DNA of 64,000 bases from a virus. Position numbers and translations under genes: made by a program. Location of the stretch: positions 1 through 64,000 of the IMG/VR virus record IMGVR_UViG_3300035171_000016; one strand, given 5' to 3'. Below the pieces are notes generated by a model that was not told where the DNA came from, searched no databases, and saw only the letters and a list, made by a program, of their open reading frames with translations. Of this stretch, positions 1 to 64,000 are shown in pieces; within the stretch, counting starts at the first letter, position 1; every line of letters begins with the position of its first letter.

Positions 1-86
1 AATGCGATGTTTTATGTTCTAATTGCCATTCCGAATATCATCATCCGCAATGCAAAGCTGAATATATAGAAGATTATTCTATTTAA
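1..86 (+). CDS. C-terminal fragment of an HNH endonuclease (cut by window edge)
   Basis: Frame open from the left edge to TAA at 84-86, giving 27 residues that begin CDVLCSNCHSEYHHPQC. CSNCH plus a following His is the usual C-terminal half of an HNH/zinc nuclease. The start lies outside the window. It is on the plus strand, opposite to its neighbours, and stops 1 nt before a minus-strand tRNA-Met, a common place for homing endonucleases. HNH identity rests on this short motif only. Confidence 0.6.
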   Translation, partial: CDVLCSNCHSEYHHPQCKAEYIEDYSI

Positions 87-87
87 A

Positions 88-165
88 TGGTGGGCCGTGC
101 GGGAATTGAACCCGCGGACAATTTCTTATGAGGAAAACGCTATAACCAACGACAGCTTCCGGCCC
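88..165 (-). tRNA. tRNA-Met(CAT)
   Basis: Acceptor GGGCCG pairs with CGGCCC, CCA is encoded (88-90), T-arm GCGGG/CCCGC with loop TTCAATT, anticodon loop CTCATAA. CAT could also be initiator or lysidine-modified Ile2; I cannot tell which. It lies alone, ~48 kb from the main tRNA array. Confidence 0.92.
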
Positions 166-172
166 ATTGTTA

Positions 173-406
173 TTAATACTTAACAAATTTCTCAATATTG
201 GCGCGAGCCAAGTTATCCAAACGCTCGCCATTATTCCGCTTCAATCCACCGGCCACAAATCCGGCCACCTTTGCGGCGTTCGCCTTTCCGCCAACTACGG
301 ACGCAAGGAAGGTAAAGCGGCCATTAGTAAATTCCCACTTTTTAGAATTAAGTTTATATCCATAAACAATTCCGTGAGTATTATAGGTTTGTTCAAATTT
401 TGCCAT
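173..406 (-). CDS. hypothetical protein, 77 aa
   Basis: ATG start with A/T-rich leader and no Shine-Dalgarno. Ala/Gly-rich middle (VGGKANAAKVAGFVAGG) between polar ends; no domain recognised. The GC-richer codons here also open a frame on the plus strand, which I treat as a shadow. It ends 7 nt from the tRNA-Met. Confidence 0.6.
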   Translation of the reverse strand: MAKFEQTYNTHGIVYGYKLNSKKWEFTNGRFTFLASVVGGKANAAKVAGFVAGGLKRNNGERLDNLARANIEKFVKY

Positions 407-469
407 AATGTTTAATTTTTATTTGTTATTTTGTCAACAGAGATATATTAACGATTTGTTTTATAAAAA

Positions 470-778
470 TCAAGAAATATTTACAGTACTTTCGGCTTTA
501 TTTCCATAATTATAATCATGTCCGATATAAGTCTTTTTAGGAGAAACAAATTCGTAATTATTATACTCCATGCCACTTTCGCCAGTAACATGAGTAATAC
601 CAAGAAAAACTAAAAGACCCCGCTGTTTTTCTGAAATATTAAGATTTTCCGTTGTGATAGTTACTTTGGGCGAAGCATAGCCAGTGTCCAAACCAAACTG
701 TTTAAAAAAACGATTTGAACTACTAATTTTTCCAATTTCAAACAGAATATCAATTGCGCCCTCAATGTTAATTTTCAT
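470..778 (-). CDS. hypothetical protein, 102 aa
   Basis: Starts MKINIEGAIDILFEIGK; soluble, mixed alpha/beta composition, no recognised motif. Second gene of a short leftward run behind 793-999. Coding is supported by the long open frame in AT-rich sequence and tight packing (14 nt to the upstream gene). Confidence 0.65.
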   Translation of the reverse strand: MKINIEGAIDILFEIGKISSSNRFFKQFGLDTGYASPKVTITTENLNISEKQRGLLVFLGITHVTGESGMEYNNYEFVSPKKTYIGHDYNYGNKAESTVNIS

Positions 779-792
779 ATATTTATTATTTA

Positions 793-999
793 TTACGCTT
801 CCGCGTGAAGTTGCTTTACTCGTTGAAATTCACCCTCTGAAACCTCAACTCGTAACGAGCCAATATGAATATAACATTTCAACCCCTCATCATCATAAGC
901 TTTATAATACCGTTGAAAAGCTGAAATATGAGACGAAACAGCTTCAATTGTTTCGTCTTTGGTTTTTGTAAACAGCGGATTGATTTTAATAGTTTTCAT
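793..999 (-). CDS. hypothetical protein, 68 aa
   Basis: ATG at 999 follows a promoter (1032-1061) and an A-rich leader. Soluble and charged, with an amphipathic HISAFQRYYKAYDDEG segment; no family recognised. Confidence 0.65.
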   Translation of the reverse strand: MKTIKINPLFTKTKDETIEAVSSHISAFQRYYKAYDDEGLKCYIHIGSLRVEVSEGEFQRVKQLHAEA

Positions 1000-1031
1000 A
1001 ATATTAGTTTTGTTTTTTATTTATTACGTCT

Positions 1032-1061
1032 TTAATATAACGGTTAAATATGAAATGTCAA
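1032..1061 (-). promoter_or_regulatory. Sigma70-like promoter, leftward
   Basis: TTGACA (1056-1061), 18-nt spacer, TATTAA; drives the gene starting at 999. Confidence 0.65.
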
Positions 1062-1068
1062 GTAATTA

Positions 1069-1296
1069 TTAATTATTCCCGTTAAAATCATGCTCTACAA
1101 TAATAACAATACTAGACAAAGTAACTATAATAGTAAAACCGATAGCCAAAATCGGACATAAAAGCCAGAAAGCTTGTGACCAAATATTAGGGCTGTGAGC
1201 GTAACTATTGCTCGCAAATAAAAATACAGTACATAAATACAAGATAATTAAATCAATAATAGCAATAATAGGTTTAGCAATAAAGTTTTTGTTCAT
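1069..1296 (-). CDS. small membrane protein, 75 aa
   Basis: Two hydrophobic segments (about residues 8-29 and 43-67) separated by a polar loop containing SNSYAHSPN, with a charged C-terminus. No family recognised. It follows 1299-1514 by 2 nt, so the pair is probably co-transcribed. Confidence 0.65.
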   Translation of the reverse strand: MNKNFIAKPIIAIIDLIILYLCTVFLFASNSYAHSPNIWSQAFWLLCPILAIGFTIIVTLSSIVIIVEHDFNGNN

Positions 1297-1298
1297 AA

Positions 1299-1514
1299 TT
1301 AATTTTTCTTATTAGTTAGCTTAATAAACTTAAAAAACTCAATACGTTTAACTTCTTTCCAAGATTTAGAGTTTTTAAAATAATCTAATTTAAAAGCAGA
1401 CTTTTCTATTGGTGGACAATGTTTCCAAAAACCACCGCTAGGAGAAAACATAATCCCCATGTGATTAAAATCGTCAGGGCGGTTTTCGATAAAATAGGTA
1501 TATTTACTTTTCAT
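1299..1514 (-). CDS. hypothetical protein, 71 aa
   Basis: Starts MKSKYTYFIENRPDDFNHMG and is rich in Lys, Phe and aromatics; no domain recognised. Sits 5 nt downstream of 1520-1705 in a leftward operon reaching back to ~2177. Confidence 0.6.
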   Translation of the reverse strand: MKSKYTYFIENRPDDFNHMGIMFSPSGGFWKHCPPIEKSAFKLDYFKNSKSWKEVKRIEFFKFIKLTNKKN

Positions 1515-1519
1515 ATTTT

Positions 1520-1705
1520 TTAATTATCTGCTTTGGCCTCTTGCCACCCAGTTTCTTCGCCGTCTAAATATCTAGAACGAGCATAGATTTCTACGGCCTT
1601 TAATTGGCACGGAGTTAAATTATTTAATACTTTAATTATTTCTTGTAGTTTTTCTTCTCCAAATTCCTGTGAAATACTATAATGAAAATTAAAAGTAGTA
1701 AACAT
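1520..1705 (-). CDS. hypothetical protein, 61 aa
   Basis: Short acidic protein, probably helical (SQEFGEEKLQEIIKVLNNL), ending GWQEAKADN. Such tails occur in many small phage proteins. No function assigned. Confidence 0.55.
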   Translation of the reverse strand: MFTTFNFHYSISQEFGEEKLQEIIKVLNNLTPCQLKAVEIYARSRYLDGEETGWQEAKADN

Positions 1706-1715
1706 AAATATTTAT

Positions 1716-1931
1716 TTAATTAAGATATTCTTTCTTAACTGTAAATCCGCCAGTAATACGGTCTACGATATGATAGGTAACATAATTTCTAGTAAAAGTT
1801 GTAATTACATGGCCGGAATAAGGATGATATTCTTTCCATTGCTCCGAGCCTTGGTTAACCGCAATTTTCTTATAACGGTTAAAGAATCGGTCCCATAGAT
1901 TGAGTTTTTCGGATGGATATGAGTTGGCCAT
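1716..1931 (-). CDS. hypothetical protein, 71 aa
   Basis: Basic N-terminus, then a predicted beta-rich half (HVITTFTRNYVTYHIVD). No family recognised. In the leftward operon downstream of 1938-2177, 6 nt gap. Confidence 0.55.
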   Translation of the reverse strand: MANSYPSEKLNLWDRFFNRYKKIAVNQGSEQWKEYHPYSGHVITTFTRNYVTYHIVDRITGGFTVKKEYLN

Positions 1932-1937
1932 AGTTTT

Positions 1938-2177
1938 TTAATATTTAGATTTGATATACCAGCCATGCTCATTAAATCCACTCATACAAATTGGAATAAT
2001 TACCGCTATCGGAAAAATAAAAGTAAGAAAAGAAATTTTGGACGCAAAACCATAATCTTGTCGTTTACTTTTTTTTGCTATACTTGGATAGCTTTCTTGA
2101 AAATGAGCAAAAACCGTTCCAAAAGTATAGACCGCCGAAATAGTGGCAACAATAAAATAAATAATCAAATAATTCAT
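1938..2177 (-). CDS. membrane protein, 79 aa
   Basis: Two hydrophobic helices (about 2-24 and 48-66) flanking a basic loop with KKSKRQD. First gene behind the promoter at 2184-2211. No family recognised. Confidence 0.6.
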   Translation of the reverse strand: MNYLIIYFIVATISAVYTFGTVFAHFQESYPSIAKKSKRQDYGFASKISFLTFIFPIAVIIPICMSGFNEHGWYIKSKY

Positions 2178-2183
2178 AAACTT

Positions 2184-2211
2184 ATGATAATATATTTCTT
2201 TTATTTGTCAA
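2184..2211 (-). promoter_or_regulatory. Sigma70-like promoter, leftward
   Basis: TTGACA, 16-nt spacer, TATCAT; very short leader to the ATG at 2177. The -35 abuts the stop of the upstream gene. Confidence 0.6.
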
Positions 2212-2571
2212 TTAAAAAGCATCAGGAAATAGACTTTTAGCCTGTTTAAAAGTAATTTTATTCCATCCGATAGACTTGTAAAAAGCAACTCCGCTTATCC
2301 AAGTCTTACTAATATCATCAAAATAACAACCATAATCATTAAGGCTATCCTTACTAAAACGGTAAATATATTTGCAACCAAACGTATCGTGAGTAAAGTA
2401 ATTATATTTATTTTGGCCGGTATTTTTCTTTTGAGTAATAGGTTTTTCTAATTTATTATTAATTTCTTGTAAAAGATTATAAATCTTGTCCTGATTGCGG
2501 AAAAGTCGCGCCTGATTGTTTTGGATTTTATCCAAACCTGTAACTTGTTCTAATTTAGGATATTCTGTCAT
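2212..2571 (-). CDS. hypothetical protein, 119 aa; C-terminal family with 5491-5826
   Basis: N-terminal half is helical (DKIQNNQARLFRNQDKIYNLLQ). The C-terminal half ends with ITFKQAKSLFPDAF, which resembles ITKTEAKSFYPEAFD in 5491-5826 and ITKKTAKSMYPKHIN in 3379-3585. The shared tail suggests one small phage domain used three times. Function unknown. Confidence 0.65.
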   Translation of the reverse strand: MTEYPKLEQVTGLDKIQNNQARLFRNQDKIYNLLQEINNKLEKPITQKKNTGQNKYNYFTHDTFGCKYIYRFSKDSLNDYGCYFDDISKTWISGVAFYKSIGWNKITFKQAKSLFPDAF

Positions 2572-2586
2572 ATTATAAAATTTTAA

Positions 2587-2901
2587 TTAAATATTGACCG
2601 CAAGTTGAGGATAATTAGCTTTAAAATATTCCAAATTATCTTGGACCCAATCTATACAGTCAATCCAATTAGACATTCCTTTTTGAATCTCATAAGGAAC
2701 GGGCGCACCTTTTAAACTAATTGGTTCAAAAGTATATCCGGCTGGCGGCTCGTTAGTTTCGTTTAGCATAGTTTCCAATTCCTTACCATAAACGCCACGG
2801 CCAAGTTTATCCTCATATCTAAAGCCATTAAACCGGAAAAACCCAACAAGCCAGCAAAGTTTGCTTCCGTATTTACCGCATTCAGGATATTGTTTAGCCA
2901 T
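2587..2901 (-). CDS. hypothetical protein, 104 aa
   Basis: Soluble protein with CGKYGSKLCW near the N-terminus and a Trp-rich C-terminus (SNWIDCIDWVQDNL). Only two nearby Cys, so a metal site is unproven. First gene after 2932-3348. Confidence 0.6.
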   Translation of the reverse strand: MAKQYPECGKYGSKLCWLVGFFRFNGFRYEDKLGRGVYGKELETMLNETNEPPAGYTFEPISLKGAPVPYEIQKGMSNWIDCIDWVQDNLEYFKANYPQLAVNI

Positions 2902-2931
2902 GAATAGAAAATAACAAATATTTATTAATTG

Positions 2932-3348
2932 TCAACTAAAACCTAAAGCCTCTTTTTCGGCTTTTGTTAATTTACTTAAAGCGGCCTGACGAATTTTCTT
3001 TCTTTGCGCCGTTCTTTTTTCCATTTCAATTCGTTCCGCGTCCGCTTTTTGGTGTTCTTCCCACCAATCGGCCAAATCTCTAGAATCTTTATTGCGAGCA
3101 TCATAAATGATGGCGTCCTGTTCTTTCTTAGACATTCCAGAACAAATAGAACAAAGCATTACTACTAATTCGTTTAATCTAGCTTTATTACCATAGATTT
3201 CCTTGGCGGCATTGATAATCCAACTTGATACTCCGCGCTCAAAACATTTAAAATCTTTATGGCTATTAATAAAGCATATCAATTGAGCTACCCGCCGACT
3301 CTCAATTTCGTGCCTATCAGGTTCAAGATAATCGCTGTTACATGGCAT
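2932..3348 (-). CDS. hypothetical protein, 138 aa, helical
   Basis: Mostly helical; residues ~95-138 form a long charged helix rich in Lys, Arg and Glu (QKADAERIEMEKRTAQRKK). Several Cys in the middle (VVMLCSICSG). No domain recognised. Promoter at 3355-3382. Confidence 0.65.
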   Translation of the reverse strand: MPCNSDYLEPDRHEIESRRVAQLICFINSHKDFKCFERGVSSWIINAAKEIYGNKARLNELVVMLCSICSGMSKKEQDAIIYDARNKDSRDLADWWEEHQKADAERIEMEKRTAQRKKIRQAALSKLTKAEKEALGFS

Positions 3349-3354
3349 ATAGGT

Positions 3355-3382
3355 AATATAATGGTTAATTATTAATTGTCAA
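3355..3382 (-). promoter_or_regulatory. Sigma70-like promoter, leftward
   Basis: TTGACA, 16-nt spacer, TATATT; drives 2932-3348. Its -35 overlaps the end of 3379-3585. Confidence 0.65.
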
Positions 3383-3585
3383 TTAATATGTTTTGGATAC
3401 ATTGATTTTGCGGTTTTTTTAGTAATTCTTTCTAAATCAGATAAATTATTTATTGCGGGTTGCCATTGATTGTAATGGTTATTAATAAGCTGCATTTTCA
3501 CGCCATTATTATTTAATGTTTGTCTATAAATAGTTTTAGGATTATTAAAACTTCTTATGTATATAAAATATTTAACTTTATTCAT
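3379..3585 (-). CDS. hypothetical protein, 68 aa
   Basis: Basic small protein. The C-terminal ITKKTAKSMYPKHIN matches the tails of 2212-2571 and 5491-5826. It follows 3588-3839 by 2 nt. Confidence 0.6.
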   Translation of the reverse strand: MNKVKYFIYIRSFNNPKTIYRQTLNNNGVKMQLINNHYNQWQPAINNLSDLERITKKTAKSMYPKHIN

Positions 3586-3587
3586 AT

Positions 3588-3839
3588 TTATCCTTTTGCT
3601 ACCAGCATTCTATTTTTAGATAAAACTGGCGGCTTGATATTTTTCTTAATTAATTTAAGTCTTGACACGGGCATTTCAACGGTAACGCCAAGCGGAACAT
3701 ATAAATCACTATGAGATAAAATATGGTCAGGACAAAGAAAAATGTTGCCAGTCTTTGACATATATTGCGCTGTACGCTTACATTGTCCATTATCACCTAG
3801 CAGAATACCAAACTCGCATCTTGGAGTATTAATCGGCAT
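3588..3839 (-). CDS. hypothetical zinc-binding-like protein, 83 aa
   Basis: Starts MPINTPRCEFGILL and contains C8, C18, C36 plus H39 (CKRT, LCPDHI), a spacing compatible with a small zinc site. The C-terminus is basic. Function unknown; zinc binding is inference. Confidence 0.6.
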   Translation of the reverse strand: MPINTPRCEFGILLGDNGQCKRTAQYMSKTGNIFLCPDHILSHSDLYVPLGVTVEMPVSRLKLIKKNIKPPVLSKNRMLVAKG

Positions 3840-3851
3840 AAAATAATTAAA

Positions 3852-4061
3852 TTAAATAATCTTTTGTAAATACTTGACCGGCATTCCTATTCCTCTTTTA
3901 GAGTTAAAGGATTTATCATCATTTTCGTCGCAAATATCTACTCTGTCCACCGATAAACCATTATCAGGATAAACTGCGGACACCTTATAACGATATGGAA
4001 AAATCGGTTCATCAGGAAAAACTAATTGCACAATATCACCACGTTGAAAAGATTCGTTCAT
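3852..4061 (-). CDS. hypothetical protein, 69 aa
   Basis: ATG at 4061 is preferred over a TTG nine bases upstream, because the ATG sits just after the stop of a small gene at 4063. GDIVQLVFPDEPIFPYRYKV looks like a small SH3-type beta barrel. No family assigned. Confidence 0.6.
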   Translation of the reverse strand: MNESFQRGDIVQLVFPDEPIFPYRYKVSAVYPDNGLSVDRVDICDENDDKSFNSKRGIGMPVKYLQKII

Positions 4062-4062
4062 T

Positions 4063-4128
4063 TTAATCAACTACGCATTTAGGATTGGCGCATTTTTTAT
4101 CACCTGAAATGAAATATTTAGTTCTCAT
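4063..4128 (-). CDS. 21-aa peptide
   Basis: MRTKYFISGDKKCANPKCVVD, stop at 4063-4065. ATG follows a good promoter (4135-4162) with a short leader, and the next gene starts 1 nt later. Its CxxxxC pair could be half a zinc knuckle. Confidence 0.45.
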   Translation of the reverse strand: MRTKYFISGDKKCANPKCVVD

Positions 4129-4134
4129 ATCTTT

Positions 4135-4162
4135 ATATTAATGAAATAATAATAATTGTCAA
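4135..4162 (-). promoter_or_regulatory. Sigma70-like promoter, leftward
   Basis: TTGACA, 16-nt spacer, TAATAT; drives the peptide at 4063-4128 and then 3852-4061. Confidence 0.7.
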
Positions 4163-4680
4163 GAATTATTCGATAAAATATTAGGAAATAAATTATTTAG
4201 TTTTTCCTCGGCTTCTTTAATTTTAATTTTTTCTTGAGACTTACGTTTTTGCTTGTTAATTTGTAGAAAAGCAGCGTAAATTAAAAAGGATTGGTTTGAA
4301 GTAAACAAATTAGGATAATCGCATCCATGAACTTTACAATCAATATAAGTACCACCACCAACTCTACTACTATAACTAGTTTCAATAGAAATAGTATATT
4401 TTGGCCGGTTAGGATGAGAAAAACGACAATAAACCAAACCCTTTTTACTCGAATCAGTAACTTGTGCCCAATAATATTCAAAGTTTTTAATATCGGCCAT
4501 GATGTTTTCAAAAATCAAATCACCTTTAGTTTTAGGTTTAGGCTGTGGCGGCACAGGCGGCTTTTGTTGTGGAACTGGAGTGTTAAAGTATTTAATACAA
4601 TACTCCATAAACCATATAAGAGAAAAGCCGCTAACAATCGCCACCAGCATAATAACTATAAATTGAAAAAATGTATTCAT
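4159..4680 (-). CDS. membrane-anchored hypothetical protein, 173 aa
   Basis: One N-terminal membrane segment (about residues 5-25), a Pro-rich linker (35-50, repeated PPVPP/PKPK), then a soluble domain with CRFSHPNRPKY and VHGCDY. Looks like a single-pass protein with an exposed domain. No family recognised. Confidence 0.7.
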   Translation of the reverse strand: MNTFFQFIVIMLVAIVSGFSLIWFMEYCIKYFNTPVPQQKPPVPPQPKPKTKGDLIFENIMADIKNFEYYWAQVTDSSKKGLVYCRFSHPNRPKYTISIETSYSSRVGGGTYIDCKVHGCDYPNLFTSNQSFLIYAAFLQINKQKRKSQEKIKIKEAEEKLNNLFPNILSNNS

Positions 4681-4695
4681 GGTTAAGTATAATAA

Positions 4696-5049
4696 TTATT
4701 TTTTAATTAGTTTGGGATTTTCAAAAATGTTACCAATTATTTTAACACCAGTAGCAAACACATCCCAATTTAAATTCCATCCATAATATTCAAATATAAC
4801 TTCTTGTGAATAATCAACAAAAACATCGTTTGATTTAATTTTTCCTTTAATAATATCTCCCTCAAAAATTTTCTTATTATTTATATCAATAAGTCCAGTG
4901 AATTGTTGGAAAATATAATATTCTTCGCCGTTCTTAAAATTGAATATTCCGTTTTTAAAATCAGTATCACCAAATAGTTCGCCATTTTTAAAACAAAAAG
5001 ATTTACGCTCTTTATCCCAAACCCGAAATTCAATTTCTCTTGTTTTCAT
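4696..5049 (-). CDS. YopX family protein
   Basis: N-terminal REIEFRVWDKE, central FTGLIDINNKKIFEGDII and C-terminal KIIGNIFENPKL are the three signature blocks of the YopX family, small phage proteins of unknown biochemical role. One of four copies in the window (also 12976, 22449, 25964). Length 117 aa is normal for the family. Confidence 0.85.
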   Translation of the reverse strand: MKTREIEFRVWDKERKSFCFKNGELFGDTDFKNGIFNFKNGEEYYIFQQFTGLIDINNKKIFEGDIIKGKIKSNDVFVDYSQEVIFEYYGWNLNWDVFATGVKIIGNIFENPKLIKK

Positions 5050-5056
5050 TGAATAA

Positions 5057-5084
5057 ATAGTAACGATTAATTATTAATTGTCAA
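5057..5084 (-). promoter_or_regulatory. Sigma70-like promoter, leftward
   Basis: TTGACA, 16-nt spacer, TACTAT; drives the YopX gene starting at 5049. Confidence 0.6.
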
Positions 5085-5102
5085 GTAATTATTTAATACT
5101 AA

Positions 5103-5291
5103 TTAAATCTCTCGCCAATGAGTCGGCGCGTAATAAACATACATAGACATATCATCATGCCACCAATGATTCTTTTCAAAACGAAGATTAGCAATATTCC
5201 GTTCGCCTTTACTGTCTGAAATTTTAGTTTCGACAATACGGTTAGTATTAGGTTTAAGCAGATACAAAGGAATCCATTGGTTGTTATTCAT
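5103..5291 (-). CDS. hypothetical protein, 62 aa
   Basis: MNNNQWIPLYLLKPNTNRIV...THWREI: Trp at both ends as in DUF551-like short phage proteins, but the match is weak. Follows the 41-aa basic gene at 5316. Confidence 0.55.
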   Translation of the reverse strand: MNNNQWIPLYLLKPNTNRIVETKISDSKGERNIANLRFEKNHWWHDDMSMYVYYAPTHWREI

Positions 5292-5315
5292 ATTAATTTT
5301 TAGTTTTAAATTGTA

Positions 5316-5441
5316 TTAAATTCCGTCAGAAACCTTAAATTTCTTGCGAGAATAGACCTTTTTTGAGCCTTTAATCTTGGTAACTGGGGACATCGCGCCC
5401 CAATGCCGTCGAACCTTAATTTTTTTAGATTTATTCTTCAT
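5316..5441 (-). CDS. 41-aa basic protein
   Basis: MKNKSKKIKVRRHWGAMSPVT start, stop at 5316-5318. Very rich in Lys/Arg (about a third of residues), so nucleic-acid contact is plausible but unproven. ATG lies just downstream of a promoter (5449-5477). GC is locally higher than in the flanks. Confidence 0.6.
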   Translation of the reverse strand: MKNKSKKIKVRRHWGAMSPVTKIKGSKKVYSRKKFKVSDGI

Positions 5442-5448
5442 ATATCTA

Positions 5449-5477
5449 AGAATAATGAATTACTTAGTATTTGTCAA
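5449..5477 (-). promoter_or_regulatory. Sigma70-like promoter, leftward
   Basis: TTGACA, 17-nt spacer, TATTCT; drives the gene starting at 5441. Confidence 0.65.
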
Positions 5478-5490
5478 TTAATATTTAATA

Positions 5491-5826
5491 TTAATCAAAA
5501 GCTTCTGGATAAAAACTTTTGGCCTCGGTTTTAGTTATATCTTTTTCATAAGACCCTCGCAAACAAGATGCCGCAACCCATTCATTCGTATTAACAAAAC
5601 ATTCACATTTATCATTCTTCCAGCGATAAATAGTTGTTTTACCTGCGCTTACAATTTTAGTATATTGGTATTTATTATTATCGGATATTACTTTGTCAGC
5701 CCTCTTAACCGCGTCAACCAAACGCAAACTAACTCCGTTCGCATGGCCGCAATCTTCAAGATTTACAGTTGATTTAATAGCGTCTCTCAATTCTTTAAGA
5801 GTCTCAAATAATTTTGTAGTATTCAT
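5491..5826 (-). CDS. hypothetical protein, 111 aa; paralogue of 2212-2571 C-terminus
   Basis: N-terminal helix (KLFETLKELRDAIKS), C-terminal beta segment (YTKIVSAGKTTIYRW) and tail ITKTEAKSFYPEAFD, the same tail as in 2212-2571 and 3379-3585. Own promoter at 5848-5876. Confidence 0.65.
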   Translation of the reverse strand: MNTTKLFETLKELRDAIKSTVNLEDCGHANGVSLRLVDAVKRADKVISDNNKYQYTKIVSAGKTTIYRWKNDKCECFVNTNEWVAASCLRGSYEKDITKTEAKSFYPEAFD

Positions 5827-5847
5827 GTATTTAAATTCAATACCTGA

Positions 5848-5876
5848 ATATTAATGAATTAAAAACCAAATGTCAA
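5848..5876 (-). promoter_or_regulatory. Sigma70-like promoter, leftward
   Basis: TTGACA, 17-nt spacer, TAATAT, consensus-grade; drives the gene starting at 5826. Confidence 0.75.
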
Positions 5877-5887
5877 CAAATTTTTTA

Positions 5888-5944
5888 CTATCCTAAAGTC
5901 CCAACCACAACCAACAGAAGAATTACTAATATAACAAATATCAT
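5888..5944 (-). CDS. 18-aa hydrophobic peptide
   Basis: ATG at 5944, MIFVILVILLLVVVGTLG, stop TAG. Almost entirely Ile/Leu/Val, a single membrane helix. Fills an otherwise empty 115-nt gap; similar tiny membrane peptides occur at 28013, 45314 and 62146. Could be chance. Confidence 0.35.
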   Translation of the reverse strand: MIFVILVILLLVVVGTLG

Positions 5945-5995
5945 TCCACTATGATACTACTAAACTCGTCCAGAAACAAGACAAAATAAATACAA

Positions 5996-6220
5996 CTAAT
6001 AGCCGTAAGGATATTCTTTATTAGTTTTAAATCTAATATCAGGAATTTTTCTAAGGACAACAGAAGATAAACTATGTTTTACTTTTCCATAAGACTTTCC
6101 AAGAGAATCATGGACAGGATAAAAAATACCACCATCTAAAAATAAATTTCCTTTTACAAGGATATAATTATCATCTGTTATTTGCTCATATCCATCGGGA
6201 ATTTCTATTTCTTTATTCAT
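5996..6220 (-). CDS. PYPFGY-tail family protein, 74 aa
   Basis: Begins with an IPDGYEQITDDNYILVKGN block and ends RFKTNKEYPYGY. The same design (IPxGY...D.Y.I..GD.F ... RFKT.KPYPFGY) recurs in at least eight neighbours here and at 11828 and 39111. Last gene of a tandem run that starts at 8158. Function unknown. Confidence 0.75.
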   Translation of the reverse strand: MNKEIEIPDGYEQITDDNYILVKGNLFLDGGIFYPVHDSLGKSYGKVKHSLSSVVLRKIPDIRFKTNKEYPYGY

Positions 6221-6225
6221 ATTAA

Positions 6226-6444
6226 TTAATATCCAAAAGGATATTCTTTATCAGTTTTAAATCTTTTAGTAATATGTATTCCTACTTTAACATTATGAGC
6301 ATCACAAATAGAAGAAATTTTACATCCTATAAAGCCTCCCAGTTCATTCCAAATTTTTGAACCAACGCCGCGATAAAAATATTTGCCTAAATCATAATTA
6401 ATAATATGATTTCCGTCCGTTATTTCTGTAATTTCAATATCCAA
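6226..6444 (-). CDS. PYPFGY-tail family protein, 72 aa
   Basis: No ATG fits. A TTG at 6444 gives a 72-residue product, the same length as its tandem neighbours, and overlaps the upstream gene by 11 nt. A longer frame upstream would run antisense-free through the neighbour and is rejected. Ends RFKTDKEYPFGY. Confidence 0.65.
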   Translation of the reverse strand: MDIEITEITDGNHIINYDLGKYFYRGVGSKIWNELGGFIGCKISSICDAHNVKVGIHITKRFKTDKEYPFGY

Positions 6445-6652
6445 AGGGGTATGGTTTTTCTGTTTTAAATTTTGGCGCGATTTTTCTAACAACTACATTA
6501 GAAACATATCTATGCACCCATGCAACTGTATTTCCTAAAGAGTTAGTTTCAAATGAAACAAATCCATCTTTCCAAGCATTATAATACATATCGCCAGCTT
6601 TAATAAGAGTGTTCTCATTTTTTATCTGACTATAACCATTAGGAATATTCAT
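6434..6652 (-). CDS. PYPFGY-tail family protein, 72 aa
   Basis: Starts MNIPNGYSQIKNENTLIKAGD and ends KFKTEKPYPFGY. It keeps the Gly-Asp turn (AGDMYYN) shared by the family and is 2 nt from the next paralogue, as expected of tandem duplication. Confidence 0.75.
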   Translation of the reverse strand: MNIPNGYSQIKNENTLIKAGDMYYNAWKDGFVSFETNSLGNTVAWVHRYVSNVVVRKIAPKFKTEKPYPFGY

Positions 6653-6654
6653 AT

Positions 6655-6873
6655 CTAATAACCATACGGATAAGGATTAGGCGATTTAAATCTTGGTTTA
6701 CTTTTTTTAATTACAAAACCAGTCACATTTCTTCTAGCATAACTAAAGGTCGCGCCTATCAAATCATTAACTGGCAAAAAACCACCATACCAACCTAAAA
6801 ACATATCTCCATCTTTGATGATATATTTATCATCTTTAACTAATTCATATCCATCTGGAATTTCTATAGCCAT
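6655..6873 (-). CDS. PYPFGY-tail family protein, 72 aa
   Basis: IPDGYELVKDDKYIIKDGDMF at the N-terminus and RFKSPNPYPYGY at the C-terminus. Central FLPVNDLIGATFSYAR aligns with the VHDSLGKSYGKV block of 5996-6220. Confidence 0.75.
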   Translation of the reverse strand: MAIEIPDGYELVKDDKYIIKDGDMFLGWYGGFLPVNDLIGATFSYARRNVTGFVIKKSKPRFKSPNPYPYGY

Positions 6874-6878
6874 AATTT

Positions 6879-7157
6879 CTAGTAACCGAATGGATAGGGT
6901 TTTTTGGATTTAAATCGCGGCTTATCATTATAAATAGCTACAATATACTTGCCTTCGTGGATTTGATTTCCAAAAGCCTCTTTGGTATTCCAGCCAGCAT
7001 AACCAGATACCTTTTCCCAAGTTTTATCTTTTTCTAATTTGAAATAGTCGCCAAATTTTAAAGTATATGTTTTAAACTTTTCGTCACTAATAATAGTGTA
7101 ATCTTTAGGCAGTACTTTAGTCGTATTTGGCAAATTTGTTTTTTCTTGCTCGTTCAT
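6879..7157 (-). CDS. PYPFGY-tail family protein, 92 aa
   Basis: Has a ~20-residue polar extension before the usual DYTIISDEKFKTYTLKFGD core, then ends RFKSKKPYPFGY. Longest copy of the tandem run. Confidence 0.72.
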   Translation of the reverse strand: MNEQEKTNLPNTTKVLPKDYTIISDEKFKTYTLKFGDYFKLEKDKTWEKVSGYAGWNTKEAFGNQIHEGKYIVAIYNDKPRFKSKKPYPFGY

Positions 7158-7163
7158 AATTAA

Positions 7164-7367
7164 TTAAATTGTTTCTAAATCAATATTCCAGTTATTTTTT
7201 GAAAAGCGATTTAAAGGAAAGAATGCCTTACCATCATTATTTAGGTGCAGGGAATAGAATGGTTTATTTTTATCTGGCGGGTATAGTTTAATTCTAGAGC
7301 CTTGGCCGGATTTAGTGGTAAATCCTAACTTTTTAAGGTTTTTGATTATCTTATGTATATTTTGCAT
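7164..7367 (-). CDS. HicA-like small protein, 67 aa
   Basis: KIIKNLKKLGFTTKSGQGSRIK followed by a beta segment resembles the HicA/YcfA double-stranded-RNA-binding fold (LxxLGF...GSH), with Arg where the catalytic His usually lies. No HicB-like partner is next door, so toxin function is not supported. Inserted in the PYPFGY run. Confidence 0.5.
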   Translation of the reverse strand: MQNIHKIIKNLKKLGFTTKSGQGSRIKLYPPDKNKPFYSLHLNNDGKAFFPLNRFSKNNWNIDLETI

Positions 7368-7369
7368 AA

Positions 7370-7657
7370 TTATTCCCCAAGATATTCTCCGTCAAGATTA
7401 TAATAATCATTTTTAATCGCTACCGGATTAACTAATTTAGAGGCAAAATTAGGATTTAATGATAGTTTGAGAAATACCAAATCTCGCGCCTTCCTGTTTT
7501 TTGTAAAATTAATTAATTCAAAATGCTCCTTATATTTTACATCTAAAGTAAAATCCCCATTCCAGCGAAATTTCCGAATTGCTATAACCGAGTCATTTAA
7601 AATAAATTCCTCGAAATTAGTCATTCCGTCTTTCTTTTTAGTTAAAACAAAATTCAT
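7370..7657 (-). CDS. hypothetical protein, 95 aa
   Basis: ATG at 7657 chosen (MNFVLTKKKDG); an upstream TTG would overlap the neighbouring paralogue. Beta-rich with KEHFELINFTKNRKARDL; no domain recognised. Confidence 0.6.
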   Translation of the reverse strand: MNFVLTKKKDGMTNFEEFILNDSVIAIRKFRWNGDFTLDVKYKEHFELINFTKNRKARDLVFLKLSLNPNFASKLVNPVAIKNDYYNLDGEYLGE

Positions 7658-7667
7658 GTAATTAGTA

Positions 7668-7943
7668 TTAATATCCAAATGGATAAGGTTTTTTAGTGAC
7701 AAATCTAATTGGCGGTCTCTTAGTACAGATTAAAATAGGTTTAAATTCAGGATATAGCTGTTTTATCTCTCTAATACTGCGGCCAGCTAACTTAGCAAAA
7801 TCTCTATAAACTCTCCCCCAAGTACGAGAAATATCCTCTCCCCAGTTTCCTAGATTATATCTATCCTCTCTATCAACAATATAAGCATTATCGGTTACTA
7901 AATAATGACCAGCGGGCAGTTTTACTTTAATTTCGTCTGGCAT
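7668..7943 (-). CDS. PYPFGY-tail family protein, 91 aa
   Basis: LPAGHYLVTDNAYIVDREDRY at the N-terminus and RFVTKKPYPFGY at the end, with an inserted helical segment in the middle. Second gene of the run behind the promoter at 8170-8198. Confidence 0.72.
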   Translation of the reverse strand: MPDEIKVKLPAGHYLVTDNAYIVDREDRYNLGNWGEDISRTWGRVYRDFAKLAGRSIREIKQLYPEFKPILICTKRPPIRFVTKKPYPFGY

Positions 7944-7945
7944 AA

Positions 7946-8158
7946 TTAATATCCATGAGGAAAAGGTTTATCGTTTTCAAATTTAGGTTTATCTTTTTTA
8001 ATAAAAAATCTTATAGTTGGATAGCTTTTTCTATAATAACTTAGTTTTAATCCAGTTCCACAACCATTAATTTTATGATATGTATTACTTTCGTATAAAT
8101 AATAATAACCATCATAAATCATGCCGTTTGCATTAGTTATTTCTTCATAATAGTCCAT
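7946..8158 (-). CDS. PYPFGY-tail family protein, 70 aa
   Basis: First gene of the tandem run. Diverged N-terminus, but ends KFENDKPFPHGY, a relaxed version of the tail. Directly downstream of promoter 8170-8198. Confidence 0.68.
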   Translation of the reverse strand: MDYYEEITNANGMIYDGYYYLYESNTYHKINGCGTGLKLSYYRKSYPTIRFFIKKDKPKFENDKPFPHGY

Positions 8159-8169
8159 ACAGATACATG

Positions 8170-8198
8170 AATATAATAAATAAAAGCCATAATGTCAA
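8170..8198 (-). promoter_or_regulatory. Sigma70-like promoter, leftward
   Basis: TTGACA, 17-nt spacer, TATATT; drives the PYPFGY run (8158 to 5996). Its -35 touches the U-run of the terminator next to it. Confidence 0.72.
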
Positions 8199-8231
8199 TA
8201 AAAAAAAGGAGCGAACGGTTAAATTCGCTCC
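8199..8231 (-). terminator. Rho-independent terminator
   Basis: Perfect 8-bp hairpin GGAGCGAA/TTCGCTCC followed on the minus strand by a run of nine T. Ends transcription of 8252-8596. Confidence 0.85.
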
Positions 8232-8251
8232 TTGCCGCTATTACACGCTAG

Positions 8252-8596
8252 TTAGGCCGGAATTTCTGGAGAATTGACGGTTTGCTCGCCAATAACATTT
8301 TCGGTAGTCGCTACGGCCTCGGTAACTTGTACGTTGACAGTCGGCGCGTGCTTCTTTTCCTTATTCTTAATTACAACCTCATTAATAGAAGTTACCGGAG
8401 TAATACCGTGCTGATAATCTTTAACAGAGCGGTGGAGGGTGATTTCAAGACACTTGGTTCCCGCCTTTACGCGGCCCTTGCCAAACACCTTATAAGCTCC
8501 GTTGGCGTCAGGAATGCTAATACGGATAGTCTTGGTTGCGGTTGGAACTAGCGGGCGGCCACGGCCACGCTTTACTGGATTTTGGTTTTCGTTCAT
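8252..8596 (-). CDS. AT-hook DNA-binding-like protein, 114 aa
   Basis: Residues 9-16 (KRGRGRPL) form an AT-hook, a minor-groove binding motif suited to this AT-rich genome. The rest is a beta-rich region and a disordered Thr/Val/Glu-rich tail. Codons are GC-richer than the flanks. It is a single-gene unit with its own promoter (8639-8667) and strong terminator, which suggests high, independent expression. Nucleoid or regulatory role is inference. Confidence 0.7.
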   Translation of the reverse strand: MNENQNPVKRGRGRPLVPTATKTIRISIPDANGAYKVFGKGRVKAGTKCLEITLHRSVKDYQHGITPVTSINEVVIKNKEKKHAPTVNVQVTEAVATTENVIGEQTVNSPEIPA

Positions 8597-8638
8597 AATG
8601 TTATTTTTTTGTTTTTTTTATTTTATTGTCGTATTTAG

Positions 8639-8667
8639 ATAATAATACTAAAAAAACGATTTGTCAA
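8639..8667 (-). promoter_or_regulatory. Sigma70-like promoter, leftward
   Basis: TTGACA, 17-nt spacer, TATTAT; drives the AT-hook gene. Confidence 0.75.
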
Positions 8668-8691
8668 ATAAATTTTTAATAAATTTGTAAA

Positions 8692-9240
8692 TCAGAAATC
8701 AGGGTCCATATCCCAATTTTTCCAATCAATTGCTGATATATAGTCTGAATAATCTTTTGGTTTTTTTATTTGTTTATTTATTACTTTTTCTTCTTTTTTC
8801 TTTATCCATGGCTTAATAACGATATTATTTTCAGTATTTTTTGGCTCAAAACCAGCTAAATCCTTAAATTCAGGAATTTTTAATTTTAAATCAGGATTAA
8901 ATCCGGCTAAAACACCTTCGACACTATAAATAAAGGTTTTAAGTAATTTTACGGACAAATCATCGTTCATTCTTAAATCGTGCCTAAATCCTAAATAAAT
9001 AGAAGATTTTCCTTTATCGGTAATATCTAATTTAACGCTAATATTATTCTTAGTTAAAAATTTAATAAAAGGAGCGAATATTTTAGGATTAATATTCTTT
9101 TTATGTTCTATCAAGATGGCCGGATTATCTTCTTGCTTTAGTCCATAAAAACGATAATTCCTTTTAGTTTTAAAACCTTCAAAATGACAGGCTTCAAAAA
9201 TTTCTGGAATATTAAAATCTTTATTATTAATTGTAATCAT
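8692..9240 (-). CDS. hypothetical protein, 182 aa; paralogue of 25509-25925
   Basis: Residues ~30-45 (YRFYGLKQEDNPAILI) and IYLGFRHDLRMND match YRVYGLKQENNPPMLI and FTIGLRKDLREHE of 25509-25925, so the two are paralogues. The C-terminal ~60 residues are Lys-rich and unique. Function unknown. Confidence 0.7.
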   Translation of the reverse strand: MITINNKDFNIPEIFEACHFEGFKTKRNYRFYGLKQEDNPAILIEHKKNINPKIFAPFIKFLTKNNISVKLDITDKGKSSIYLGFRHDLRMNDDLSVKLLKTFIYSVEGVLAGFNPDLKLKIPEFKDLAGFEPKNTENNIVIKPWIKKKEEKVINKQIKKPKDYSDYISAIDWKNWDMDPDF

Positions 9241-9423
9241 TTATTTAAAATTTACAAAATTGTAATTAGTATATTCACCATAGTTTCCTCTTTCCTTCAC
9301 TTCTTTTAATTTGTTTATATTTCTATCATTAACCGGCAAACCGTTTGCGGCCAATGTTGCTTTCATACAGCTTTCGCACATGAGTTTGTTCCAACAAAGG
9401 CCGCATTGAATCGTATTAATCAT
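9241..9423 (-). CDS. Cys-rich small protein, 60 aa
   Basis: CGLCWNKLMCESC at residues 7-19 gives four Cys in two CxxC pairs, a probable zinc site. The stop overlaps the ATG of 8692-9240 (TAAATG) and its own start overlaps the end of 9416-9979, so it is translationally coupled. Confidence 0.65.
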   Translation of the reverse strand: MINTIQCGLCWNKLMCESCMKATLAANGLPVNDRNINKLKEVKERGNYGEYTNYNFVNFK

Positions 9424-9979
9424 TTAAAAGGATATGTTTTGCCAATAGATATTTATCTACGGCCAATTTAGCCTTGCCAGCCTCGCCAGCATTAACATCT
9501 TTTCGAGTACTAATGTTATGAGTAATATCGGCAAGTTTAACTATTTTCGCAAACCTATTGTGTTTTACGCTTAAAATATAATCTAAATAGGAATCATGTT
9601 CAATATGAGTTAAAGCATTTAAAGAAGCTCTAGCTATATTAAGGAACATTATATCGTCATTATATTTTTTTAATTTATCAATAATATAATTAACCGGAAA
9701 ATCTTTATTATCCTCTGCCGCATCATGTAACAAAGAAATAACTTCTAGCATTTCCGTAAATTGTTTATAGTCAAGACCAAAAGCCAACGCTTCCTGTCTA
9801 GCATAATAAATTAAATTAAATAGTTTTTCTCCAATTTCTTTTTCATTGCTTTGAAGCCACTCATTAACTATTTCACTAACAGCAACAGGATGGGAAATAT
9901 AAGGCGTGATTTTATCGCGCCTAAATTGGCCTTCATGCGCCTTTGTCGCAATTTCTAATGCTTTTTCAACTAAATTCAT
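9416..9979 (-). CDS. HD-domain protein, probable (p)ppGpp hydrolase (SpoT/MESH1-like)
   Basis: 187 aa, the size of single-domain small alarmone hydrolases. KAHEGQFRRD with ISHP (H30), LLHDAAED (H85-D86) and KLADITHN are the HD metal and substrate motifs of the RelA/SpoT hydrolase domain; no synthetase domain follows. It would degrade host alarmone in the cytoplasm and keep growth-phase metabolism on during infection (inference). Promoter at 9986-10013. Confidence 0.8.
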   Translation of the reverse strand: MNLVEKALEIATKAHEGQFRRDKITPYISHPVAVSEIVNEWLQSNEKEIGEKLFNLIYYARQEALAFGLDYKQFTEMLEVISLLHDAAEDNKDFPVNYIIDKLKKYNDDIMFLNIARASLNALTHIEHDSYLDYILSVKHNRFAKIVKLADITHNISTRKDVNAGEAGKAKLAVDKYLLAKHILLND

Positions 9980-9985
9980 ACCTTT

Positions 9986-10013
9986 ATATTAATAAAAAAA
10001 TCCACAAAGTCAA
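9986..10013 (-). promoter_or_regulatory. Sigma70-like promoter, leftward
   Basis: TTGACT, 16-nt spacer, TAATAT; drives the HD-domain gene. Confidence 0.65.
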
Positions 10014-10018
10014 GAAAT

Positions 10019-10432
10019 TTATGATTTCAAAATAAACTTAAATGGTTTAACAGGCCTTTCTTGCCTATCCCAATCAAGCATAAATTGAGTTACCTCTGGC
10101 GGCGTGAGATATTTCTTGTCGGCCATAATAACCCCATAATTAACAAAAATATAACTAGTAGGAAACATTTTCTTTAGTTTCCTAGTAATTGGACACGGAT
10201 TATAACTACCAACTCTTTTTTCTAAACAGAAATTAATATCTTCCTGCGTGACTTCAACTAAAACAGTTTTACCGTCTGTTTTTTTTAATTTTATTTCTTC
10301 TTTTTTCTCTGTACTTTTTTCTTCTAGCGGTAAGTCTTTTTTTTTAGTTAGTTTCTCGCGCAAATCTTTAAGCTGCCATTCTGAATCAGATAGCTTTTCT
10401 AGTAAAGTAACGTCTTTTAGGTTTAATGCCAT
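10019..10432 (-). CDS. hypothetical protein, 137 aa
   Basis: N-terminal ~55 residues are highly charged and probably coiled coil (SEWQLKDLREKLTKKKDLP). The C-terminal half is globular with YNPCPITRKLKKMFP. No family recognised. 19 nt after 10452-11243. Confidence 0.65.
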   Translation of the reverse strand: MALNLKDVTLLEKLSDSEWQLKDLREKLTKKKDLPLEEKSTEKKEEIKLKKTDGKTVLVEVTQEDINFCLEKRVGSYNPCPITRKLKKMFPTSYIFVNYGVIMADKKYLTPPEVTQFMLDWDRQERPVKPFKFILKS

Positions 10433-10451
10433 ACTAATAAATTATTTATAA

Positions 10452-11243
10452 TTAAAATGCCATTGGTTGCAGTTTTTGGATTGGCGTAATTTTAATTGAG
10501 CCTTCCTTTTTCTTTCCATCGTCGTATAAATCGGTTGCGGTAAATTTAAATCCGCAAATACCATATTCATGCGGACAATTATGCCCCATTTTTTGCTCTG
10601 GAATAAAACCATTAACCATTTGTAAAAGTTTAGGTTTAATTGCGGGCCAAAACATTCTATCTTCATCGGAATATAGAATTTTATTATCTAGATATTCCAT
10701 AATATCATTATTGCCGTCATAATGAATGCCGACACGAATAAGCCAAGTAAGCAAGCTAATACGATAAGGCTGCGTCCAGAACAAAGGAATTACGGCCAAA
10801 TAACGGTTTGCAACATCCAAATTATAAAATACGGTTTTTTGTTTAATTTTAAACTTTTTCTCGAAATGATTAATTAGATTTTGAATATTAAATAGATTAT
10901 CTTTTAAAAGCTTGGTATGTTCATCCTGTTTACCATATTTTCCACCACCAGAATAAGGCAAAATTCCAAAAACTAAATGAGCAACTTTATTCTTTTCATC
11001 AAATAAGCCTTCAATATATTCACTTTCCAAACCATAAACACTCCAATTTTTATGAGAATGTTGAGAATCTACCTGTTCATGTAAAAAATCCTTGCAAGCA
11101 GTCAGGGGATATTTAGTTGTAATTTTATCTCCGTCTCTGATAGCAAAAGCATAGCCCGCTCCCCAATTGCGGCCTTCTCTTAAAATCTTACGATTTTGTT
11201 TATCAATTAAAATAGGTTTAAATTCTACTGTTTTTTTAGTCAT
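10452..11243 (-). CDS. hypothetical protein, 263 aa
   Basis: Large soluble protein with YPLTACKDFLHEQV, an acidic middle and GHNCPHEYGICGF near the C-terminus (two Cys and His). No family recognised. Promoter 11258-11286 immediately upstream. Size and composition suggest an enzyme or structural partner, but nothing in it decides. Confidence 0.7.
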   Translation of the reverse strand: MTKKTVEFKPILIDKQNRKILREGRNWGAGYAFAIRDGDKITTKYPLTACKDFLHEQVDSQHSHKNWSVYGLESEYIEGLFDEKNKVAHLVFGILPYSGGGKYGKQDEHTKLLKDNLFNIQNLINHFEKKFKIKQKTVFYNLDVANRYLAVIPLFWTQPYRISLLTWLIRVGIHYDGNNDIMEYLDNKILYSDEDRMFWPAIKPKLLQMVNGFIPEQKMGHNCPHEYGICGFKFTATDLYDDGKKKEGSIKITPIQKLQPMAF

Positions 11244-11257
11244 AAATTTATAAAAAG

Positions 11258-11286
11258 ATAATAATGATTAAATATCAAGTTGTCAA
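11258..11286 (-). promoter_or_regulatory. Sigma70-like promoter, leftward
   Basis: TTGACA, 17-nt spacer, TATTAT; -35 overlaps the stop of 11283-11495. Confidence 0.72.
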
Positions 11287-11495
11287 CCTTTTACTACCAT
11301 CGAATTATTAATTTTAGATTGTTTTTTAGTGGGAAAATAATTTTCTTGAGTCTCTTGCTCGGTATTAGCCGTAATTAAAAACTGAATCCAGTGTCTATGA
11401 AGCATAATTGAAAGATGCACGCGGCCATCCAAGAGGGCCTGTAGCATAGCTACTAGCTCGGCATTTCTCTTTTTATAATCAATAGATTCATTCAT
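11283..11495 (-). CDS. hypothetical protein, 70 aa
   Basis: Helical N-terminus (KKRNAELVAMLQALLDGRVHL), polar C-terminus. Follows promoter 11507-11535. No family recognised. Confidence 0.6.
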   Translation of the reverse strand: MNESIDYKKRNAELVAMLQALLDGRVHLSIMLHRHWIQFLITANTEQETQENYFPTKKQSKINNSMVVKG

Positions 11496-11506
11496 ATTAT
11501 TTTGTA

Positions 11507-11535
11507 TATCTAGCCAATATTAAAAACACCGTCAA
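11507..11535 (-). promoter_or_regulatory. Sigma70-like promoter, leftward
   Basis: TTGACG, 17-nt spacer, TAGATA; weaker match. Confidence 0.5.
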
Positions 11536-11574
11536 GAATATTATAATTAACATTAATAAATATTATGGTTTAAA

Positions 11575-11790
11575 TTATTTGTGTTTAATTCCGAAAATTG
11601 AATCATACCATATCATTAAAAGAGCCAACAAATAAAACAAGGTAGCAATAAGCCCGGCGTGACAATTACTTTCTGGCTGGCCGGTTTCCATTATTTTAGT
11701 CTGACAGCAAAGCAAAAGACAAATTTGCAAGCCAAAATAATAAATAATTGAGGCCAAAACGGAAAAAATAATTTTAGTTTTACATTTCAT
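11575..11790 (-). CDS. membrane protein, 71 aa
   Basis: Two hydrophobic helices (about 7-28 and 42-62) with a CCQTK and NCHAG loop between them. No family recognised. Own promoter 11798-11825. Confidence 0.62.
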   Translation of the reverse strand: MKCKTKIIFSVLASIIYYFGLQICLLLCCQTKIMETGQPESNCHAGLIATLFYLLALLMIWYDSIFGIKHK

Positions 11791-11797
11791 ACAAGAA

Positions 11798-11825
11798 ATA
11801 ATAACCTATTAAATAAAAAAGTCAA
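11798..11825 (-). promoter_or_regulatory. Sigma70-like promoter, leftward
   Basis: TTGACT, 16-nt spacer, TATTAT; drives 11575-11790. Confidence 0.65.
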
Positions 11826-11827
11826 GA

Positions 11828-12043
11828 TTAATAACCAAAAGGGTATGGTTTTGCTGTTTTAAATTTAGGTTTAGTGATTTTTTTAAATAATCTAATTCCT
11901 TTATATCTCATTCTCATATCTTTATGAGTTACCGTTTCCCAATTAATTAATAAATCATGGTTTTCCATTTTGCCTAAAAGGTAATAAGTATCTAAACCAA
12001 TTAATTCATTAGGACTATCAACTTCTTTAAAGTAGAAATTCAT
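11828..12043 (-). CDS. PYPFGY-tail family protein, 71 aa
   Basis: Outlying copy of the 6-8 kb family: ends KFKTAKPYPFGY, preceded by IRLFKKITK. Its ATG overlaps the stop of the deaminase-like gene (ATGA). Confidence 0.7.
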   Translation of the reverse strand: MNFYFKEVDSPNELIGLDTYYLLGKMENHDLLINWETVTHKDMRMRYKGIRLFKKITKPKFKTAKPYPFGY

Positions 12044-12429
12044 TTAAATAGGAATTCTTGGATATTACCGTGCGAATCTGAATAATAGATTTTATTGAAA
12101 TTTAATGTCTTAATTAGGTTGGCGCAATGCTGGCACGGGGCAGACAAATTAACATTATAATTGTTATCAATTCTTACCACAATCAAATCATGGCCGGAAT
12201 AATCTTCTAGCCGTCCGCGAATTACTGCTAACATTTCTGCATGAGTAGCATTATCATGCTTAAAGGATGGATAAAATTTAATTGTTTTAGGATGAGTCTT
12301 TCGAGTATTAAAACCAACCGAAACCAATTCCTGTTTCTTAAAAATACCAGCGACGTGAAAAGCGCGCAAACTTTGTTTAAGCGGCTTCATGGCACGGGCC
12401 ATTTCGATAAGTTTATGATACCGTTTCAT
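12040..12429 (-). CDS. Cytidine/deoxycytidylate deaminase-like protein
   Basis: 129 aa with HAE (63-65) and PCQHC (98-102), the zinc-binding and catalytic motifs of the CDA fold. The product would deaminate a cytosine nucleoside or nucleotide; which one cannot be read from the sequence. Shorter than T4-type dCMP deaminases. First of a two-gene unit with 11828-12043. Confidence 0.8.
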   Translation of the reverse strand: MKRYHKLIEMARAMKPLKQSLRAFHVAGIFKKQELVSVGFNTRKTHPKTIKFYPSFKHDNATHAEMLAVIRGRLEDYSGHDLIVVRIDNNYNVNLSAPCQHCANLIKTLNFNKIYYSDSHGNIQEFLFK

Positions 12430-12466
12430 TTCATATAAAATAATGAATAAATACTAAATGTCAAGA

Positions 12467-12979
12467 TTAAATTTTATCAGTTATTAGAATTCCTAAATTA
12501 TGGTCAACTTCATGTTGAACAGTAAACGAGCCATTATATCTATTAATTACTTCGCCTTTTCTTTTTCTGCTTTCGTCAAAATATTCTATATGAACTGACT
12601 CGTATCTTTTAATTTTAATTGGCTTTTCTAACCTAATAGAACCACAATTAGTATCTGTTTCTATTAATTCTCCAAGATATTGCTTTATTTTGGGATTAAT
12701 CATTATCTGGCAATAAGCGTTCTTAGTTCCACGATTTTTAACTATTCCGATTATATTAAATGGAACTCCTACATTGGCCCCGCTCATTCCGTGAGGCAAT
12801 TTATATCCGTCCATCTTATTTAAAGCAGCGAATCTTATTAAATTACAACTGGCCGCAACAACAGCCCTATAAATAGGATTAGAATTAAATAATCTTATAT
12901 TAACATCAAACAATACAGATTTAAGAAAAACAGTATCTTCTTTGTTATCTACATGAGTAAGATAATCAGAAATATTCAT
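12467..12979 (-). CDS. def: Peptide deformylase-like protein
   Basis: HEVDH (156-160) is the metal-binding and catalytic motif III. SGANVGVP (66-73) and NCGS (111-114) stand in for motifs I (GxGLAAxQ) and II (EGCLS), both diverged, so activity needs proof. The family removes the formyl group from new protein N-termini; phage copies are known to act on rapidly made virion or host proteins. Its ATG overlaps the stop of the YopX gene 12976-13362. Confidence 0.8.
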   Translation of the reverse strand: MNISDYLTHVDNKEDTVFLKSVLFDVNIRLFNSNPIYRAVVAASCNLIRFAALNKMDGYKLPHGMSGANVGVPFNIIGIVKNRGTKNAYCQIMINPKIKQYLGELIETDTNCGSIRLEKPIKIKRYESVHIEYFDESRKRKGEVINRYNGSFTVQHEVDHNLGILITDKI

Positions 12980-13362
12980 TTTAACAATTCCTTATTCTCA
13001 AAAATATTTCCAATTATTTTAATATCTGTATATTTTTCAAAATTGTCACCATCACCATACCATCCGCGAGGGTCTAAATTTGTTGACGACAAAACAATAA
13101 CCGGAATAATATGTTTTTCAAAATCTTTTGGCTCTTTAAATGCTTCGTTATAAATAGCTTCTACAATATCACCTTCGTAAATTTCTTTTCCATTTTTATC
13201 TTTAAGGCCAATGAATTGCTGAACTATACTTTTAGAAGTTGTCCCAAAAATATCTCCATGAGACAACCAGTTTAAAGCATCTGTAAGTGTAAAATATCTA
13301 AATCCAAAACGCTTTCCGATGTTATACGCATCCCAAACTCTAAATTTAATTTCTCGGTTCAT
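12976..13362 (-). CDS. YopX family protein
   Basis: NREIKFRVWDAYN, FIGLKDKNGKEIYEGDIV and IKIIGNIFENKELL are the YopX blocks; 128 aa. Translationally coupled to def downstream and to the amidotransferase-like gene upstream (1-nt overlap with its ATG). Confidence 0.88.
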   Translation of the reverse strand: MNREIKFRVWDAYNIGKRFGFRYFTLTDALNWLSHGDIFGTTSKSIVQQFIGLKDKNGKEIYEGDIVEAIYNEAFKEPKDFEKHIIPVIVLSSTNLDPRGWYGDGDNFEKYTDIKIIGNIFENKELLK

Positions 13363-14012
13363 TAAATTAGAGAATTTGACATAAACTTATTTAAAATATC
13401 TTGCGACCATTTTATAGTTTCGTTAAATCTATCATCACCATATAAAGATTCATTATGATTTTGAAAAGCTAGAAAATTAATCTTTTTGTACCAAACTACT
13501 TCTGGTTCTTTTTCGCATTTTACGTTTTGGTTATAACCGTTGTAATGATAAGGAGATAGATTAGCCCACGCTAAAAGTTCATAATCTTCACTCTCTTTTA
13601 AATTAGACACGTCTTGCATATTGTGGTGCGTGGAATTCATTTCAAGAATTTTTCCGTCAAATGTAGTAACTTCGTGAATACCGGGATGTCTAACATCCTG
13701 ATAAACTGCACCTCCAGCCAATGCCGCTCCCCATTGCGAAGATTTGCAAATACCAATTATTTTTTTTCCTAATTTAATTGCTGTTTGAAAATCCGCATAT
13801 TCTAAAGCATCTGTCTTTTCGTCGCAATATAATCTACCGCTATCAGGTTGGTTATAATAATGCGCTCCTACATCACTTCCCCCCAAACCAAGACACAAAT
13901 CAGCTTCTTTAATATTTTTGGTAAATCCTGTACCCTGTAACCAGTTAGCATAGCCACAATCGTTTCCGCCGCCAATTACATAGATTAGTCTATTGTTTTT
14001 ATTTTTACGCAT
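13362..14012 (-). CDS. Class I glutamine amidotransferase-like protein
   Basis: 216 aa. GICKSSQ (with the nucleophile Cys), GGAVYQD, MNSTHHN and a late FQNHNE resemble GATase1/gamma-glutamyl hydrolase proteins (GICRGxQ, NSxHHQ, QFHPE). It begins with a GGGNDCGYANWLQG segment not typical of the family. It could hydrolyse a gamma-glutamyl bond, which would fit the amidoligase cluster 2 kb away; this link is inference. Confidence 0.68.
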   Translation of the reverse strand: MRKNKNNRLIYVIGGGNDCGYANWLQGTGFTKNIKEADLCLGLGGSDVGAHYYNQPDSGRLYCDEKTDALEYADFQTAIKLGKKIIGICKSSQWGAALAGGAVYQDVRHPGIHEVTTFDGKILEMNSTHHNMQDVSNLKESEDYELLAWANLSPYHYNGYNQNVKCEKEPEVVWYKKINFLAFQNHNESLYGDDRFNETIKWSQDILNKFMSNSLI

Positions 14013-14018
14013 ATTTAT

Positions 14019-14046
14019 AATATAATGATTAGTTTGATTTTGTCAA
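14019..14046 (-). promoter_or_regulatory. Sigma70-like promoter, leftward
   Basis: TTGACA, 16-nt spacer, TATATT; drives the operon 14012-12467. Confidence 0.68.
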
Positions 14047-14346
14047 TGTTTTTGTTTGAAATGATTTTAAACGGTTTTCTTTTTGGATTTCTTCAAGTTT
14101 TCTGAAATTTACAGGCCCTAAACCTACTTCTCTTCCGGTAAATCCACAAAAACAGGTAGAGCCTACAAACGCAAGACCAAACATTCCAACGGGCCAATCT
14201 GGATATGTAATAATTTTAGATACAACATAAACCTTATCCTTTACAACATCTGCGCCAGAATCAATAAAATTACCTATTTTGCCAGTAATGCTATCTGTGC
14301 CTTGCGGCGTTCTAATACAAACTACTTTATCAGATACTTTAAACAT
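14029..14346 (-). CDS. hypothetical protein, 105 aa
   Basis: VSDKVVCIRTPQG and DKVYVVSKIITYPDWP look like small beta-barrel strands; residues 60-75 contain STCFCGFTG. C-terminus is basic. No family recognised. Confidence 0.62.
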   Translation of the reverse strand: MFKVSDKVVCIRTPQGTDSITGKIGNFIDSGADVVKDKVYVVSKIITYPDWPVGMFGLAFVGSTCFCGFTGREVGLGPVNFRKLEEIQKENRLKSFQTKTLTKSN

Positions 14347-14376
14347 ATAAAAAATATAATGATTAATTTTAAAAAA

Positions 14377-14592
14377 TCAAGACTTTAATCTTCCAAAATC
14401 GCTTGGCTCAACCTCTAGCCATCTATCATAAGCTCTTTCCGCTCTTTCTCTAAAAGCTTTTTCCGCTGGCCTGCTTTTGATATACTTGTTAAATGCAATA
14501 CGTTCAATCATTTTGGCGGCATCTTTGCGCGGTATTCCAAAATTAAAAAACATTGTCCCTAATTCAACCGCCATTTGAAAATCATATTGCAT
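14377..14592 (-). CDS. hypothetical protein, 71 aa
   Basis: Helical, Arg/Ala-rich (KSRPAEKAFRERAERAYDR). Lies between 14029-14346 and the GTG-started gene at 14596. Confidence 0.58.
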   Translation of the reverse strand: MQYDFQMAVELGTMFFNFGIPRKDAAKMIERIAFNKYIKSRPAEKAFRERAERAYDRWLEVEPSDFGRLKS

Positions 14593-14595
14593 AAA

Positions 14596-14751
14596 TTAAA
14601 TAAACTTAAATAATACTCTCCATTTTTCACCATTAGCCGAAAACGCCACAACCTTATTACCATTCCAAATTATATAAAAATCTTTAAATCCTAGAAAACC
14701 ATTAGTAAGGTGTTCTAGTTTTAAGGATGAATTAAGATAATTAGTAATCAC
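14596..14751 (-). CDS. hypothetical protein, 51 aa (GTG start)
   Basis: GTG at 14751 overlaps the TGA of the upstream gene (GTGA), a coupling signature. Product VITNYLNSSLKLEHLTNGFL then a beta half with FYIIWNGNKVVAF. No other gene occupies this stretch. Confidence 0.5.
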   Translation of the reverse strand: MITNYLNSSLKLEHLTNGFLGFKDFYIIWNGNKVVAFSANGEKWRVLFKFI

Positions 14752-14936
14752 AGATTAATTACTAGTCCGTTCTTTGTGCCGGTAACACGTTCAACCTTAT
14801 AATGCTGGCCGTAAAGCCTCTCAACGGTGTTAAGGTTGCTTTCCTTGTAAACGCTAGACGGCAAATAAACTTCTTTGCGGTTGCGGTTTTTCGCGTCCTG
14901 AATAATACGAGTCAAATCTTCGTTGTTTAAATACAT
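14748..14936 (-). CDS. hypothetical protein, 62 aa
   Basis: NNEDLTRIIQDAKNRNRKEVYL then a basic region (GQHYKVERVTGTKNG). GC-richer than flanks. First gene behind promoter 14986-15013. Confidence 0.58.
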   Translation of the reverse strand: MYLNNEDLTRIIQDAKNRNRKEVYLPSSVYKESNLNTVERLYGQHYKVERVTGTKNGLVINL

Positions 14937-14985
14937 ATTAGTTTAATTTTTATAGTTTTAGTGTATAATATTAATGTGTATAGTT

Positions 14986-15013
14986 ATGTTAATGAATTTT
15001 CCGTCTATGTCAA
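14986..15013 (-). promoter_or_regulatory. Sigma70-like promoter, leftward
   Basis: TTGACA, 16-nt spacer, TAACAT; leader of ~50 nt to 14936. Confidence 0.5.
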
Positions 15014-15078
15014 GTTTAAATACTTGTTTTTGGCTCTTTGCCAGCTATACACAACATGGACGGATTTTGCTTTGATAT

Positions 15079-15951
15079 ATGAATAATAATGAAATAAAAG
15101 TTGAGAGTCAAGAGAAAACTAATATTTTTGAACTAAATGGTTTATTGGTTAAACACTGTAATAAATGTAACGAAACCAAAGAAATCAAATATTTTGGTAA
15201 ACATACTGGAAAAATAGATAATCTAGAAGATAATTGTAAAGTATGTAGAAACGAATATATAAGAAATTATTTTAAAAATAACAAAGAACAAAGAAAACTA
15301 ACTAATAAAAAAGCCAAAGAAAAGCTAAAGAAAAATCCAGACTATATAAAACAAAAACGAGAAAAGGCTAATATATATAACGCAACGCCAAAAGGAATAG
15401 AAAGCCAAAAAAGACGATTAGAAAGAATTAGATTAAAACTAAAAAACAATGAATCATTTAGGTTAAAAGAAAGGGAACGTAAAAGAAAATATAGAAACGA
15501 CCCAATTAATAAAGAAAAAAGAAAAATTAATTCATCTGAAAGATATAAAAAGGATTTAAATTATAAATTCTTAATTGTTTTAAGAAATCGAATGACTCAT
15601 ATTATAGCTAATAGGAAAGCAGCTTCTACTATAAAATTGACTGGCTGTGATATGAATTTTTTATTAAACTATCTAGAAAAACAATTTAAAGATGGAATGA
15701 CTTGGCAAAATTATGGTGGAAAAATAGGATGTTGGTCAATAGAGCATAAGGCTTGCTGCGCTCTTTTTGATTTATCCTTGCTTAACCACCAAAAAGCCTG
15801 TTTTCATTATTCTAATTTAGAACCAATGTGGCATTTAGAGAATATAACTAAACAAGATAAAATAGGAAACGACAAAAGAGCTAGAGACTTAACAGCAGAA
15901 GAAAAGAAAGCCGAACTTATTAGGCTCGGCTTTGATTATTTATTTGATTAA
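15079..15951 (+). CDS. HNH homing-type endonuclease, plus strand
   Basis: 290 aa. Two N-terminal CxxC pairs (CNKC ~28, CKVC ~54) form a zinc finger. Residues ~60-170 are a long Lys/Arg-rich helical DNA-binding arm. The C-terminal nuclease core reads WSIEHKACCALFDLS then HYSNLEPMW, N and K, the pattern of phage HNH proteins (usually WxIDHIxPC...NLQPLW). The general base His is present (EHK). It lies antisense to everything around it, between two minus-strand units, and ends 4 nt from the stop of the amidoligase gene: a likely mobile insertion. Confidence 0.82.
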   Translation: MNNNEIKVESQEKTNIFELNGLLVKHCNKCNETKEIKYFGKHTGKIDNLEDNCKVCRNEYIRNYFKNNKEQRKLTNKKAKEKLKKNPDYIKQKREKANIYNATPKGIESQKRRLERIRLKLKNNESFRLKERERKRKYRNDPINKEKRKINSSERYKKDLNYKFLIVLRNRMTHIIANRKAASTIKLTGCDMNFLLNYLEKQFKDGMTWQNYGGKIGCWSIEHKACCALFDLSLLNHQKACFHYSNLEPMWHLENITKQDKIGNDKRARDLTAEEKKAELIRLGFDYLFD

Positions 15952-15955
15952 TTAT

Positions 15956-16879
15956 TCAAACTTTAATATTCCAATTTTTATAAAACGTATCAGTAGAGTA
16001 CTTCTTTTTAGACTCCTTTTTGACACGGCTAAATAGCTCTTTAGGTAGATTAGCCTGTTTTAATAGCTTTTCTGCTAATGCCTTATCGCAATTATTAATC
16101 GCATTTTGAACCTCTTTAGTATCAATCAAGTCCAAAACCTTTTGATAGGTATTATTAAAAATATGAGATAGAGAATATTCGACTAAATCATAAGTTAGTT
16201 CTACCAAACTAGGGGAATTTAGCATATAGTTACTCATAAAGCGGCTTTCGCAACCCCACGGAGTAATTCTAAAACTGCCAGACGTTCCATATTTCTTGCG
16301 GCGGATAACAGACGTTTCATCATTATCCCACAAAATAGAACTTAAACCTAAATAAATTTCAACCATTTTAAGAGCGTTTTCCTTATTTTCCAAAGATGCC
16401 TTTAGAATGTCCGCGCCAAGATGGATATGAGAAGAGCCGCTACGCATTGTGTCGGTAAACTCGCCAAGCTCGTTAATTTTCTTTTCCCAAAATGAGAATT
16501 CGGGATTGCAACCTACTTGAAGCGGGTCAATACCGTGAGCCGCCTCTAGCTCGTTTTCCTTAAAGAAGTGTGCCGACTTAACAACAATTCGATGATTCTT
16601 GCCTAAATAGTTTTGAGTTTTTTGGAAAGCCGTCTTAAATCTATTTACGAAATCCTTTTTATTATCAGCCGGAGCAAAACTAGCCTCTAACAAAGAATTA
16701 TCAGCATAAATCTTAATTTGCTGGCCTTTGTCTAGGATAATAGGATTATGCTTGTCTCGTTTCAAAACAGGAATGCTTGATTGAATTTCTCCGTTAGGCT
16801 TGGCGATATAAATTTCAGGGTCTCCGCCAATGGTAAACATAGGCTTAACCGACATTTTCTTTACGAGTGTTTTGTTCAT
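15956..16879 (-). CDS. COOH-NH2 ligase (phage amidoligase) 1
   Basis: 307 aa with the ordered motifs of the glutamine-synthetase-like amidoligases: GGDPEIYI (18-25), LLEASFAP, GSSHIHLG (148-155) and CESR (210-213), which supply metal and ATP ligands. The family joins a carboxylate to an amine using ATP. Two more copies (23975, 26447), an ATP-grasp ligase and class II amidotransferases lie in the next 11 kb, so it probably belongs to a multi-enzyme peptide or isopeptide pathway. Substrate unknown. Promoter 16918-16946. Confidence 0.82.
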   Translation of the reverse strand: MNKTLVKKMSVKPMFTIGGDPEIYIAKPNGEIQSSIPVLKRDKHNPIILDKGQQIKIYADNSLLEASFAPADNKKDFVNRFKTAFQKTQNYLGKNHRIVVKSAHFFKENELEAAHGIDPLQVGCNPEFSFWEKKINELGEFTDTMRSGSSHIHLGADILKASLENKENALKMVEIYLGLSSILWDNDETSVIRRKKYGTSGSFRITPWGCESRFMSNYMLNSPSLVELTYDLVEYSLSHIFNNTYQKVLDLIDTKEVQNAINNCDKALAEKLLKQANLPKELFSRVKKESKKKYSTDTFYKNWNIKV

Positions 16880-16917
16880 ATTGTTTTGTATATTCTTTAG
16901 TTTTTTATTACGGATTT

Positions 16918-16946
16918 ATATTAATGAATAGTTTTTGGTTTGTCAA
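16918..16946 (-). promoter_or_regulatory. Sigma70-like promoter, leftward
   Basis: TTGACA, 17-nt spacer, TAATAT, consensus-grade; drives amidoligase 1. Confidence 0.75.
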
Positions 16947-17019
16947 TAGTTTTTCCAAATTTTTCCAGCGGCCAATTGATTTTCTTTTGCAAGCATTTCT
17001 AATCTATTATTATATAAAT

Positions 17020-17373
17020 CTAATTGTTTTTATTCCATTCTTTTACCTTTTTCTCGGTAAGAGTTTTGGCTAATTTAATACATTCTGCGGACGTATCTAA
17101 ATGAGGAAAATCAAATTGTAATAAATCAATATTATCTGATAAATAAGCCTTATCAAGTCTCTGCCATTTAGTAAACCATCCTTTAAATTTATAATAAATA
17201 CAATAATATTCACGATGATATTTCTCTACTTTTACTTTAAAGGTATCATTATAACCAAACAATTTCTTGACCGACAAAACAATATGCGGCCAATTATGCT
17301 CAATAATTTCCTTCGTTTCTTTCAGGTTTTGAAAGAATAGCGAGTCTTTTTGTTTGTTTTTGTTTTTCTTCAT
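17020..17373 (-). CDS. hypothetical protein, 117 aa; possible C-terminal frameshift
   Basis: Basic N-terminus (KKNKNKQKDS) then KVEKYHREYYCIYYKFKGWF. Stops at TAG in NKNN*. One extra A in the A5 run near 17031-17035 would continue into a natural helical tail (QLDLYNNRLEMLAKENQLAA...) ending at 16943. So the gene may be 1-nt frameshifted. No domain recognised. Confidence 0.62.
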   Translation of the reverse strand: MKKNKNKQKDSLFFQNLKETKEIIEHNWPHIVLSVKKLFGYNDTFKVKVEKYHREYYCIYYKFKGWFTKWQRLDKAYLSDNIDLLQFDFPHLDTSAECIKLAKTLTEKKVKEWNKNN

Positions 17374-17374
17374 A

Positions 17375-18016
17375 TTAAAATTTAAATGGCTCGGTTAATA
17401 CTTTTTCGTAAATAGATAGTTTTTTAGGCTTGAAGTTTTTGCCAACTAAATTTTCATTAATAAAGCCAATACTTCTATGTTCAAAATAATCTACTACCCC
17501 CTCTGCATCCTCATAATTAAGTACATTAATATTTCCTTTAAGAAAATGCTCAATAGCCGGTTTAATAGAACTAGCCAAACCGTAAGCATCAAAACACCTA
17601 CTAAAATCCTTACCATTATAATAATTAGAGGCTCTTAAAAATAACGTCAGAAATCCGCGCCGAATAGAGTTTTCTTGCCAAAACTTAGAAATATTACTAA
17701 TTGCAATAAGGTTTTTGTGATTAGTTTTAGAAAAAACAAGTTTATCTTTTAAAGCTAATTTCTTTTCAATTATACTAAAAAATTCATTAATTAGTTCAAT
17801 ATCAATATTAGTCTTTTGCCATCCAAAAATATCTAAACCGTGTCTAAAACTACTATATTCAAATTCTTCTCTACAAGTATCTGAATCGCTAATAAAATAT
17901 TCGTTGTCAAATACGCCACCATTTTTTAAATTAAAAGAAACATATGTACCACCATCACTAGAATAACCTAAATTTCCATATTCATCGTGAATAGTTATTT
18001 CCTTTTTATTAATCAT
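17375..18016 (-). CDS. hypothetical protein, 213 aa, in amidoligase cluster
   Basis: DGGTYVSFNLKNGGVFDNEY and SFRHGLDIFGWQ at the N-terminus; helical C-terminal two-thirds. No family recognised. 1 nt from 17020-17373 and 7 nt after the cyclotransferase-like gene, so one operon with 18024-19133. Might be a substrate or partner of the ligases (inference). Confidence 0.65.
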   Translation of the reverse strand: MINKKEITIHDEYGNLGYSSDGGTYVSFNLKNGGVFDNEYFISDSDTCREEFEYSSFRHGLDIFGWQKTNIDIELINEFFSIIEKKLALKDKLVFSKTNHKNLIAISNISKFWQENSIRRGFLTLFLRASNYYNGKDFSRCFDAYGLASSIKPAIEHFLKGNINVLNYEDAEGVVDYFEHRSIGFINENLVGKNFKPKKLSIYEKVLTEPFKF

Positions 18017-18023
18017 AAATGAA

Positions 18024-18383
18024 TCAATTCCAATCGCCAGATTCTACCTTTTCTCGGCCTTTAAGTTTTTCCTTGTCCATCATATAAAAGGTAGCTTCGA
18101 TATTGTCAACATTAATTTTTACAGGAGTATATCCCGCACCAAGCTCCATTCCGTTTATCATTTCGGCAGCATGATTATCAACCTTATGAAGCTCAAATTT
18201 AACTTTACCATTACCTTTACAAATGGCCGGATAATAGGTAAGAGAATACATTTCGTAGCCAGATAATTCAATATCTTTAATGTATTTTTGACTACCCTTG
18301 CCAAAACGGTCAAAGTTATACCCTCGTTTAGAGTTCTTTCGGAGCGAGCCGAAAAACAACATATATTGAAAGTTTTTATTCAT
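18024..18383 (-). CDS. Gamma-glutamylcyclotransferase-like (AIG2/GGCT fold) protein
   Basis: 119 aa. FFGSLRKNSKRGYNF near residue 10 is the YGxLRxGxxN substrate loop; SGYEMYSLTYYPAI and MINGMELGAGYTP follow the GGCT order with a candidate catalytic Glu. The fold releases pyroglutamate from gamma-glutamyl amines. GGCT-fold proteins typically accompany amidoligase/ATP-grasp systems, where they would trim gamma-glutamyl products; that fits this cluster. Confidence 0.75.
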   Translation of the reverse strand: MNKNFQYMLFFGSLRKNSKRGYNFDRFGKGSQKYIKDIELSGYEMYSLTYYPAICKGNGKVKFELHKVDNHAAEMINGMELGAGYTPVKINVDNIEATFYMMDKEKLKGREKVESGDWN

Positions 18384-18389
18384 TTTAAA

Positions 18390-19133
18390 TTAAGCAAAAA
18401 TATTATCGTTTTTAATTAGTTTATCAACGGGTTTCTTAGGTTTAATCTCTAATGGTGCGACTGGCTTAACAGGATTTATCGGATTAGCAGGCTTAATAAC
18501 CTGTTCTACTTTTGGAGCGGCTACTTTATGCTCGGTAGGAGAAAAATATCCATGTACTTTGTCACTGGACATTTCTTTTAGTCTTTTTTGAAGTGCCTCC
18601 AATTTAATTGGATTAAAGTTTTCACTTCTGCAAGTGCCGCCATAAGGGCCAAAGTGCATTAGTCCGTGACATGACAAAGTATAGTTACCATTCTTTGATA
18701 AGGTAATCTTATCATCGCTAATATCTTTGTGAATTTCTTGAAACTTGTAAAATTGAGTATCAAAATTTTCTGCACGGTTTTTAAATAAACCATTAATAAT
18801 TTCATATCCTTCGTCAACTAAACGAAAGGCAGATAGATATACCAAAACATTATTCTTATTCCAATTATCAGTTTTTAGAATGTATTCAATGTTTTCAATC
18901 TTTTTGCCGTTTTCGATTTTCTTAAAACTCCAATCGCGGCCAGTAAAAGTTTTAGTAATAAAATCTAGATAAAAATCAATTTCTTCGTTGGTTAGCCTTT
19001 TATCAATATTAGCAAGATAACGAATTGAAGTAATACCATTATCAGCCGACGATAAAGAAGAAAAGCAGATGCTATTCTTTTTGTTTTCTTTTCCGTCTAT
19101 GGTTTCCCACCAAGTAACATCGTAATTAGCCAT
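18390..19133 (-). CDS. hypothetical protein, 247 aa, in amidoligase cluster
   Basis: N-terminal globular domain with TWWETIDGKENKKNS and SGITSIRYL-type strands, a CHGLMHFGPYGGTCRS loop near residue 155, and a Pro/Lys-rich flexible C-terminus (NPINPVKPVAPLEIKPKKP). No family recognised. 6 nt upstream of the cyclotransferase-like gene. Confidence 0.65.
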   Translation of the reverse strand: MANYDVTWWETIDGKENKKNSICFSSLSSADNGITSIRYLANIDKRLTNEEIDFYLDFITKTFTGRDWSFKKIENGKKIENIEYILKTDNWNKNNVLVYLSAFRLVDEGYEIINGLFKNRAENFDTQFYKFQEIHKDISDDKITLSKNGNYTLSCHGLMHFGPYGGTCRSENFNPIKLEALQKRLKEMSSDKVHGYFSPTEHKVAAPKVEQVIKPANPINPVKPVAPLEIKPKKPVDKLIKNDNIFA

Positions 19134-19166
19134 AATATATAAAGTTTAATTATACTTGGTTAAATA

Positions 19167-19466
19167 TTAATCAATATTAACACCAGTTTCAGAAGCCTTT
19201 TTAGCAAGTCGGCCAATAGCTACGGAAACGGCCACGCGACGATTGAAATTCTCTTTACTATGGCAAACCGCCTCTGCCGAAAAATCTTGTCCGGCCTTGG
19301 TAGTTAGAGAAAGAATCGTTTTACCTGATGTCGCCAAAATTCGGTTTTGCCAGCCATTTTTACGAATTTCGCAAATAGGAAATAATTCCTTATGTCCGCT
19401 AACAGCGCGAAAATGAGAAACGCGGATTTTGTTGCCAGCCTGCCGAATTGATTTAATAGTTGTCAT
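19167..19466 (-). CDS. hypothetical protein, 99 aa
   Basis: SIRQAGNKIRVSHFRAVSGHKE... then Ala-rich helix; basic and GC-richer than neighbours. No family recognised. Promoter 19489-19516. Confidence 0.6.
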   Translation of the reverse strand: MTTIKSIRQAGNKIRVSHFRAVSGHKELFPICEIRKNGWQNRILATSGKTILSLTTKAGQDFSAEAVCHSKENFNRRVAVSVAIGRLAKKASETGVNID

Positions 19467-19488
19467 ATATAGTTTTATTAACGTGTTT

Positions 19489-19516
19489 ATATTAATGGTT
19501 ATGGTTTAAATGTCAA
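19489..19516 (-). promoter_or_regulatory. Sigma70-like promoter, leftward
   Basis: TTGACA, 16-nt spacer, TAATAT; drives 19167-19466. Confidence 0.72.
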
Positions 19517-19539
19517 GAATTTATAATGGATTTTTTAAT

Positions 19540-20004
19540 TTAAATAGTTTTTTCAGTTTTGGTTTCTTCCGATACTTGAATTTTTTCAGTTTTTACTTCA
19601 AAATCAGAATAATTTACGCCATCTAGCTTACTAGGCATATCGCCAAACGTATAAACCTGCGAGCTAAAATGTTGATTATTAGATATAAACCTTTCTTCTG
19701 GAATTGAATCAAATTCCTGTTTAGCTTTAACTGCGGCCAGCTTTTTTACCATCTTTGTTCTTTTATATCTATCTGTAAATGAACCGTCTGGATTGCTATA
19801 TTTCCAGTTAAATTGCATATTTTTGGCGCGAGCATAAACATAATCTTCCTCGGTTGTTAGAAAATAATAAAAATTAGGAGATATTTCCTGTAAATCCGAA
19901 TTGAATTTGTTATTAAAGTTATATAGAGAAAAATTAATTGGCTCAATTTCCTCTAACCTTCCACCTAGATATACTGAATTACCGATTGTATGTTTAATTA
20001 TCAT
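19540..20004 (-). CDS. hypothetical protein, 154 aa
   Basis: Starts MIIKHTIGNSVYLGGRLEE and has an aromatic-rich middle (NFYYFLTTEEDYVYARAK) and an acidic Glu/Thr tail. No family recognised. Between amidoligase-cluster genes, own promoter. Confidence 0.62.
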   Translation of the reverse strand: MIIKHTIGNSVYLGGRLEEIEPINFSLYNFNNKFNSDLQEISPNFYYFLTTEEDYVYARAKNMQFNWKYSNPDGSFTDRYKRTKMVKKLAAVKAKQEFDSIPEERFISNNQHFSSQVYTFGDMPSKLDGVNYSDFEVKTEKIQVSEETKTEKTI

Positions 20005-20010
20005 GGTGTT

Positions 20011-20039
20011 ATATTAATGGACAGAATCGGTAATGTCAA
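20011..20039 (-). promoter_or_regulatory. Sigma70-like promoter, leftward
   Basis: TTGACA, 17-nt spacer, TAATAT; drives 19540-20004. Confidence 0.75.
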
Positions 20040-20043
20040 ATGT

Positions 20044-20820
20044 TTATTTTTGGACAAACTGTTCTTTTTTAGCCACTAATTTAGGTAATTTAGGAAACTT
20101 TTTATTAATTAGGCTTTTAATTCCGGTTTGATAGAATTTTCTTACCTGTGGGGTTTCAATAGTAACAGAACTATTTCCTTCTAGAAAATAATAGTTACGA
20201 TTTTTAACCAAAATATCAAATCCGCATAGATGAAGATTTAAAGCTTTTGCGGCTTTTAAAGCCATTCTATGCAATCTAATTGGCGTCTTGCGAATCCTTG
20301 CATAACGATAATTACTGCGGCAAATATCGGAATCTGATTTTTTAGCTTTTTCGCGGGAGCAGGTCAAAGTTTTATTTCCACAAACAAAAACTCTTACCTC
20401 TTTATCTGTTTTAATAAATTCCGTTGCATAAAATCCGTTAGGAATTTGAAACGGCCCCTTTTTTAATTGGAAGTCTTTTCCGGCAGCATGAGAAGTCGGG
20501 CGATAAACAACTAATTTATTCTTTGGAACTTTGTCTAAATAGATTTTAGGAGTTTTTACTACTTTGCTTAAAACTTGGATTGCCTCGTTTTTTCTTACGT
20601 TTAATTTAATGCTTTCCAAAGGATTTAAAACATTTTTAAAATCTTTACTATCACAAAAGATTAAATCTTTGGCGGCAACATCGTAACCATAACCCCACCG
20701 AACGATAACATGATTATCATAATTTTCTTTAAAATCAGAAAAGTAAGTTTGGGTCTTAAATCCTAATTTTGAGGCCGATTTTAATTCCGAGTCAATTGTA
20801 AGTAAAATAACATTTTCCAT
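20044..20820 (-). CDS. ATP-grasp ligase
   Basis: 258 aa. KLVVYRPTSHAAGKDF (lysine and Gly-rich loop), YATEFIKTDKEVRVFVCG, then GFDILVKNRNYYFLEGNSS with the D...E.N metal ligands of the ATP-grasp fold. Enzymes of this fold make acyl-phosphate intermediates and join carboxylates to amines. The missing long N-terminal domain is as in phage ATP-grasp proteins. 45 nt behind a class II amidotransferase gene. Confidence 0.8.
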   Translation of the reverse strand: MENVILLTIDSELKSASKLGFKTQTYFSDFKENYDNHVIVRWGYGYDVAAKDLIFCDSKDFKNVLNPLESIKLNVRKNEAIQVLSKVVKTPKIYLDKVPKNKLVVYRPTSHAAGKDFQLKKGPFQIPNGFYATEFIKTDKEVRVFVCGNKTLTCSREKAKKSDSDICRSNYRYARIRKTPIRLHRMALKAAKALNLHLCGFDILVKNRNYYFLEGNSSVTIETPQVRKFYQTGIKSLINKKFPKLPKLVAKKEQFVQK

Positions 20821-20865
20821 AATTAATAATAATTTAAATAAACCGGCTATCTAACTTGTTAAATA

Positions 20866-21645
20866 TCAGTCGTAATCGTAAGGAAATTCCTTAGTTACTA
20901 CTCCAATGCTAGCGGCTTGACCACCTTGATAATGTACCCCGCGCCAATCTTCGTAAGCAATAACCTTTTCCTCTTTTTTATAACCGTTCCATTCAAAAGG
21001 CTTAACCTTGTGAGTAAGATATTTACCATCTTTATCAAATTTAAAATATCCGTGAGTAAGCTCAATATTCTTGTACTTATCATCATTTAATTCAGAGGAA
21101 AGAATAAAGCTTTTATCCTCTCTCATATGAGCGGCTAATTGGCCGGAAATTTTCGATACTTCTAGCGTACCGTCTAGATTTAGATTGCAAAATACGCCGC
21201 CCCAATTAACGCGTTCTGTAAAATCTTTAGAGCCTACGCGACTAATAATCTCTGTAGCAGCAGCAGAATCCGTGTCCGAAACATATCCCGGAATAGTTGA
21301 AAGATACATTCTCAATAAACCTGAATAATTTAATGTACCATTATGAATCAAAGCAATTTTCCCGTTCATTGATACAAAAGGATGGGCATTTTCCTTGCTG
21401 ATAATACCACAACTCGCTCTACGGATATGAATAAGTGTCCATCCGGGATGGGGCAAATGAGAAAGAAATTCTCTGCCTTTCTTAACCACTTTTTCTAGAG
21501 ATTGAGCGTATTTGTTCACTACAAACTTGCCATCCTTTAGATAGACTTCGCCAACACCATCCTTGTTTTCACCATATTGGTTAGCAAGAATTTCTAAAGC
21601 CTCTTTTTTGGTTACACCAGAATTAATCATCAATACTCGGCACAT
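20866..21645 (-). CDS. Class II (Ntn) glutamine amidotransferase 1
   Basis: 259 aa beginning MCR, so Cys2 becomes the N-terminal nucleophile. GWTLIHIRRASCG, NAHPF, ALIHNGTLNY and SDTDSA are the glutaminase motifs of the GlmS/PurF-type Ntn domain; no synthetase domain follows. It could feed ammonia to a ligase or act as an amidase. Followed by the ATP-grasp gene. Confidence 0.85.
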   Translation of the reverse strand: MCRVLMINSGVTKKEALEILANQYGENKDGVGEVYLKDGKFVVNKYAQSLEKVVKKGREFLSHLPHPGWTLIHIRRASCGIISKENAHPFVSMNGKIALIHNGTLNYSGLLRMYLSTIPGYVSDTDSAAATEIISRVGSKDFTERVNWGGVFCNLNLDGTLEVSKISGQLAAHMREDKSFILSSELNDDKYKNIELTHGYFKFDKDGKYLTHKVKPFEWNGYKKEEKVIAYEDWRGVHYQGGQAASIGVVTKEFPYDYD

Positions 21646-21678
21646 AATTATTTTTTTATTTATTGTTTAACTGGACTA

Positions 21679-21707
21679 AATATAATGAACTCAAATTATA
21701 ATGTCAA
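21679..21707 (-). promoter_or_regulatory. Sigma70-like promoter, leftward
   Basis: TTGACA, 17-nt spacer, TATATT; drives amidotransferase 1 and ATP-grasp. Confidence 0.72.
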
Positions 21708-21723
21708 ACTAATTTCGCTTTTT

Positions 21724-21760
21724 TATTAAAAAACCGTCCAAAACTTAATCTGGACGGTTT
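21724..21760 (-). terminator. Rho-independent terminator
   Basis: Perfect hairpin AACCGTCCA/TGGACGGTT with a T-rich tail on the minus strand. Ends transcription of 21784-22359. Confidence 0.85.
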
Positions 21761-21783
21761 TGTTTGATTATTTTATAATTGAA

Positions 21784-22359
21784 TTACTTCTTACCTTTGA
21801 GCAAATCCAGAACCGGGGTATTAATCCCAGCCGGAATAGACTTTAGATAGGCAACCTGTTCCTTCTTAACCTTAGCGGGCTGGCCTTGGACATACTTAAC
21901 AGCATTCTCAACCGTGAAAGGCACATTAATTCTGTCTTTAAATGCTCTGCCAAGTAAATTGACGATAACGCCATCATATCCGGCCTTTTTGGCCCATTGA
22001 GCAATATTGCGGCTAACATTAGCAAACTTGTTGGCACGTTCGCTGGCTACCTTTTGCTTCAAATCCAAAACACCAATCTGCTTTTCGCCAATATTTTCAA
22101 TCTTCATAAAATTGGCAATTGCCTTGTTCAAGTCGGTTTCCTTGGCGGTAGCGAAATAAACAGCGTTATTAACGCCGTTTTCCTCGGAAACGGCCAAAAC
22201 AAGCTTTTCAGTCTTGCTTACCCGACACATTTCGATTGGGACTTGCGGCCCATTCTTGTTAGTCCACTTGGTTTTAACCAGAGCGGCAGTTTTCTTTGTG
22301 TTGGTTACAAGGCCACCAAACGAAAGGATGGCGATTTTATTTGTGTTCTTTTTGTTCAT
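21784..22359 (-). CDS. Possible GGCT-like protein (YGSLIWDP-type), 191 aa
   Basis: IAILSFGGLVTNTK at residue 8, KTKWTNKNGPQVPIEMCRVS and KLVLAVSEENGV follow the order seen in proteins with IAxxGYGSLIWDP...W..DGPxLPxEFARxS, a branch of the gamma-glutamylcyclotransferase fold. The match is by motif order only. Codons are GC-richer than neighbours and it has its own promoter and strong terminator, so it is probably highly expressed. Confidence 0.6.
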   Translation of the reverse strand: MNKKNTNKIAILSFGGLVTNTKKTAALVKTKWTNKNGPQVPIEMCRVSKTEKLVLAVSEENGVNNAVYFATAKETDLNKAIANFMKIENIGEKQIGVLDLKQKVASERANKFANVSRNIAQWAKKAGYDGVIVNLLGRAFKDRINVPFTVENAVKYVQGQPAKVKKEQVAYLKSIPAGINTPVLDLLKGKK

Positions 22360-22412
22360 ATTTATTTTTTGTTTTTTTGTTTTTAGTTTTATTGTTTAAT
22401 TACGATGGATTT

Positions 22413-22441
22413 ATATTAATGGTTAAAAATTGATTTGTCAA
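22413..22441 (-). promoter_or_regulatory. Sigma70-like promoter, leftward
   Basis: TTGACA, 17-nt spacer, TAATAT; drives 21784-22359. Confidence 0.75.
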
Positions 22442-22448
22442 ATGTTTT

Positions 22449-22889
22449 TTAAGAATTTTTTAGTAATTCTGGATTCTCGAAAATATTGCCAATTACTAAA
22501 CATGATTCATAGCTTAATGGATGCCCTAATCCTTGTTCGCAATTATATCCGATTTCCGTAGCATAAAATCCAATACAATTTGTATATGCGTCTCTACCAA
22601 AATCTACTTCACCGAATTTAACCTCTAGTTTCCAGCATTTTTTAATTGTTCTTTCGTCTTTGACTTGTAAAATGTCCCCCTCATAAATTTCCTTACCGTT
22701 TTTATCTTTTAAACCAGTATATTGCTGAATAACCCAATTATCTTTTTTAGGGTAGTGTTTTTCGTTGCCAAAAGGCCAGTCATTCACACCATTTTGAGTT
22801 AATCCGCCGTCCATATCAACAGCAAAAAAATCATTATACCATTGATTATCCTGTTTACTCCAAAGGCGAAATTTAATTTCTCTATTCAT
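22449..22889 (-). CDS. YopX family protein
   Basis: NREIKFRLWSKQDNQW, YTGLKDKNGKEIYEGDIL and VIGNIFENPELL; 146 aa, with an insert before the C-terminal block (GYNCEQGLGHPLSYESC). Function of the family is unknown. Confidence 0.88.
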   Translation of the reverse strand: MNREIKFRLWSKQDNQWYNDFFAVDMDGGLTQNGVNDWPFGNEKHYPKKDNWVIQQYTGLKDKNGKEIYEGDILQVKDERTIKKCWKLEVKFGEVDFGRDAYTNCIGFYATEIGYNCEQGLGHPLSYESCLVIGNIFENPELLKNS

Positions 22890-22911
22890 TTATTAAATAA
22901 TTTTAAATTAA

Positions 22912-23904
22912 TCAAAAAAAGTCTCCGCGATTATATTGGCTAGAACCACTAAAAAATTCTTTTTCTTCCTCGGCTTGTGTTTTGTTTTTTAATACCGGCG
23001 GAATAATCGGCGGTATTAATTTATAATTAACAGTATTATGAGCTAAACTATTCGGCGGCAAAGGCTTAGGATATTTTAAGCTATATTTACTATAATCAAG
23101 CTTCAATCCGTCCGCATTAGATTCTGATTTCCACCATCTTAGGTATTTATACCTCTCTGTTTTAGCAGAAAATGAATAGGGCTGCCGAAGGATTGGATAT
23201 TCAACTTCCGGCGATGTTTTTTCTTCATCTTTTTTTTTACTAGACTGGTGATGCTGGCCGTGTCCAACATCATAGTTTTCAAGATTGTTATAGTTTTTAC
23301 CATCATACCAACCATAAGTCTTGCTCCATTTCCAGATTAAATTAGAATAAAGAATACCATCCTCTTCTGAAAAATCACCATAATATCTAAAGGCTTGTTC
23401 ATCGGTAACGCTATTATGGCCGATAACTACAAACTTGCCAGTAGCAGAGTGTAAAAAGTTATTATTCTTATGTTGGGATAGAATCATCGCAATGGCGCGA
23501 GTATCAGACATATCTTGCGGCTTTCCATCCTTGTCTTTAGGAATACTAAGGCCAGAAGCGGCAAGGCATTTTCTCCAATCTACTTCTGTACCGTTATGAA
23601 TTAATACTCTTTCTGTTTCACCATATAGTTTAAGCGGAGACTCCTTAGAAATTTCAAAAGGATGCGTCAAAAGCGGGTCAGTTTTAAGTCCAGTAGATGT
23701 TTTTCTAAAATGAATAACAAAAGGCAATTCGGTTGCCAAAGATAGATTATAAATTTCCTCTACGCTAGAAATACCTTTGATATATTCGACTTTACGCTTG
23801 TCATTCATCCAAGTAATAGATGCTCCGTCGTCATTTTCAAAAAACGCTCGACGAATGGCCTCTAGGGTCATTTTTTGGTCAACACAGATAGCAATTAGAC
23901 ACAT
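22912..23904 (-). CDS. Class II (Ntn) glutamine amidotransferase 2
   Basis: 330 aa starting MCL (Cys2 nucleophile). FVIHFRKTSTG, HPFEI, VLIHNGTEVDW and MSDTRAIA are the Ntn-glutaminase motifs. The C-terminal ~120 residues (with HHQSSKKKDEEK and a Pro/Tyr-rich tail) are unique. Same cluster as amidotransferase 1, but diverged, so probably a different substrate. Confidence 0.83.
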   Translation of the reverse strand: MCLIAICVDQKMTLEAIRRAFFENDDGASITWMNDKRKVEYIKGISSVEEIYNLSLATELPFVIHFRKTSTGLKTDPLLTHPFEISKESPLKLYGETERVLIHNGTEVDWRKCLAASGLSIPKDKDGKPQDMSDTRAIAMILSQHKNNNFLHSATGKFVVIGHNSVTDEQAFRYYGDFSEEDGILYSNLIWKWSKTYGWYDGKNYNNLENYDVGHGQHHQSSKKKDEEKTSPEVEYPILRQPYSFSAKTERYKYLRWWKSESNADGLKLDYSKYSLKYPKPLPPNSLAHNTVNYKLIPPIIPPVLKNKTQAEEEKEFFSGSSQYNRGDFF

Positions 23905-23928
23905 AATTTTATTTTTTAAGCTGGTTTT

Positions 23929-23956
23929 ATATTAATGGATATATTTTAAATAGCAA
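23929..23956 (-). promoter_or_regulatory. Sigma70-like promoter, leftward
   Basis: TTGCTA, 16-nt spacer, TAATAT; drives amidotransferase 2. Confidence 0.6.
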
Positions 23957-23974
23957 GGATATTTTGAGATTTTA

Positions 23975-24928
23975 TTAAAAATCTACGTCTACATTTTTTA
24001 CAATAGGTTTAGGGTCATTATCGTAAATTACTGCATAATCTTTAAGATTATTAGCGGCAATCTTTTTATTAGGAAAGGCTACTGGTTTAATAACAGCACC
24101 TTTATAGAAAGGTTTAATTAAATCTTCTTTTGCCGCCTCTTTGTCAATAGCGTCTAAACTATAATCTCTACTTTTCACAATTCCTTTAAACATGAAAAGA
24201 TTGAATTTCGATTTTTTATTAATTACAATTTCTTTCTTTTCGCATTCTTCGTCTGTATCTAGCTCCAATCCTTTAGAGAAATTAAAAGGTTTAGGTGGAT
24301 TTGCATCTAAATAAGAATTAATACAATCAATATGAGCCATGAACGCGGATATAGCCGTGTCCATAGATACGAAAGTCGGCATTAGGCGCGATTCAATGGT
24401 GCGGTAAAGAGAATAGGCGTAATGCAACTGGCTATAACGGCCCGGGTCATTAGGAATTTTCTTTTTAAGAAAAATCTGGTCATAAGGCTTAAATTCATCG
24501 CGGCAAAACTTATTTTTGTTTTCCAGACGTTCCCAGAAATAGTTATTATTAATTGGATATTTCTCGCCCCAATTCTTCATAAACTCTACGAAGTATTTTC
24601 TGAAATTAGGAGACATTAGAGCAACATATTCAGAAATAGAATTGAAAGAGAAATGCCAATGGGTCCCGCACATTTCTTGCGTTTCTAGACCGTTATTAGT
24701 CTTAAAATCATAAGGCACGTTTTGGTATTTTTTATAGTTAAATTCAATCCATTTAACAACGTCCTCGACTTCTGCCATTGGCTTAGTAATAACCGCTTCG
24801 CCGCAACAGACAGAGGATTTAAAACCATTCATTTTAATGCCTAAATCTTCGTGCAAATCTTCGCGGCCATAATTCCAGCCGCCTTCAATTTCGCCGCCAA
24901 TAAGGTGAATGTATTTTGATTGTTTCAT
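23975..24928 (-). CDS. COOH-NH2 ligase (phage amidoligase) 2
   Basis: 317 aa. IGGEIEGG (10-17) matches the first Glu-bearing strand of the amidoligase fold, CGTHWHFS (87-94) the HxH motif, and TIESRLMP (177-184) the ESR motif. It binds ATP/Mg and should form an amide bond. Most diverged of the three copies, with a Lys-rich C-terminal domain from ~230 on. Promoter 24941-24968. Confidence 0.78.
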   Translation of the reverse strand: MKQSKYIHLIGGEIEGGWNYGREDLHEDLGIKMNGFKSSVCCGEAVITKPMAEVEDVVKWIEFNYKKYQNVPYDFKTNNGLETQEMCGTHWHFSFNSISEYVALMSPNFRKYFVEFMKNWGEKYPINNNYFWERLENKNKFCRDEFKPYDQIFLKKKIPNDPGRYSQLHYAYSLYRTIESRLMPTFVSMDTAISAFMAHIDCINSYLDANPPKPFNFSKGLELDTDEECEKKEIVINKKSKFNLFMFKGIVKSRDYSLDAIDKEAAKEDLIKPFYKGAVIKPVAFPNKKIAANNLKDYAVIYDNDPKPIVKNVDVDF

Positions 24929-24940
24929 AAATAGGACACT

Positions 24941-24968
24941 ATACTAATACAAAGGTTTTAATTGTCAA
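24941..24968 (-). promoter_or_regulatory. Sigma70-like promoter, leftward
   Basis: TTGACA, 16-nt spacer, TAGTAT; drives amidoligase 2. Confidence 0.65.
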
Positions 24969-24980
24969 TAACTAAACCGT

Positions 24981-25460
24981 TTAAACTTCCTCATTTTCTA
25001 CAATGGTAGCGGAAAATTCCATCGCAATAGAAATATCACGCATATAGGTTGCCCAAATAATTTTAATTTGATTCTTAAAATTCATGGCCAATTCTTCAAT
25101 CTTATCATCCGATACAGGAAAAGTACCGAAATTAAACACAACGCCATCCTTCAAATCTCTGGCTAGCAAAAGAGATAGGTTCAAATATCCATTGATATGA
25201 AACATATCCTTTTCGGTTCTAAATTGTCCGGGAACTCCGGGTAATTCGTAACCATTACCGCCACGCGGTAGGTAGCAATCAACGCCGCCTAGTTTAAAAG
25301 TCTTATCGTTGCCAGAATCGCGGAGAAACTTAAAGTTGCGGCTGCTTTTAAGTTTAATCTGGAAACCATTTTCTGCGCTCGAAAGGATTTCCATGCTACC
25401 AAGGCTAATGCGTGAGCCATTCTTTTTAACAGTAGTAATTTCTTGTGCTTTTTCGTCCAT
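24981..25460 (-). CDS. hypothetical protein, 159 aa
   Basis: Beta-rich N-terminal half (RISLGSMEILSSAENGFQIK), YLPRGGNGYELPG loop, helical end. GC-richer than neighbours. No family recognised; its place among ligase genes makes it a possible substrate protein, without direct support. Confidence 0.6.
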   Translation of the reverse strand: MDEKAQEITTVKKNGSRISLGSMEILSSAENGFQIKLKSSRNFKFLRDSGNDKTFKLGGVDCYLPRGGNGYELPGVPGQFRTEKDMFHINGYLNLSLLLARDLKDGVVFNFGTFPVSDDKIEELAMNFKNQIKIIWATYMRDISIAMEFSATIVENEEV

Positions 25461-25505
25461 AGGTTTTATTTTTTATGTTTTAGTTGTTTAAATTATTTAT
25501 TCGAT

Positions 25506-25534
25506 ATATTAAAGGCCGATATGAGAAAAGTCAA
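25506..25534 (-). promoter_or_regulatory. Sigma70-like promoter, leftward
   Basis: TTGACT, 17-nt spacer, TAATAT; drives 24981-25460 and lies inside the 3' end of 25509-25925. Confidence 0.68.
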
Positions 25535-25925
25535 CAATTTTTTCAAGAAAGTTTTTATTAATTCGTTTAAAGCCTAAATCGCTGGCATTAAAAATTGCAA
25601 CCTTGTTTTCTAGATAACCAACAAGGCAATTAATGGCTGCGGCAGCAAGAAATTCATGTTCGCGCAAATCTTTTCTAAGTCCAATAGTAAAACTATCAAA
25701 CTTCAATTCTTCAAATTCTACCGGAATACCGTAACGCTTTAAAAGATTTCTAATTTCTTTAGTAGTTTTAAACTCTGGCATCTTTTGATAACTAATAAGC
25801 ATTGGCGGATTGTTTTCCTGCTTTAGTCCATAGACTCGGTAATAAGTAGGACAACGAAACCTATCAAGCTTGGACAGCTTTTCAATTTTTGTTAAATGCG
25901 CGTCAACCGAAAAATAAATACTCAT
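25509..25925 (-). CDS. hypothetical protein, 138 aa; paralogue of 8692-9240
   Basis: YRVYGLKQENNPPMLI and FTIGLRKDLREHE are shared with 8692-9240, which has a longer C-terminus. Both sit beside genes with their own promoters. Function unknown. Confidence 0.7.
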   Translation of the reverse strand: MSIYFSVDAHLTKIEKLSKLDRFRCPTYYRVYGLKQENNPPMLISYQKMPEFKTTKEIRNLLKRYGIPVEFEELKFDSFTIGLRKDLREHEFLAAAAINCLVGYLENKVAIFNASDLGFKRINKNFLEKIVDFSHIGL

Positions 25926-25931
25926 ATATGT

Positions 25932-25959
25932 AGATTAATGGATTTTTTTATATTGTCAA
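25932..25959 (-). promoter_or_regulatory. Sigma70-like promoter, leftward
   Basis: TTGACA, 16-nt spacer, TAATCT; drives 25509-25925. Confidence 0.68.
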
Positions 25960-25963
25960 GAAA

Positions 25964-26410
25964 TTATCGTTTAGGATTTTCAAAAATATTACCAATTACT
26001 TTAATTCCTTCTAATTTAAAAGTGGTAATATAATTATGTTTAAATTCAAATTCATCAATAGCAATTACATCATATTTATGGCGTTTATCAATCAATCTAA
26101 CACCAAACAAAGGACAATAAGCTACTTCAAATTTATCAGCATTCGTATGCGAAATAACAATATCGCCCTCATAAATTTCTCTACCATTTTTGTCTAATAG
26201 ACCAGTAAATTGTAATCTTTTTAAACCTGTTTGATATTGCCAAAAACGCGAGCAAATAGTACCGCTTTTAAAATGCTTGTTCAAAGGTTGGCAGCTTTGA
26301 TTATCCGCACTAATAGTAAAACTTTCCCATTGATATTGCCCCATACGTTCGTACCCAATAATTTCCTTAGTATGTTCTCGGATAACTCTAAATTTAATTT
26401 CTCTATTCAT
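25964..26410 (-). CDS. YopX family protein
   Basis: NREIKFRVIREHTKE, FTGLLDKNGREIYEGDIV and IKVIGNIFENPKR; 148 aa, fourth and longest YopX copy here. Confidence 0.87.
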   Translation of the reverse strand: MNREIKFRVIREHTKEIIGYERMGQYQWESFTISADNQSCQPLNKHFKSGTICSRFWQYQTGLKRLQFTGLLDKNGREIYEGDIVISHTNADKFEVAYCPLFGVRLIDKRHKYDVIAIDEFEFKHNYITTFKLEGIKVIGNIFENPKR

Positions 26411-26418
26411 TTGTTAAG

Positions 26419-26446
26419 ATATTAATAGTTAATTCTCAAATGTCAA
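26419..26446 (-). promoter_or_regulatory. Sigma70-like promoter, leftward
   Basis: TTGACA, 16-nt spacer, TAATAT; drives the YopX gene starting at 26410. Confidence 0.72.
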
Positions 26447-27337
26447 TTAAAAAATATCCTTTAAATCCTTAGCCCAGATAGCGTCAAAAGGAATCTTTTT
26501 AGGTTCAATGCGGACGGCGTTATCAGCCAAGCCCCAAGTTTCCTTCATATCTAAAACGCGGCCTTTACCATCCGTAGGAAACCAAGTTAATTTATTTTTA
26601 ATCAAAAACTTAAAAATATCAATATATTCCTTGTATTGAGGATATAGTTCCATTTGAGTAATTTCTGACCAAATATTATCAAAATGATTATAAATCTTAT
26701 CAATTTTGACGCCTAAAAAGTCTTTATCATCAAATCTATCTACCGGAGAAAATGATTTATTATTTAATACTTCATAAGCTACAGTTTTAGCCAAACAAAG
26801 ATGCGCGGCGGCAATTTGCGGACTAACGAGCCAAGATGAAAAACAGCGAGACTCCATGCCCCACTTTTGCGGACGCCAATCGTTTAGCCAACCATAATTA
26901 TGATTTTCATTATTGCGTCTTTTAAACGCTTCTGTTTTGTTTTCTACGGCCAAAGATAGCGAGCCAGCATAATTAGCAATAATTCGATTAATAATCTCTG
27001 GGGCAATAACATCCTTTTTAACTCCAAAATGAATATGTCCGCCAATAGATTTGTTAATTTTAAATGAACCGGCCTGCCAATCATAAGTAAAACACTTAGG
27101 ATGTTTACTAACGTGTCTCTTAAATGCGCTCCGAATAAAGTTAATTATTTCTAGCGGGTCCTCACTTGGACAAGTTCTAACTTCTGAAATATGTTCTACG
27201 GCTTCAATACCGTCATATCCAGTTTCGCCTTTAATGTCACCAATCAAAGGAGCAACTTTGCCGTTATGAATCATTAAATATTCCCCGTCCTGTCCTAATG
27301 AAAATCTAATAGGATTCTCTTTAATGTTTTTATTCAT
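26447..27337 (-). CDS. COOH-NH2 ligase (phage amidoligase) 3
   Basis: 296 aa. RFSLGQDGEYLM (11-22) corresponds to the GxDPE strand, SEVRTCPSED to the second acidic strand, GGHIHFG (99-105) to the HxH motif and MESRCFSS (161-168) to ESR. Closest in layout to amidoligase 1. With two other copies nearby it suggests stepwise ligations on related substrates. Overlaps no neighbour; 17 nt behind an AbrB-like gene. Confidence 0.82.
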   Translation of the reverse strand: MNKNIKENPIRFSLGQDGEYLMIHNGKVAPLIGDIKGETGYDGIEAVEHISEVRTCPSEDPLEIINFIRSAFKRHVSKHPKCFTYDWQAGSFKINKSIGGHIHFGVKKDVIAPEIINRIIANYAGSLSLAVENKTEAFKRRNNENHNYGWLNDWRPQKWGMESRCFSSWLVSPQIAAAHLCLAKTVAYEVLNNKSFSPVDRFDDKDFLGVKIDKIYNHFDNIWSEITQMELYPQYKEYIDIFKFLIKNKLTWFPTDGKGRVLDMKETWGLADNAVRIEPKKIPFDAIWAKDLKDIF

Positions 27338-27354
27338 TTTATCTAGAAATAAAG

Positions 27355-27579
27355 TTATTCTTGGGGTATGAAGTATTGTTTTTCAAAATAGACAGAAGGA
27401 ATAACACAATCTGGAATTTTTTTACTAATTTGAAGTATTCCGTTAGTTATAGTTAAATAGGCATCCTCGTTTTCCTTTCCTTCGTACAACTCTTTAGCTA
27501 ATGCGGCTGGCAGAGTAATAGATGCACCTTTTTTACCAAACTTAATTTTACTTTTAATGAATTTAATATTGTTTGCCAT
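27355..27579 (-). CDS. AbrB/SpoVT-like DNA-binding protein, 74 aa
   Basis: SKIKFGKKGASITLPAALAKEL followed by EDAYLTITNGILQIS matches the swapped-hairpin AbrB fold of MazE and SpoVT proteins. Would bind DNA as a dimer. Lies upstream of amidoligase 3 in the same unit, so it may regulate it (inference). Confidence 0.62.
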   Translation of the reverse strand: MANNIKFIKSKIKFGKKGASITLPAALAKELYEGKENEDAYLTITNGILQISKKIPDCVIPSVYFEKQYFIPQE

Positions 27580-27601
27580 ATATAGTTTTAAATTGGTGGA
27601 T

Positions 27602-27629
27602 AGATTAATAGATTAAAATGAAAAGTCAA
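27602..27629 (-). promoter_or_regulatory. Sigma70-like promoter, leftward
   Basis: TTGACT, 16-nt spacer, TAATCT; drives the AbrB-like gene. Confidence 0.62.
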
Positions 27630-27856
27630 TAGTTTTTTAAATCTATTCCGTAAGTTTTAAGATATTGTTTATCTGGAACTATAATTAAATCTAAATAATC
27701 ATAATCATCATTAAATCCAGAAACTCGTTTATAGTTTATTCTGATATTGCCGCCAGTAGAAAGCGGAATGCCTTTTTTATGTGGCAACCTAATTTGTGGA
27801 CATATTACCGAGTTTGGTAAATTTAAAAGTTTTCTGGCTAAATCGTGAGTATTCAT
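27626..27856 (-). CDS. hypothetical protein, 76 aa
   Basis: THDLARKLLNLPNSVIC N-terminal helix followed by beta strands and YDYLDLIIVPDKQYLK. No family recognised. 7 nt behind 27864-28013. Confidence 0.6.
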   Translation of the reverse strand: MNTHDLARKLLNLPNSVICPQIRLPHKKGIPLSTGGNIRINYKRVSGFNDDYDYLDLIIVPDKQYLKTYGIDLKNY

Positions 27857-27863
27857 AATTAAT

Positions 27864-28013
27864 TTAATCAGCCGAGCTATCTAAATCATCCAAACATTCG
27901 GTTTGGTCAATATAAATAGTTAAAATTTTCCAAGCGCAAAAAGCAACAATGAACCATAAAATAACAGGAATCATCATTAGGCAAGCTAGGCCGGTTTTAA
28001 AAATAGTTTTCAT
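27864..28013 (-). CDS. single-pass membrane protein, 49 aa
   Basis: One long hydrophobic stretch (about residues 8-32, LACLMMIPVILWFIVAFCAW), then an acidic tail LDDLDSSAD. ATG overlaps the TAA of the 18-aa peptide upstream (TAATG). Confidence 0.58.
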   Translation of the reverse strand: MKTIFKTGLACLMMIPVILWFIVAFCAWKILTIYIDQTECLDDLDSSAD

Positions 28014-28069
28014 TAGGCCCGGAAAAGCATTCCAACGAATAAGGCGACTCCAATAAATACGAGAATCAT
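28013..28069 (-). CDS. 18-aa membrane peptide
   Basis: MILVFIGVALFVGMLFRA, stop TAA overlapping the next ATG. Hydrophobic with one terminal Arg. The coupling to the next gene supports translation. Confidence 0.42.
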   Translation of the reverse strand: MILVFIGVALFVGMLFRA

Positions 28070-28117
28070 AGGTTTTTTATATTATTTTTTTTGTTTTTGT
28101 TTACTGTCAACAAATGA

Positions 28118-28146
28118 ATAATAATGATTAAAACCTAAACTGTCAA
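28118..28146 (-). promoter_or_regulatory. Sigma70-like promoter, leftward
   Basis: TTGACA, 17-nt spacer, TATTAT; drives the small membrane genes at 28069 and 28013. A second TTGACA lies at 28105-28110. Confidence 0.65.
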
Positions 28147-28586
28147 GATATTTTCTCTAAAAATTGCCAGCCATACCAGAGGCAAAAGAAATGAAGGCCG
28201 TTATCGGTAACTGTATAGACAATTGTAGTAAATCCGCCGCGAAGAATATGATAATTATCTCTTTTATTATCTCCGTCAATTGCATATTGAGAAATAGGAA
28301 TATTCTTTCTTCCATTCTCGAAAAAATCTCTTAAACTTCTACCATCAATCAGGTCTAACCATTTATCGCCCAAACTAAAACGGTCTATACAAAAATGAGG
28401 AATAAAAACAATTAATATCCAAATCCAATTAAAAGAAGTAAATAAACAAATACAAAAAGTATATAGAAAAACGTGTTGTAAACTCTTCCAATGCGAAGCA
28501 GATTTATTTACCGCCATCCATTTAGGTTGAAGAAAAAAATCACCCAATAGATGCCCAAGGATTAAATTAGCTAATAAATTGGTCAT
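28143..28586 (-). CDS. DUF3307-like membrane protein, 147 aa
   Basis: LILGHLLGDFFLQPKWMA at the N-terminus, a His in LQHVFLYTF and DRFSLGDKW are the signature positions of DUF3307, multi-pass proteins of unknown role found in phages and prophages. Three to four membrane helices. Start overlaps the stop of 28583-28927 (ATGA). Confidence 0.75.
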   Translation of the reverse strand: MTNLLANLILGHLLGDFFLQPKWMAVNKSASHWKSLQHVFLYTFCICLFTSFNWIWILIVFIPHFCIDRFSLGDKWLDLIDGRSLRDFFENGRKNIPISQYAIDGDNKRDNYHILRGGFTTIVYTVTDNGLHFFCLWYGWQFLEKIS

Positions 28587-28927
28587 AAACTTTTAGCACA
28601 GAGTTTTGCAAGTTTCCAGCCGGTAGAATTAGGCTCAAACCTAGCTAAAACTATATGGTTCTCGTTTAAAAAATGAGGGTCTAATTCTGATTTCTTATTC
28701 CAGATTTTTTTAAGTAAAATTAATTTCTCACCATTAAAGGTAGTGCATCCATAATACTTAACTAATAAAATACTTCTACCATTAATTTTAACTTCTCTTA
28801 ATACTTTAAAGGCTTTTGGATTAGGATTAGGCGCAGTTGGCTTTTCTAAATAAACATACTCCGTCCTACCACCTAAACAGGTAGTTTTCTTTGGCTCGCT
28901 GAGTCCAACAGATAATGAAATTCCCAT
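28583..28927 (-). CDS. hypothetical protein, 114 aa
   Basis: GGRTEYVYLEKPTAPNPNPK then beta strands (SILLVKYYGCTTFNGEKL). No family recognised. Confidence 0.6.
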   Translation of the reverse strand: MGISLSVGLSEPKKTTCLGGRTEYVYLEKPTAPNPNPKAFKVLREVKINGRSILLVKYYGCTTFNGEKLILLKKIWNKKSELDPHFLNENHIVLARFEPNSTGWKLAKLCAKSL

Positions 28928-28933
28928 AAAAGA

Positions 28934-28962
28934 ATGCTAATGTTTGAATATTAAAATGTCAA
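28934..28962 (-). promoter_or_regulatory. Sigma70-like promoter, leftward
   Basis: TTGACA, 17-nt spacer, TAGCAT; drives 28583-28927. Confidence 0.62.
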
Positions 28963-28964
28963 TA

Positions 28965-29150
28965 TTATTTTGAAGAAAATAAGAAGTTTTCCGAAATAAA
29001 ACCTTCTCTAAGAAGATATTTATAAATAGAAATACCGCAAGCATCATTCTCGCAGTACACTTTTGCCCCAACCGGCCTATCTTGGCTAAATTTACAAATT
29101 TCTACTTTTACTCCTGAAATATTAATTAATTTTTTAACTGGATAATTCAT
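28965..29150 (-). CDS. hypothetical protein, 61 aa
   Basis: INISGVKVEICKFSQDRPVGAK..., with YCENDACG: two Cys, no clear metal site. Downstream of the tRNA-Leu-like RNA gene. Confidence 0.52.
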   Translation of the reverse strand: MNYPVKKLINISGVKVEICKFSQDRPVGAKVYCENDACGISIYKYLLREGFISENFLFSSK

Positions 29151-29160
29151 AAATCTATTA

Positions 29161-29318
29161 CTGTATTATAGGAGTCGAACCTATAAGAGTATATGAGATA
29201 ACAGCCCCAGTACTCACCACGTTCTCTCGCATAAACGGCTCGCCGTTATCGCGGCTTTTACTCATTAAGTGATTATGCGGTTACTATGCAGCGCGGTTGC
29301 CAATTTCGCCAAATACAG
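29161..29318 (-). tRNA. tRNA-Leu-like RNA with ~70-nt insertion
   Basis: Acceptor CTGTATT pairs perfectly with AATACAG; TGGCGAAATTGG is a Leu-type D-arm; ATAGG/CCTAT with loop TTCGACT is a T-arm. Between them are ~110 nt instead of ~45, including a helix CGCATAA/TTATGCG enclosing hairpin GCCG/CGGC. CCA is not encoded, unlike the other tRNAs. Candidate intron-bearing tRNA, or a tRNA-like RNA; the anticodon is unclear. Confidence 0.6.
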
Positions 29319-29330
29319 CAAATTTTAAAA

Positions 29331-29540
29331 TTACCATCTAATTACTTTAATATTGTTCGCAACCGTATTAAACCATTCTCCGCAATCGGCGTTTTCAACA
29401 TCGCGCTCCAAGTATTTAATCCATTGGCCGAATTTGCCATTGGCCGTAGCGATAACCGTGCCGCGCCCGACTTCTACAAAACCGGAATTTTCTCCGCGCT
29501 TTTGTATTTTTACCTTGTCGTTAATTTTAAATTCAGTCAT
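29331..29540 (-). CDS. hypothetical protein, 69 aa (KOW/SH3-like)
   Basis: FKINDKVKIQKRGENSGFVEVGR then ATANGKFGQWIKYLE, a small beta-barrel pattern. GC-richer than flanks. Stop is 13 nt before the tRNA-Leu-like gene, so the two may share a transcript. Confidence 0.6.
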   Translation of the reverse strand: MTEFKINDKVKIQKRGENSGFVEVGRGTVIATANGKFGQWIKYLERDVENADCGEWFNTVANNIKVIRW

Positions 29541-29546
29541 ATTAAT

Positions 29547-29574
29547 ATAATAACTGTTAATATTTATTTGTCAA
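29547..29574 (-). promoter_or_regulatory. Sigma70-like promoter, leftward
   Basis: TTGACA, 16-nt spacer, TATTAT; drives 29331-29540 and perhaps the RNA gene after it. Confidence 0.68.
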
Positions 29575-29582
29575 TTAAATTA

Positions 29583-31046
29583 TCAGCCTAAAAGATTATT
29601 TCTTACTTCTTTTAGTGTCCAATCTTTTACAAGCTTGCCGTTAAGGAATACGGTTTGAAGCTCGCCCTGTGCCTCTTTAATCCAACTTACGTTATCATTT
29701 AGAACTAAGTTTCCACTTTCTTCCTTAACTACTTGTAATAGACCACAAGCAGATTTTTTTAAACCATTATCGGTAACTGGATTTTTAGAAATACTAATAT
29801 CTTTTTCGTTAATGGTAACGTGAGTAGCTTTTACGGCGGAGCCTAAAGTATCTCTCGTATTATATTGATAGGTAAAACTTCCAATACCAAAAACTACCTG
29901 TGAAGCAAAACCTTTATTCATTAATCTAGAACAAATTTCGTCTGCTCTTTTTAATGTAATACTATCTCCGTAAATAGCTCCAACGTGGCTATCAAGCAAT
30001 CTAAATCCTTTTTCGGTTACGGCTCCACCAAAGGCGTCCCATAGTAACTCTACTACACCTTTGCGTTCTGCTTCTGTTTTTCCATCTGGATTTCCACAAA
30101 TAACTAAAACGGGGTCGCCACTATCAGGGCGAATAACTAGTTTTCCGTTTCGAGCCATAACCTTTTCTTTTAAATTAGGAAGATATTCGGTTAATACTTT
30201 CCATAAATCCCAAGTATCAGAAACTACCGAGACAATGCCATTAGGATAAACTTTTGTAATTAATCTTTCAAAAGTATCTTGTTCGTTATCTTTTTCTCCA
30301 GAACACATTACGCTATGCTCTGTAGCGGGAACACTACCACCAATTAGTTCTTTATCGCTATTGGCATTATAATACTTTTCTAATCCAATGATAGCCGGAA
30401 TAGTATCTGTTCCGGTAAAGGAAAGTAAGTGTCCCATTCCAGAAGTTACCGCGCTTTCAAAGGAACTCATACCACGAAAACTAAAATCATGGCCTTGCCA
30501 TTGTACAAATTCTTTTGGCATTCCTGTTTTTTCGGCATATCCATCTAAAAGTTTACGATATTCGTATGCAATAGTAGCAGAATTACAAGGCAACCACAAA
30601 ATAGACGACATTAAAGTTTCAAGAAAATTAGGTAGCCAATAAAAATCTTCTAAAGTATTTAAGATAGTAAGACAAGGAACTCTCATAGGAACTTTAGAAC
30701 CTTCGGCTAAAGCTTTGATTTTAATAGGTAGATAGCCTAAATCATGTAGTTTTTCAATATGGTCATAAGTCGGTAGGTGACTTCCTAAAGAATTAGAAAT
30801 AATGCGCTTATATTCGTCCATTACCTCGTTTTTAGGACGTTTAAAGAAATTATCATTAAAACATTCAATAAGATACGCTTTAATGAAATATTGTAAACCA
30901 AACATTACCATGTAGTTTACGCCTTCAAGACGTGAACCGCGAGCCGTCCAGTTGATATAAACAAATTCGGTTTTGTCTGGATATTGAAACGGGTGCCCAA
31001 CTTTATAAAAATCGGCAAATAAGAATGGATTAATGTTTAATTTCAT
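29583..31046 (-). CDS. nadV: Nicotinamide phosphoribosyltransferase (NadV/NAMPT)
   Basis: 487 aa, normal for the family. ADFYKVGHPFQYP at the N-terminus, FRGMSSFESA, the GGSVPATEHSV block and VIRPDSGDPV are NAMPT signatures. It makes NMN from nicotinamide and PRPP in the cytoplasm, the committed step of NAD salvage. A PRPP synthetase gene (31558) just upstream supplies the co-substrate. No NMN adenylyltransferase is in the window. Restoring NAD after host NAD-depleting defences is a known role for phage copies of this pathway. Confidence 0.95.
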   Translation of the reverse strand: MKLNINPFLFADFYKVGHPFQYPDKTEFVYINWTARGSRLEGVNYMVMFGLQYFIKAYLIECFNDNFFKRPKNEVMDEYKRIISNSLGSHLPTYDHIEKLHDLGYLPIKIKALAEGSKVPMRVPCLTILNTLEDFYWLPNFLETLMSSILWLPCNSATIAYEYRKLLDGYAEKTGMPKEFVQWQGHDFSFRGMSSFESAVTSGMGHLLSFTGTDTIPAIIGLEKYYNANSDKELIGGSVPATEHSVMCSGEKDNEQDTFERLITKVYPNGIVSVVSDTWDLWKVLTEYLPNLKEKVMARNGKLVIRPDSGDPVLVICGNPDGKTEAERKGVVELLWDAFGGAVTEKGFRLLDSHVGAIYGDSITLKRADEICSRLMNKGFASQVVFGIGSFTYQYNTRDTLGSAVKATHVTINEKDISISKNPVTDNGLKKSACGLLQVVKEESGNLVLNDNVSWIKEAQGELQTVFLNGKLVKDWTLKEVRNNLLG

Positions 31047-31062
31047 AATTTAATGTAGTTAT

Positions 31063-31090
31063 ATGTTAATGGTTAAATTTTAAAAGTCAA
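31063..31090 (-). promoter_or_regulatory. Sigma70-like promoter, leftward
   Basis: TTGACT, 16-nt spacer, TAACAT; drives nadV. Confidence 0.58.
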
Positions 31091-31558
31091 GTTTTTTTCT
31101 ATAATTATATCTGTCATAAGGTCTAAATCATCAAAAATATATTTAGAATACTTATTATTGCGTAATCTGGTTTGAATTATAACGTAGTTTTTTCGTTTAT
31201 ATTCTGGATGGATGCAAATATAGACATTCCTACTAAAAGGCAAGTGTTTAGCGGATTCAAGAATAGCACCTAATTCCAGTAGAGTAATAGGGGCTAGTGT
31301 TTCATGGCTAAAATAAAATAAAATATTTTTACAAACACTTAAATAGTGATGCTCCCAAGTTATCTGAATTTCTTCCTGACGCCTATCTAATGCGTTAAAA
31401 TTTTCACGGCGAGGATTTATTACAGAATAAAAAGGCAATAATTTTTTAGCAACTTTTTCCTGCCAATTCCACGCCCCAGTAATAGAACCAGCTAAAAAAA
31501 TGGAGTTATTAGGAAATTTATTAGCGTAATTAGGGGCTTCTAAATATAAATTATTCAT
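31073..31558 (-). CDS. Nucleoside 2-deoxyribosyltransferase-like protein
   Basis: 161 aa. SIFLAGSITGAWNWQ is the N-terminal nucleotide-binding loop, INPRR the following segment, and ITLLELGA carries the Glu expected as nucleophile. Family members move or hydrolyse N-glycosidic bonds of nucleosides or NAD-like molecules. Between nadV and prs in one operon (start overlaps the prs stop), so a role in nucleotide or NAD-derivative turnover fits. Confidence 0.75.
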   Translation of the reverse strand: MNNLYLEAPNYANKFPNNSIFLAGSITGAWNWQEKVAKKLLPFYSVINPRRENFNALDRRQEEIQITWEHHYLSVCKNILFYFSHETLAPITLLELGAILESAKHLPFSRNVYICIHPEYKRKNYVIIQTRLRNNKYSKYIFDDLDLMTDIIIEKNLTFKI

Positions 31559-32355
31559 TAAAGTCCTAAGTCAACAAGTTTAACAATCTTACTGTCATAA
31601 TTTTTAGCATAACTATTACTGACAATAATTTGATTAAATTTAGTTTCTAACTGGCTAAATCCTCTAGAAAAAATGCCGTGACTAACAATTAAAGTTAAAT
31701 CTTTAGGTTTAATTTGATTAGCAATAAGAATGAATGTTCCGCCGCCATCACATAAATCATCTACGATAACACAATTTTGACCTTCACATTTTTCTGGATT
31801 TTTAACCGTAAGAGTTAATGCACCGTTAGACAAGTCGCGGCTTTTCTCGCAATATACAACATCCTTAATATCAAGAAACTTTTTATACAAATCAAGCCTA
31901 GCTAACGCTCCTTTATCTGGACAAATTAATACTACCTCTTTTTTATCATAAGCCTGTAATAACTTACTGTTATTATGACTGCGAGAATTTTCGATTAAAT
32001 CTGTTGAAACCTTGCTATGAATATCAAACAAGTTCACAGAAATAAAATGACAGGAATTAATTAATTTAGAAATAACTTTTAAATCAAAACTGTCACCGGG
32101 CTGCATAATCCTATCAAATCTAGCACTCATCAAATAAGGAATAACAAGCTCTTTTTTAACTGCGCCGATTTCATCTAATGCGCTAGAAACCTCTAATAAC
32201 TGTAAAATTTCTAAACTATTACGAAGCGGAGCAACAACCCTAACCAAATCATTAGGTTTAATTTCGTCTGTATTAACGATAACGTGCGGCTGATTATCTG
32301 GATAAAGAATAAGTTTTACGTTTTGCTGGCGGTCTAAATTTATTGTTTTAAGCAT
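31558..32355 (-). CDS. prs: Ribose-phosphate pyrophosphokinase (PRPP synthetase)
   Basis: 265 aa. PYLMSARFDRIMQPGDSF corresponds to the PYARQDR flexible loop, ICPDKGALAR to the (S)PDxGG region, and CVIVDDLCDGGGTF is the PRPP-binding loop. Shorter than bacterial Prs (~315), as in phage forms. It provides PRPP to NadV encoded next to it. Confidence 0.9.
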   Translation of the reverse strand: MLKTINLDRQQNVKLILYPDNQPHVIVNTDEIKPNDLVRVVAPLRNSLEILQLLEVSSALDEIGAVKKELVIPYLMSARFDRIMQPGDSFDLKVISKLINSCHFISVNLFDIHSKVSTDLIENSRSHNNSKLLQAYDKKEVVLICPDKGALARLDLYKKFLDIKDVVYCEKSRDLSNGALTLTVKNPEKCEGQNCVIVDDLCDGGGTFILIANQIKPKDLTLIVSHGIFSRGFSQLETKFNQIIVSNSYAKNYDSKIVKLVDLGL

Positions 32356-32361
32356 AAATTA

Positions 32362-32389
32362 AATATAATGGCTAAATTTTAAAAGTCAA
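32362..32389 (-). promoter_or_regulatory. Sigma70-like promoter, leftward
   Basis: TTGACT, 16-nt spacer, TATATT; drives prs and the deoxyribosyltransferase-like gene. Confidence 0.63.
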
Positions 32390-32397
32390 TCATTAAG

Positions 32398-32820
32398 TTA
32401 CATTTTATGTCTGGTGACAAATAACTGACCAACAACAAACTTGTTTGGTCGGCAATCTTTCCAAAAATTTTCTTTTAATTCGTGTCCATAGACTAAATTT
32501 AAATAGAAACAAACAGCCGCGCTCCTACTAACGCCAGCAGCACAATGAACAATAAAATTCTTTTCTTTATTTAAATTAATAAAATCTAATAGTTTCAAAG
32601 TACTTTCTACGGAAATAGGGAAAAATTCTTTTCCATTAGGTAAAACATATTTAGAAGTAACATCAGAGAAAACTAATGTTAAAACTCTATTATCTTTTCT
32701 ATCTATTTGTAAAGGATATAAGTCTCTATCTTCCTCATTAATAGAGATTAAAACTGTATTAATAGGCAATTCTTTAATATTTTCCGCAGCAAAACAGTTA
32801 ATGTTTGTGGCTTTTAGCAT
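32398..32820 (-). CDS. Dual-specificity/tyrosine phosphatase-like protein
   Basis: 140 aa. VHCAAGVSRSA (91-101) is the HCxxGxxR[ST] P-loop with Cys93 as nucleophile; FSDVTSKY may hold the general acid Asp. Small DSP domain without targeting extension. Overlaps the macro-domain gene by 7 nt, so the two are co-expressed. Confidence 0.85.
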   Translation of the reverse strand: MLKATNINCFAAENIKELPINTVLISINEEDRDLYPLQIDRKDNRVLTLVFSDVTSKYVLPNGKEFFPISVESTLKLLDFINLNKEKNFIVHCAAGVSRSAAVCFYLNLVYGHELKENFWKDCRPNKFVVGQLFVTRHKM

Positions 32821-33305
32821 TTACTTTTATCTGGTAATTTACAAATTATAGCATTAGGAAAATAATATTCAATCATTTTACTAACAATATTCCAGTCGGC
32901 CCCGCCTCTATCGCAACCAAAATTATAAGGAAAATAAATATTTTGTCTTTCTGGCGTCCATGCGTATTCAAACTTTAAAATAGTTTCAAAAGCTAATTTT
33001 AAAGCACCGTAATCTGTGTATCTTTGACCATCATAACCATAATTCAATTGTCCAAAAATGTTACATATAACAAGACTTTTACCTAATCTAACTGGTAAAA
33101 TATCTCCAAGCAATCTAATTGAAGCGTTTTCGCGCCCTTCATTTTCTTCTATTTTACTAATATATTTATTATATTCATTATAAACTACCGGCCATTTTTC
33201 TCTAATAGACTTAGCCAAACCACTATTCATTTTACCCTGACAATTTACTTGCTGACAGATAATACCGGACTCTACTGTTAAAATATCTTTTTCAATTATT
33301 TTCAT
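32814..33305 (-). CDS. Macro-domain ADP-ribose-processing protein
   Basis: 163 aa. GIICQQVNCQGKMNSGLAKSI near residue 14, FGQLNYGYDGQRYTDY and PYNFGCDRGGADW are the ADP-ribose-binding loops of Appr-1''-P-processing macro domains. It could remove ADP-ribose from targets or dephosphorylate ADP-ribose 1''-phosphate. Next to NAD salvage genes, which suggests a role against NAD- or ADP-ribose-based host defence (inference). Confidence 0.87.
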   Translation of the reverse strand: MKIIEKDILTVESGIICQQVNCQGKMNSGLAKSIREKWPVVYNEYNKYISKIEENEGRENASIRLLGDILPVRLGKSLVICNIFGQLNYGYDGQRYTDYGALKLAFETILKFEYAWTPERQNIYFPYNFGCDRGGADWNIVSKMIEYYFPNAIICKLPDKSKC

Positions 33306-33538
33306 ACAGAATCATAATCTACAATTGATTGATTTTCCTCATTAACGATACGATTATGTTTAGTTAATTTATTTAATTTAATTAATTCTTTAAGAATAAT
33401 GTTTTTAGCCTTAACTATATTATAAGCAAAAACATAGGTATGAGTGCCTTTTCCTACTTTACTTTTTTGTAATGGCCCGCAATTAGCCATTTCACAGGCT
33501 AGACCGGCAGCAATTTTTTCTAAATCAGTATTTTTCAC
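33302..33538 (-). CDS. hypothetical protein, 78 aa
   Basis: Helical N-terminus (LEKIAAGLACEMANCG) and THTYVFAYNIVKAKNIIL. Stop overlaps the macro-domain ATG (ATGA). No family recognised. Confidence 0.6.
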   Translation of the reverse strand: MKNTDLEKIAAGLACEMANCGPLQKSKVGKGTHTYVFAYNIVKAKNIILKELIKLNKLTKHNRIVNEENQSIVDYDSV

Positions 33539-33544
33539 GCTTAA

Positions 33545-33572
33545 ATTGTATCGGATTAATTTAGTATGTCAA
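33545..33572 (-). promoter_or_regulatory. Sigma70-like promoter, leftward
   Basis: TTGACA, 16-nt spacer, TACAAT; drives the 33538-32398 unit. Confidence 0.62.
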
Positions 33573-33579
33573 GAAATAT

Positions 33580-33798
33580 TTACCATTCCCACCAGCTTCT
33601 ATAAAATAATTCAATTTTACAATTAGGACAAAAACAAGATTCTATTTCTAGACTATCCGTGTTTTCAAAAATGAATTTACATTTTTCGCATTGGATTTTA
33701 CAGTTGCCGTTTGGTAAATCGCCAGCAAAGAATCCTACGGGAGCATTTATATCGTCAGATACTTTCATATTTCTAACCAAAAATTCCATTTCCGCCAT
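33580..33798 (-). CDS. zinc-ribbon protein, 72 aa
   Basis: ATG at 33798 (MAEMEFLVRN) preferred; a longer frame would lie wholly inside the next gene. CEKC and CPNC, 18-20 residues apart, form a zinc ribbon. Ends FYRSWWEW. Overlaps the end of 33773-34336 by 26 nt. Confidence 0.65.
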   Translation of the reverse strand: MAEMEFLVRNMKVSDDINAPVGFFAGDLPNGNCKIQCEKCKFIFENTDSLEIESCFCPNCKIELFYRSWWEW

Positions 33799-34336
33799 TA
33801 TATAACATATCCACAAGCTTAACCTTACCCTTTTTAAACTTAGAAGTAAGAAGTTTGGCATCTGCTTTTCCTACAATATCTCTATCTTCTACATAGAAAA
33901 AGATAGGAGTTTTAGGAATTATTTTTAAATTTTTTCCGTTTTGATATGCTCCAAGCTGGCCTTTGGTAAATGCGGTAAAAATTTTGTTTCCGGCGGGCTT
34001 ATTATAATTAACAGTACAATTATATTGAGGCTCTCCAATGTTTTGTTTTATATCTTTTTTATGTTTTTTTTGTTCTTTAAGCCAAAAAGTAAGAGTTTCG
34101 CTTTTATCACCATGCGAACTATAAAAAGTAATGACTTCTTTAAATTTGTTTTCTTGTAGAATTGTTCTGGCTTCTTTTTGAAATTTATTGGCAGTTGTGG
34201 CAACAATATATCTATATTCAAGTTTATCAAGTTTATTACGAAAACCTTCTATCTGTGTCTTAGCTGGGGCGTAAGTTCCGCCATAAGGCAAGCCGTCAAT
34301 AACTGCAACATTATCGCCTATGTAATGAGTAATCAT
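33773..34336 (-). CDS. hypothetical protein, 187 aa
   Basis: YIGDNVAVIDGLPYGGTYAPAK at the N-terminus, then a TTANKFQKEARTILQENKFK segment and a basic C-terminus ending YNGGNGIFG. No family recognised with confidence; the N-terminus recalls small phage proteins with a GGTY loop. Confidence 0.63.
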   Translation of the reverse strand: MITHYIGDNVAVIDGLPYGGTYAPAKTQIEGFRNKLDKLEYRYIVATTANKFQKEARTILQENKFKEVITFYSSHGDKSETLTFWLKEQKKHKKDIKQNIGEPQYNCTVNYNKPAGNKIFTAFTKGQLGAYQNGKNLKIIPKTPIFFYVEDRDIVGKADAKLLTSKFKKGKVKLVDMLYNGGNGIFG

Positions 34337-34364
34337 AGATTATTTAATTATTTATTGATTATTA

Positions 34365-34775
34365 TTAAAATTCGTCGCCGCTTTCTTCGTCTGGATTTAA
34401 AGCTTCGTTAATATCAACTAAATGCGTATCGGCCCCGATTTTTTTAGTAATCACTAATGGAGACGAGCCGCTTTCTTGTAAATAGACGCCTTTAACCTTT
34501 TGAACGGTTTGCTCCGCGCATTTAAGGCAGGCGAATTCATTCTCATATAAACCTAGAAATTTCAAAGCTTCAACACGTTCGCCTGATATTCTAGTTTGAC
34601 AAAAACAGCAATAATAATCACGGCCATCGCTGGTTACGGGTTCTTCGCCAACAATTTCAGCCTCAATTACTTCGTTTTTCTTTGGCAGAAAATCGCTGGC
34701 ATTATAGTTGTAAATCGGTTTAGGGGAAGGCTTAAATACTTCTTCACCAGTTTCTTTACATTTTAAAATTTGCAT
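34365..34775 (-). CDS. zinc-binding hypothetical protein, 136 aa
   Basis: YYCCFCQTRISGERVEALKFL with a second pair CLKC about 25 residues later, a treble-clef-like four-Cys site. Acidic C-terminus (NPDEESGDEF). Promoter 34786-34813. Confidence 0.66.
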   Translation of the reverse strand: MQILKCKETGEEVFKPSPKPIYNYNASDFLPKKNEVIEAEIVGEEPVTSDGRDYYCCFCQTRISGERVEALKFLGLYENEFACLKCAEQTVQKVKGVYLQESGSSPLVITKKIGADTHLVDINEALNPDEESGDEF

Positions 34776-34785
34776 AGATAAATTT

Positions 34786-34813
34786 AATATAAGGTATAAA
34801 AGTTAAAAGTCAA
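34786..34813 (-). promoter_or_regulatory. Sigma70-like promoter, leftward
   Basis: TTGACT, 16-nt spacer, TATATT; drives 34365-34775. Confidence 0.63.
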
Positions 34814-34828
34814 TAGTTTTTTAAAATT

Positions 34829-35578
34829 TTATAAATCTGAATAATTTTTAATTTCTACTTTACCGTTAAAGATTAGTATATATTGAGACATATTAGTATC
34901 AAGGCAATAATTACCTTGTTTTTCTTGTATTTTATAATCTTGTCTAAAAGTATGGCCCACAATCTGCTTTAAGCCATCAATAGGACTAAATTCTTCATCC
35001 CAGTCAAGCCAACACCAGCCGCCGAATTTCTGGCTACCGCCGCGAGCATAACCTGCGCGATAAGTCCAATAGCTTCCGCCAGACTCTAGGCTTAATTTAG
35101 TTAAAAATATTTCTCTTTCAAGATAATTAATTAAATATTTTTTATTTGTAATATCTGTTTTTGGTAAAATATGATTAGGATGAATGCCTGCGTGCGTCAA
35201 TAGAATATTATCATCTATTAAAACATAATGTAAAAACTTATCTCTAATTAAAGGTAATTTTTTCTCCAAATGAAAAGTAATTAATTTATCTTTCCAGTTA
35301 GTATAGCCAGAACAAATAGCCGGTTTATTATTATATAGATATTGCCAATCATGGTTCCCGCCAATTGTATAAAAGTTATCGTTAAAGATATATTTCTTTA
35401 GTATTTGGCAAGTTTTTTCTACATCCGAGCCGGTATTATAAAAATAAGAATCAAACCAATCCCCTAAACAAACCGCAACATCATAGTTTTCCTTTGTTAA
35501 AATATTATTTAGTTTAACATGGTCTTGATGCGGGTCCGAAAAGACAAGGATTTTTTTATTTTGGCTATTAAGCTGCAT
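34829..35578 (-). CDS. Calcineurin-like metallophosphatase 1
   Basis: 249 aa with the full motif set: SDPHQDH (DxH), CLGDWFDS (GDxxD), GGNHDW (GNHD), LLTHAG (H) and IVGHTF (GHT). Closest in length to small PPP/Ser-Thr or Ap4A-type phosphatases. Substrate cannot be read from the sequence. A second, different metallophosphatase is at 42639. Confidence 0.88.
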   Translation of the reverse strand: MQLNSQNKKILVFSDPHQDHVKLNNILTKENYDVAVCLGDWFDSYFYNTGSDVEKTCQILKKYIFNDNFYTIGGNHDWQYLYNNKPAICSGYTNWKDKLITFHLEKKLPLIRDKFLHYVLIDDNILLTHAGIHPNHILPKTDITNKKYLINYLEREIFLTKLSLESGGSYWTYRAGYARGGSQKFGGWCWLDWDEEFSPIDGLKQIVGHTFRQDYKIQEKQGNYCLDTNMSQYILIFNGKVEIKNYSDL

Positions 35579-35676
35579 TTAATTAAATTTCTCCGTTCCA
35601 AAGTTATAGACCATATAAAAAAACAACGATATTGAGGATAATATAGTCTATCTTTTAAAATAACTCTGACTTTCAT
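35509..35676 (-). CDS. truncated paralogue of 53694-53927 (doubtful)
   Basis: MKVRVILKDRLYYPQYRCFF resembles the N-terminus of 53694-53927 (MKLRIIKDGNYYVPQFRDFF), then the frame runs into the metallophosphatase gene. Likely a remnant or very short product. Confidence 0.35.
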   Translation of the reverse strand: MKVRVILKDRLYYPQYRCFFIWSITLERRNLIKCSLIAKIKKSLSFRTRIKTMLN

Positions 35677-35678
35677 AT

Positions 35679-36353
35679 TTAATATTTAAATTTATGGTTA
35701 ACTATACGAGTTCTAACTGGATTTGTCAACTCATATTTTCCATATTCATTTCTTTCTAAAATCCAATATTCGCAATTTTTAGGATTGCTAATAGTTTCAA
35801 ATTGCTCAACCGTCCAATGCAGCCAACGCATTAGAAAAATTCTATTTAAATATCCATGTCCATAAATTAAACAATTGGTAGGAAAATTATCATTTTTAAA
35901 ATCTCTGTGCATTGTATGGCAATAATCGCTTACCCGGTCATAGCAATCGCCGCCACTCTCGCCGCCATTAAATCGGTAATAAAATGAACTATAAGAATCT
36001 CTTTCTTTTTGTATTTCCCAAATAGATTCTGTTTTTCTAAACGAATTAGACCATTCCTGCTCTCTTAGGCGCGGTTCTTCCTTTAAAAACGATGGTTTAT
36101 TAAAAGCTGGATTATTTCTAAATATATTTAAAGAAACATCCATTGTTTCGCGGGAACGGAAAAACGGAGAATAATAGCATCCATAAGTATCGTTTTTAAT
36201 TATATTTGAAAGTTCATAGCCTAATATTTTAGCCTGTTCTATTCCTTTTCCGGTCAGTCTTAAAGCATAATCTGGAATAGTAGAGTAAATATCTTTATTT
36301 ACTTGCCCCTCTGATTCTCCGTGTCTAATTAATATAATACGTTTAGGCTTCAT
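35679..36353 (-). CDS. Histidine phosphatase (phosphoglycerate-mutase-like)
   Basis: 224 aa. LIRHGESEGQ (8-17) is the RHG catalytic motif, SPFFRSRETM holds the second Arg, and CLIYGHGYLNR the second catalytic His. Family members dephosphorylate sugars, nucleotides or proteins. Start overlaps the stop of 36353-36511 (TAATG). Confidence 0.87.
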   Translation of the reverse strand: MKPKRIILIRHGESEGQVNKDIYSTIPDYALRLTGKGIEQAKILGYELSNIIKNDTYGCYYSPFFRSRETMDVSLNIFRNNPAFNKPSFLKEEPRLREQEWSNSFRKTESIWEIQKERDSYSSFYYRFNGGESGGDCYDRVSDYCHTMHRDFKNDNFPTNCLIYGHGYLNRIFLMRWLHWTVEQFETISNPKNCEYWILERNEYGKYELTNPVRTRIVNHKFKY

Positions 36354-36511
36354 TATTTAGCCATATCATCTATTATTGGAGTTACAATAAAACCAAATAT
36401 ACCAAGCATCAAAAGCGTAGAGCCGGTATAATTAATATTTAAATCTAGTAATACCGTGCCGGAAAGAATGAATACTATTGAAGTAAATAGTATTTTAAAA
36501 AATGTTTTCAT
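36353..36511 (-). CDS. membrane protein, 52 aa
   Basis: ATG 36511, MKTFFKILFTSIVFILSG..., two hydrophobic helices (about 3-22 and 31-47). Coupled to the histidine phosphatase gene and 2 nt from 36514-36774. Confidence 0.6.
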   Translation of the reverse strand: MKTFFKILFTSIVFILSGTVLLDLNINYTGSTLLMLGIFGFIVTPIIDDMAK

Positions 36512-36513
36512 AA

Positions 36514-36774
36514 TTATTTTTTTGATTTATAGTAATAAGCTAAACTAATCCAAACAATATTTGCTGCCGCCAGCAAAACGCCGCCATAAAAAGAATACAT
36601 TTGATTTAAACTAGGATAATAGTATATATTCCAAACTCCCCAGCTTGTAAAAAATATAGAAACTGGAAGATATAACCCCATTACCTTTTTATCTCTAATT
36701 AATTTAAAAACATTAAACCAAACTAAAATGCCGCCAGAACATTCAAATAAACCGTTAACTAAATCATTGTTCAT
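36514..36774 (-). CDS. three-helix phage membrane protein (SemiSWEET-like)
   Basis: 86 aa. LFECSGGILVWFNVFKLIRDK, FFTSWGVWNIYYYP and SFYGGVLLAAANIVW are the conserved blocks of a phage membrane family of unknown role; topology resembles half of a SWEET transporter. Three membrane helices. Confidence 0.68.
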   Translation of the reverse strand: MNNDLVNGLFECSGGILVWFNVFKLIRDKKVMGLYLPVSIFFTSWGVWNIYYYPSLNQMYSFYGGVLLAAANIVWISLAYYYKSKK

Positions 36775-36973
36775 ATTTTAAATTTTGTAACCATTGCCAA
36801 AAACTACCGTTATTTCTTTTTGTTTTGGCGTCTAATCTAAGTTTTTTTCTTTGTTCTGGCGTATATGACTCAAAACGCCTACTTGAAGCCTCTACACTCG
36901 CAAAAACAGCGGCTCGGTCAAATTTCGGCAAATTCTTTAGATTGCTCTTTGTTGTTTTGTTTTTCTTTTTCAT
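36764..36973 (-). CDS. basic hypothetical protein, 69 aa
   Basis: KKKNKTTKSNLKNLPKFDR start, RRFESYTPEQRKKLRLD middle; strongly basic and probably nucleic-acid binding. Overlaps 36774 gene by 11 nt and 36918-37073 by 56 nt. Confidence 0.6.
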   Translation of the reverse strand: MKKKNKTTKSNLKNLPKFDRAAVFASVEASSRRFESYTPEQRKKLRLDAKTKRNNGSFWQWLQNLKYEQ

Positions 36974-37073
36974 ATTCTTCTAGTTCCCAAATAGCAAACT
37001 CAGTATGTTCTGGCGATTTAAATAGATTTTTAATTGCCAGTTTCTTTTCGTCTAATGATAGTTGTGCGAACAT
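36918..37073 (-). CDS. hypothetical protein, 51 aa
   Basis: MFAQLSLDEKKLAIKNLFKS start, acidic/basic helical tail. Directly downstream of a TTGACT / TAGCCT pair (37080-37107). The 56-nt overlap with 36764-36973 is unusual and lowers confidence. Confidence 0.5.
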   Translation of the reverse strand: MFAQLSLDEKKLAIKNLFKSPEHTEFAIWELEEYEKEKQNNKEQSKEFAEI

Positions 37074-37103
37074 AAGAAAAGGCTAATGGATATTTTTAAA
37101 AAG

Positions 37104-37322
37104 TCAATATAATTCTAAAGACATTGAGCCGCAACTTGGACATTTAGCCGGATTTATATTTTGATTTGAATGGTTTCTTATTCCGCCACCAAAATTTCTA
37201 ATTACATCAAAAGCTCGCTCGCATCTTTTACATACTACCGTAAACTGCGCCCCTGTTTCCATAATAGAGCGATTATTTAACATTCTATTTGCGCTACAAT
37301 CTGAAAAATTAATTCTAGCCAT
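37104..37322 (-). CDS. zinc-ribbon protein, 72 aa
   Basis: ATG at 37322 (MARINFSDCS) chosen, 1 nt after the upstream stop. CKRC and CPSC, ~32 residues apart, form a zinc ribbon (VVCKRCERAFDVIRNFGGG). Confidence 0.68.
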   Translation of the reverse strand: MARINFSDCSANRMLNNRSIMETGAQFTVVCKRCERAFDVIRNFGGGIRNHSNQNINPAKCPSCGSMSLELY

Positions 37323-37323
37323 A

Positions 37324-37512
37324 TTAATATAAACTTTCAATTACTCTTTCATACACAAAATCAGGAAAATCATTATTTAGCTTTTCTAATTCTATTTCGG
37401 TCATTGGTCGGCCATCGTAATCAGCACTTTCAATATAAGCATCGCAAAAATCAGGATAATCCCATTTGTGAATGCCAGTAACAGTAACATTTGATATTTT
37501 TGATAAATCCAT
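37324..37512 (-). CDS. hypothetical protein, 62 aa
   Basis: VTVTGIHKWDYPDFCDAYIESADYDG looks like a small beta/alpha fold; acidic. Resembles short DUF-type phage proteins with DYPDFCDAYIxSA, function unknown. Confidence 0.63.
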   Translation of the reverse strand: MDLSKISNVTVTGIHKWDYPDFCDAYIESADYDGRPMTEIELEKLNNDFPDFVYERVIESLY

Positions 37513-37518
37513 AAAATA

Positions 37519-37770
37519 TTATTTTAAATCTTTATGTCTATTTTTACTAATTAGACTTTCTATATCATGTAATACCTCATTGAAAATAATATCAAATACC
37601 ATAGATTCGTTACCCCATTTCTTTCTATATTCTTGATATTCAGGACTAAAAGCATCTTTGAACCTTTTCGGAACAGGAACTAAATCAGAACCGTCTTGGT
37701 GATGAAACCACATCCCATCAAGTCTTTTCCAAATTGCTATCAGTTTTTCGTCTCTTTCACTAGATTTCAT
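37519..37770 (-). CDS. hypothetical protein, 83 aa
   Basis: SSERDEKLIAIWKRLDGMWFHHQD..., helical with aromatic patches. First gene after promoter 37778-37806. Confidence 0.6.
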   Translation of the reverse strand: MKSSERDEKLIAIWKRLDGMWFHHQDGSDLVPVPKRFKDAFSPEYQEYRKKWGNESMVFDIIFNEVLHDIESLISKNRHKDLK

Positions 37771-37777
37771 AAAAATG

Positions 37778-37806
37778 ACTATAACTTATTTATTTGGCTT
37801 TGTCAA
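37778..37806 (-). promoter_or_regulatory. Sigma70-like promoter, leftward
   Basis: TTGACA, 17-nt spacer, TATAGT; drives the unit from 37770. Confidence 0.68.
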
Positions 37807-37829
37807 AGTTATTCGTGTAAATTTTATTA

Positions 37830-37943
37830 ATGAAGATTACATTTAATACATATACAAAATCTAATTCAATTGAAAGAATGAAAGAATTAGCTTTGATTAA
37901 GTATTTGGCTTGGGGCTCTTTGATTTATTATAGTTTATTTTGA
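37830..37943 (+). CDS. 37-aa plus-strand protein (doubtful)
   Basis: MKITFNTYTKSNSIERMKEL then a hydrophobic end WGSLIYYSLF; stops 1 nt before the stop of minus-strand 37944-38129. Fills the only gap here. No plus-strand promoter seen. Confidence 0.4.
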   Translation: MKITFNTYTKSNSIERMKELALIKYLAWGSLIYYSLF

Positions 37944-38129
37944 CTAGATACAAAAGGGTAATATAATAGGCCAAAATAAAACCATTAATATAATTAATAA
38001 AATATTTAAAACCGCCTCGACTAAAATATCCCACCTAAACGGAACCCCTATCCAAAAAAGAACCGTGGCAGATATTAGACCGCCGATTGAGCAGTAAACT
38101 AAAAGAAGGTTGTATATTAATGAAATCAT
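37944..38129 (-). CDS. membrane protein, 61 aa
   Basis: Two hydrophobic helices (about 2-26 and 37-60), IGVPFRWD loop. Start overlaps the stop of the RuvB-like gene (TAATG). Confidence 0.6.
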   Translation of the reverse strand: MISLIYNLLLVYCSIGGLISATVLFWIGVPFRWDILVEAVLNILLIILMVLFWPIILPFCI

Positions 38130-39070
38130 TATTCTTTAATTAGTTCCATATATTTATGGCCGTCAACAGTTAATCTACGTCCTAAAGCCGGTTTTACTTC
38201 AATTAGCCCCATTTTCATAGGATATAATTCGGTATATTTTCTTGTTGCATCTGGCGTTGCATTGAGCATACTAGCTACTCTAGTAAGGCTGGAATTAGGA
38301 TATTTTTTAAGAATTTTAAGTAGTTTAATTTCATTACCACTCAAACCTAGCTCAAAAAGCCCCATTTCTCTATAAAATCCTATCCATTCTTTACTAGAAA
38401 ATGTATTTGTATTACTTCTAGATAGAAATGCCAGAAGGTCATTAGATAGTATTTGGGCTTGTCTAGGATTACTTCTAACTACTTTAACAACTCTATCCAA
38501 TAATCCATCCTCTATGTCATATTTGGACAAATTATTTCTAATTATTTGTTTTAAATTATCAGTAGTATAATCGTCCATATCAATAACGCGAAGCCTGTCT
38601 AATAGCGCATGATGAACGGTTTGTGCCTCGGTAGTACAAAACGCAACAGAAAAGTCTTTAAAATTAAAAATATAATCTTGGCCAGCGTGAGTATATTTAG
38701 TAATGTTATCTTTTTTAGGTTCTAAAATAGTTAGAAACGCAATTGCTATATCTATATTTAAATTTTCAATTTCATCTATAAATAGTAAAACCTTTGAACC
38801 TACTACATATTGATTTACAACTCCAAAAAAATCATCAAGACTTTTTAATTCTGCGGCGTTAGTTTCTACCAATGTTCTATTCATTCCGCCCGCAACCAAC
38901 CTAACTAAACTGGTTTTTCCTGTACCTTTAGAGCCAGTAAGTAAAATATTTGGCATTATTCCAGAAGAATGAAAGTTATTAATATAAAAACTTAATCTTC
39001 TTTTTGTATTATCCAAGCCAACTAAATCACCGAAATATTGATTATCTTCTCTGTTATTGTTTTCTATCAT
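38129..39070 (-). CDS. RuvB-like Holliday-junction AAA+ helicase
   Basis: 313 aa. LLTGSKGTGKTS (Walker A, 46-54), VLLFIDEIENL (Walker B), FCTTEAQ (sensor 1) and ALLDRLRVIDMDDYT, then a winged-helix-like end GLIEVKPALGRRLTVDGHKYM as in RuvB. It would drive branch migration or act as a clamp-loader-like ATPase. No RuvA or resolvase gene is visible nearby. Promoter 39081-39109. Confidence 0.82.
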   Translation of the reverse strand: MIENNNREDNQYFGDLVGLDNTKRRLSFYINNFHSSGIMPNILLTGSKGTGKTSLVRLVAGGMNRTLVETNAAELKSLDDFFGVVNQYVVGSKVLLFIDEIENLNIDIAIAFLTILEPKKDNITKYTHAGQDYIFNFKDFSVAFCTTEAQTVHHALLDRLRVIDMDDYTTDNLKQIIRNNLSKYDIEDGLLDRVVKVVRSNPRQAQILSNDLLAFLSRSNTNTFSSKEWIGFYREMGLFELGLSGNEIKLLKILKKYPNSSLTRVASMLNATPDATRKYTELYPMKMGLIEVKPALGRRLTVDGHKYMELIKE

Positions 39071-39080
39071 ATTTGCTTAT

Positions 39081-39109
39081 AGTTTAGACTAGTATTGTAA
39101 TTTTGTCAA
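39081..39109 (-). promoter_or_regulatory. Sigma70-like promoter, leftward
   Basis: TTGACA, 17-nt spacer, TAAACT; drives the RuvB-like gene. Confidence 0.62.
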
Positions 39110-39110
39110 G

Positions 39111-39371
39111 TTAATAGCCGTAAGGATATTCTTTATCTGTATTGAATCTTTTGGAATTTTTAGAAGCAATAATAATTCTAGCGTCTTGATAAAAACCAAA
39201 TCTTTTATTAATTTCTTTTATAGATTGGCCTATTGCTAGATTATAATATTCCCCGACATTAGAAAAACTAGCGTCGGGCCAGCTTGTAAAAAAATATAAA
39301 TCCTCTTTTCTAATTATATAGTCAGCATCAGTTAACCCTGTTTTAAAAATATAACCTTTAGGAACATTCAT
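39111..39371 (-). CDS. PYPFGY-tail family protein, 86 aa
   Basis: VPKGYIFKTGLTDADYIIRKEDLY matches the family N-terminus and RFNTDKEYPYGY the tail; a distant copy of the 6-8 kb array, next to a broken copy. Confidence 0.72.
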   Translation of the reverse strand: MNVPKGYIFKTGLTDADYIIRKEDLYFFTSWPDASFSNVGEYYNLAIGQSIKEINKRFGFYQDARIIIASKNSKRFNTDKEYPYGY

Positions 39372-39376
39372 TTAGT

Positions 39377-39566
39377 TTAATAGCCATAAGGGTATGGTTT
39401 ATCGGTTGCGAATCTTTTTTCTATTTCTTTTTCTTCTTTAATTATAAATGCATTTTTTTTTGTAGTCCCAAACAACATTAACAGGAATTTTATATAAATC
39501 ACTGTTTATATAATTAGCATAATTATAAATAGGCATATTAATTATAAAATCATCAAAACCTTTCAT
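39377..39566 (-). pseudogene. PYPFGY-tail family gene broken by 1-nt insertion
   Basis: ATG 39566 gives MKGFDDFIINMPIYNYANYI then stops early. Removing one A from the A9 run at 39453-39461 restores a frame ending RFATDKPYPYGY. Length 190 nt is 1 more than a multiple of three. Either true decay, transcriptional slippage or a homopolymer error. Confidence 0.68.
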
Positions 39567-39567
39567 A

Positions 39568-39747
39568 TTATTTTAATAAAAAACCACAACTACAAACAAA
39601 ATCGCCGCCAGAATTAGAATATTTAATAAACAAAAGACCGTTTTTACAATTAGGACATTTAATAGAAGTATTTCTATTTTCTCTATTTACCATAAAAGGA
39701 TTTTCTTTAACAAAATTAGCCTGAACCGGAATATTATTATTCTTCAT
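39568..39747 (-). CDS. zinc-ribbon protein, 59 aa
   Basis: MKNNNIPVQANFVKENPF, then CPNC and CSCG (Cys pairs ~20 apart): KCPNCKNGLLFIKYS ... FVCSCGFLLK. Starts inside the last codons of 39737-39967 and ends 1 nt before the broken paralogue. Confidence 0.65.
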   Translation of the reverse strand: MKNNNIPVQANFVKENPFMVNRENRNTSIKCPNCKNGLLFIKYSNSGGDFVCSCGFLLK

Positions 39748-39967
39748 TTTTCTTTTTGGCTTTATGGCTATAAAAAATACTAATTGTTAAATAATCATCG
39801 GTATACTCGCCCTCGCCAGAAGAACTTTGGCTTTGTAGAATATTTTCGATTTTTACATTATTTTTATAAAGAAAATCATTAATAGCATCTTCCATATAAA
39901 AGACTTGATTACCTATTTTTTCGTAATTTATAACGCCATTTTTAGATTTAAAAATTTTACAGAACAT
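39737..39967 (-). CDS. hypothetical protein, 76 aa
   Basis: FKSKNGVINYEKIGNQVFYM and an acidic segment QSSSGEGEYTDD, Lys-rich end. Promoter 39974-40002. Confidence 0.58.
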   Translation of the reverse strand: MFCKIFKSKNGVINYEKIGNQVFYMEDAINDFLYKNNVKIENILQSQSSSGEGEYTDDYLTISIFYSHKAKKKNEE

Positions 39968-39973
39968 TAGGTT

Positions 39974-40002
39974 AGTTTATTATTGTTTTGTTTTTAAGTC
40001 AA
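39974..40002 (-). promoter_or_regulatory. Sigma70-like promoter, leftward
   Basis: TTGACT, 17-nt spacer, TAAACT; drives 39737-39967. Confidence 0.55.
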
Positions 40003-40003
40003 G

Positions 40004-40390
40004 TTAAATTTCAGTATTTGTATCAGATTCTTTATTTTTATTTCCATTTAGGATTTTTTTTGATAAAGAAGTAACAAATAGGTTTTTTTGTTGAGCCTGC
40101 CAATTTTTAACTTTATTATCAAATTCCGCACACTTTTTAACTTCCCATTTGATTTTCTTATCTAAATTTACTATTTCAGCATGAGTTCTTTCAGCTCTTT
40201 CCTGTAATTCATCTGTAAAATTAGTTTCAAGAGTTTTTAAAATATACTCTAATTCGGCATTTTTTCTTTTAATTAAAGACGTTAGGAATGCGCTAGTTGA
40301 CGACAAAAGAGAATATTCATTACTAATATCTTTTTCAGAAATTTTCTTGATTCTCTTTTTGTTCATGTCAGTATTTACACTTTCAAACAT
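40004..40390 (-). CDS. coiled-coil protein, 128 aa
   Basis: Residues ~40-105 are a long charged coiled coil (LIKRKNAELEYILKTLETNF...). Ends with Asn/Lys-rich disordered tail. No family recognised. Confidence 0.65.
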   Translation of the reverse strand: MFESVNTDMNKKRIKKISEKDISNEYSLLSSTSAFLTSLIKRKNAELEYILKTLETNFTDELQERAERTHAEIVNLDKKIKWEVKKCAEFDNKVKNWQAQQKNLFVTSLSKKILNGNKNKESDTNTEI

Positions 40391-40404
40391 ATAATAGTAA
40401 GATA

Positions 40405-40665
40405 TTATTTATTATTGATATAGTTTATATAATTATTGCAAATTTTATTAAGATTTTTTAATTCTTGGTTTTTTCGATATTGTTTTGTTTTTTCTATCCA
40501 TAATCTATAATTAGATTGCCTGAAAATGTAGCAGGTAGTTCGACAAAGTAGTTTAGTTACTAACGCCGAAATATAGAAATAATGATTAGTAATATTAAAT
40601 CTTTTAATTCTATTATGAATATTTGGGTCTCTAATTTCGATTCTTAATGAGTATTTTTTAATCAT
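40405..40665 (-). CDS. basic hypothetical protein, 86 aa
   Basis: Lys/Arg/Tyr-rich (TTCYIFRQSNYRLWIEKTKQ), N-terminal beta strand. No family recognised. Promoter 40677-40705. Confidence 0.58.
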   Translation of the reverse strand: MIKKYSLRIEIRDPNIHNRIKRFNITNHYFYISALVTKLLCRTTCYIFRQSNYRLWIEKTKQYRKNQELKNLNKICNNYINYINNK

Positions 40666-40676
40666 GTTTATAGTTT

Positions 40677-40705
40677 ATAATAGCATATTTATTGTTTTTT
40701 GTCAA
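40677..40705 (-). promoter_or_regulatory. Sigma70-like promoter, leftward
   Basis: TTGACA, 17-nt spacer, TATTAT; drives 40405-40665. Confidence 0.72.
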
Positions 40706-40714
40706 TTAATACTT

Positions 40715-41425
40715 CTAATGCTTAACTTTTTCTAATGTCTCGACAATATACCTCACAATTCCAGAGCGCATAATATCTTCACTTGAAAGTTTAATATGAA
40801 TAATTCCCTGTTTGCGGCTATCCTCGTTATCAAATATATCAATTATTTGTTTAAATCCAGAATTACCATTAACATCAGATTGCATTGTGTCGCCAACAAG
40901 AATCATTTTAGAAAACTGGCCTATTCTAGTAATTAAGGTAACTAATTCTTTGTATGTAAAATTCTGGGTTTCGTCCGCAATAATAAACTTAGAATTAAAA
41001 GATGAACCACGAAGAAAGTTGACCGGCAAACATTTAATTCTATCTTCTTTAAAAAGCCTGTCTATTTCTAGTTTATTTAATAATTCATGTAGTTTATCTT
41101 CCAAAGGAATGATGAATGGCTTAAACTTATCAGACTCCGCTCCCGGAAGGAACCCTAGGCTTTTAGAGGCACTTTCAATAACGGTTCTGACATATAGAAG
41201 CTCGCTAACTCTTTTTTCCTGTAAATACTTTAGAGCAGCTAATACAGAAAGTAATGTTTTAGAGCTACCGGCGGGTCCAGAAATAAAGATTATTTTATTT
41301 TCTTTATTTAATAATTGCTTAATTATTTCTATTTGTCTTTCTGTCCATTTAAACTCTTTAATTTCAAAATTTTGACTAATCTTTTCACGTTGAACAACTC
41401 GAACGGACTTGTCTATTTTTTTCAT
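40715..41425 (-). CDS. phoH: PhoH-like ATPase
   Basis: 236 aa. FISGPAGSSKTLLS (48-61) is Walker A, IIADETQNFT (148-157) Walker B, and ILVGDTMQSD the third conserved block, with GFLPG in between. Superfamily 1-related RNA/DNA-dependent ATPase common in phages; exact role unproven. Leader has A/T-rich sequence without Shine-Dalgarno. Confidence 0.92.
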   Translation of the reverse strand: MKKIDKSVRVVQREKISQNFEIKEFKWTERQIEIIKQLLNKENKIIFISGPAGSSKTLLSVLAALKYLQEKRVSELLYVRTVIESASKSLGFLPGAESDKFKPFIIPLEDKLHELLNKLEIDRLFKEDRIKCLPVNFLRGSSFNSKFIIADETQNFTYKELVTLITRIGQFSKMILVGDTMQSDVNGNSGFKQIIDIFDNEDSRKQGIIHIKLSSEDIMRSGIVRYIVETLEKVKH

Positions 41426-41470
41426 TATTATTATATATTACACCATATTAACCATTTACCTATTATATCT

Positions 41471-41848
41471 TTATTTTTTATATTTTAACTCTACTTTATT
41501 AAAAAACTTAGTTGAGGTTTTATTATGGCGAGAAACGTATAAAAACTTGTATTTGTGGATGGCAGTAAAATATAGTTGACTTCCAATGCCCATTTTTCTA
41601 TATTCTGGTGATACAAAGACGTAAAATGTTTTACACTTATTTCCATCCTTATCTTTATTATTATTTTGAAAAACAAACGCCCAGCCAATTATTTTATTTT
41701 GAATTTTAGCTATAATAACGAAACCATGATTATTTCTAAATTTAGACCGCAAAAGACCATCTGGATAAGTTAATTCTAAAAGTTTTATTTTTTCTTTTTT
41801 AGTAACTTGACTTTTATTTTTACAAATATAGATGATGCTTGGCGGCAT
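41471..41848 (-). CDS. GNAT-family N-acetyltransferase
   Basis: 125 aa. VFVSPEYRKMGIGSQLYF is the acetyl-CoA pyrophosphate loop (R/Q-x-x-G-x-G/A), preceded by the IIAKIQNKIIGWAFVFQ strands. Substrate unknown. The C-terminus is short, lacking part of the last strand. Confidence 0.78.
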   Translation of the reverse strand: MPPSIIYICKNKSQVTKKEKIKLLELTYPDGLLRSKFRNNHGFVIIAKIQNKIIGWAFVFQNNNKDKDGNKCKTFYVFVSPEYRKMGIGSQLYFTAIHKYKFLYVSRHNKTSTKFFNKVELKYKK

Positions 41849-41869
41849 ACCTATACTTACACAACTTAA

Positions 41870-42088
41870 TTATTTATAATATAAATAATATTCGTCTTTT
41901 AATTGATTTAGTTTACTATAAATTTTTTTACATTCGGCTTGATAAGTAGCGTTTCTTTTGCCTATTTCCTCAAGTTTTTTAATATCTGTAGTCCAATCGC
42001 AAGATTCTACAAATCTTCCTGTATTCTTGGCGGCATTTTCTAGAGCCGATATTTGATTTTCGTACCATTTTTTAGATTTGATAGACAT
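41870..42088 (-). CDS. hypothetical protein, 72 aa, helical
   Basis: IKSKKWYENQISALENAAKN... two predicted helices, ending KLNQLKDEYYLYYK. No family recognised. Confidence 0.58.
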   Translation of the reverse strand: MSIKSKKWYENQISALENAAKNTGRFVESCDWTTDIKKLEEIGKRNATYQAECKKIYSKLNQLKDEYYLYYK

Positions 42089-42091
42089 AAC

Positions 42092-42409
42092 TTATCCTTG
42101 TCCGTGATTGCCAAGAGCATCTTCTAAACAGTTAGCATAAATAATATCACTGTTTTCTTTAATTTTACTATCTTCGTATTCATTTACTCGACGCCTAATA
42201 AATTCAAGTTTAATACATTCTAACGCTCCTACTAAATCATTAGCCGTCCTATATCTTGGATTATTATCAAATAGTTTCCAAACTATACAAGAAACTAAAT
42301 AATTTAAGTCTCCAACATCAAAAGTTTTAGAGTCTTTAGATAGCGTTTCGACGGCCTTATCAATTATTTCTTTATATTGTTCGCGGGCTTCGGGTTTAAT
42401 GTATGGCAT
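42092..42409 (-). CDS. hypothetical protein, 105 aa
   Basis: PEAREQYKEIIDKAVETLSK, VGDLNYLVSCIVWKLF and RYRTANDLVGALECIKLEFIRR match a common phage protein that follows dCMP- or ThyX-type genes in other phages; role unknown. Overlaps 42364-42633 by 46 nt. Confidence 0.68.
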   Translation of the reverse strand: MPYIKPEAREQYKEIIDKAVETLSKDSKTFDVGDLNYLVSCIVWKLFDNNPRYRTANDLVGALECIKLEFIRRRVNEYEDSKIKENSDIIYANCLEDALGNHGQG

Positions 42410-42633
42410 ATAATTTTTTTATTTAAATTTAGGCTTTTATTATTTTTGTATTCTTGCATTAGTTCATCCGCACGAGTTGGACAAATAGGCGGCGAATATG
42501 GATTATCTGTTGCGGGTACAGCATCTACTTCATTATAAATTTTACCGCAAAAACATTTTAATTTTCCATTTCCTTGATACATATCAAAATATGTATTTTC
42601 GACAGAATTTTCTAGGCTTTCTAGGTAATCCAT
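42364..42633 (-). CDS. hypothetical protein, 89 aa
   Basis: Has LKCFCGKIYNEVDAVPATDN and PPICPTRADELM; three Cys near each other suggest a metal site. The unusually long overlap with the next gene may mean its last residues are not used. Confidence 0.58.
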   Translation of the reverse strand: MDYLESLENSVENTYFDMYQGNGKLKCFCGKIYNEVDAVPATDNPYSPPICPTRADELMQEYKNNKSLNLNKKIICHTLNPKPANNIKK

Positions 42634-42638
42634 AGTAT

Positions 42639-43280
42639 TTATAACTTCTTATATTCTATACCTTTTTCTGTCAAAAGTAAATAGTTTCTTCCGTTTTGTT
42701 GTCCGGTATGGTGGTTTCCGTCACAAAGCTGACCTACTACATATCTTCTAGGAGAAAAATTATCTACCTTATTTAAATGTAAATGACCCTGAATAACTCC
42801 AATAGTTTGACTATCAAACGTATAGTTATGTTTAAACTGTTCTTCTGTTATTTTATCTGGAAAGCTCCATAGGTCTTTGGGTAAATTATGAAAGCAGTAA
42901 TAATTTAATCCATTAGGTAATATCAACTTAAATCCGCGAGGAAGGTTTTCTAAAAATTGTAAATGTTCTTTAGATAAATTAAAATCCGGCGGCTTGCCTA
43001 GTACTCTTTGAGTAACAAATTTATCGTTATTAGAAGAGGCAACTAAAAATGATTCGTGGTTTCCCTCTAAAACTGGAATATTATTATCTATAAAATATTG
43101 AATAGAATATTTATTAAATTCGTCGCCATCTTTAGCAAAAAGGAAAGTAAAGTCCCCAAGCGAAATCACAGGAGATTCAGGGTATAGCTCTTTTAATTTG
43201 CGAATATTAGCTAAATTGCAATGACTATCCGAAAACAAAACACATGGGAATCTATTTATATTTATTTCTTTAATAGTCAT
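42639..43280 (-). CDS. Calcineurin-like metallophosphatase 2
   Basis: 213 aa. LFSDSHCN (DxH), SLGDFTFL (GD), LEGNHES (GNHE), CFHNLP (H) and IQGHLHL (GHxH) are all present. Different arrangement from 34829-35578 and not a recent duplicate. Substrate unknown. Confidence 0.88.
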   Translation of the reverse strand: MTIKEININRFPCVLFSDSHCNLANIRKLKELYPESPVISLGDFTFLFAKDGDEFNKYSIQYFIDNNIPVLEGNHESFLVASSNNDKFVTQRVLGKPPDFNLSKEHLQFLENLPRGFKLILPNGLNYYCFHNLPKDLWSFPDKITEEQFKHNYTFDSQTIGVIQGHLHLNKVDNFSPRRYVVGQLCDGNHHTGQQNGRNYLLLTEKGIEYKKL

Positions 43281-43282
43281 TA

Positions 43283-43409
43283 TTTCTTTTTATACTTAAA
43301 TGTTCTAGAATTGTAATTTCAAATAAACTAGATATAATAAAAATATATAATATTATTTTCTCGGAAAGAGAAGTTGATAAAATTGGATTAACTAGAAAAT
43401 ATAAAAAAT
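43283..43409 (-). other. 127-nt gap with open hydrophobic frame, no start
   Basis: One minus-strand frame is open across the gap and would encode LYFLVNPILSTSLSEKIILY and more, but has no ATG/GTG/TTG in place. Nothing else is seen. Confidence 0.3.
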
Positions 43410-43607
43410 TTAAAGACTTTCTATTTCCTGAATTATAGTATCTATATTAACGGTCTTTTTACCGTTTAATTTTGTATTTAAGAAAATAATTTTTAATACT
43501 TCCTCTCTACAGGCATCCCAGCCATCAGAACATAAAAACACCTGTTCTTTATTTAAATCTTGTTCTTGATTATTATTGTATTTATTAAACCATTCTTTAA
43601 AATTCAT
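43410..43607 (-). CDS. hypothetical protein, 65 aa
   Basis: NFKEWFNKYNNNQEQDLNKEQ then CSDGWDACREEVLKIIF. The GWDA[AC] motif followed by a helix is a widespread phage signature of unknown function. Confidence 0.62.
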   Translation of the reverse strand: MNFKEWFNKYNNNQEQDLNKEQVFLCSDGWDACREEVLKIIFLNTKLNGKKTVNIDTIIQEIESL

Positions 43608-43609
43608 AA

Positions 43610-43828
43610 TTATTTCCTTTTTTCAAAAAAAACTTCAAGGCATCTAAATTGCCTAAAAATAGATATTTCGTTAGTATATCCATAAACCTTTCCAGTTTCC
43701 AAATCTATATTTAAATTATTAATATGATTACAATGGCCAATTTCAAAAAAATAAAAATTTGATTTTGAATAAAATCTACAGTCTTTACAAAGTTTTATAT
43801 CTTTAATGTATTGTTTATCAATATCCAT
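43610..43828 (-). CDS. Cys-rich hypothetical protein, 72 aa
   Basis: CKDCRFYSKSNFYFFEIGHCNHI gives CxxC plus CNH, and a late RCLEVFFEKR: a four-Cys site like other short phage proteins with KxCxxCxxF. Promoter 43834-43862. Confidence 0.66.
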   Translation of the reverse strand: MDIDKQYIKDIKLCKDCRFYSKSNFYFFEIGHCNHINNLNIDLETGKVYGYTNEISIFRQFRCLEVFFEKRK

Positions 43829-43833
43829 AAGAA

Positions 43834-43862
43834 AGTATAAGGTTTATACTATCTTTTGTCAA
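43834..43862 (-). promoter_or_regulatory. Sigma70-like promoter, leftward
   Basis: TTGACA, 17-nt spacer, TATACT; overlaps the end of the beta-helix gene. Confidence 0.65.
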
Positions 43863-44646
43863 TTTTTATTTCGTTTCCGGTGCAAGATTTATTATTAACC
43901 TTAAAGCAATCAATTTTATCAGAGAAGATTTGAAATTTATTATTAATACAGCCAGTATTCGTAAACTGATTTACTTGTGCCATAAATATACCAAATTTAT
44001 TATTGTTTAAGTTAATATTTAAAAATTTATTATTGCTACTGTTTCTTATAAAAATTGCAGTATCATTACTATATATAAAACAATTAGAAAATACATTAAA
44101 ATTAAAGTTATTATCAAGAGATATGCCCGCAGCCAAATTCCCTTTTAAAGATATATTATAAAAGAAACTATTAGTAGTTTCGTAAAATGCCGCGCCATCG
44201 TATTCGTTATTTTCTGACGTTAAATTATTTATCTGTAGATTATCAACTCCTAAAGTAGTTACTATGCCGCCAGACTTACAGTTTTTAATATTAATATTGG
44301 ATAATCTTACGTTTTTACAGTTTTGAATAAAGATGCCGTCATTATTAATGATTCCTCGGTTAGTTTTTTTGTACAGTTCTTTAGATTGGTTTAATCTATT
44401 TCCGTCAATAGTAATATTATTTATTAAAATGTTAGTTATCGGTTCTCCATATTCGTTACCAATTATAATTAGGGGACAATCTGATTTACCGTTTAATATT
44501 AAATTTAAGTTGGTTAGTTTAATATTGCTATTAGTTATTAATATCGGAGAGTTTAAATATATTACTTCTTGAAAATTAAATATAGGATATAAACATAAAA
44601 AAACAATAGAAAGAAAAATTATTTCTATTGTAATATTCTTTAGCAC
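43849..44646 (-). CDS. secreted/anchored parallel beta-helix protein, 265 aa
   Basis: N-terminal hydrophobic segment (about 6-25) is a signal peptide or anchor. From ~40 on, ~22-residue repeats rich in Asn/Ile (NLQINNLTSENNEYDG, NISLKGNLAAGISL, NCFIYSNDTAIFIR) are PbH1 right-handed beta-helix coils as in NosD and tail-spike proteins. It could be an exported or virion surface protein; enzyme activity not shown. Confidence 0.75.
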   Translation of the reverse strand: MLKNITIEIIFLSIVFLCLYPIFNFQEVIYLNSPILITNSNIKLTNLNLILNGKSDCPLIIIGNEYGEPITNILINNITIDGNRLNQSKELYKKTNRGIINNDGIFIQNCKNVRLSNINIKNCKSGGIVTTLGVDNLQINNLTSENNEYDGAAFYETTNSFFYNISLKGNLAAGISLDNNFNFNVFSNCFIYSNDTAIFIRNSSNNKFLNINLNNNKFGIFMAQVNQFTNTGCINNKFQIFSDKIDCFKVNNKSCTGNEIKIDKR

Positions 44647-44674
44647 ATGATATTTACACTATTAATCTTAAATA

Positions 44675-44884
44675 TTATGAAGCGCAGCCGGTAGTTGCAT
44701 TTTTCTCTACCCTTTCTATACCATAAAGCTTAATATTTTTAATTGCAGCATTATAACCGTTGGCAAAAGCAAATAATAAAGTTGGTTCGTAGTTGGTAGA
44801 TTTTGTAGAATCTAGGGTTGCTTTCCATTCTTCTTTATACATATCTACTTTTTGTTTTGTATTATTAGGATTTAATTTTTTCAT
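44675..44884 (-). CDS. hypothetical protein, 69 aa
   Basis: KEEWKATLDSTKSTNYEPTL then FANGYNAAIKNIKLYG, a variant of the GYNAAI motif in small phage proteins. Start overlaps the stop of 44881-45117. Confidence 0.58.
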   Translation of the reverse strand: MKKLNPNNTKQKVDMYKEEWKATLDSTKSTNYEPTLLFAFANGYNAAIKNIKLYGIERVEKNATTGCAS

Positions 44885-45117
44885 AATTTATCAGGGTCAT
44901 AACCTTCTGTAATCATGTCATATTTTGGAACTTTAACATTCTTATCTGGTTTGCAACGGTCTGGATATAATACTATTTTAGGATTATTCTCTATAATCTC
45001 GGCTATCAAATTAACAATTTCCTCGGGGCCAAATACCGATTTCCAATCACAAGTTTCGGAAATTTCAGAAACTTTATCCATATAAAGCTGAAATAATTTT
45101 TCTTTATTAATTTTCAT
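44881..45117 (-). CDS. hypothetical protein, 78 aa
   Basis: LFQLYMDKVSEISETCDWKS N-terminal helix, then PEEIVNLIAEIIENNPKIVL. No family recognised. Confidence 0.58.
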   Translation of the reverse strand: MKINKEKLFQLYMDKVSEISETCDWKSVFGPEEIVNLIAEIIENNPKIVLYPDRCKPDKNVKVPKYDMITEGYDPDKL

Positions 45118-45120
45118 ATT

Positions 45121-45309
45121 TTAGGCATCCCATCCATTATCTGAATAATAACTACGTTTTGGTCTTGTATTTTCTTCTATTTTAGATACTTTTTTTATTA
45201 AAATTTCTTCTAATTTTTTAATTCTATTATATAAGCTTTCTATAACTTGTATAGGAATAACAACTATTTCGGACGATTTTATTAATGGCGGCTCATCATT
45301 AATAATCAT
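45121..45309 (-). CDS. hypothetical protein, 62 aa
   Basis: Central coiled coil (VIESLYNRIKKLEEILIKK) and C-terminal YYSDNGWDA, the same GWDA tail as in 43410-43607. Confidence 0.58.
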   Translation of the reverse strand: MIINDEPPLIKSSEIVVIPIQVIESLYNRIKKLEEILIKKVSKIEENTRPKRSYYSDNGWDA

Positions 45310-45313
45310 AAAA

Positions 45314-45397
45314 TTATATTTTAGGATATATATTATTCTTAACTATTAGAATCATAAAACCGGCAATAGCTACAATTAGAATTATATTATGACTCAT
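45314..45397 (-). CDS. 27-aa membrane peptide
   Basis: MSHNIILIVAIAGFMILIVK then NNIYPKI; one hydrophobic helix. ATG overlaps the TAA of 45397-45672 (TAATG) and it ends just before the next gene. Confidence 0.45.
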   Translation of the reverse strand: MSHNIILIVAIAGFMILIVKNNIYPKI

Positions 45398-45672
45398 TAT
45401 TTTATTGCTTCTAAAATTTTACCTAACATTTCAAGTCTCCATTTTTTATCACCCGGATGCTCATTTTGCGCCCATTCATGGTCATAGTCTTTTTTTATTT
45501 CTTTTAAAAGGCTACGATATTCTTCTTTTTCTTTTTTTATTTGGTTAAAATCTTTTTTTAATTCGGTGCATACACCTTCTATAATTTGAATTACCTGTTC
45601 CGAGTTAAGAATTGATAATTTTGCAATTTCATGGTAAAGAACGGCGTCTAAGTTATTTATTGTAGTTTTCAT
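45397..45672 (-). CDS. coiled-coil protein, 91 aa
   Basis: LKKDFNQIKKEKEEYRSLLKE coiled coil, then WAQNEHPGDKKWRLEMLGKI. No family recognised. Confidence 0.6.
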   Translation of the reverse strand: MKTTINNLDAVLYHEIAKLSILNSEQVIQIIEGVCTELKKDFNQIKKEKEEYRSLLKEIKKDYDHEWAQNEHPGDKKWRLEMLGKILEAIK

Positions 45673-45680
45673 ATTTAAAA

Positions 45681-45812
45681 TTAATGTTTTCTATCTTCAT
45701 CTAGCCAGCCTAACCAACCGGCAATAATAAAAATTAATAATCCAATCAAAAATAACGCCCCAACATATTTAACAGTAAAAGTAGCTATTAGTGCGGCATA
45801 ATCAGTATTCAT
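45681..45812 (-). CDS. membrane protein, 43 aa
   Basis: MNTDYAALIATFTVKYVGAL..., long hydrophobic helix (about 17-38) ending WLDEDRKH. Overlaps 45802-46002 by 11 nt. Confidence 0.55.
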   Translation of the reverse strand: MNTDYAALIATFTVKYVGALFLIGLLIFIIAGWLGWLDEDRKH

Positions 45813-46002
45813 ATTTTTTTAAGATATTATAAAGTTTTCTTAATTCTTCTATTCTTTCTTTATAAGAACAATTGCAAAATTCGGTATTATGATAAGAACA
45901 TAAATCCGTATGAAATGCGTAATTTTCAATAAAAGAGCGAGACTTTTCTAAAAACTCTTTTATTTCTAATAAATCTTTAAATTTACAATTGCTATCTGCC
46001 AT
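45802..46002 (-). CDS. Cys/His-rich small protein, 66 aa
   Basis: HTDLCSYHNTEFCNCSYKERI gives C, H, C, C within 15 residues, a possible zinc site between two helices. Confidence 0.57.
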   Translation of the reverse strand: MADSNCKFKDLLEIKEFLEKSRSFIENYAFHTDLCSYHNTEFCNCSYKERIEELRKLYNILKKYEY

Positions 46003-46010
46003 AATAAATA

Positions 46011-46247
46011 TTATCTAGGAATAACTTTTCTTTTTAATCTATTAGCGTCTCTCCTAGATGCCCCCTCTTGCTTTTCAACTTCGCATAAAGAGGCCTTTTC
46101 TAGAAAATCAAGAGCGGTTATATAAACTTTATTAAAAAAATTTTCAGAAGAGAATCCGGGTTCAATATTGGTAAACTTAATACCATATATCTTAGACCAT
46201 GAATAGGCCGTTTTCTTAATTTTATCGTTGTCTACAAACTTTTCCAT
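46011..46247 (-). CDS. hypothetical protein, 78 aa
   Basis: Starts MEKFVDNDKIKKTAYSW; helical ALDFLEKASLCEVEKQEGAS and basic C-terminus RRDANRLKRK. Promoter 46255-46283. Confidence 0.55.
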   Translation of the reverse strand: MEKFVDNDKIKKTAYSWSKIYGIKFTNIEPGFSSENFFNKVYITALDFLEKASLCEVEKQEGASRRDANRLKRKVIPR

Positions 46248-46254
46248 AGAAAAG

Positions 46255-46283
46255 AGTATAGTATAGAACTACTAGGAAGTCAA
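46255..46283 (-). promoter_or_regulatory. Sigma70-like promoter, leftward
   Basis: TTGACT, 17-nt spacer, TATACT; drives the unit from 46247. Confidence 0.63.
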
Positions 46284-46292
46284 ATAAAATAA

Positions 46293-46541
46293 TTACTTCT
46301 TATTTTGACCCATTTGATGGCCAAAATAGAAAGATATTACGCTAACAGTTAAATTTGCTAATACATCCGGTATTACCTTCGTCATAAATGCTAATATACA
46401 AATAGTTAAAACAAGAAAAATTGCAATAAGACCTCTAACAGAGAGACTTCCAATTTTAGAACCATCATTTTGAGATACTTGAGCTACATCTGTAGTGTCG
46501 GCAACTTTAGGCGTACTAGTAGTTTGTGTTTCGTCTGGCAT
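46293..46541 (-). CDS. holin-like membrane protein, 82 aa
   Basis: Polar, Thr/Asp-rich N-terminus, then two helices (about 36-55 and 60-77): SVRGLIAIFLVLTICILAFM and LTVSVISFYFGHQMG, with a QNKK end. Size, topology and the FYFG end resemble small phage holins. Next to a possible spanin pair, but no endolysin is in the window, so the call is tentative. Confidence 0.5.
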   Translation of the reverse strand: MPDETQTTSTPKVADTTDVAQVSQNDGSKIGSLSVRGLIAIFLVLTICILAFMTKVIPDVLANLTVSVISFYFGHQMGQNKK

Positions 46542-46568
46542 AAATATCCTATATATTAAATATTACAC

Positions 46569-46724
46569 CTAATTATTATCTTTTTTATCTTTGTTTTTAT
46601 CTTCTTTATTAATTACTTTATCGTTAATATCAGGTATATATTGAATATTTGCCATTTTTAACCAATTTTGGTGAACTAGACTATAAAAATATTTATCATT
46701 ATCTTCTGGACAATTTTGAATCAT
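46569..46724 (-). CDS. hypothetical protein, 51 aa
   Basis: MIQNCPEDNDKYFYSLVHQN, then a Lys/Asp-rich tail (INKEDKNKDKKDNN). Fills a 240-nt gap next to divergent plus-strand genes. Confidence 0.5.
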   Translation of the reverse strand: MIQNCPEDNDKYFYSLVHQNWLKMANIQYIPDINDKVINKEDKNKDKKDNN

Positions 46725-46784
46725 ATAGGAATATTACATTAAATAAAGTGTAAATAAACAAAAATAATAGATTATTATACATTT

Positions 46785-47081
46785 ATGCCAAGAATTTTAT
46801 TAAATATAACCGTGAATAATACGCCACAACAAATTACTGGCGCACCCACATTCTTTAGAACGGCTTCGTTTTTTGGTATTAGTGGCTTTAATTCCAATGG
46901 AACACCTAAAAATAATATTCAAACCGTTTATGTAGGTACTGTTTCTGGTGAATGCCCTATGGTAGCGGCGGCTGGCAGTAGTTTTGTTTACAATACCCAA
47001 ACAGATAGAGAAAGAGAAAATTTAGGTAATTGGTTTTATCAAGGAACTACTGGAGACGGATTATATATTGTTTATAATTAA
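46785..47081 (+). CDS. hypothetical plus-strand protein, 98 aa
   Basis: MPRILLNITVNNTPQQITG, then Gly/Ser/Thr/Asn-rich beta sequence (FFGISGFNSNGTPK, CPMVAAAGSSFVYN). Composition resembles small virion-surface or fibre-head domains. A TATAC-type -10 lies just before the ATG. 1 nt before the lipoprotein gene. Confidence 0.62.
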   Translation: MPRILLNITVNNTPQQITGAPTFFRTASFFGISGFNSNGTPKNNIQTVYVGTVSGECPMVAAAGSSFVYNTQTDRERENLGNWFYQGTTGDGLYIVYN

Positions 47082-47082
47082 A

Positions 47083-47274
47083 ATGAGATTTAATTTAGCA
47101 GTACTAATAATTCCTGCTATTTTAATGCTTTCTGGTTGTGTTATAGTTTCAAAAAATAGAGTATTTCCTAAAGTTGACTGGTATTGGTCAAAAGACGCAA
47201 TAAACCAAAGACAAGATATAATTGCCGAAAAACAATACGAAAAATCCTATGAAACAAATAAAATAAGTAAATAA
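47083..47274 (+). CDS. lipoprotein, 63 aa (o-spanin-like)
   Basis: ATG 47083 gives MRFNLAVLIIPAILMLSGCV: signal peptide with lipobox LSGC, then a short charged mature part. Its size and place opposite a membrane/coiled-coil gene (47275-47529, converging with zero gap) suggest an outer-membrane spanin partner. Inference from layout. Confidence 0.65.
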   Translation: MRFNLAVLIIPAILMLSGCVIVSKNRVFPKVDWYWSKDAINQRQDIIAEKQYEKSYETNKISK

Positions 47275-47529
47275 TTACTTATCTTTTTTATGTTTTAACT
47301 GGTCTTGAAGAACAGCCATTTGAACTTTTAGATTATTTATTTCGCTATTGGCTTTTTGGATTTCTTGTTCTTTCTCGTTTATATGAGACCAAATTAGAGT
47401 TTGGGTATCTTTTTGCTTGTGGTTTTCATTATATAAATCAGTTAGTCCGCCAATTAAAGCTAATATAGAGCCCCAAGAGATAGCGTGGGACTTATATTTT
47501 CTATATAATCTTTTGGTTTGTTTTACCAT
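47275..47529 (-). CDS. membrane-anchored coiled-coil protein, 84 aa (i-spanin-like)
   Basis: Basic N-terminus, one weak membrane segment (about 15-30, AISWGSILALIGGLTDLY), then a long coiled coil (NEKEQEIQKANSEINNLKVQ). Topology fits an inner-membrane spanin, but it is encoded on the opposite strand from the lipoprotein, which is atypical. Confidence 0.6.
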   Translation of the reverse strand: MVKQTKRLYRKYKSHAISWGSILALIGGLTDLYNENHKQKDTQTLIWSHINEKEQEIQKANSEINNLKVQMAVLQDQLKHKKDK

Positions 47530-47567
47530 CTATAGGAATTACACCTATAAATGGCAAAATTTGATTA

Positions 47568-48200
47568 CTATTGAGCTAAGAACCAGAACCAATCTGGATG
47601 ACCTAAATGCTTAATAGTTAACGCTACAGGCATGGGAAGAGGCTCCTTATGGTTAAATAAAGGCTTTAAGCCTAACTCTTCCAAAGGTTTATTTCCACGC
47701 TTACTATTAATTTCGGCATCTACGAACATAAGATTTTCAAAAGTATCTTTTCCGCCGTGACTTTTGGCCTGCTTATGTTCAAGATTTCCTCTTTTAAAAG
47801 GAATTTTCTTGCCAGAATAGCCACATCTTCCGTCCTGCTTCTCGTAAAAGTACATTTTAGTTGGCCTAAACCTTTTTTTAGGTATTTTGCCATAATTTGT
47901 AACGATTACTGAAGGGCAACGAATTGTTAGTTTTGAAGTTCTAACTACATTATCTATTCCGACTCTTGGCTCAACCATTAACCATTCTTCAAAATCTAAA
48001 GCTTGGTAATAATCTAATTCGTTTAAATTTAATGAGCCGTCCTCATTTTTCTTATAAACGACATCAATAGCCTTTGCGGTAATAGTATAGTCGTTAGACT
48101 GGCTATTAAGCGCGACTAAAGCCTTCTTTGGTGAAAGAGTGCCGATACACTGGTAGCCTTTATTCAAGACTAATACTGATGATTTATTTAAATAGTCCAT
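47568..48200 (-). CDS. HNH endonuclease
   Basis: 210 aa. RCGYSGKKIPFKRGNLEHKQ, then GKDTFENLMFVDAEINSKRGN: an HNH core with LEHxxxxxxGGxxTFxNL and a final N/H...K. N-terminal half (VLNKGYQCIGTLSPKKALVAL) is the segment seen in phage and bacterial HNH proteins that start with xLNxxYxPL. Stop is 38 nt from 47275-47529. It may be a free-standing homing nuclease. Confidence 0.8.
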   Translation of the reverse strand: MDYLNKSSVLVLNKGYQCIGTLSPKKALVALNSQSNDYTITAKAIDVVYKKNEDGSLNLNELDYYQALDFEEWLMVEPRVGIDNVVRTSKLTIRCPSVIVTNYGKIPKKRFRPTKMYFYEKQDGRCGYSGKKIPFKRGNLEHKQAKSHGGKDTFENLMFVDAEINSKRGNKPLEELGLKPLFNHKEPLPMPVALTIKHLGHPDWFWFLAQ

Positions 48201-48391
48201 GTTATACTAGTTTCTATTTTATTTTTATTTAATTTGTCCCATTGTTTTAATGCGTAATATATTCTTTTAGTCGCGCTTCCAATTCTTTCTTTAGAAATAT
48301 CTCCGTGTGCATGAATTGTGCTTCTTAGTGCCCCGACAATAGCTTTTTCTAAACTTCCGCGTTTGTTTGTATTAAAATTAAAATTGTTCAT
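48188..48391 (-). CDS. hypothetical protein, 67 aa
   Basis: KRGSLEKAIVGALRSTIHAHGD... a basic helical protein, overlapping the HNH start by 13 nt. Promoter 48402-48430 lies between it and the RNase P RNA. Confidence 0.58.
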   Translation of the reverse strand: MNNFNFNTNKRGSLEKAIVGALRSTIHAHGDISKERIGSATKRIYYALKQWDKLNKNKIETSITWTI

Positions 48392-48401
48392 TTATTAATA
48401 A

Positions 48402-48430
48402 AAAATAATAGATAAATATTAAAATGTCAA
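48402..48430 (-). promoter_or_regulatory. Sigma70-like promoter, leftward
   Basis: TTGACA, 17-nt spacer, TATTTT; starts just after the 3' end of the RNase P RNA. Confidence 0.5.
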
Positions 48431-48440
48431 GAAATTAATT

Positions 48441-48691
48441 GAAACGCAGCCATAATCGCCGTTCTGTTTTATCTCTACATTTATCTCACTTTTCAGTGGC
48501 TAATCTTTATGATTAGCTGCTCCAACCTTTCCTTTACATCGGCCAGCACTAGCCTTTGGAACTTTAGGATTACTGCTAATTTGTGGTATTAATGAACGGG
48601 TGCAAAAGCAAGTACCGTTCTCCCAACATCTGCTATGCAGAGGCGAATTTCCTCAAATCATTTCTGACTTGCGTAGAGTCGCTTACGTTTC
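48441..48691 (-). ncRNA. rnpB: RNase P RNA (divergent, compact)
   Basis: 251-nt gene whose fold matches bacterial RNase P RNA. P1: GAAACG (48686-48691) with CGTTTC (48441-48446). P2: CTCTA with TAGAG. P3: AAGTCA GAAA TGATTT. Then the universal GAGGAAA, and P4: AAT-T-CGCC pairing with GGCG-ATT after ACAGAAC (48453-48467), keeping the bulged U although paired bases differ from E. coli. CR-like GTAAA...GGAGCAG, P18 CACT-GAAA-AGTG and AGATAAATG follow in the right order. The P15-P17 area is one short hairpin without a clear GGU loop. RNA cleaves 5' leaders from pre-tRNA; here it sits at the head of ~34 tRNA genes. P1 starts inside the last codons of 48683-49126. Confidence 0.87.
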
Positions 48692-49126
48692 AAAATTTAT
48701 TTTTTCTATAGTAGCGTCTGGATAAATAATTATAATTTTTTTCTTCATTTTCACAGCATACCTTTTGGTAGACCATGTTCCTGACCTAAGTTGTTCAATT
48801 TTTTCTTTAGGACAAACAATTAATAATTCAGATTCGTTAACAATATCTTTATTTCTATCTAAATACGGTTTTGACGGCAAAATTGTTTTAGCTTTACAAA
48901 AGGCTCGTTTAACCTCATTAATTGGTGGATGAATAATAATTTTTCCTAAAAATTTATTCTTATTTTGAATAAAATAAAAAACAGATAAATTATGAGCATC
49001 ATAATCAGCCCCTAAACAATCTCCATGATGAAATTCTCTACAGTCTAACGTAAACAAAAAAATAAAAAATATATTCTTTTGTTCCTGAGTCATTCCTGCC
49101 TGTGTTCCAGTAAATCCTATAACCAT
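48683..49126 (-). CDS. SLOG/YspA-like nucleotide-binding protein, 147 aa
   Basis: ATG 49126 (MVIGFTGTQAGMT) chosen over a TTG that would overlap the upstream gene. FTGTQ, FHHGDCLGADYDAH and SGTWSTKRYA are the Rossmann/SLOG motifs of YpsA/YspA-type proteins that bind nucleotide-derived ligands. Its stop lies inside the P1 helix of the RNase P RNA. Confidence 0.77.
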   Translation of the reverse strand: MVIGFTGTQAGMTQEQKNIFFIFLFTLDCREFHHGDCLGADYDAHNLSVFYFIQNKNKFLGKIIIHPPINEVKRAFCKAKTILPSKPYLDRNKDIVNESELLIVCPKEKIEQLRSGTWSTKRYAVKMKKKIIIIYPDATIEKINFET

Positions 49127-49131
49127 ATAAT

Positions 49132-49296
49132 TTATAATTTCCAATTATCTTGATTATCCTCAAGTCTAGAATTAAACCATCCATAAAAACCAGAAGGAAA
49201 AGAGGCAAATATAATAGACATAAAAATACAAAATAATACTCTAATAGGCCACAATGCTACCCATCCAACCCACCAAGTTATAGTTTTTTTAGTCAT
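49132..49296 (-). CDS. membrane protein, 54 aa
   Basis: MTKKTITWWVGWVALWPIRV..., one long hydrophobic stretch (about 7-38) and a polar end. 5 nt before the SLOG gene. Promoter 49303-49331. Confidence 0.58.
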   Translation of the reverse strand: MTKKTITWWVGWVALWPIRVLFCIFMSIIFASFPSGFYGWFNSRLEDNQDNWKL

Positions 49297-49302
49297 ATAA
49301 AT

Positions 49303-49331
49303 ATGATAATATTGTTATTTTAAAAAGTCAA
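49303..49331 (-). promoter_or_regulatory. Sigma70-like promoter, leftward
   Basis: TTGACT, 17-nt spacer, TATCAT; drives 49132, the SLOG gene and probably the RNase P RNA. Confidence 0.65.
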
Positions 49332-49341
49332 GATATATAAA

Positions 49342-49375
49342 AACAAAAAATCCATCAGAAACTAATCTGATGGAT
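49342..49375 (-). terminator. Rho-independent terminator
   Basis: Perfect hairpin AAATCCATCAGA / TCTGATGGATTT with T-run on the minus strand; the stop codon of 49362-49556 lies inside it. Separates the tRNA region from the rnpB unit. Confidence 0.83.
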
Positions 49376-49556
49376 TTGATTTATTAAAAAAATTTATGAC
49401 AATTGTTTTATTACATTTGCCGCAAGATATTGTATCTGGAATAAATCCGGTAGTAGCCCATTTTTGAAAATGGCCGCATTTACATTTTAATTTAAATTGA
49501 GGAACTTGGCCGTATACACCGACCTTGCGACTTCTAATTCTTATTGCGTTTTTCAT
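49362..49556 (-). CDS. zinc-ribbon protein, 64 aa
   Basis: KLKCKCGHFQKWATTG and SCGKCNKTIV give CxC and CxxC pairs 22 residues apart. Basic N-terminus (IRIRSRKVG). Last gene before the terminator, just downstream of two tRNA-Thr genes. Confidence 0.67.
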   Translation of the reverse strand: MKNAIRIRSRKVGVYGQVPQFKLKCKCGHFQKWATTGFIPDTISCGKCNKTIVINFFNKSNPSD

Positions 49557-49560
49557 AAAA

Positions 49561-49635
49561 TGGAGGGAATGGCTGGACTTTAACCAGATTATCTTCTTTA
49601 CGAAAGAAGTGCATCAACATAAATGCTTCAAACCC
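49561..49635 (-). tRNA. tRNA-Thr(CGT)
   Basis: Anticodon stem CTTCT/AGAAG, loop TTCGTAA. D-stem GCAT/ATGC. T-arm CTGG/CCAG. CCA encoded. Acceptor GGGTTTG/CATTCCC has two U-U mismatches. Confidence 0.82.
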
Positions 49636-49639
49636 GTAA

Positions 49640-49714
49640 TGGAGGGAAAGCCGGAACTTGCATCCGGTTGACAATATTACCAATATTGCGTTTTACTATA
49701 TAAACCACAATCCC
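49640..49714 (-). tRNA. tRNA-Thr(GGT)
   Basis: Anticodon stem CAATA/TATTG, loop TTGGTAA. T-stem CCGGA/TCCGG. CCA encoded. Acceptor GGGATTG/CTTTCCC again has two U-U mismatches, like its neighbour. Confidence 0.82.
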
Positions 49715-49721
49715 ATTTAAG

Positions 49722-49946
49722 CTATCCAGACATCAATCTATAATTACATCCGTATTTTTCTTTAAAAACTTCGTTTTCTTTTTTACCATGAACTTTTGGC
49801 CAGCCTTGTTCTTCCCATATAATACAATACTCGCAAATACCATGAATAATAATCAAATCACGCCCGCATTCTGGACACTGATTTTTTAGATAATATTTGC
49901 GTCCAAAAGTAAAATCTTTCATATATTTAATTATGTTAGGTAACAT
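49722..49946 (-). CDS. zinc-ribbon protein, 74 aa
   Basis: NQCPECGRDLIIIHGICEYC: CxxC ... CxxC 15 residues apart, then CNYRLMSG end. Encoded between tRNA genes with gaps of 7 and 0 nt, so surely on the same transcript. Confidence 0.66.
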   Translation of the reverse strand: MLPNIIKYMKDFTFGRKYYLKNQCPECGRDLIIIHGICEYCIIWEEQGWPKVHGKKENEVFKEKYGCNYRLMSG

Positions 49947-50025
49947 GGCGAAGTTGGCGAGAGTCGAACTCGCATAATTTCCAATTATGCACTTACTGTT
50001 TAGGAAACAGAGCCATTACAACTTC
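49946..50025 (-). tRNA. tRNA, probably Arg(CCT), lacking a D-arm
   Basis: Acceptor GAAGTTG/CAACTTC perfect, G73, CCA encoded, T-arm GCGAG/CTCGC. Hairpin CTGT-TTCCTAA-ACAG would be the anticodon arm (CCT), leaving only 7 nt where the D-arm belongs and a long variable hairpin. Alternative reading Ser(GGA) leaves no variable loop. Confidence 0.65.
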
Positions 50026-50054
50026 AAAATTAATAATAATTAAAATAACTTCCT

Positions 50055-50336
50055 TTACCATAAATGAGAAAAATCAATCTCTCTGGTTCCAACTTGAATG
50101 CCTATGCTCCCATTTAGAGTCGAAAGATGCGTGGCCGTTAGAAAAGAAAAGAAAAGAAAAGAAAAGAAAAGAAAAGAAAAGAAAAGAAATGAACTATGAT
50201 TAGGACATTCAAAATAGAATAGGTCATTCCCACTTCTTTCTCCAGTTAAGGGGTCGAACTTGATTTCCACAGAATACTCTTTTATAATAAGAGGGCTTCT
50301 GCATTTCTCACAAAAAACATCAGATTTAGTTTTCAT
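50055..50336 (-). CDS. zinc-ribbon gene with in-frame pentanucleotide repeat, 93 aa
   Basis: FCEKCRSPLIIKEYS and ECPNH give a ribbon. Then nine copies of a 5-bp unit (50141-50185) encode a LFFSF repeat, and the last 30 residues follow. In another frame the end reads NGHASFDSKWEHRH..., more protein-like, so repeat number probably sets the C-terminus. Confidence 0.6.
   Translation of the reverse strand: MKTKSDVFCEKCRSPLIIKEYSVEIKFDPLTGERSGNDLFYFECPNHSSFLFFSFLFFSFLFFSFLTATHLSTLNGSIGIQVGTREIDFSHLW
50141..50185. repeat. (GAAAA)9 microsatellite
   Basis: Nine perfect GAAAA units on the plus strand plus a partial tenth, inside the coding part of 50055-50336. Unit length is not a multiple of three. 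Confidence 0.97.
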
Positions 50337-50352
50337 ATTTTGTTTTATAAAA

Positions 50353-50444
50353 TGGCGGATACAGAAGGGGATGCTCCCTCACTGGCTGTTAAACCAGAAC
50401 ACTTTAGCAAAGTGCCGCGCCAAGCTGATATGCGCCTTGTATCC
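50353..50444 (-). tRNA. tRNA-Ser(GCT)
   Basis: Acceptor GGATACA/TGTATCC, G73, CCA encoded, anticodon stem GCACT/AGTGT with loop TTGCTAA, long variable arm CTGG/CCAG, T-stem GAGGG/CCTTC. Confidence 0.92.
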
Positions 50445-50448
50445 AAAA

Positions 50449-50533
50449 TGGTAGCCACGGGGAGATTCGGACTCCCAAACCCATCCGGTTTAAGCGGATA
50501 TGCTGTTCCAGTTCGCAATGAGGGCACGCGGCC
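50449..50533 (-). tRNA. tRNA-Leu(TAA)
   Basis: Anticodon stem ATCCG/CGGAT, loop CTTAAAC; T-arm GGGAG/CTCCC; A73; CCA encoded. The D region is ~27 nt and the variable loop only 6 nt (GGGTTT), unusual for Leu. Confidence 0.85.
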
Positions 50534-50539
50534 ATTAAA

Positions 50540-50761
50540 TTAACAAAATAAATACCTATAATATACTACCATCAAAACAAAATACAGAACTAATCCGGTA
50601 ACATATAATATTAGTTTAATTAAATCTTTAGAACTTATATTTTGTTCATAAAAATTATTTTCTTTTTCTGGTGGATATTTTGACCAATAATCTCCATCTG
50701 TTTTATACCATCCATCAAGAATGGCGCGATTACGATGTTTTTCTATCCAAGGTTCTTTCAT
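50540..50761 (-). CDS. membrane protein, 73 aa
   Basis: Polar N-terminus (KEPWIEKHRNRAILDGWYKTDG) and a C-terminal membrane helix (about 49-71, LILYVTGLVLYFVLMVVYYR). Between tRNA genes; promoter 50768-50796. Confidence 0.6.
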   Translation of the reverse strand: MKEPWIEKHRNRAILDGWYKTDGDYWSKYPPEKENNFYEQNISSKDLIKLILYVTGLVLYFVLMVVYYRYLFC

Positions 50762-50767
50762 ATAAAA

Positions 50768-50796
50768 AGTATAATACTTTTATGCTTTAAAGTCAA
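50768..50796 (-). promoter_or_regulatory. Sigma70-like promoter, leftward
   Basis: TTGACT, 17-nt spacer, TATACT; drives 50540-50761 and the tRNAs beyond it. Confidence 0.62.
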
Positions 50797-50803
50797 TACA
50801 AAT

Positions 50804-50878
50804 TGGTGCGCCTAGATGGTAACAATCCATCTTCTTTCGGGTAAGGGCCGATTGCTTCATCATTAAAGCTTTAAGCGC
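50804..50878 (-). tRNA. tRNA-Lys(CTT)
   Basis: Acceptor GCGCTTA/TAGGCGC, A73, CCA encoded, D-stem GCTT/AAGC, T-arm GATGG/CCATC. Anticodon loop CCCTTAC has C33 instead of the usual U33, which is odd. Confidence 0.78.
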
Positions 50879-50882
50879 AAAA

Positions 50883-50961
50883 TGGTAGGCGATGCAAGGT
50901 GGGAACTTGCGGCATTTTCTTTGTAATAGAAATAGTCTTAACCCGTCTGACGTAATCGCCC
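50883..50961 (-). tRNA. tRNA-Val(TAC)
   Basis: Acceptor GGGCGAT/ATCGCCT, anticodon stem TTTCT/AGAAA with loop ATTACAA, T-arm GCAAG/CTTGC, A73, CCA encoded. Confidence 0.92.
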
Positions 50962-50968
50962 ATAAAAT

Positions 50969-51046
50969 TGGTACTTCTACTATGTTACCAGCATAGATAA
51001 TTAGATTCAGAGTCTAATATAATTAAGGTATTTATATTATAGAAGT
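50969..51046 (-). tRNA. tRNA-Gln(CTG)
   Basis: Acceptor ACTTCTA/TAGAAGT perfect, anticodon stem TTAGA/TCTAA, loop CTCTGAA, T-arm CTATG/CATAG, CCA encoded. Confidence 0.92.
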
Positions 51047-51052
51047 ATGAAA

Positions 51053-51130
51053 TGGAGGACACGGGGAATTGGCTGCTCCCATAATGCTCATTACAAATAA
51101 GCTACTTTAAGCCATTTAAGCTACGAGTCC
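51053..51130 (-). tRNA. tRNA-Thr(TGT)
   Basis: Acceptor GGACTCG/CGTGTCC (one U-U), anticodon stem GCTTA/TGAGC, loop TTTGTAA, CCA encoded. T-stem GGGAG/TTCCC with an atypical loop CAGCCAA. Confidence 0.82.
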
Positions 51131-51131
51131 A

Positions 51132-51296
51132 TTAAAAATTATATTCTCTTTCGCTAATTAAAATTCCGTCTCTATAAACTTTGAACCAATCATAGGGCTG
51201 GCTTAATACAAAATTTTCACATTCAATAAAAGTATCTCTATACTCTTCTATTAAATCTAATCCTCGAATTTTGAGTTTAATTAAATATCGTTTCAT
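51132..51296 (-). CDS. hypothetical protein, 54 aa
   Basis: MKRYLIKLKIRGLDLIEEYR..., beta/alpha, ends SEREYNF 1 nt before tRNA-Thr. ATG overlaps the TGA of 51293-51469 (ATGA). Confidence 0.6.
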   Translation of the reverse strand: MKRYLIKLKIRGLDLIEEYRDTFIECENFVLSQPYDWFKVYRDGILISEREYNF

Positions 51297-51469
51297 AAAC
51301 ATCCACTATAATATTCTTCCCACATACCCTTCCAATATTTATCATTTTCTTCTTGGCATACTGGACATAAGATTGCAAAATTACTTTTATCTTCAACGTA
51401 ATTAGTATTTTGGCGACGTTTTATCGCACCTAACTTATTACAACAATCGCATCTAAGTTTTCTTTTCAT
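51293..51469 (-). CDS. zinc-ribbon protein, 58 aa
   Basis: MKRKLRCDCCNKLGAIKRRQ and LCPVCQEENDKYW: CxCC and CxxC pairs ~26 apart. Resembles short phage zinc proteins near endonucleases (CPVCQEEND). Overlaps neighbours at both ends. Confidence 0.65.
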   Translation of the reverse strand: MKRKLRCDCCNKLGAIKRRQNTNYVEDKSNFAILCPVCQEENDKYWKGMWEEYYSGCL

Positions 51470-51656
51470 TTAAATTAAATTTTGAATTAGGATTAGTATA
51501 ACACCATTCACATTGGACTTGAATTTGTATTTGTTCTCCATATTCATTATGAGTAGTTAAGTGTCCTACATACCATCCAACATTATCACAGTGAGGACAG
51601 TCTTGCCCCTCCTTATTACAATGCGAGCCATTTACAAATGTTGTTGGCTCAAACAT
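51453..51656 (-). CDS. Cys-rich protein, 67 aa
   Basis: CNKEGQDCPHCDNVGWYVGH and QCEWCYTNP: CxxC ... CxxC, DnaJ-like zinc-knuckle spacing (CPHCxxxGW). 4 nt from tRNA-Met. Confidence 0.65.
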   Translation of the reverse strand: MFEPTTFVNGSHCNKEGQDCPHCDNVGWYVGHLTTHNEYGEQIQIQVQCEWCYTNPNSKFNLNEKKT

Positions 51657-51660
51657 AAAT

Positions 51661-51737
51661 TGGTCGCTAATCTTGGAATTAAACCAAGTAACTTGTCTTT
51701 ATGAGAGACAAAGCTCAATCAGTTGCGTTTATTAGCG
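51661..51737 (-). tRNA. tRNA-Met(CAT)
   Basis: Acceptor CGCTAAT/ATTAGCG, anticodon stem TGTCT/AGACA, loop CTCATAA, T-arm CTTGG/CCAAG, A73, CCA encoded. The acceptor 5' strand is repeated just upstream (see 51724-51747). Confidence 0.9.
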
Positions 51738-51747
51738 TTTATTAGCG
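51724..51747. repeat. 10-bp tandem repeat at tRNA-Met 5' end
   Basis: GCGTTTATTA twice then GCG on the plus strand; the unit is the 5' acceptor strand of tRNA-Met plus 3 nt. The extra copy runs into the 3' end of 51742-51984. Confidence 0.85.
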
Positions 51748-51984
51748 TTTTTTAACTTCGTTTACTTTTACTTTGTAAATTTTAAATTTATTATTAGGTA
51801 ATTTAATCTTAAATGTAAATCCCTTTCCGTATGGTAGATATTTCCCATTAAAATTAATTTCTTTTATTACCCTATATTTTCTATTATAAGAACGATTTAG
51901 CTCTGCTTGTAATCCACAAAGAACTTTATCTCCGAGGGTCAAAGATATTAAATCTGGAATATATTCATTATCAAATTTATTCAT
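51742..51984 (-). CDS. hypothetical protein, 80 aa
   Basis: LTLGDKVLCGLQAELNRSYN and KGFTFKIKLPNNKFKIYKV; beta-rich and basic. Stop lies in the repeat in front of tRNA-Met. Confidence 0.58.
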   Translation of the reverse strand: MNKFDNEYIPDLISLTLGDKVLCGLQAELNRSYNRKYRVIKEINFNGKYLPYGKGFTFKIKLPNNKFKIYKVKVNEVKKR

Positions 51985-52007
51985 AATATAATTCGGTTAT
52001 AAAATAG

Positions 52008-52124
52008 TTAATGATGGCAACAGCTTCCCACCATAGTAAACATAGAGAAAATAGCAATCCATGATAAGTTAATAGATATATCTTTTAAAATCTTTTTGAT
52101 TTCGTTAAATTGTTTATCGTTCAT
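52008..52124 (-). CDS. 38-aa membrane peptide
   Basis: MNDKQFNEIKKILKDISINL, then a hydrophobic end with GSCCHH. Follows a consensus promoter (52131-52159) by 7 nt. Confidence 0.5.
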   Translation of the reverse strand: MNDKQFNEIKKILKDISINLSWIAIFSMFTMVGSCCHH

Positions 52125-52130
52125 GTATTG

Positions 52131-52159
52131 ATATTAATATAAAAAATATAAGAAGTCAA
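52131..52159 (-). promoter_or_regulatory. Sigma70-like promoter, leftward
   Basis: TTGACT, 17-nt spacer, TAATAT; drives 52008, 51742 and tRNAs beyond. Confidence 0.68.
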
Positions 52160-52167
52160 TATTAAAA

Positions 52168-52243
52168 TGGCCCGGTTTATCCGAGTCGAACGGATTTCTC
52201 CTCCTCTTCAGGGAAGATACATGACCCCACATTAGCAAACCGG
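52168..52243 (-). tRNA. tRNA-Phe(GAA)
   Basis: Acceptor CCGGTTT/AAACCGG perfect, anticodon stem CTTCC/GGAGG, loop CTGAAGA, T-arm ATCCG/CGGAT, CCA encoded. G73 instead of the usual A73. Confidence 0.88.
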
Positions 52244-52247
52244 AAAC

Positions 52248-52323
52248 TGGCGCGGGTTTCGCTTGAATTGAAATGTATCAACTCAACCAAGTTCCTTTTG
52301 TCTAACTTGGAATAGGAGCCCGC
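52248..52323 (-). ncRNA. CCA-ended three-way-junction RNA, tRNA-sized but not a tRNA
   Basis: 76 nt in line with flanking tRNAs (4- and 5-nt spacers). Terminal stem GCGGG/CCCGC and a 3' GCCA. Inside are only two hairpins: CCAAGTT/AACTTGG (7 bp, 10-nt loop) and TTGAGTTGA/TCAATTCAA (9 bp, 6-nt loop). No anticodon arm or T-loop. Confidence 0.6.
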
Positions 52324-52328
52324 ATAAA

Positions 52329-52405
52329 TGGTACAGTCGGTAGGAGTTGCACCCACATAATTCTCCTTAGAACGGAGTTCCCTAATCTATTCGAGGCACG
52401 GCTGC
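52329..52405 (-). tRNA. tRNA-Arg(TCT)
   Basis: Acceptor GCAGCCG/CGACTGT (one mismatch), anticodon stem CTCC/GGAG, loop GTTCTAA, T-arm GTGGG/CCTAC, A73, CCA encoded. Confidence 0.88.
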
Positions 52406-52412
52406 ATTAAAA

Positions 52413-52490
52413 TGGACGACCTATCTAGTCGGGAGCTAGAAAATAGACTTTCAAAGAGTCCTGTGTTTAACCCACTTACACTATAGGTCG
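52413..52490 (-). tRNA. tRNA-Gln(TTG)
   Basis: Acceptor CGACCTA/TAGGTCG perfect, D-stem GTGT/ACAC, anticodon stem GGACT/AGTCT, loop CTTTGAA, T-stem TCTAG/CTAGA, CCA encoded. Its 5' end overlaps the stop of the HNH gene by 15 nt. Confidence 0.92.
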
Positions 52491-52889
52491 AGCTTTGTGT
52501 GGACAGGTTCCGCCGTTAATTTGCCTACCACAATTACAATTAAAGCATAAAATTCGATAACCGGATGGAAAATTATTTCTAATGATATTAATTAATATAT
52601 TTCTAGAGCCGTTAAATTTTTTTCTTTCTTTGTTTCCGTTATTATTAATATGGTCAACCGTAAGAAATTGATAAGTATCTTCCCCGCAGCATTCACATTT
52701 ATTGCCATAGTGTTCTATTACAGTTTTTCTTATTTTGTTGCAATATCTTTTTGAATTTTCTTTGTAATTGGGGTCTGATTTTGAGCGACATTTCCAGCAT
52801 ACAGAGCGAAATAATGGCTCTCCATTTTCCTTATAATTTGCTATTTCCGCATCTTTTTCTTTACATATTTTACATTTTGGTCTATTCAT
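52476..52889 (-). CDS. HNH endonuclease overlapping tRNA-Gln
   Basis: 137 aa. CKICKEKDAEI and CWKCRS form an N-terminal zinc finger. HYGNKCECCGEDTYQFLTVDHI is the HNH start with DH; later SGYRILCFNCNCGRQ is the usual end. Final codons (ARPIV*) are made by the first 15 nt of tRNA-Gln, so nuclease and tRNA share sequence. This is typical of homing genes parked at tRNA loci. Confidence 0.85.
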   Translation of the reverse strand: MNRPKCKICKEKDAEIANYKENGEPLFRSVCWKCRSKSDPNYKENSKRYCNKIRKTVIEHYGNKCECCGEDTYQFLTVDHINNNGNKERKKFNGSRNILINIIRNNFPSGYRILCFNCNCGRQINGGTCPHKARPIV

Positions 52890-52956
52890 AATGGTATTTA
52901 CACTAAATCCATACCACTTTATAAAATATTAAAAAATGATTGTATATATCTATTAT

Positions 52957-53286
52957 TTACACCTTTAATAATGGAAATTTCTTAAAAATATCAGGCCAAT
53001 CTACCCTAGGGCAAAAGACTAATGCAATTTCTTGATTATCTAGGCCGGATTCGGTAACAATAATATACTCACTGCCATTATCATTCTCGAAATTCTTTAA
53101 ATATTCAAATTCATCATCTGATACCTCTACCACAACCTTCCTAAATGAATTATTAATCCATTCTTGATAAGATGCTCTGGCCGCGAACTTTAAATGCGCC
53201 ATAAGCACCCCATGAGCCGCCCCAAGGACTTTATGGCTTGGTATTGACTGTTTAATACAGATATACATTTTTGAGTAACTATTCAT
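52957..53286 (-). CDS. Peptidyl-tRNA hydrolase 2 (Pth2)-like protein
   Basis: ATG 53286 (MNSYSKMYICIKQS) chosen; the longer frame would run into tRNA-Glu. MYICIKQSIPSHKVLGAAHG corresponds to the Pth2 start (R/KxDLxxxxGKxxAQxxHA) with the His kept. EYIIVTESGLDNQEIALVF aligns with the TxxxPAGxTxT half, diverged. Pth2 releases amino acids or peptides from tRNA; location inside the tRNA array fits tRNA recycling. Confidence 0.72.
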   Translation of the reverse strand: MNSYSKMYICIKQSIPSHKVLGAAHGVLMAHLKFAARASYQEWINNSFRKVVVEVSDDEFEYLKNFENDNGSEYIIVTESGLDNQEIALVFCPRVDWPDIFKKFPLLKV

Positions 53287-53305
53287 AATTATATTGTTTA
53301 GAAAT

Positions 53306-53384
53306 TGGTATTCGTGTGGAGACTCGCACTCCATAGATATTCTGGGTGAAAACCAGACCGCTCGACGACTTTGCGCTCACGAAC
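53306..53384 (-). tRNA. tRNA-Glu(TTC)
   Basis: Acceptor GTTCGTG/CACGAAT, anticodon stem TCTGG/CCAGA, loop TTTTCAC, T-stem TGGAG/CTCCA, A73, CCA encoded. Confidence 0.9.
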
Positions 53385-53394
53385 ATTAAATTAT

Positions 53395-53682
53395 TTATTG
53401 TAATAAATGCTTATATGAATTTGTCATATCTTTTAAAATACTATTTAATTCATAATTTGTAATACTATTAAAATCTAAATTTTGTGTTTTTATTTCATAT
53501 AACCTTCCACTTGCATATCCTAATTCGGTGGCAGAAATTATTGCCTCAAAATACGTTTTTCTTTCTGCTTTAAGGGCGGCGGATAAATCATAATTATCTT
53601 TATCTCTATCTCTATCTCTATCTTCTCCACAGCCAACGGTTAATATTAAAGTAGTTAAGGCTATTATTAAGTTTAGTTTCAT
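53395..53682 (-). CDS. lipoprotein, 95 aa
   Basis: MKLNLIIALTTLILTVGCGE: signal peptide with lipobox LTVGC (Cys18), then a DRDRDRDKD run and a helical mature part. Would be anchored in a host membrane from the outside. Role unknown (possible superinfection exclusion or lysis). Confidence 0.75.
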   Translation of the reverse strand: MKLNLIIALTTLILTVGCGEDRDRDRDKDNYDLSAALKAERKTYFEAIISATELGYASGRLYEIKTQNLDFNSITNYELNSILKDMTNSYKHLLQ

Positions 53683-53693
53683 AGTTTTTTATT

Positions 53694-53927
53694 TTATTTT
53701 TTAGAAGTTTTAATATTGTATTTTTTAACTACTTGTGTTGTTTTGTAATTTATACTACAATCTTTTATATAGTTTTCAATCCATAATTCGGCCTCTACTA
53801 AAGAAATCTTAGACGCCACGCATTTACCTATATGATTAATAGATGGTTCTGAAAAATTTTTCCATATAAAGAAATCTCTAAATTGAGGAACATAATAATT
53901 ACCATCTTTGATTATTCGTAATTTCAT
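53694..53927 (-). CDS. hypothetical protein, 77 aa
   Basis: MKLRIIKDGNYYVPQFRDFF start, then KISLVEAELWIENYIKD helix. Same design as 56438-56647 (IRVLQDENHFYPQ) and as the fragment at 35509. Start overlaps 53924-54109. Confidence 0.63.
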   Translation of the reverse strand: MKLRIIKDGNYYVPQFRDFFIWKNFSEPSINHIGKCVASKISLVEAELWIENYIKDCSINYKTTQVVKKYNIKTSKK

Positions 53928-54109
53928 AGTTTTTTAATTTCATCTATTACCGTTCCGTATATTTTATATACTTTTTTACCATTTTGAGAAATTGATTCTA
54001 ATTCTCGGTTTTCTTTAAGTAATTTTAATATCTTAAATTTCATTGCATCTTGACCGTCAGAAAAACCATCGCGCCAAGATTCTTCTATGTCTTGTTTATG
54101 AATATCCAT
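53924..54109 (-). CDS. hypothetical protein, 61 aa
   Basis: QDIEESWRDGFSDGQDAMKF: a GWxDGxxDGxDA-like motif of small phage proteins, followed by helix. Overlaps the next ATG by 4 nt. Confidence 0.6.
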   Translation of the reverse strand: MDIHKQDIEESWRDGFSDGQDAMKFKILKLLKENRELESISQNGKKVYKIYGTVIDEIKKL

Positions 54110-54111
54110 AT

Positions 54112-54321
54112 TTAAAGTTTATTGATTTTTTTTATTACCGTTTTTAGTTGTGGATAGTCAAACTTCCATTTTTCACAAAAATATTTTAAAGATTCATAAT
54201 TTTTATTTCTTAAATCATAAAAAGGAGAATTAACGCTATTACCTTTATGCTGTTCATACTGGCTATCCGCCTTCTGATATGCAGACATTAAAGCATTACA
54301 TTCTTTTTTATTTAAATTCAT
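54112..54321 (-). CDS. hypothetical protein, 69 aa
   Basis: NKKECNALMSAYQKADSQYE... helical, basic C-terminus. No family recognised. 2 nt from 53924-54109. Confidence 0.58.
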   Translation of the reverse strand: MNLNKKECNALMSAYQKADSQYEQHKGNSVNSPFYDLRNKNYESLKYFCEKWKFDYPQLKTVIKKINKL

Positions 54322-54339
54322 ATTTATTTAAATTCATAT

Positions 54340-54519
54340 TTATAATTTAATTCCATCAAAATCAACAGAATTCAATTCAAACTCTTCTGGATTAGATTTA
54401 CATTCTTTCGCCTTTTCAAAGGCTAGTTTTTCTAAATCTTCTATAGTTAATTCAACTCTGCAAGTATCGCAGCCAGTCCAGTTTTTTCGCTTCATCCATA
54501 CTGTAGTTTTAATTGTCAT
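54340..54519 (-). CDS. hypothetical protein, 59 aa
   Basis: MTIKTTVWMKRKNWTGCDTC start with two Cys, then LEKLAFEKAKECKSNPEEF. First gene behind promoter 54526-54554. Confidence 0.6.
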   Translation of the reverse strand: MTIKTTVWMKRKNWTGCDTCRVELTIEDLEKLAFEKAKECKSNPEEFELNSVDFDGIKL

Positions 54520-54525
54520 AGTTTT

Positions 54526-54554
54526 ATGATAATATAAAAAATTATAAAAGTCAA
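54526..54554 (-). promoter_or_regulatory. Sigma70-like promoter, leftward
   Basis: TTGACT, 17-nt spacer, TATCAT; drives 54340 to 53395. Confidence 0.63.
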
Positions 54555-54560
54555 TAAAAA

Positions 54561-54636
54561 TGGTAGCCTATGTTGGCTCTGCCCCAACCACCTTTCCCTT
54601 ATCAAGAGATTGCTCTGCTAAATGAGCTAATAGGCC
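54561..54636 (-). tRNA. tRNA-Ile(GAT)
   Basis: Acceptor GGCCTAT/ATAGGCT, D-stem GCTC/GAGC, anticodon loop TTGATAA, T-arm GTTGG/CCAAC, A73, CCA encoded. Confidence 0.92.
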
Positions 54637-54643
54637 ATTAAAT

Positions 54644-54717
54644 TGGTATTCCTAAACGGTTATGCTCCGTTTTCTTGGATTTGAGAAACCCACGAGATAC
54701 TATTACTCCATAGGAAC
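54644..54717 (-). tRNA. tRNA-Glu(CTC)
   Basis: Acceptor GTTCCTA/TAGGAAT, D-stem GAG/CTC, anticodon stem TGGGT/ATCCA, loop TTCTCAA, T-arm AACGG/CCGTT, CCA encoded. Confidence 0.9.
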
Positions 54718-54724
54718 ATTAAAT

Positions 54725-54803
54725 TGGTGCGTTCGGAGGCTTGGGATTCCTCGTTCAGTCGCTTAAAAGGCGATGTTTCTTAACCCATTTGAATTACGAA
54801 CGC
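54725..54803 (-). tRNA. tRNA-Lys(TTT)
   Basis: Acceptor GCGTTCG/CGAACGC perfect, anticodon stem TCGC/GCGA, loop CTTTTAA, T-stem GAGG/CCTC, A73, CCA encoded. Confidence 0.88.
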
Positions 54804-54829
54804 ATAAAATTAATTATCCGATATTTTTA

Positions 54830-54878
54830 TTCGCCTCGGGGACGCCGAAAGGCAATTACGCTTTCTCGGCAGGGCGAA
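54830..54878 (-). ncRNA. 49-nt double hairpin between tRNAs
   Basis: TTCGCC/GGCGAA closes a long hairpin GCCG-A-GAAAG / CTTTC-GGC with 8-nt loop. No tRNA features. Strongly GC-rich for this genome. Could be a processing signal or a small stable RNA. Confidence 0.5.
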
Positions 54879-54881
54879 AAT

Positions 54882-54970
54882 TGGCTGGGGCAACAGGGAT
54901 TAAACCTGTAGGTGAGATTTCTCTCGGAAGTTTAACAAACTTCTGCGTCTATCAATTCCGCCACACCCCA
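54882..54970 (-). tRNA. tRNA-Asn(GTT) on a Leu-type scaffold
   Basis: Acceptor TGGGGTG/TGCCCCA, G73, CCA encoded, anticodon stem GAAGT/ACTTC with loop TTGTTAA (GTT). The D-arm GGCGGAATTGATAGACGC and a long variable arm are Leu hallmarks, while anticodon and G73 are Asn identity elements. Confidence 0.85.
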
Positions 54971-55053
54971 ACAAATCGTTTCTCCGCCATCCTACACAGG
55001 ATACTTTATTTTTTCTAAGCAGAAGCGATATTCTGCGCGGGTACTAAATTAAA
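54971..55053 (-). ncRNA. structured spacer RNA (three-way junction)
   Basis: CCGC/GCGG encloses hairpins GCAGAA/TTCTGC and ATCCT/AGGAT. No tRNA features, no CCA. Lies between tRNA-Asn and another structured element. Confidence 0.42.
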
Positions 55054-55054
55054 T

Positions 55055-55143
55055 TGTTGTAAGTGTTCAATACAGTTCAGACCGGAGCAGCGGGAATAAG
55101 ATGCCGCCGCATTCTCTTCACCCTATGACCTAAGTTACAACAA
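55055..55143 (-). ncRNA. 89-nt RNA with 9-bp terminal helix
   Basis: TTGTTGTAA pairs with TTACAACAA. Inside, GCGGC/GCTGC and ATGC/GCAT hairpins. The acceptor-like helix recalls a tRNA, but there is no T-arm and no CCA. 2 nt from tRNA-Gly. Confidence 0.5.
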
Positions 55144-55145
55144 AA

Positions 55146-55220
55146 TGGAGCACTTGGAGAATTTTGAAATCTCGACGTTCACGTTGGAAGCGTGACACTC
55201 TGCCTCTGAGTTACAAGTGC
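55146..55220 (-). tRNA. tRNA-Gly(TCC)
   Basis: Acceptor GCACTTG/CAAGTGC, D-stem ACTC/GAGT, anticodon stem TCACG/CGTGA, loop CTTCCAA, U73, CCA encoded. Confidence 0.93.
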
Positions 55221-55227
55221 ATTAAAT

Positions 55228-55318
55228 TGGGTGCAGAAAGTGGAGTTAAACCACACATAGCGAAAGTTAATTCGCCTGCCTTATGAGGGCAGTTAGCGTC
55301 TCGCGGCTTGTTTCTGCA
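55228..55318 (-). tRNA. tRNA with CAT anticodon and long variable arm
   Basis: Acceptor TGCAGAA/TTCTGCA, anticodon stem CTGCC/GGCAG, loop CTCATAA, long variable arm GCGAA/TTCGC, T-stem GTGG/CCAC, C73, CCA encoded. Met and Ile2 tRNAs are class I, so a class II CAT tRNA is anomalous; amino acid uncertain. Confidence 0.82.
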
Positions 55319-55330
55319 ATTCTAATGAAA

Positions 55331-55415
55331 TGGTCGGGATTGGGGCGTTCGCATCCCCACGGATTTCTCACCAGTTCCCAAAACTGGCCCGGAACTACTT
55401 ACGGTCTAAATCCCG
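55331..55415 (-). tRNA. tRNA-Pro(TGG)
   Basis: Acceptor CGGGATT/AATCCCG, anticodon stem CCAGT/ACTGG, loop TTTGGGA, T-stem GGGG/CCCC, A73, CCA encoded; variable region ~11 nt, longer than usual. Confidence 0.88.
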
Positions 55416-55423
55416 ATAAAATA

Positions 55424-55648
55424 TTACTTTAAAACTTTTTCAAAATGCGGCCATTCATAATCTCCTTCTGGCCAAGGAGTTCTTTCTATTCCTAGATTTT
55501 CATTTAATTTTATCTTTCCGATAAAACAATTAACGTGTTTTGCGGCCTTTCTAGCTTTTGCGATACTATCAAAAATACCAACAAACTCCCATTCTAATTC
55601 TTTATTGATAATATCAGGAACATATCCTACTAAATATAATTGTTTCAT
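55424..55648 (-). CDS. hypothetical protein, 74 aa
   Basis: KQLYLVGYVPDIINKELEWEF, then IAKARKAAKHVNCFIGKI and WPEGDYEWPHFEKVLK. Resembles short DUF7336-type phage proteins; role unknown. 8 nt from tRNA-Pro. Confidence 0.62.
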   Translation of the reverse strand: MKQLYLVGYVPDIINKELEWEFVGIFDSIAKARKAAKHVNCFIGKIKLNENLGIERTPWPEGDYEWPHFEKVLK

Positions 55649-55654
55649 AGTTTT

Positions 55655-55683
55655 ATGATAATACTAAAATTTTGCTTTGTCAA
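55655..55683 (-). promoter_or_regulatory. Sigma70-like promoter, leftward
   Basis: TTGACA, 17-nt spacer, TATCAT; drives 55424-55648 and the tRNA block 55415-54561. Confidence 0.68.
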
Positions 55684-55690
55684 CTAAAAT

Positions 55691-55768
55691 TGGAAGCCAG
55701 CCGCAGTAACGCTCTGCGTAAACAAGAATTTTGCAGATTCCGGGGTTAATCTTACTCCCTCGCTGGCT
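55691..55768 (-). tRNA. tRNA-Cys(GCA)
   Basis: Acceptor AGCCAGC/GCTGGCT, D-stem GGG/CCC, anticodon stem GGAAT/ATTCT, loop CTGCAAA, T-arm CGCAG/CTGCG, U73, CCA encoded. Confidence 0.93.
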
Positions 55769-55777
55769 ATTTAAAGC

Positions 55778-55899
55778 TTAAATCGTAGAACCAACAAATA
55801 AAGCCAAACCAATTGGAATCCATAATAGATGTCCAACACTGAATGCGGCCAAGACAAAACAAACAATTGCACCGATTTTAAGTAGTATTTTATAATCCA
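55778..55899 (-). pseudogene. small membrane-protein gene with probable 1-nt deletion
   Basis: ATG 55899 gives MDYKILLKIGAIV, and the adjacent frame gives CFVLAAFSVGHLLWIPIGLA and on, a perfect membrane helix. One missing base near 55863 separates them. An in-frame alternative would be a 24-aa peptide from TTG at 55852. Confidence 0.45.
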
Positions 55900-55943
55900 T
55901 ACCTTATTATATACTTTTATCTCAAAAATTACTATTAAGTTTT

Positions 55944-56246
55944 CTACTTACTGTTTTTAAAAAATGCTTTTATAAAACCAAAAATAAAAATAGCCATGAA
56001 CAAAACTATTAACATTTTTAATGGAAAAGCTATAAATATATCAAATATAGAACAGTTACTTCCAAAACCAAAGGTATTCCATAAAAAGCTACCAATATAA
56101 TAAAACGAAACAACAATACCAGAAAATAAACACAATCCAATTATAATTTTTAATGGAGCTATTAATAATTCAGTCCCTCCACTAGATTCATTTATTAGTT
56201 TTATAGCCTTGTCTTGCTGAAACTTATTTTGTGGTACAAATATCAT
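55944..56246 (-). CDS. membrane protein, 100 aa
   Basis: Two long hydrophobic helices (about 28-52 and 70-94) with a polar N-terminus (QNKFQQDKAIKLINESSGG). No family recognised. Confidence 0.62.
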   Translation of the reverse strand: MIFVPQNKFQQDKAIKLINESSGGTELLIAPLKIIIGLCLFSGIVVSFYYIGSFLWNTFGFGSNCSIFDIFIAFPLKMLIVLFMAIFIFGFIKAFFKNSK

Positions 56247-56249
56247 ATA

Positions 56250-56441
56250 TTATTTTTTAATTTTTAAATTCATAGGAAATGCTGGAACTGAACTTGGCCA
56301 ATTATTCATTATAGAATCGCTAAAAATATTTCTCATACTAAAGCTATCCGGCAAACTTCTGTAACACGTTTGCATATTTTTCATCCATTGGTCAATTTTA
56401 CAATCAAAATAAAAATCAAAATATAATTGAGATTCTTTCAT
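56250..56441 (-). CDS. hypothetical protein, 63 aa
   Basis: KESQLYFDFYFDCKIDQWMKN... aromatic N-terminus, ends MNLKIKK. ATG overlaps the TGA of 56438-56647. Confidence 0.55.
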   Translation of the reverse strand: MKESQLYFDFYFDCKIDQWMKNMQTCYRSLPDSFSMRNIFSDSIMNNWPSSVPAFPMNLKIKK

Positions 56442-56647
56442 TTAATCTCTCCGGTATAAACAATTTTTCTTTGCTTTTTGTTCTTAGAAAATAACCTATC
56501 CGACATATAATCAAGACTATTTTGTATAGTATTAAAATAAACTTTATATCCATCTTCTGTAAAGAAAGATTGAAAATAAGAATCAATTTTACACTGTGGA
56601 TAAAAATGATTTTCGTCTTGCAATACTCTAATCTTGTATTTTTTCAT
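56438..56647 (-). CDS. hypothetical protein, 69 aa
   Basis: MKKYKIRVLQDENHFYPQCK start, related in layout to 53694-53927. Basic C-terminus. Overlaps both neighbours by 4 nt. Confidence 0.6.
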   Translation of the reverse strand: MKKYKIRVLQDENHFYPQCKIDSYFQSFFTEDGYKVYFNTIQNSLDYMSDRLFSKNKKQRKIVYTGEIK

Positions 56648-56847
56648 TTTTGGTTACTCTTACTGATTTTTTTAGCTTTAACAACTCTTACTTGATTATT
56701 TACCATTACTCTACCTACATTTTGGCCATCCATAGATACAGTATAATATCTATTGTCCGGCAAGTCAAGAGCCTTCCTTACTTTTTCATCGGCAGCTAAT
56801 GGATTTAAACAGTATTCTTTAAATAGGTCTGGCGGCATTTGTTTCAT
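56644..56847 (-). CDS. hypothetical protein, 67 aa
   Basis: MPPDLFKEYCLNPLAADEKVRKALDL, RYYTVSMDGQNVGRVMV; no family recognised. Coupled to 56438-56647. Confidence 0.57.
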   Translation of the reverse strand: MKQMPPDLFKEYCLNPLAADEKVRKALDLPDNRYYTVSMDGQNVGRVMVNNQVRVVKAKKISKSNQK

Positions 56848-56848
56848 A

Positions 56849-57103
56849 TTATCTAGTATCTTGTAATGGAATTATCTCAGTAATTTTAATAGCAACTTTA
56901 TTTTTAATTAATTTATCTGCTATTTTCTTTGTAAAATAAAATTCTACACCAGCCTTTACAAGTCGCCTTCCACTTTCACCTAATAAGCCGGTAAGAAAAA
57001 TAGCTTCGGGGTCAATGATTTTAATCCTAACTGCATCTGGAACATAAGCTAGTTCTTTTAATAACTCTGGAACCACCATGAATTGTAGTTTAATTTTTTT
57101 CAT
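56849..57103 (-). CDS. hypothetical protein, 84 aa
   Basis: KLQFMVVPELLKELAYVPDAVRIK and ARRLVKAGVEFYFTKKIADK-like helix/strand pattern; 16 nt after tRNA-Ser(TGA), so it is co-transcribed with tRNAs. Confidence 0.58.
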   Translation of the reverse strand: MKKIKLQFMVVPELLKELAYVPDAVRIKIIDPEAIFLTGLLGESGRRLVKAGVEFYFTKKIADKLIKNKVAIKITEIIPLQDTR

Positions 57104-57119
57104 AAGATTTTATTTAAAA

Positions 57120-57214
57120 TGGCGGATAGTGCATCGAATCGAACGCGCACCGGCCTTTCGGCGCGGTCAACTTTTCAAGAGTTGTGGGGCAAACCAATAT
57201 CCCACCTACTATCC
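57120..57214 (-). tRNA. tRNA-Ser(TGA)
   Basis: Acceptor GGATAGT/ACTATCC, anticodon stem CAACT/AGTTG, loop CTTGAAA, long variable arm, G73, CCA encoded. The T-stem has a bulged A. Confidence 0.9.
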
Positions 57215-57218
57215 ATAA

Positions 57219-57313
57219 AATTTATTTAGATTATAATTTCTTAGACAATAGACTAAGTATGTTTTCTTACATCAAAAGACTTTTCAAAGTATTTAGTCTT
57301 TTATAATTTCTAA
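57219..57313 (-). ncRNA. structured spacer RNA flanked by 12-bp direct repeat
   Basis: TTATAATTTCT occurs at 57231 and 57301 (plus strand). Between them, on the minus strand, AGACTAA/TTAGTCT (7 bp) can enclose ACTTT/AAAGT and ATGT/ACAT hairpins. No tRNA features, no CCA. Confidence 0.42.
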
Positions 57314-57316
57314 AAA

Positions 57317-57393
57317 TGGCGGGACTAGCCGGAATCGAACCGAGCTTTCTTACCGTGACAGGGTAAGCGATGAAACCACTCTCTTTTAATCCC
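57317..57393 (-). tRNA. tRNA-Asp(GTC)
   Basis: Acceptor GGGATTA/TAGTCCC, anticodon stem TTACC/GGTAA, loop CTGTCAC, G73, CCA encoded. Confidence 0.92.
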
Positions 57394-57403
57394 ATAAATT
57401 GAA

Positions 57404-57571
57404 TTACCAATAAACTTTATTACCAATCCGAGTCTTGTCGGTATTGGCAAAGCGTTCTATTAGGCGAGCGCATCCTATTCAATTCTATCGGCAGAATAAA
57501 CTGCTTACAATGATATTGAATTAAGTCCTATATAATATATGAGAACTATTTAATTATGGTGTTATTGGTAA
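57404..57571 (-). ncRNA. 168-nt multi-branched RNA of unknown class
   Basis: Perfect 10-bp terminal helix TTACCAATAA/TTATTGGTAA. Inside are four arms: AATTAA..GTTCT/AGGAC..TTAATT; CAATATC/GATAGAATTG carrying hairpin GCAG/CTGC; GCG/CGC; and CCAAT-CCG/CGG-ATTGG. No tRNA parts, no open reading frame. Between tRNA-Asp and tRNA-Leu(TAG). Confidence 0.6.
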
Positions 57572-57573
57572 AA

Positions 57574-57657
57574 TGGTCGCCCTGACAGGACTTCAACCTG
57601 CAAAACCACCCGTTCTAAGCGGGCAAGCTGTGGCGTTCGCTACAAGGTCACAGGGCG
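57574..57657 (-). tRNA. tRNA-Leu(TAG)
   Basis: Acceptor CGCCCTG/CAGGGCG, anticodon stem CCCG/CGGG, loop CTTAGAA, T-stem GCAGG/CCTGT, A73, CCA. Long D region (~26 nt, with GCGAAC..ACAGC) and 6-nt variable loop, like the TAA and CAA isoacceptors. Confidence 0.88.
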
Positions 57658-57661
57658 GAAA

Positions 57662-57746
57662 TGGTCGCATCGCGGAGACTTCAACTCCGAAAACTCTACG
57701 TTTTGAATGTAGTGGCTGTAGCAATTCGCGCTTATGTCACGATGCG
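57662..57746 (-). tRNA. tRNA-Leu(CAA)
   Basis: Acceptor CGCATCG/CGATGCG, anticodon stem CTAC/GTAG, loop TTCAAAA, T-arm CGGAG/CTCCG, A73, CCA. Same unusual long D region and short variable loop. Confidence 0.88.
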
Positions 57747-57750
57747 GAAA

Positions 57751-57829
57751 TGGTATCCCATAGAAGCTGGCGACTTCTGACCAATCCCTTATAAAGAGAA
57801 CGCTCTTGAGCCATGTGAGCTAATGGGAT
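57751..57829 (-). tRNA. tRNA-Ile(TAT)
   Basis: Acceptor ATCCCAT/ATGGGAT, D-stem GCTC/GAGC, anticodon loop TTTATAA, T-arm AGAAG/CTTCT, A73, CCA encoded. Confidence 0.92.
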
Positions 57830-57834
57830 ATAAA

Positions 57835-57911
57835 TGGTGCATCATAAAAGAGTTAAACTTTTATCTAACTGGTTCGTATCCAGTTGCTTTATTCAATTAA
57901 GCTAATGATGC
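57835..57911 (-). tRNA. tRNA-Arg(ACG)
   Basis: Acceptor GCATCAT/ATGATGC, D-stem GCTT/AAGC, anticodon stem ACTGG/CCAGT, loop ATACGAA, T-arm AAAAG/CTTTT, CCA. A34 would need editing to inosine (TadA) to read all CGN codons used. Confidence 0.92.
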
Positions 57912-57923
57912 GTTAAATTTAAT

Positions 57924-58085
57924 TTATAATAAACCTTTTATTTTTTCTATCAAACTACACTTACATTCTTTCTTGCTCTTTCGGCAATATCTACAAAAAA
58001 ATTCTCGTACATATTCACAGTCGGAACACCAACCGTGGCAACATTTACTGTTTCTTTGTCCTATATCTAATTTATATTTTTTCAT
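57924..58085 (-). CDS. Cys-rich protein, 53 aa
   Basis: ATG 58085 (MKKYKLDIGQRNSKCCHGWC) chosen; the longer frame enters tRNA-His. CCHGWCSDC, CRYC and CKC give seven or more Cys, probably two zinc sites. Confidence 0.65.
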   Translation of the reverse strand: MKKYKLDIGQRNSKCCHGWCSDCEYVREFFCRYCRKSKKECKCSLIEKIKGLL

Positions 58086-58089
58086 TAAA

Positions 58090-58165
58090 TGGTCAGGTGG
58101 CCGGGTGTCGAGCCCGGTTAGCAAGTTTCACACACTTGGAGATTAGCCGTTATCCTACGCACCTG
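58090..58165 (-). tRNA. tRNA-His(GTG)
   Basis: Acceptor CAGGTG/CACCTG, D-stem GGAT/ATCT, anticodon stem CAAGT/ACTTG, loop GTGTGAA, T-arm CCGGG/CCCGG, CCA. A73 and no visible extra G-1 opposite C73, unlike bacterial His tRNAs. Confidence 0.9.
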
Positions 58166-58175
58166 TTAAAATAAC

Positions 58176-58240
58176 AATCGGTATGCTTCCATTACACTAA
58201 GGTTTCGCTCCTATTTGGACTTGAACCAATACCTCCGATT
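58176..58240 (-). ncRNA. tRNA-like RNA in circularly permuted order
   Basis: Reading the RNA 5' to 3': AATCGG, TTGG-TTCAAGT-CCAA (a T-arm), TAGG-loop-CCTTA, TA, GTGT-AATGGAA-GCAT (a D-arm with GG), A, CCGATT. AATCGG and CCGATT pair as an anticodon stem. All parts are spaced as in tRNA, but the 3' half precedes the 5' half. The joined acceptor is only 3-4 bp and there is no CCA. Confidence 0.5.
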
Positions 58241-58244
58241 TAGA

Positions 58245-58333
58245 TGGTGGCGCGGTGAAAGTAACGCTCTTTTTGCTTAACTTCTCAACTATTTTAGCAA
58301 AGGTTTTACAGACCCTCGTTGAGGACACCGGCC
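58245..58333 (-). tRNA. tRNA-Tyr(GTA)
   Basis: Anticodon stem AGGGT/ACCTT, loop CTGTAAA; long variable arm; T-loop AGCGTTA; acceptor GGC-CGGTG/CACCG-C-GCC; A73; CCA. The D region is only ~10 nt (CCTC-AAC-GAGG at most), so the D-arm is reduced or missing. Confidence 0.83.
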
Positions 58334-58334
58334 A

Positions 58335-58556
58335 TTAAATTTTACTTATAAATCTTTTATTAAAATATAAATTATCTTTTTTTAATTTAATAAACTCTTC
58401 AATTTTATTTGCAAGATTAACTAGTTTATCATCTTTAAGATATTTGAAACATCCGTTTTTAATTAAGACTCCTATAATATCTTCTCCTTCTTGTGCTGAT
58501 AGGTTATCAAAAATAAGACCTATTGATATTTGTTCGTTTTTTGTTAGTTGTTTCAT
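58335..58556 (-). CDS. hypothetical protein, 73 aa, between tRNAs
   Basis: ATG 58556 (MKQLTKNEQISIGLIFDNLS); a longer frame would be made of tRNA-Ala and ncRNA sequence. Helical, Lys-rich end. 1 nt from tRNA-Tyr and 3 nt from tRNA-Ala. Confidence 0.63.
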   Translation of the reverse strand: MKQLTKNEQISIGLIFDNLSAQEGEDIIGVLIKNGCFKYLKDDKLVNLANKIEEFIKLKKDNLYFNKRFISKI

Positions 58557-58559
58557 AAA

Positions 58560-58637
58560 TGGTGGAGAATTTGGGATTCTAACCCAACTGGATTCGCATT
58601 GCAAGTGCGACGACCACAACAAGCAGTCCCATTCCCC
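58560..58637 (-). tRNA. tRNA-Ala(TGC)
   Basis: Acceptor GGGGAAT/ATTCTCC, anticodon stem TCGCA/TGCGA, loop CTTGCAA, T-arm TTGGG/CCCAA, A73, CCA encoded. Pos. 3 G opposite U70 is the family identity wobble G3-U70. Confidence 0.93.
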
Positions 58638-58647
58638 GTAAATTAAA

Positions 58648-58743
58648 AACCGCAATAGAAAGATTTTAGTTATACTCATAAATGAGTCGCGGTTAAATTT
58701 TGCTCCGAGGGCCGCGTGAATACGTCTATTCAGCCTAGGGAGC
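58648..58743 (-). ncRNA. two-domain structured RNA between tRNA-Ala and tRNA-Trp
   Basis: First domain (58702-58743): GCTCC/GGAGC closing GGC/GCC and TGAATA-GACG-TATTCA. Second (58648-58694): AACCGC/GCGGTT around ACTCAT/ATGAGT, followed by T-rich sequence. No tRNA features. Confidence 0.52.
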
Positions 58744-58750
58744 GGTAAGA

Positions 58751-58827
58751 TGGCACAACGAATGGGAGTCGAACCCATCTATTACCGTTTTGGAGGCGGC
58801 GGCTTCACTCAACTTAGCTATCGTTGT
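58751..58827 (-). tRNA. tRNA-Trp(CCA)
   Basis: Acceptor ACAACGA/TCGTTGT, anticodon stem GCCGC/ACGGT (one C-A), loop CTCCAAA, T-arm ATGGG/CCCAT, G73 as expected for Trp, CCA encoded. Confidence 0.9.
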
Positions 58828-58834
58828 ATTAAAT

Positions 58835-58908
58835 TGGAGCATCATAACGGTATTGAACCATTTTATCTAACTTGGCAAGCTAGGGCATTACATTTATGCT
58901 AATGATGC
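58835..58908 (-). tRNA. tRNA-Gly(GCC)
   Basis: Acceptor GCATCAT/ATGATGC, D-stem GCAT/ATGC, anticodon stem CTAGC/GTTAG, loop TTGCCAA, U73, CCA encoded. First tRNA after the leader RNA. Confidence 0.93.
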
Positions 58909-59066
58909 GATAACTGCTTTCGCAGCCGCCATATTATCTCCGCGATAAGCTCGGAGTCCGGGTTCTGCTTTCGCATAACACCCTATGACCGATTAGTGAT
59001 TTTTTATACCATATCACCGGATTTTACTTACCGGAGGCTCACTGTTTGAGTTCTAAGCCTTAAATT
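58909..59066 (-). ncRNA. structured leader RNA of the tRNA operon (~158 nt)
   Basis: Six hairpins in a row: GGCTTA/TGAGCC; CCGG/CCGG; TGAT/ATCA; GGG..TGC-GAAA-GCA..CCC; CTCCG/CGGAG; GATAA..CTGC-GAAA-GCAG..TTATC. Two carry GAAA (GNRA) tetraloops on the same TGC stem. Starts just after the promoter and runs straight into tRNA-Gly. No reading frame. Confidence 0.58.
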
Positions 59067-59078
59067 CTTACTTTCTAT

Positions 59079-59107
59079 ACTCTAATACCTAAAATCTGTT
59101 TTGTCAA
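59079..59107 (-). promoter_or_regulatory. Sigma70-like promoter of the tRNA operon, leftward
   Basis: TTGACA, 17-nt spacer, TAGAGT. Lies immediately after a terminator, so it opens a new transcript for the leader RNA and tRNA genes. Confidence 0.68.
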
Positions 59108-59138
59108 ATAAAAAACCACCGAATCTTTTTTCGGTGGC
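59107..59138 (-). terminator. Rho-independent terminator
   Basis: CCACCGAA/TTCGGTGG hairpin followed on the minus strand by TTTTTTATTT. Closes the 63.9-59.2 kb unit. Confidence 0.87.
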
Positions 59139-59174
59139 TTCCAAATTTTCTTTTATTTCTCTATTAAGCCACCA

Positions 59175-59282
59175 TTACACTTTTTTATCTCCCGTCCAAT
59201 TGCGTTGAATATAATGCGACGGAGAAGTACCTTTTATGAGGCATTCTCTAAACATCGCTAAACTGGTCATATCAACTGTCAT
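59175..59282 (-). CDS. 35-aa protein
   Basis: MTVDMTSLAMFRECLIKGTS, ends WTGDKKV, stop TAA 37 nt before the terminator. A TATAAAT-type -10 sits just before the ATG. Short, but the position between a promoter-like site and a strong terminator supports it. Confidence 0.5.
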   Translation of the reverse strand: MTVDMTSLAMFRECLIKGTSPSHYIQRNWTGDKKV

Positions 59283-59332
59283 ATTTATACTATAGTACCA
59301 TTTTACACAAAAGTAAAGTAAAATGTGAAATT

Positions 59333-59469
59333 TTATTTTAATTTCTTTTTAATTTCTTTATTTATAGCATCTTTTAGTGCCTCTAATATTATTCCATCTA
59401 TTTTGTCAATATATCTTTTTTCTTAGATAATCCGTCTAAATATTTTAATTGTTCAATATTTAATTTCAT
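59333..59469 (-). pseudogene. 45-aa gene interrupted by 1-nt frameshift
   Basis: ATG 59469 overlaps the upstream TGA (ATGA). MKLNIEQLKYLDGLSKK then a stop; one more A in the A6 run near 59420 gives RYIDKIDGIILEALKDAI and a Lys-rich end at 59333. Both parts read as one natural helical protein. Programmed -1 slippage, decay or sequencing error. Confidence 0.6.
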
Positions 59470-59744
59470 TCTAAATCCTTATTTGATAAGAATATATCAA
59501 TAGCATTAATCGCATTATATAAGTATTTATTGCTTTCTTCTGTAGTAAATCCACCATCGCCATCTGGATGGGCTTCATAAACTATTGTATCGTTAACTTT
59601 AGCAGTAAAATGGCCGTGCCTTAATCTTAAATAAGCTACTTTTTCATCATTTAAATATACATTATATTGTTCTGGACACATAAAACAGGTTTGTTCTAAT
59701 GTATATTTTCCTATTTGTATTAATGGATATTCAGATTCAATCAT
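59466..59744 (-). CDS. hypothetical protein, 92 aa
   Basis: ATG 59744 (MIESEYPLIQIGKYTLEQTC) chosen; the upstream extension lies in the methyltransferase gene. YNVYLNDEKVAYLRLRHGHF and AHPDGDGGFTTEE suggest a small beta-sandwich common in phages; unknown role. Confidence 0.63.
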   Translation of the reverse strand: MIESEYPLIQIGKYTLEQTCFMCPEQYNVYLNDEKVAYLRLRHGHFTAKVNDTIVYEAHPDGDGGFTTEESNKYLYNAINAIDIFLSNKDLE

Positions 59745-59748
59745 AATA

Positions 59749-60441
59749 TTATAATTTTTCAAAAATAGCCATAGAATTGCCACCATTTTCGTCTTTATTA
59801 AGCTTTCTTGTGCCTGAAACCTCTTTAATTAGCTTCCATCCGGCCCTTACCTCATTAATTAGTCCTAATTTATCTAGGGCCCCTCTAACATTAATATATT
59901 CTCCGCAATGACCCTGCCAATCGGTTCCGGTCTCTTCTACGCCAGAATCGTGAAACATCACTATTCCGCCAGATTTAACCTTCTTTTCAATGGCTTTAAA
60001 ATCGTTCATTACGCATTTTGAGCCATGACACGCATCAATTATAACTAAATCTAAGCTATCAGGAGAAATATTATCAACCCACGCTCTAGGGTCTTCTCTT
60101 AAAACTAGGACGGAATTATATTTTTCCGTGGCAAAGGATTCTAGGAATTTTTCATCATTTCCAGAATTATTTATAAGAAGTTCTTCTGGTTTAAATATTT
60201 GATTTATTTTGGCAAAATTAACATCAGCAGAGCCTATTAGGTCTAATCCGATTGTCAGCCAGCTATGTGTTTTAATGTTTTCTGAAATAATATCTCTAAT
60301 AGCTCTGTGTGTTACGGCGGTAGCTACGCCAATTTCTAAAAAGATATATTCTTCCTTATTTCTAACATGATTAGAAATAATATTTTCTAATTCCACCTCA
60401 AGTCCTTCGGTTCTAATTCCCCATGCTCTATTTTTATTCAT
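59749..60441 (-). CDS. Class I SAM-dependent methyltransferase-like protein 1
   Basis: 230 aa. YIFLEIGVATAVTHR is motif I (E.G.G-like), DLVIIDACHGSKCVMNDFKA holds the conserved IDxxH, and KVKSGGIVMFHDSG is motif IV-V of the Methyltransf_24 group. Such enzymes often act on sugars or small molecules. Start overlaps the DUF5662 gene by 8 nt. Confidence 0.75.
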   Translation of the reverse strand: MNKNRAWGIRTEGLEVELENIISNHVRNKEEYIFLEIGVATAVTHRAIRDIISENIKTHSWLTIGLDLIGSADVNFAKINQIFKPEELLINNSGNDEKFLESFATEKYNSVLVLREDPRAWVDNISPDSLDLVIIDACHGSKCVMNDFKAIEKKVKSGGIVMFHDSGVEETGTDWQGHCGEYINVRGALDKLGLINEVRAGWKLIKEVSGTRKLNKDENGGNSMAIFEKL

Positions 60442-60958
60442 ATTTTTTTAGCATTTCTTCGGTCTTTATTCTGGTATTTGGAGATAATTGTATTCTTTTT
60501 TTATTTCTATAATACCATTCGCAAACCTCAATTTTTCCGGTTTTTGCTTTTCCTGCGCCTATCCAGTCAGCAACCATTTCTTTAATATATTTATCTGGAA
60601 TATCTAAACATTTTATTTTGCCGGAATCCTCTAACAATACCCAATATTGCCAATGATGTGGGTTCCTTTTTTGGTGAAAATTCCAAGCTAAATCAAATTT
60701 TCCAGACCAATATTCTTTAGTCCAGCTTTCGGGAAATTCAGTTCCATATATACGATTATATAGTTTAATTGTATCACTTTTTAATGATATTTGGCTTCCA
60801 TAAAAATAATTAGCATAAGGAATAAATTCAGACGGAAGAAATTTTGACCAATCATGTATAATTAAATTGCAAATTGGAGCCTTAATACTTAATCCAGCTA
60901 TAAATACAAACCATTTATGTTTTATAAGATAATTAAAATATTTAATATATTTATTCAT
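60434..60958 (-). CDS. DUF5662 protein
   Basis: 174 aa. NYLIKHKWFVFIAG, LIIHDWSKF, then FHQKRNPHHWQYW and EMVADWIGAG are the conserved His/Asp blocks of DUF5662, a phage and bacterial family with an HD-like metal arrangement and unknown substrate. 3 nt from the next methyltransferase-like gene. Confidence 0.83.
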   Translation of the reverse strand: MNKYIKYFNYLIKHKWFVFIAGLSIKAPICNLIIHDWSKFLPSEFIPYANYFYGSQISLKSDTIKLYNRIYGTEFPESWTKEYWSGKFDLAWNFHQKRNPHHWQYWVLLEDSGKIKCLDIPDKYIKEMVADWIGAGKAKTGKIEVCEWYYRNKKRIQLSPNTRIKTEEMLKKYE

Positions 60959-60961
60959 TAT

Positions 60962-61522
60962 TTATTGTATTTGGTTCAAAACTATTGTACCGCCATTAAT
61001 GTTTTTATGAAAAAGAGCCATTTCATGTTGATTATCAACCCACTTAAACAAAAGATGGTTTTTATATATTTCTTTTACTTTTTGGCCTTTAGTATGAAAA
61101 TCATCACAAAGAACTACCTGTTTAGTTAAATCTATTTTTCCTAATTCATCAACCATTTCATCTAAGGAGTCTCCGCCATCCAGATAAATCAAATCATAGT
61201 CTTTATTTATAAAATTAATACCTTCTCCAAGATTAAAATTAATATCTATATGTTTATCTTGCTTATAATTGTTTAAAATAGAAATATTATCTAAAGCCGC
61301 CTTAGAAATATCACAAATATCTAAGCTTCCATAGTTTTTATTAATATATCTAAGAAAATGGAAAGAACTCCACCCGTCAGAAGCTCTTGCTGGAAGACTT
61401 AAATCTCTAATAGTTCCTATTTCTAAAATTTTTATAGGCTTTTCGTTAAAAAGCGATAAAGTATAATCAAAAACTAAGTCTCTATTTCCGGCGCAACTTC
61501 CAAAGTATTGATAATAATCCAT
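60962..61522 (-). CDS. SAM-dependent methyltransferase-like protein 2
   Basis: 186 aa. IKILEIGTIRDLSLP is motif I, LDICDIS motif II, YDLIYLDGG the motif-III/IV acidic turn and VLCDDFH the later one. Distinct from 59749-60441 in sequence. Confidence 0.68.
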   Translation of the reverse strand: MDYYQYFGSCAGNRDLVFDYTLSLFNEKPIKILEIGTIRDLSLPARASDGWSSFHFLRYINKNYGSLDICDISKAALDNISILNNYKQDKHIDINFNLGEGINFINKDYDLIYLDGGDSLDEMVDELGKIDLTKQVVLCDDFHTKGQKVKEIYKNHLLFKWVDNQHEMALFHKNINGGTIVLNQIQ

Positions 61523-61525
61523 AAA

Positions 61526-62140
61526 TTAATTTACCTGAATAGGAACAAGTTCTAAATATCCGGTGTCCGTTTTGATTTTATTAATAGTATGAGTTTTATT
61601 CCATTTTTCTATAAAAGAAGTATTATAGTTGATAATATGGCCATAACCTTCTTTTTCTAGGTCGCCGCCATGAAAATCCATTTTTTCGTATATTCTCCAG
61701 TCGTCAATAATTATAACGTCTTGATAAAAATTAGGATTTCTATAAGCTCTAATAGTGTCTAATTCTTTTTCTAAAGGAAGTCTAATATCTAAATTTTTTT
61801 CATCATCAAAGCGAGCTTTTCCTAAATCGGCCATAGGAAAATGAGAATCTAGCCAGAATAAGATAGATTTTTCTTTACAAAATCTCTTATTTGCAAAAAT
61901 AGAATTCAAATAATCGTTACTGTTTCCGGCAAAAATACTTACTCTATAATCGTAAGAAAATTCATTTTTTAAATTCTCGGCCTGCTCTAAGTCTATTTCG
62001 CAAGAACAAATATCTAGTAATTCTTTAAATTTTTGAGCCGTTTTAATTCCGGTTCCATAGCCGGAACCAGTTTCTACTAATGTTTTTATATTATATTTTG
62101 AAATATAATCCTGAATAGGAAAATAAGATAAAAGACCCAT
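61526..62140 (-). CDS. Methyltransferase-fold protein 3
   Basis: 204 aa, ATG 62140 (MGLLSYFPIQDYISK) preferred over a TTG inside the upstream peptide gene. KTLVETGSGYGTGI (motif I), CSCEIDLEQAENL (motif II), FWLDSHFPMAD and VIIIDDWRIY. Similar to proteins found with capsule or glycan genes. Substrate unknown. Confidence 0.7.
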   Translation of the reverse strand: MGLLSYFPIQDYISKYNIKTLVETGSGYGTGIKTAQKFKELLDICSCEIDLEQAENLKNEFSYDYRVSIFAGNSNDYLNSIFANKRFCKEKSILFWLDSHFPMADLGKARFDDEKNLDIRLPLEKELDTIRAYRNPNFYQDVIIIDDWRIYEKMDFHGGDLEKEGYGHIINYNTSFIEKWNKTHTINKIKTDTGYLELVPIQVN

Positions 62141-62145
62141 ATTTA

Positions 62146-62229
62146 TTATAAAGTTGAGACAATCCAAGCAAGCCCAATAATAGAACCGCCAAATAAAGCA
62201 CCAATAATTAAACCAAAATTAAAATTCAT
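62146..62229 (-). CDS. 27-aa glycine-zipper membrane peptide
   Basis: MNFNFGLIIGALFGGSIIGL then AWIVSTL: GxxxG/GG repeats as in glycine-zipper helices. Sits between promoter 62237-62265 and the next gene. Confidence 0.5.
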   Translation of the reverse strand: MNFNFGLIIGALFGGSIIGLAWIVSTL

Positions 62230-62236
62230 ATAACAT

Positions 62237-62265
62237 ATATTAAACTAATTTCATAATTTTGTCAA
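62237..62265 (-). promoter_or_regulatory. Sigma70-like promoter, leftward
   Basis: TTGACA, 17-nt spacer, TAATAT; lies across the stop of the GT9-like gene and drives the 62229-59175 unit. Confidence 0.74.
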
Positions 62266-63082
62266 GAATTAACTCATTTGGAATATCGTTTACATTATAG
62301 CTATCTAAATAAATAGCATTCTCATTTATTGGTTGAATAGAAGATATATGGTTAATTCCATTTTTTGTATAATAATTATTAGAATATAAACCAATTGTTT
62401 TGTGTTTATAAGCAGAAGAGTACCATGCCGCCCAAGTATCGGTAGTTACTAATAATTCAGAAGCTAAAATATTTTTAAGCGAATCAACATAAGATGTTTC
62501 GACTTTCCAAGTGTCGTTTAGTTTGGGTTCGTCCTTGCCGCCAATTTGTAAAACGGCAAAGCCTAATTTACTTATATCTGTAGCTAAAGATTGAGCCTTT
62601 TCGATAGTAAGTTTTTTATCATTATTTTTATTATACCATCCCGCGAATGGAGCAAAGGCTATATTCCTACGTTTAAATAAAAACGGAGATAAGTCAAACC
62701 ATTTTTCAAGATAGCAAGAATAATCATTATTTAATAATTTGGTATCCAATAATCCATTCATTAGACAGCATTCTTTTGCCTGATGATTAAACATCCACCA
62801 ATCATTACTAGTATGTTGTGGCATAGTAGGATATATAGTATATTTATCTTGGTTGGCTATAATCCAATCTATATCTTTTTTTGAAAAATCATCATATCCG
62901 TCCCAAATTTTAAATCCGTCTATATGAGGATGATTATAAAATAAAGGAATTAAGTCGGCATATTTTTTATTAACCGACATAATAAGGGTCTCGTCTGGAT
63001 GCTGTAGTTTAAATAATCTAGCGGCTACAGTATTTATACATAAATCTCCGACTTGACCCTGATTGAATTTAATGGTCTTCAT
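62240..63082 (-). CDS. Glycosyltransferase family 9-like protein
   Basis: 280 aa. FNQGQVGDLCINTVAARLFK is the N-terminal GT9 loop (xxGDxxxxTP), IAFAPFAGW and AVLQIGGKDEP the central strand, and LVTTDTWAAWYSSA the donor-binding region (TxDTGxxHLA in heptosyltransferases). Related proteins transfer sugars to glycans. With three methyltransferase-like genes it suggests a glycan- or nucleotide-sugar-modifying module (inference). ATG overlaps the AAA+ stop. Confidence 0.75.
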   Translation of the reverse strand: MKTIKFNQGQVGDLCINTVAARLFKLQHPDETLIMSVNKKYADLIPLFYNHPHIDGFKIWDGYDDFSKKDIDWIIANQDKYTIYPTMPQHTSNDWWMFNHQAKECCLMNGLLDTKLLNNDYSCYLEKWFDLSPFLFKRRNIAFAPFAGWYNKNNDKKLTIEKAQSLATDISKLGFAVLQIGGKDEPKLNDTWKVETSYVDSLKNILASELLVTTDTWAAWYSSAYKHKTIGLYSNNYYTKNGINHISSIQPINENAIYLDSYNVNDIPNELILDKIMKLV

Positions 63083-63993
63083 TATTTTGAAAAGCCTATA
63101 ACTCTTTCTTCTTTAGATTCTTCGATATGACCAATTTTGTCTTCAATATTATAAATTTCACTAACACTCATAGGTTTTTCAACATTATGTTTTTTACCTA
63201 GTTTTTCTACTAAAATCTTAGAATCTTCGATATTTAGCGGTTTAAATTCATGTTCGTAAGCAAGTCTACCATGTCTAGTAGCCGCCGAATCAATTTTATC
63301 AATTTTAGTATTAAAGGTCGCAATTACCTTACAATCTATAATATCCTGTAAAATACCATCTGATAGATTTAATAGCGTTGATACAGAGCTAGAATGATAA
63401 GAGTCGTTTTCTCTTGATACTAGAATTTTTTCGGCATCTTCTAAAATAATAACACTAGATTTTTGTCTCAAAAGAATAGGAATTAAATCGGGTGAGGACA
63501 ATGCCTCGGCAAAATGAGTAGGAATAAAAATAAATCTTTTCTTATTTCCAAAATATTTTGACAAATGTTTAATATAATAGCTTTTACCAGTACCAATAGA
63601 ACCATGTAAAAGAAATAGATTTCCTTTATCGTTCTCTAATTTAGTTTTAATAATCTTATCAGTTTCTAAAAATGCCTTTCCATAATTTAAACCTATATCC
63701 AAATTATCCCAAGGCCCCATCTTTAGGGGGAGCTGTTTAACCTTAATACCATAAGCATCTTTATATAAAAGGCCGAAATAGGTATTTTTATCGTAATTAT
63801 CAACTGTTAAATATTTTTTTAATAAATTTTCTTGTAAAATTGCTATTCTTTTACTATTGTGACAAAGAAGAGATAGAGTCGTTCCATCGTCTGTTGAATA
63901 TACTCTATATAATAGAGGCTCATCTTTAATAGATAAATCTTTATAATAATAAAGCTCACATTGATTACCAGAGCTTCTAAATAAAGTACCCAT
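63082..63993 (-). CDS. AAA+ ATPase (Bcs1/FtsH-like)
   Basis: 303 aa. LLHGSIGTGKSYY (Walker A, 129-141), VIILEDAEKIL (Walker B), LLNLSDGILQ, IATFNTKID (sensor 1) and TRHGRLAYEHEF (arginine-finger region) follow the classic AAA order, with ~120 residues of N-terminal domain. Family members remodel proteins or complexes. Only 7 bases of sequence lie upstream of its ATG. Confidence 0.85.
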   Translation of the reverse strand: MGTLFRSSGNQCELYYYKDLSIKDEPLLYRVYSTDDGTTLSLLCHNSKRIAILQENLLKKYLTVDNYDKNTYFGLLYKDAYGIKVKQLPLKMGPWDNLDIGLNYGKAFLETDKIIKTKLENDKGNLFLLHGSIGTGKSYYIKHLSKYFGNKKRFIFIPTHFAEALSSPDLIPILLRQKSSVIILEDAEKILVSRENDSYHSSSVSTLLNLSDGILQDIIDCKVIATFNTKIDKIDSAATRHGRLAYEHEFKPLNIEDSKILVEKLGKKHNVEKPMSVSEIYNIEDKIGHIEESKEERVIGFSK

Positions 63994-64000
63994 ATCATCA

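What the first reader, a model, noticed from the sequence alone, without database searches (positions are those of the whole stretch)
57404..57571. 168-nt five-way-junction RNA inside the tRNA array
A perfect 10-bp terminal helix (TTACCAATAA/TTATTGGTAA) encloses four independent arms. There is no tRNA part and no reading frame. Size and compact branching suggest a stable functional RNA, comparable to the unexplained stable RNAs in other phage tRNA clusters.
Basis: seen in the sequence. Interest (0 to 1): 0.7.

Follow-up and report, generated by a model that had tools for sequence, protein, structure and literature searches.

The report
Structured RNA spacer in phage tRNA array
Between two tRNA genes of an unusual uncultured phage lies a 168-base stretch that should fold into a compact five-armed RNA when transcribed with the tRNAs, but no relative of it could be found, so whether it does anything remains unproven.

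Summary
On the minus strand, the strand of all tRNAs in this 49.6-59.1 kb array, window 57404-57571 has a perfect 10-bp terminal helix enclosing four arms, no tRNA part and no convincing reading frame. It fills the gap between tRNA-Leu(UAG) and tRNA-Asp(GUC). The fold is more stable than all 200 shuffles (z -4.2). A perfect 10-bp helix at both ends of this spacer arises in about 0.1% of shuffles. However, 10-bp inverted repeats of span 120-200 nt are not rare in the window (26 counted), and three sliding windows elsewhere have lower folding z-scores. Rfam has no hit. The phage is nearly an orphan. Best reading: a self-folding spacer RNA co-transcribed with the tRNAs and released by tRNA end-processing, comparable to the non-tRNA RNAs of the T4 cluster. 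A chance-structured spacer is a serious rival. A second spacer (55054-55143) has a similar 9-bp terminal helix, and the array holds unusual and broken tRNAs. Interest is modest.

The parts
57404..57571 (-). 168-nt structured non-tRNA element (five-way junction)
   Evidence: fold z -4.2; pair probabilities; no Rfam hit
57562..57571 (-). P1 terminal helix, 5' arm UUACCAAUAA
   Evidence: sequence; mean pair probability 0.93 for 9 of 10 pairs
57404..57413 (-). P1 terminal helix, 3' arm UUAUUGGUAA
   Evidence: sequence
57524..57547 (-). arm P2 (6+4 bp)
   Evidence: mean pair probability 0.83-0.92
57477..57521 (-). arm P3 (7+2+4+4 bp)
   Evidence: mean pair probability 0.69-1.0
57452..57471 (-). arm P4 (3+2 bp, short)
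   Evidence: mean pair probability 0.96-0.98
57420..57450 (-). arm P5 (8+4 bp)
   Evidence: mean pair probability 0.95-0.97
57574..57657 (-). tRNA-Leu(UAG) with encoded CCA, immediately upstream; not called by ARAGORN
   Evidence: own cloverleaf search
57317..57393 (-). tRNA-Asp(GUC) with encoded CCA, immediately downstream
   Evidence: ARAGORN, Rfam tRNA 33.5 bits for 57320-57393
59079..59107 (-). possible array promoter TTGACA-17-TAGAGT
   Evidence: consensus scan only; numbers of such sites are near the shuffle mean
49348..49377 (-). possible terminator at the far end of the array (12-bp stem, then T-rich tail)
   Evidence: consensus scan

Best explanation
The element is a self-contained RNA domain that separates two tRNAs in a long polycistronic tRNA transcript read on the minus strand. 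Shown by computation: its two ends are perfectly complementary, it is predicted to fold on itself rather than with neighbouring tRNAs, and it holds no tRNA part. Inferred: it is transcribed with the array, cut free as a roughly 170-180 nt RNA when the 3' end of tRNA-Leu and the 5' end of tRNA-Asp are matured by the ordinary tRNA-processing enzymes (RNase P and 3'-end nucleases), and survives for a time because it is compact. Its most likely role is in cis, as a spacer that keeps out of the folding of neighbouring tRNAs. A function in trans is possible but has no support.
For: Array position and strand. Fold z -4.2 and -4.4 for the whole 180-nt gap, the most structured of ten stretches between and beside the tRNAs that were tested. 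Terminal helix at both ends of the gap, p about 0.001. Few predicted pairs with the flanking tRNAs: 5.4 against 18.4 +/- 8.9 for shuffled spacers, 2% of shuffles as low. A second spacer of the array (55054-55143) has a similar 9-bp terminal helix, p 0.00075, chosen after the fact. No terminator was found in it.
Against: No homologue, hence no covariation. Window-wide, 10-bp inverted repeats of this span are not rare (26), and three windows elsewhere have lower folding z. The predicted folding of the flanking tRNAs is not significantly better with the native spacer than with shuffled ones (22% and 11% of shuffles do as well). Its G+C (0.327) is near the window mean (0.314), unlike the two flanking tRNAs (0.52-0.60). 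No expression data.
Confidence: 0.45

Rival explanations
1. An ordinary tRNA-array spacer whose structure is largely chance, picked because a reader scanned 64 kb for hairpins.
For: 26 perfect 10-bp inverted repeats of span 120-200 nt exist in the window; three windows elsewhere reach lower z; G+C is near the window mean; gaps of 100-180 nt with no long ORF and z down to -4.6 occur in tRNA arrays of other phage contigs.
Against: Terminal helix exactly at both ends of the spacer (0.07-0.1% of shuffles) together with z -4.4 for the whole gap.
Confidence: 0.32
2. A trans-acting small RNA gene (for example a regulator, decoy or protein-binding RNA) carried in the array, like the RNA species of unknown function in the T4 tRNA cluster.
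For: Size, compact branching and location; precedents of structured RNAs near phage tRNA islands (PMC12286853).
Against: No homologue in any collection searched; no Rfam family; no own promoter better than 9 of 12 matches.
Confidence: 0.18
3. A relic of one or two decayed tRNA genes.
For: Unusual or broken tRNA parts occur elsewhere in the array, for example 58166-58343.
Against: No tRNA-model match inside the element at E up to 10; no T-loop with a matching stem, no 7-nt anticodon loop among its arms and no CCA after the terminal helix (read from the sequence).
Confidence: 0.05

Closest known systems
RNA species 1 and 2 (RNA C and D) of the bacteriophage T4 tRNA cluster (from general knowledge; no paper on them was found in the library searches)
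   Same: non-tRNA RNA of 100-200 nt encoded among phage tRNA genes, function unknown
   Different: the T4 RNAs are demonstrated stable species; here only a prediction exists, and no sequence comparison with them was made
ROOL and GOLLD RNAs
   Same: structured RNAs of unknown function, often near phage or prophage tRNA islands (PMC12286853)
   Different: far larger (many GOLLD members exceed 800 nt); no Rfam match here
Spacers of other phage tRNA arrays
   Same: gaps of 100-180 nt without a long ORF, some with strong folding z-scores
   Different: their ends were not tested for a terminal helix, and no sequence similarity was found

Membership tests
T4-type stable RNAs of phage tRNA clusters | encoded among tRNA genes on the same strand | tested here: met
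T4-type stable RNAs of phage tRNA clusters | accumulates as a discrete stable RNA | not testable with these tools
   no expression data
T4-type stable RNAs of phage tRNA clusters | sequence or structural homology to T4 RNA C/D | tested here: inconclusive
   no T4-like record among phage BLAST hits of the element, but fast-evolving RNAs would be missed
ROOL / GOLLD | match to the Rfam covariance model | tested here: not met
tRNA or tRNA relic | tRNA covariance-model match inside the element | tested here: not met
conserved structured RNA family | compensatory base changes among homologues | not testable with these tools

The most novel reading that the evidence does not exclude
The array encodes a set of non-tRNA RNAs, at least 57404-57571 and 55054-55143, each closed by a long terminal helix and cut out by tRNA processing: a class of small multi-arm RNAs of phage tRNA arrays with a shared function.
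Probability: 0.1. Interest if true: 0.65.

Novelty: new member of a known kind. Interest (0 to 1): 0.3.

Why it matters
If the RNA is real and stable it adds a case to a small and old puzzle: why phage tRNA clusters carry non-tRNA RNAs. The array as a whole, with about 32 tRNAs found by a relaxed search, many of them not called by ARAGORN, is a useful test bed. As it stands the element is a prediction from one sequence.

Tried and rejected
Rfam at gathering threshold and at E up to 10: only a sub-threshold plus-strand match to HPnc0260 (32.8 bits against 59), taken as chance. BLAST of the element in phages: one 48-base match to Phage Phass-1 (E 0.04) with no annotated feature under it and no annotated tRNA within 4 kb, taken as chance. 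Exact 16-20-mers in IMG/VR: none with the rest of the element or with a called tRNA nearby. Single-sequence covariance model R1: only itself in 36 records; best other hits 20.1 bits, E 0.03, and 18.9 bits, E 0.06, in loci where ARAGORN calls no tRNA, taken as chance. Terminase relatives (50-61%): contigs of up to 54 kb without a tRNA match, so their arrays were not reached. Terminase search in bacterial genomes: none. A shared motif ATAATTAAATA as promoter: not above chance. A switch between P1 and P5 through the repeated AUUGGUAA: predicted probability 0 for the one alternative that was indexed correctly. In one search the P4 and P5 indices were off by one; one search has the right ones.

Full report
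Setting. The window is part of a 147,760-base IMG/VR virus record. The phage has no near relative in the phage collection (24 kb of the window searched). Its terminase has one 61% relative on a 5-kb IMG/VR contig and a group at about 50% on contigs of up to 54 kb that show no tRNA match. Other genes include a DnaB-like helicase, ribonucleotide reductase, DNA polymerase, a UvsX-like recombinase and nicotinamide phosphoribosyl transferase. Between 49.6 and 59.1 kb lies a tRNA array on the minus strand, mixed with small ORFs. ARAGORN tRNAs there; a relaxed cloverleaf search with encoded CCA finds about 32, many with T-loops that depart from TTCRA. Promoter-like sites occur on the minus strand, the one nearest the array start being TTGACA-17-TAGAGT at 59107-59079, and a 12-bp stem followed by a T-rich tail lies at 49377-49348. 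These are consensus matches only.

The element. Window 57404-57571 fills the gap between tRNA-Leu(UAG) (57574-57657) and tRNA-Asp(GUC) (57317-57393). Read on the minus strand it has a 10-bp terminal helix and four arms. The minimum free energy is -43.2 kcal/mol, z -4.2, 0 of 200 shuffles as stable. Pair probabilities are high for all arms; P4 has only five pairs. With both flanking tRNAs included P1 drops to 0.46, and in a wider context it is 0.94. There is no tRNA-model match inside it at E up to 10.

How unusual. In a sliding scan of the window the element has the fourth-lowest z of 761, and three windows elsewhere are lower. There are 26 perfect 10-bp inverted repeats of span 120-200 nt in the 64 kb, so the helix alone is not special. 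A 10-bp helix with both arms at the ends of this spacer occurs in 0.07% to 0.1% of shuffles. Of ten stretches tested between and beside the tRNAs, this one has the lowest folding z (-4.4). A second spacer, 55054-55143, has a 9-bp terminal helix (TTGTTGTAA/TTACAACAA), p 0.00075, but its boundary was chosen after seeing it.

Homologues. None was found by BLAST in phages or plasmids, by exact patterns in IMG/VR, by BLAST of the element against 24 related phage records, or with a covariance model of the single sequence over 36 records and further loci. Structure therefore cannot be tested by covariation.

Mechanism. The best-supported reading is a self-folding spacer RNA released by tRNA end-processing. 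It predicts few contacts with the flanking tRNAs (5.4 expected pairs against 18.4 +/- 8.9 for shuffled spacers, 2% as low), although predicted tRNA folding is not significantly improved. Low contact follows in part from the strong self-structure, so it is not independent evidence. Release and stability are inferred. A chance-structured spacer is the main rival, and a trans-acting RNA is possible but unsupported.

Comparison. The nearest known kind is the set of non-tRNA RNAs in phage tRNA clusters (T4 RNA C and D, from general knowledge). ROOL and GOLLD share the neighbourhood (PMC12286853) but not size or sequence model. Verdict: observation confirmed, interpretation partly supported, interest modest.

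Noticed in passing
58166-58343 (minus strand): Tangle of tRNA parts next to tRNA-His: a Tyr-GTA-like anticodon arm, a T-arm with loop TTCAAGT, and downstream of it a D-arm (GTGT AATGGAA GCAT). One reading is a circularly permuted tRNA core (anticodon stem AATCGG/CCGATT as terminal helix, end-helix p 0.039); Rfam instead gives a weak normal-order tRNA, 14 bits against 29.
   Followed up: partly
55054-55143 (minus strand): Another non-tRNA spacer closed by a 9-bp terminal helix TTGTTGTAA/TTACAACAA; no convincing Rfam hit.
   Followed up: partly
about 55119-55130 and about 58982-58993: The 12-mer GGTCATAGGGTG (minus strand) occurs in two non-tRNA stretches of the array, one of them the possible 5' leader 58909-59072.
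   Followed up: no
50785-50882, 50969-51046, 52244-52328, 55691-55768 (minus strand): tRNA-like genes with unusual arms or T-loops (e.g. Gln-CTG with T-loop CTGGTAA, Cys-GCA with AGCGTTA) that ARAGORN does not call.
   Followed up: partly
about 50143-50190: Run of AAAAG pentanucleotide repeats inside a small minus-strand ORF (FLFFSFLFFSF...) in the array.
   Followed up: no
55645-55690, 54516-54561, 52121-52166: Three similar 46-nt stretches (72-76% to the reference) that hold TTGACA/TTGACT-17 promoter-like sites on the minus strand, perhaps internal array promoters.
   Followed up: no
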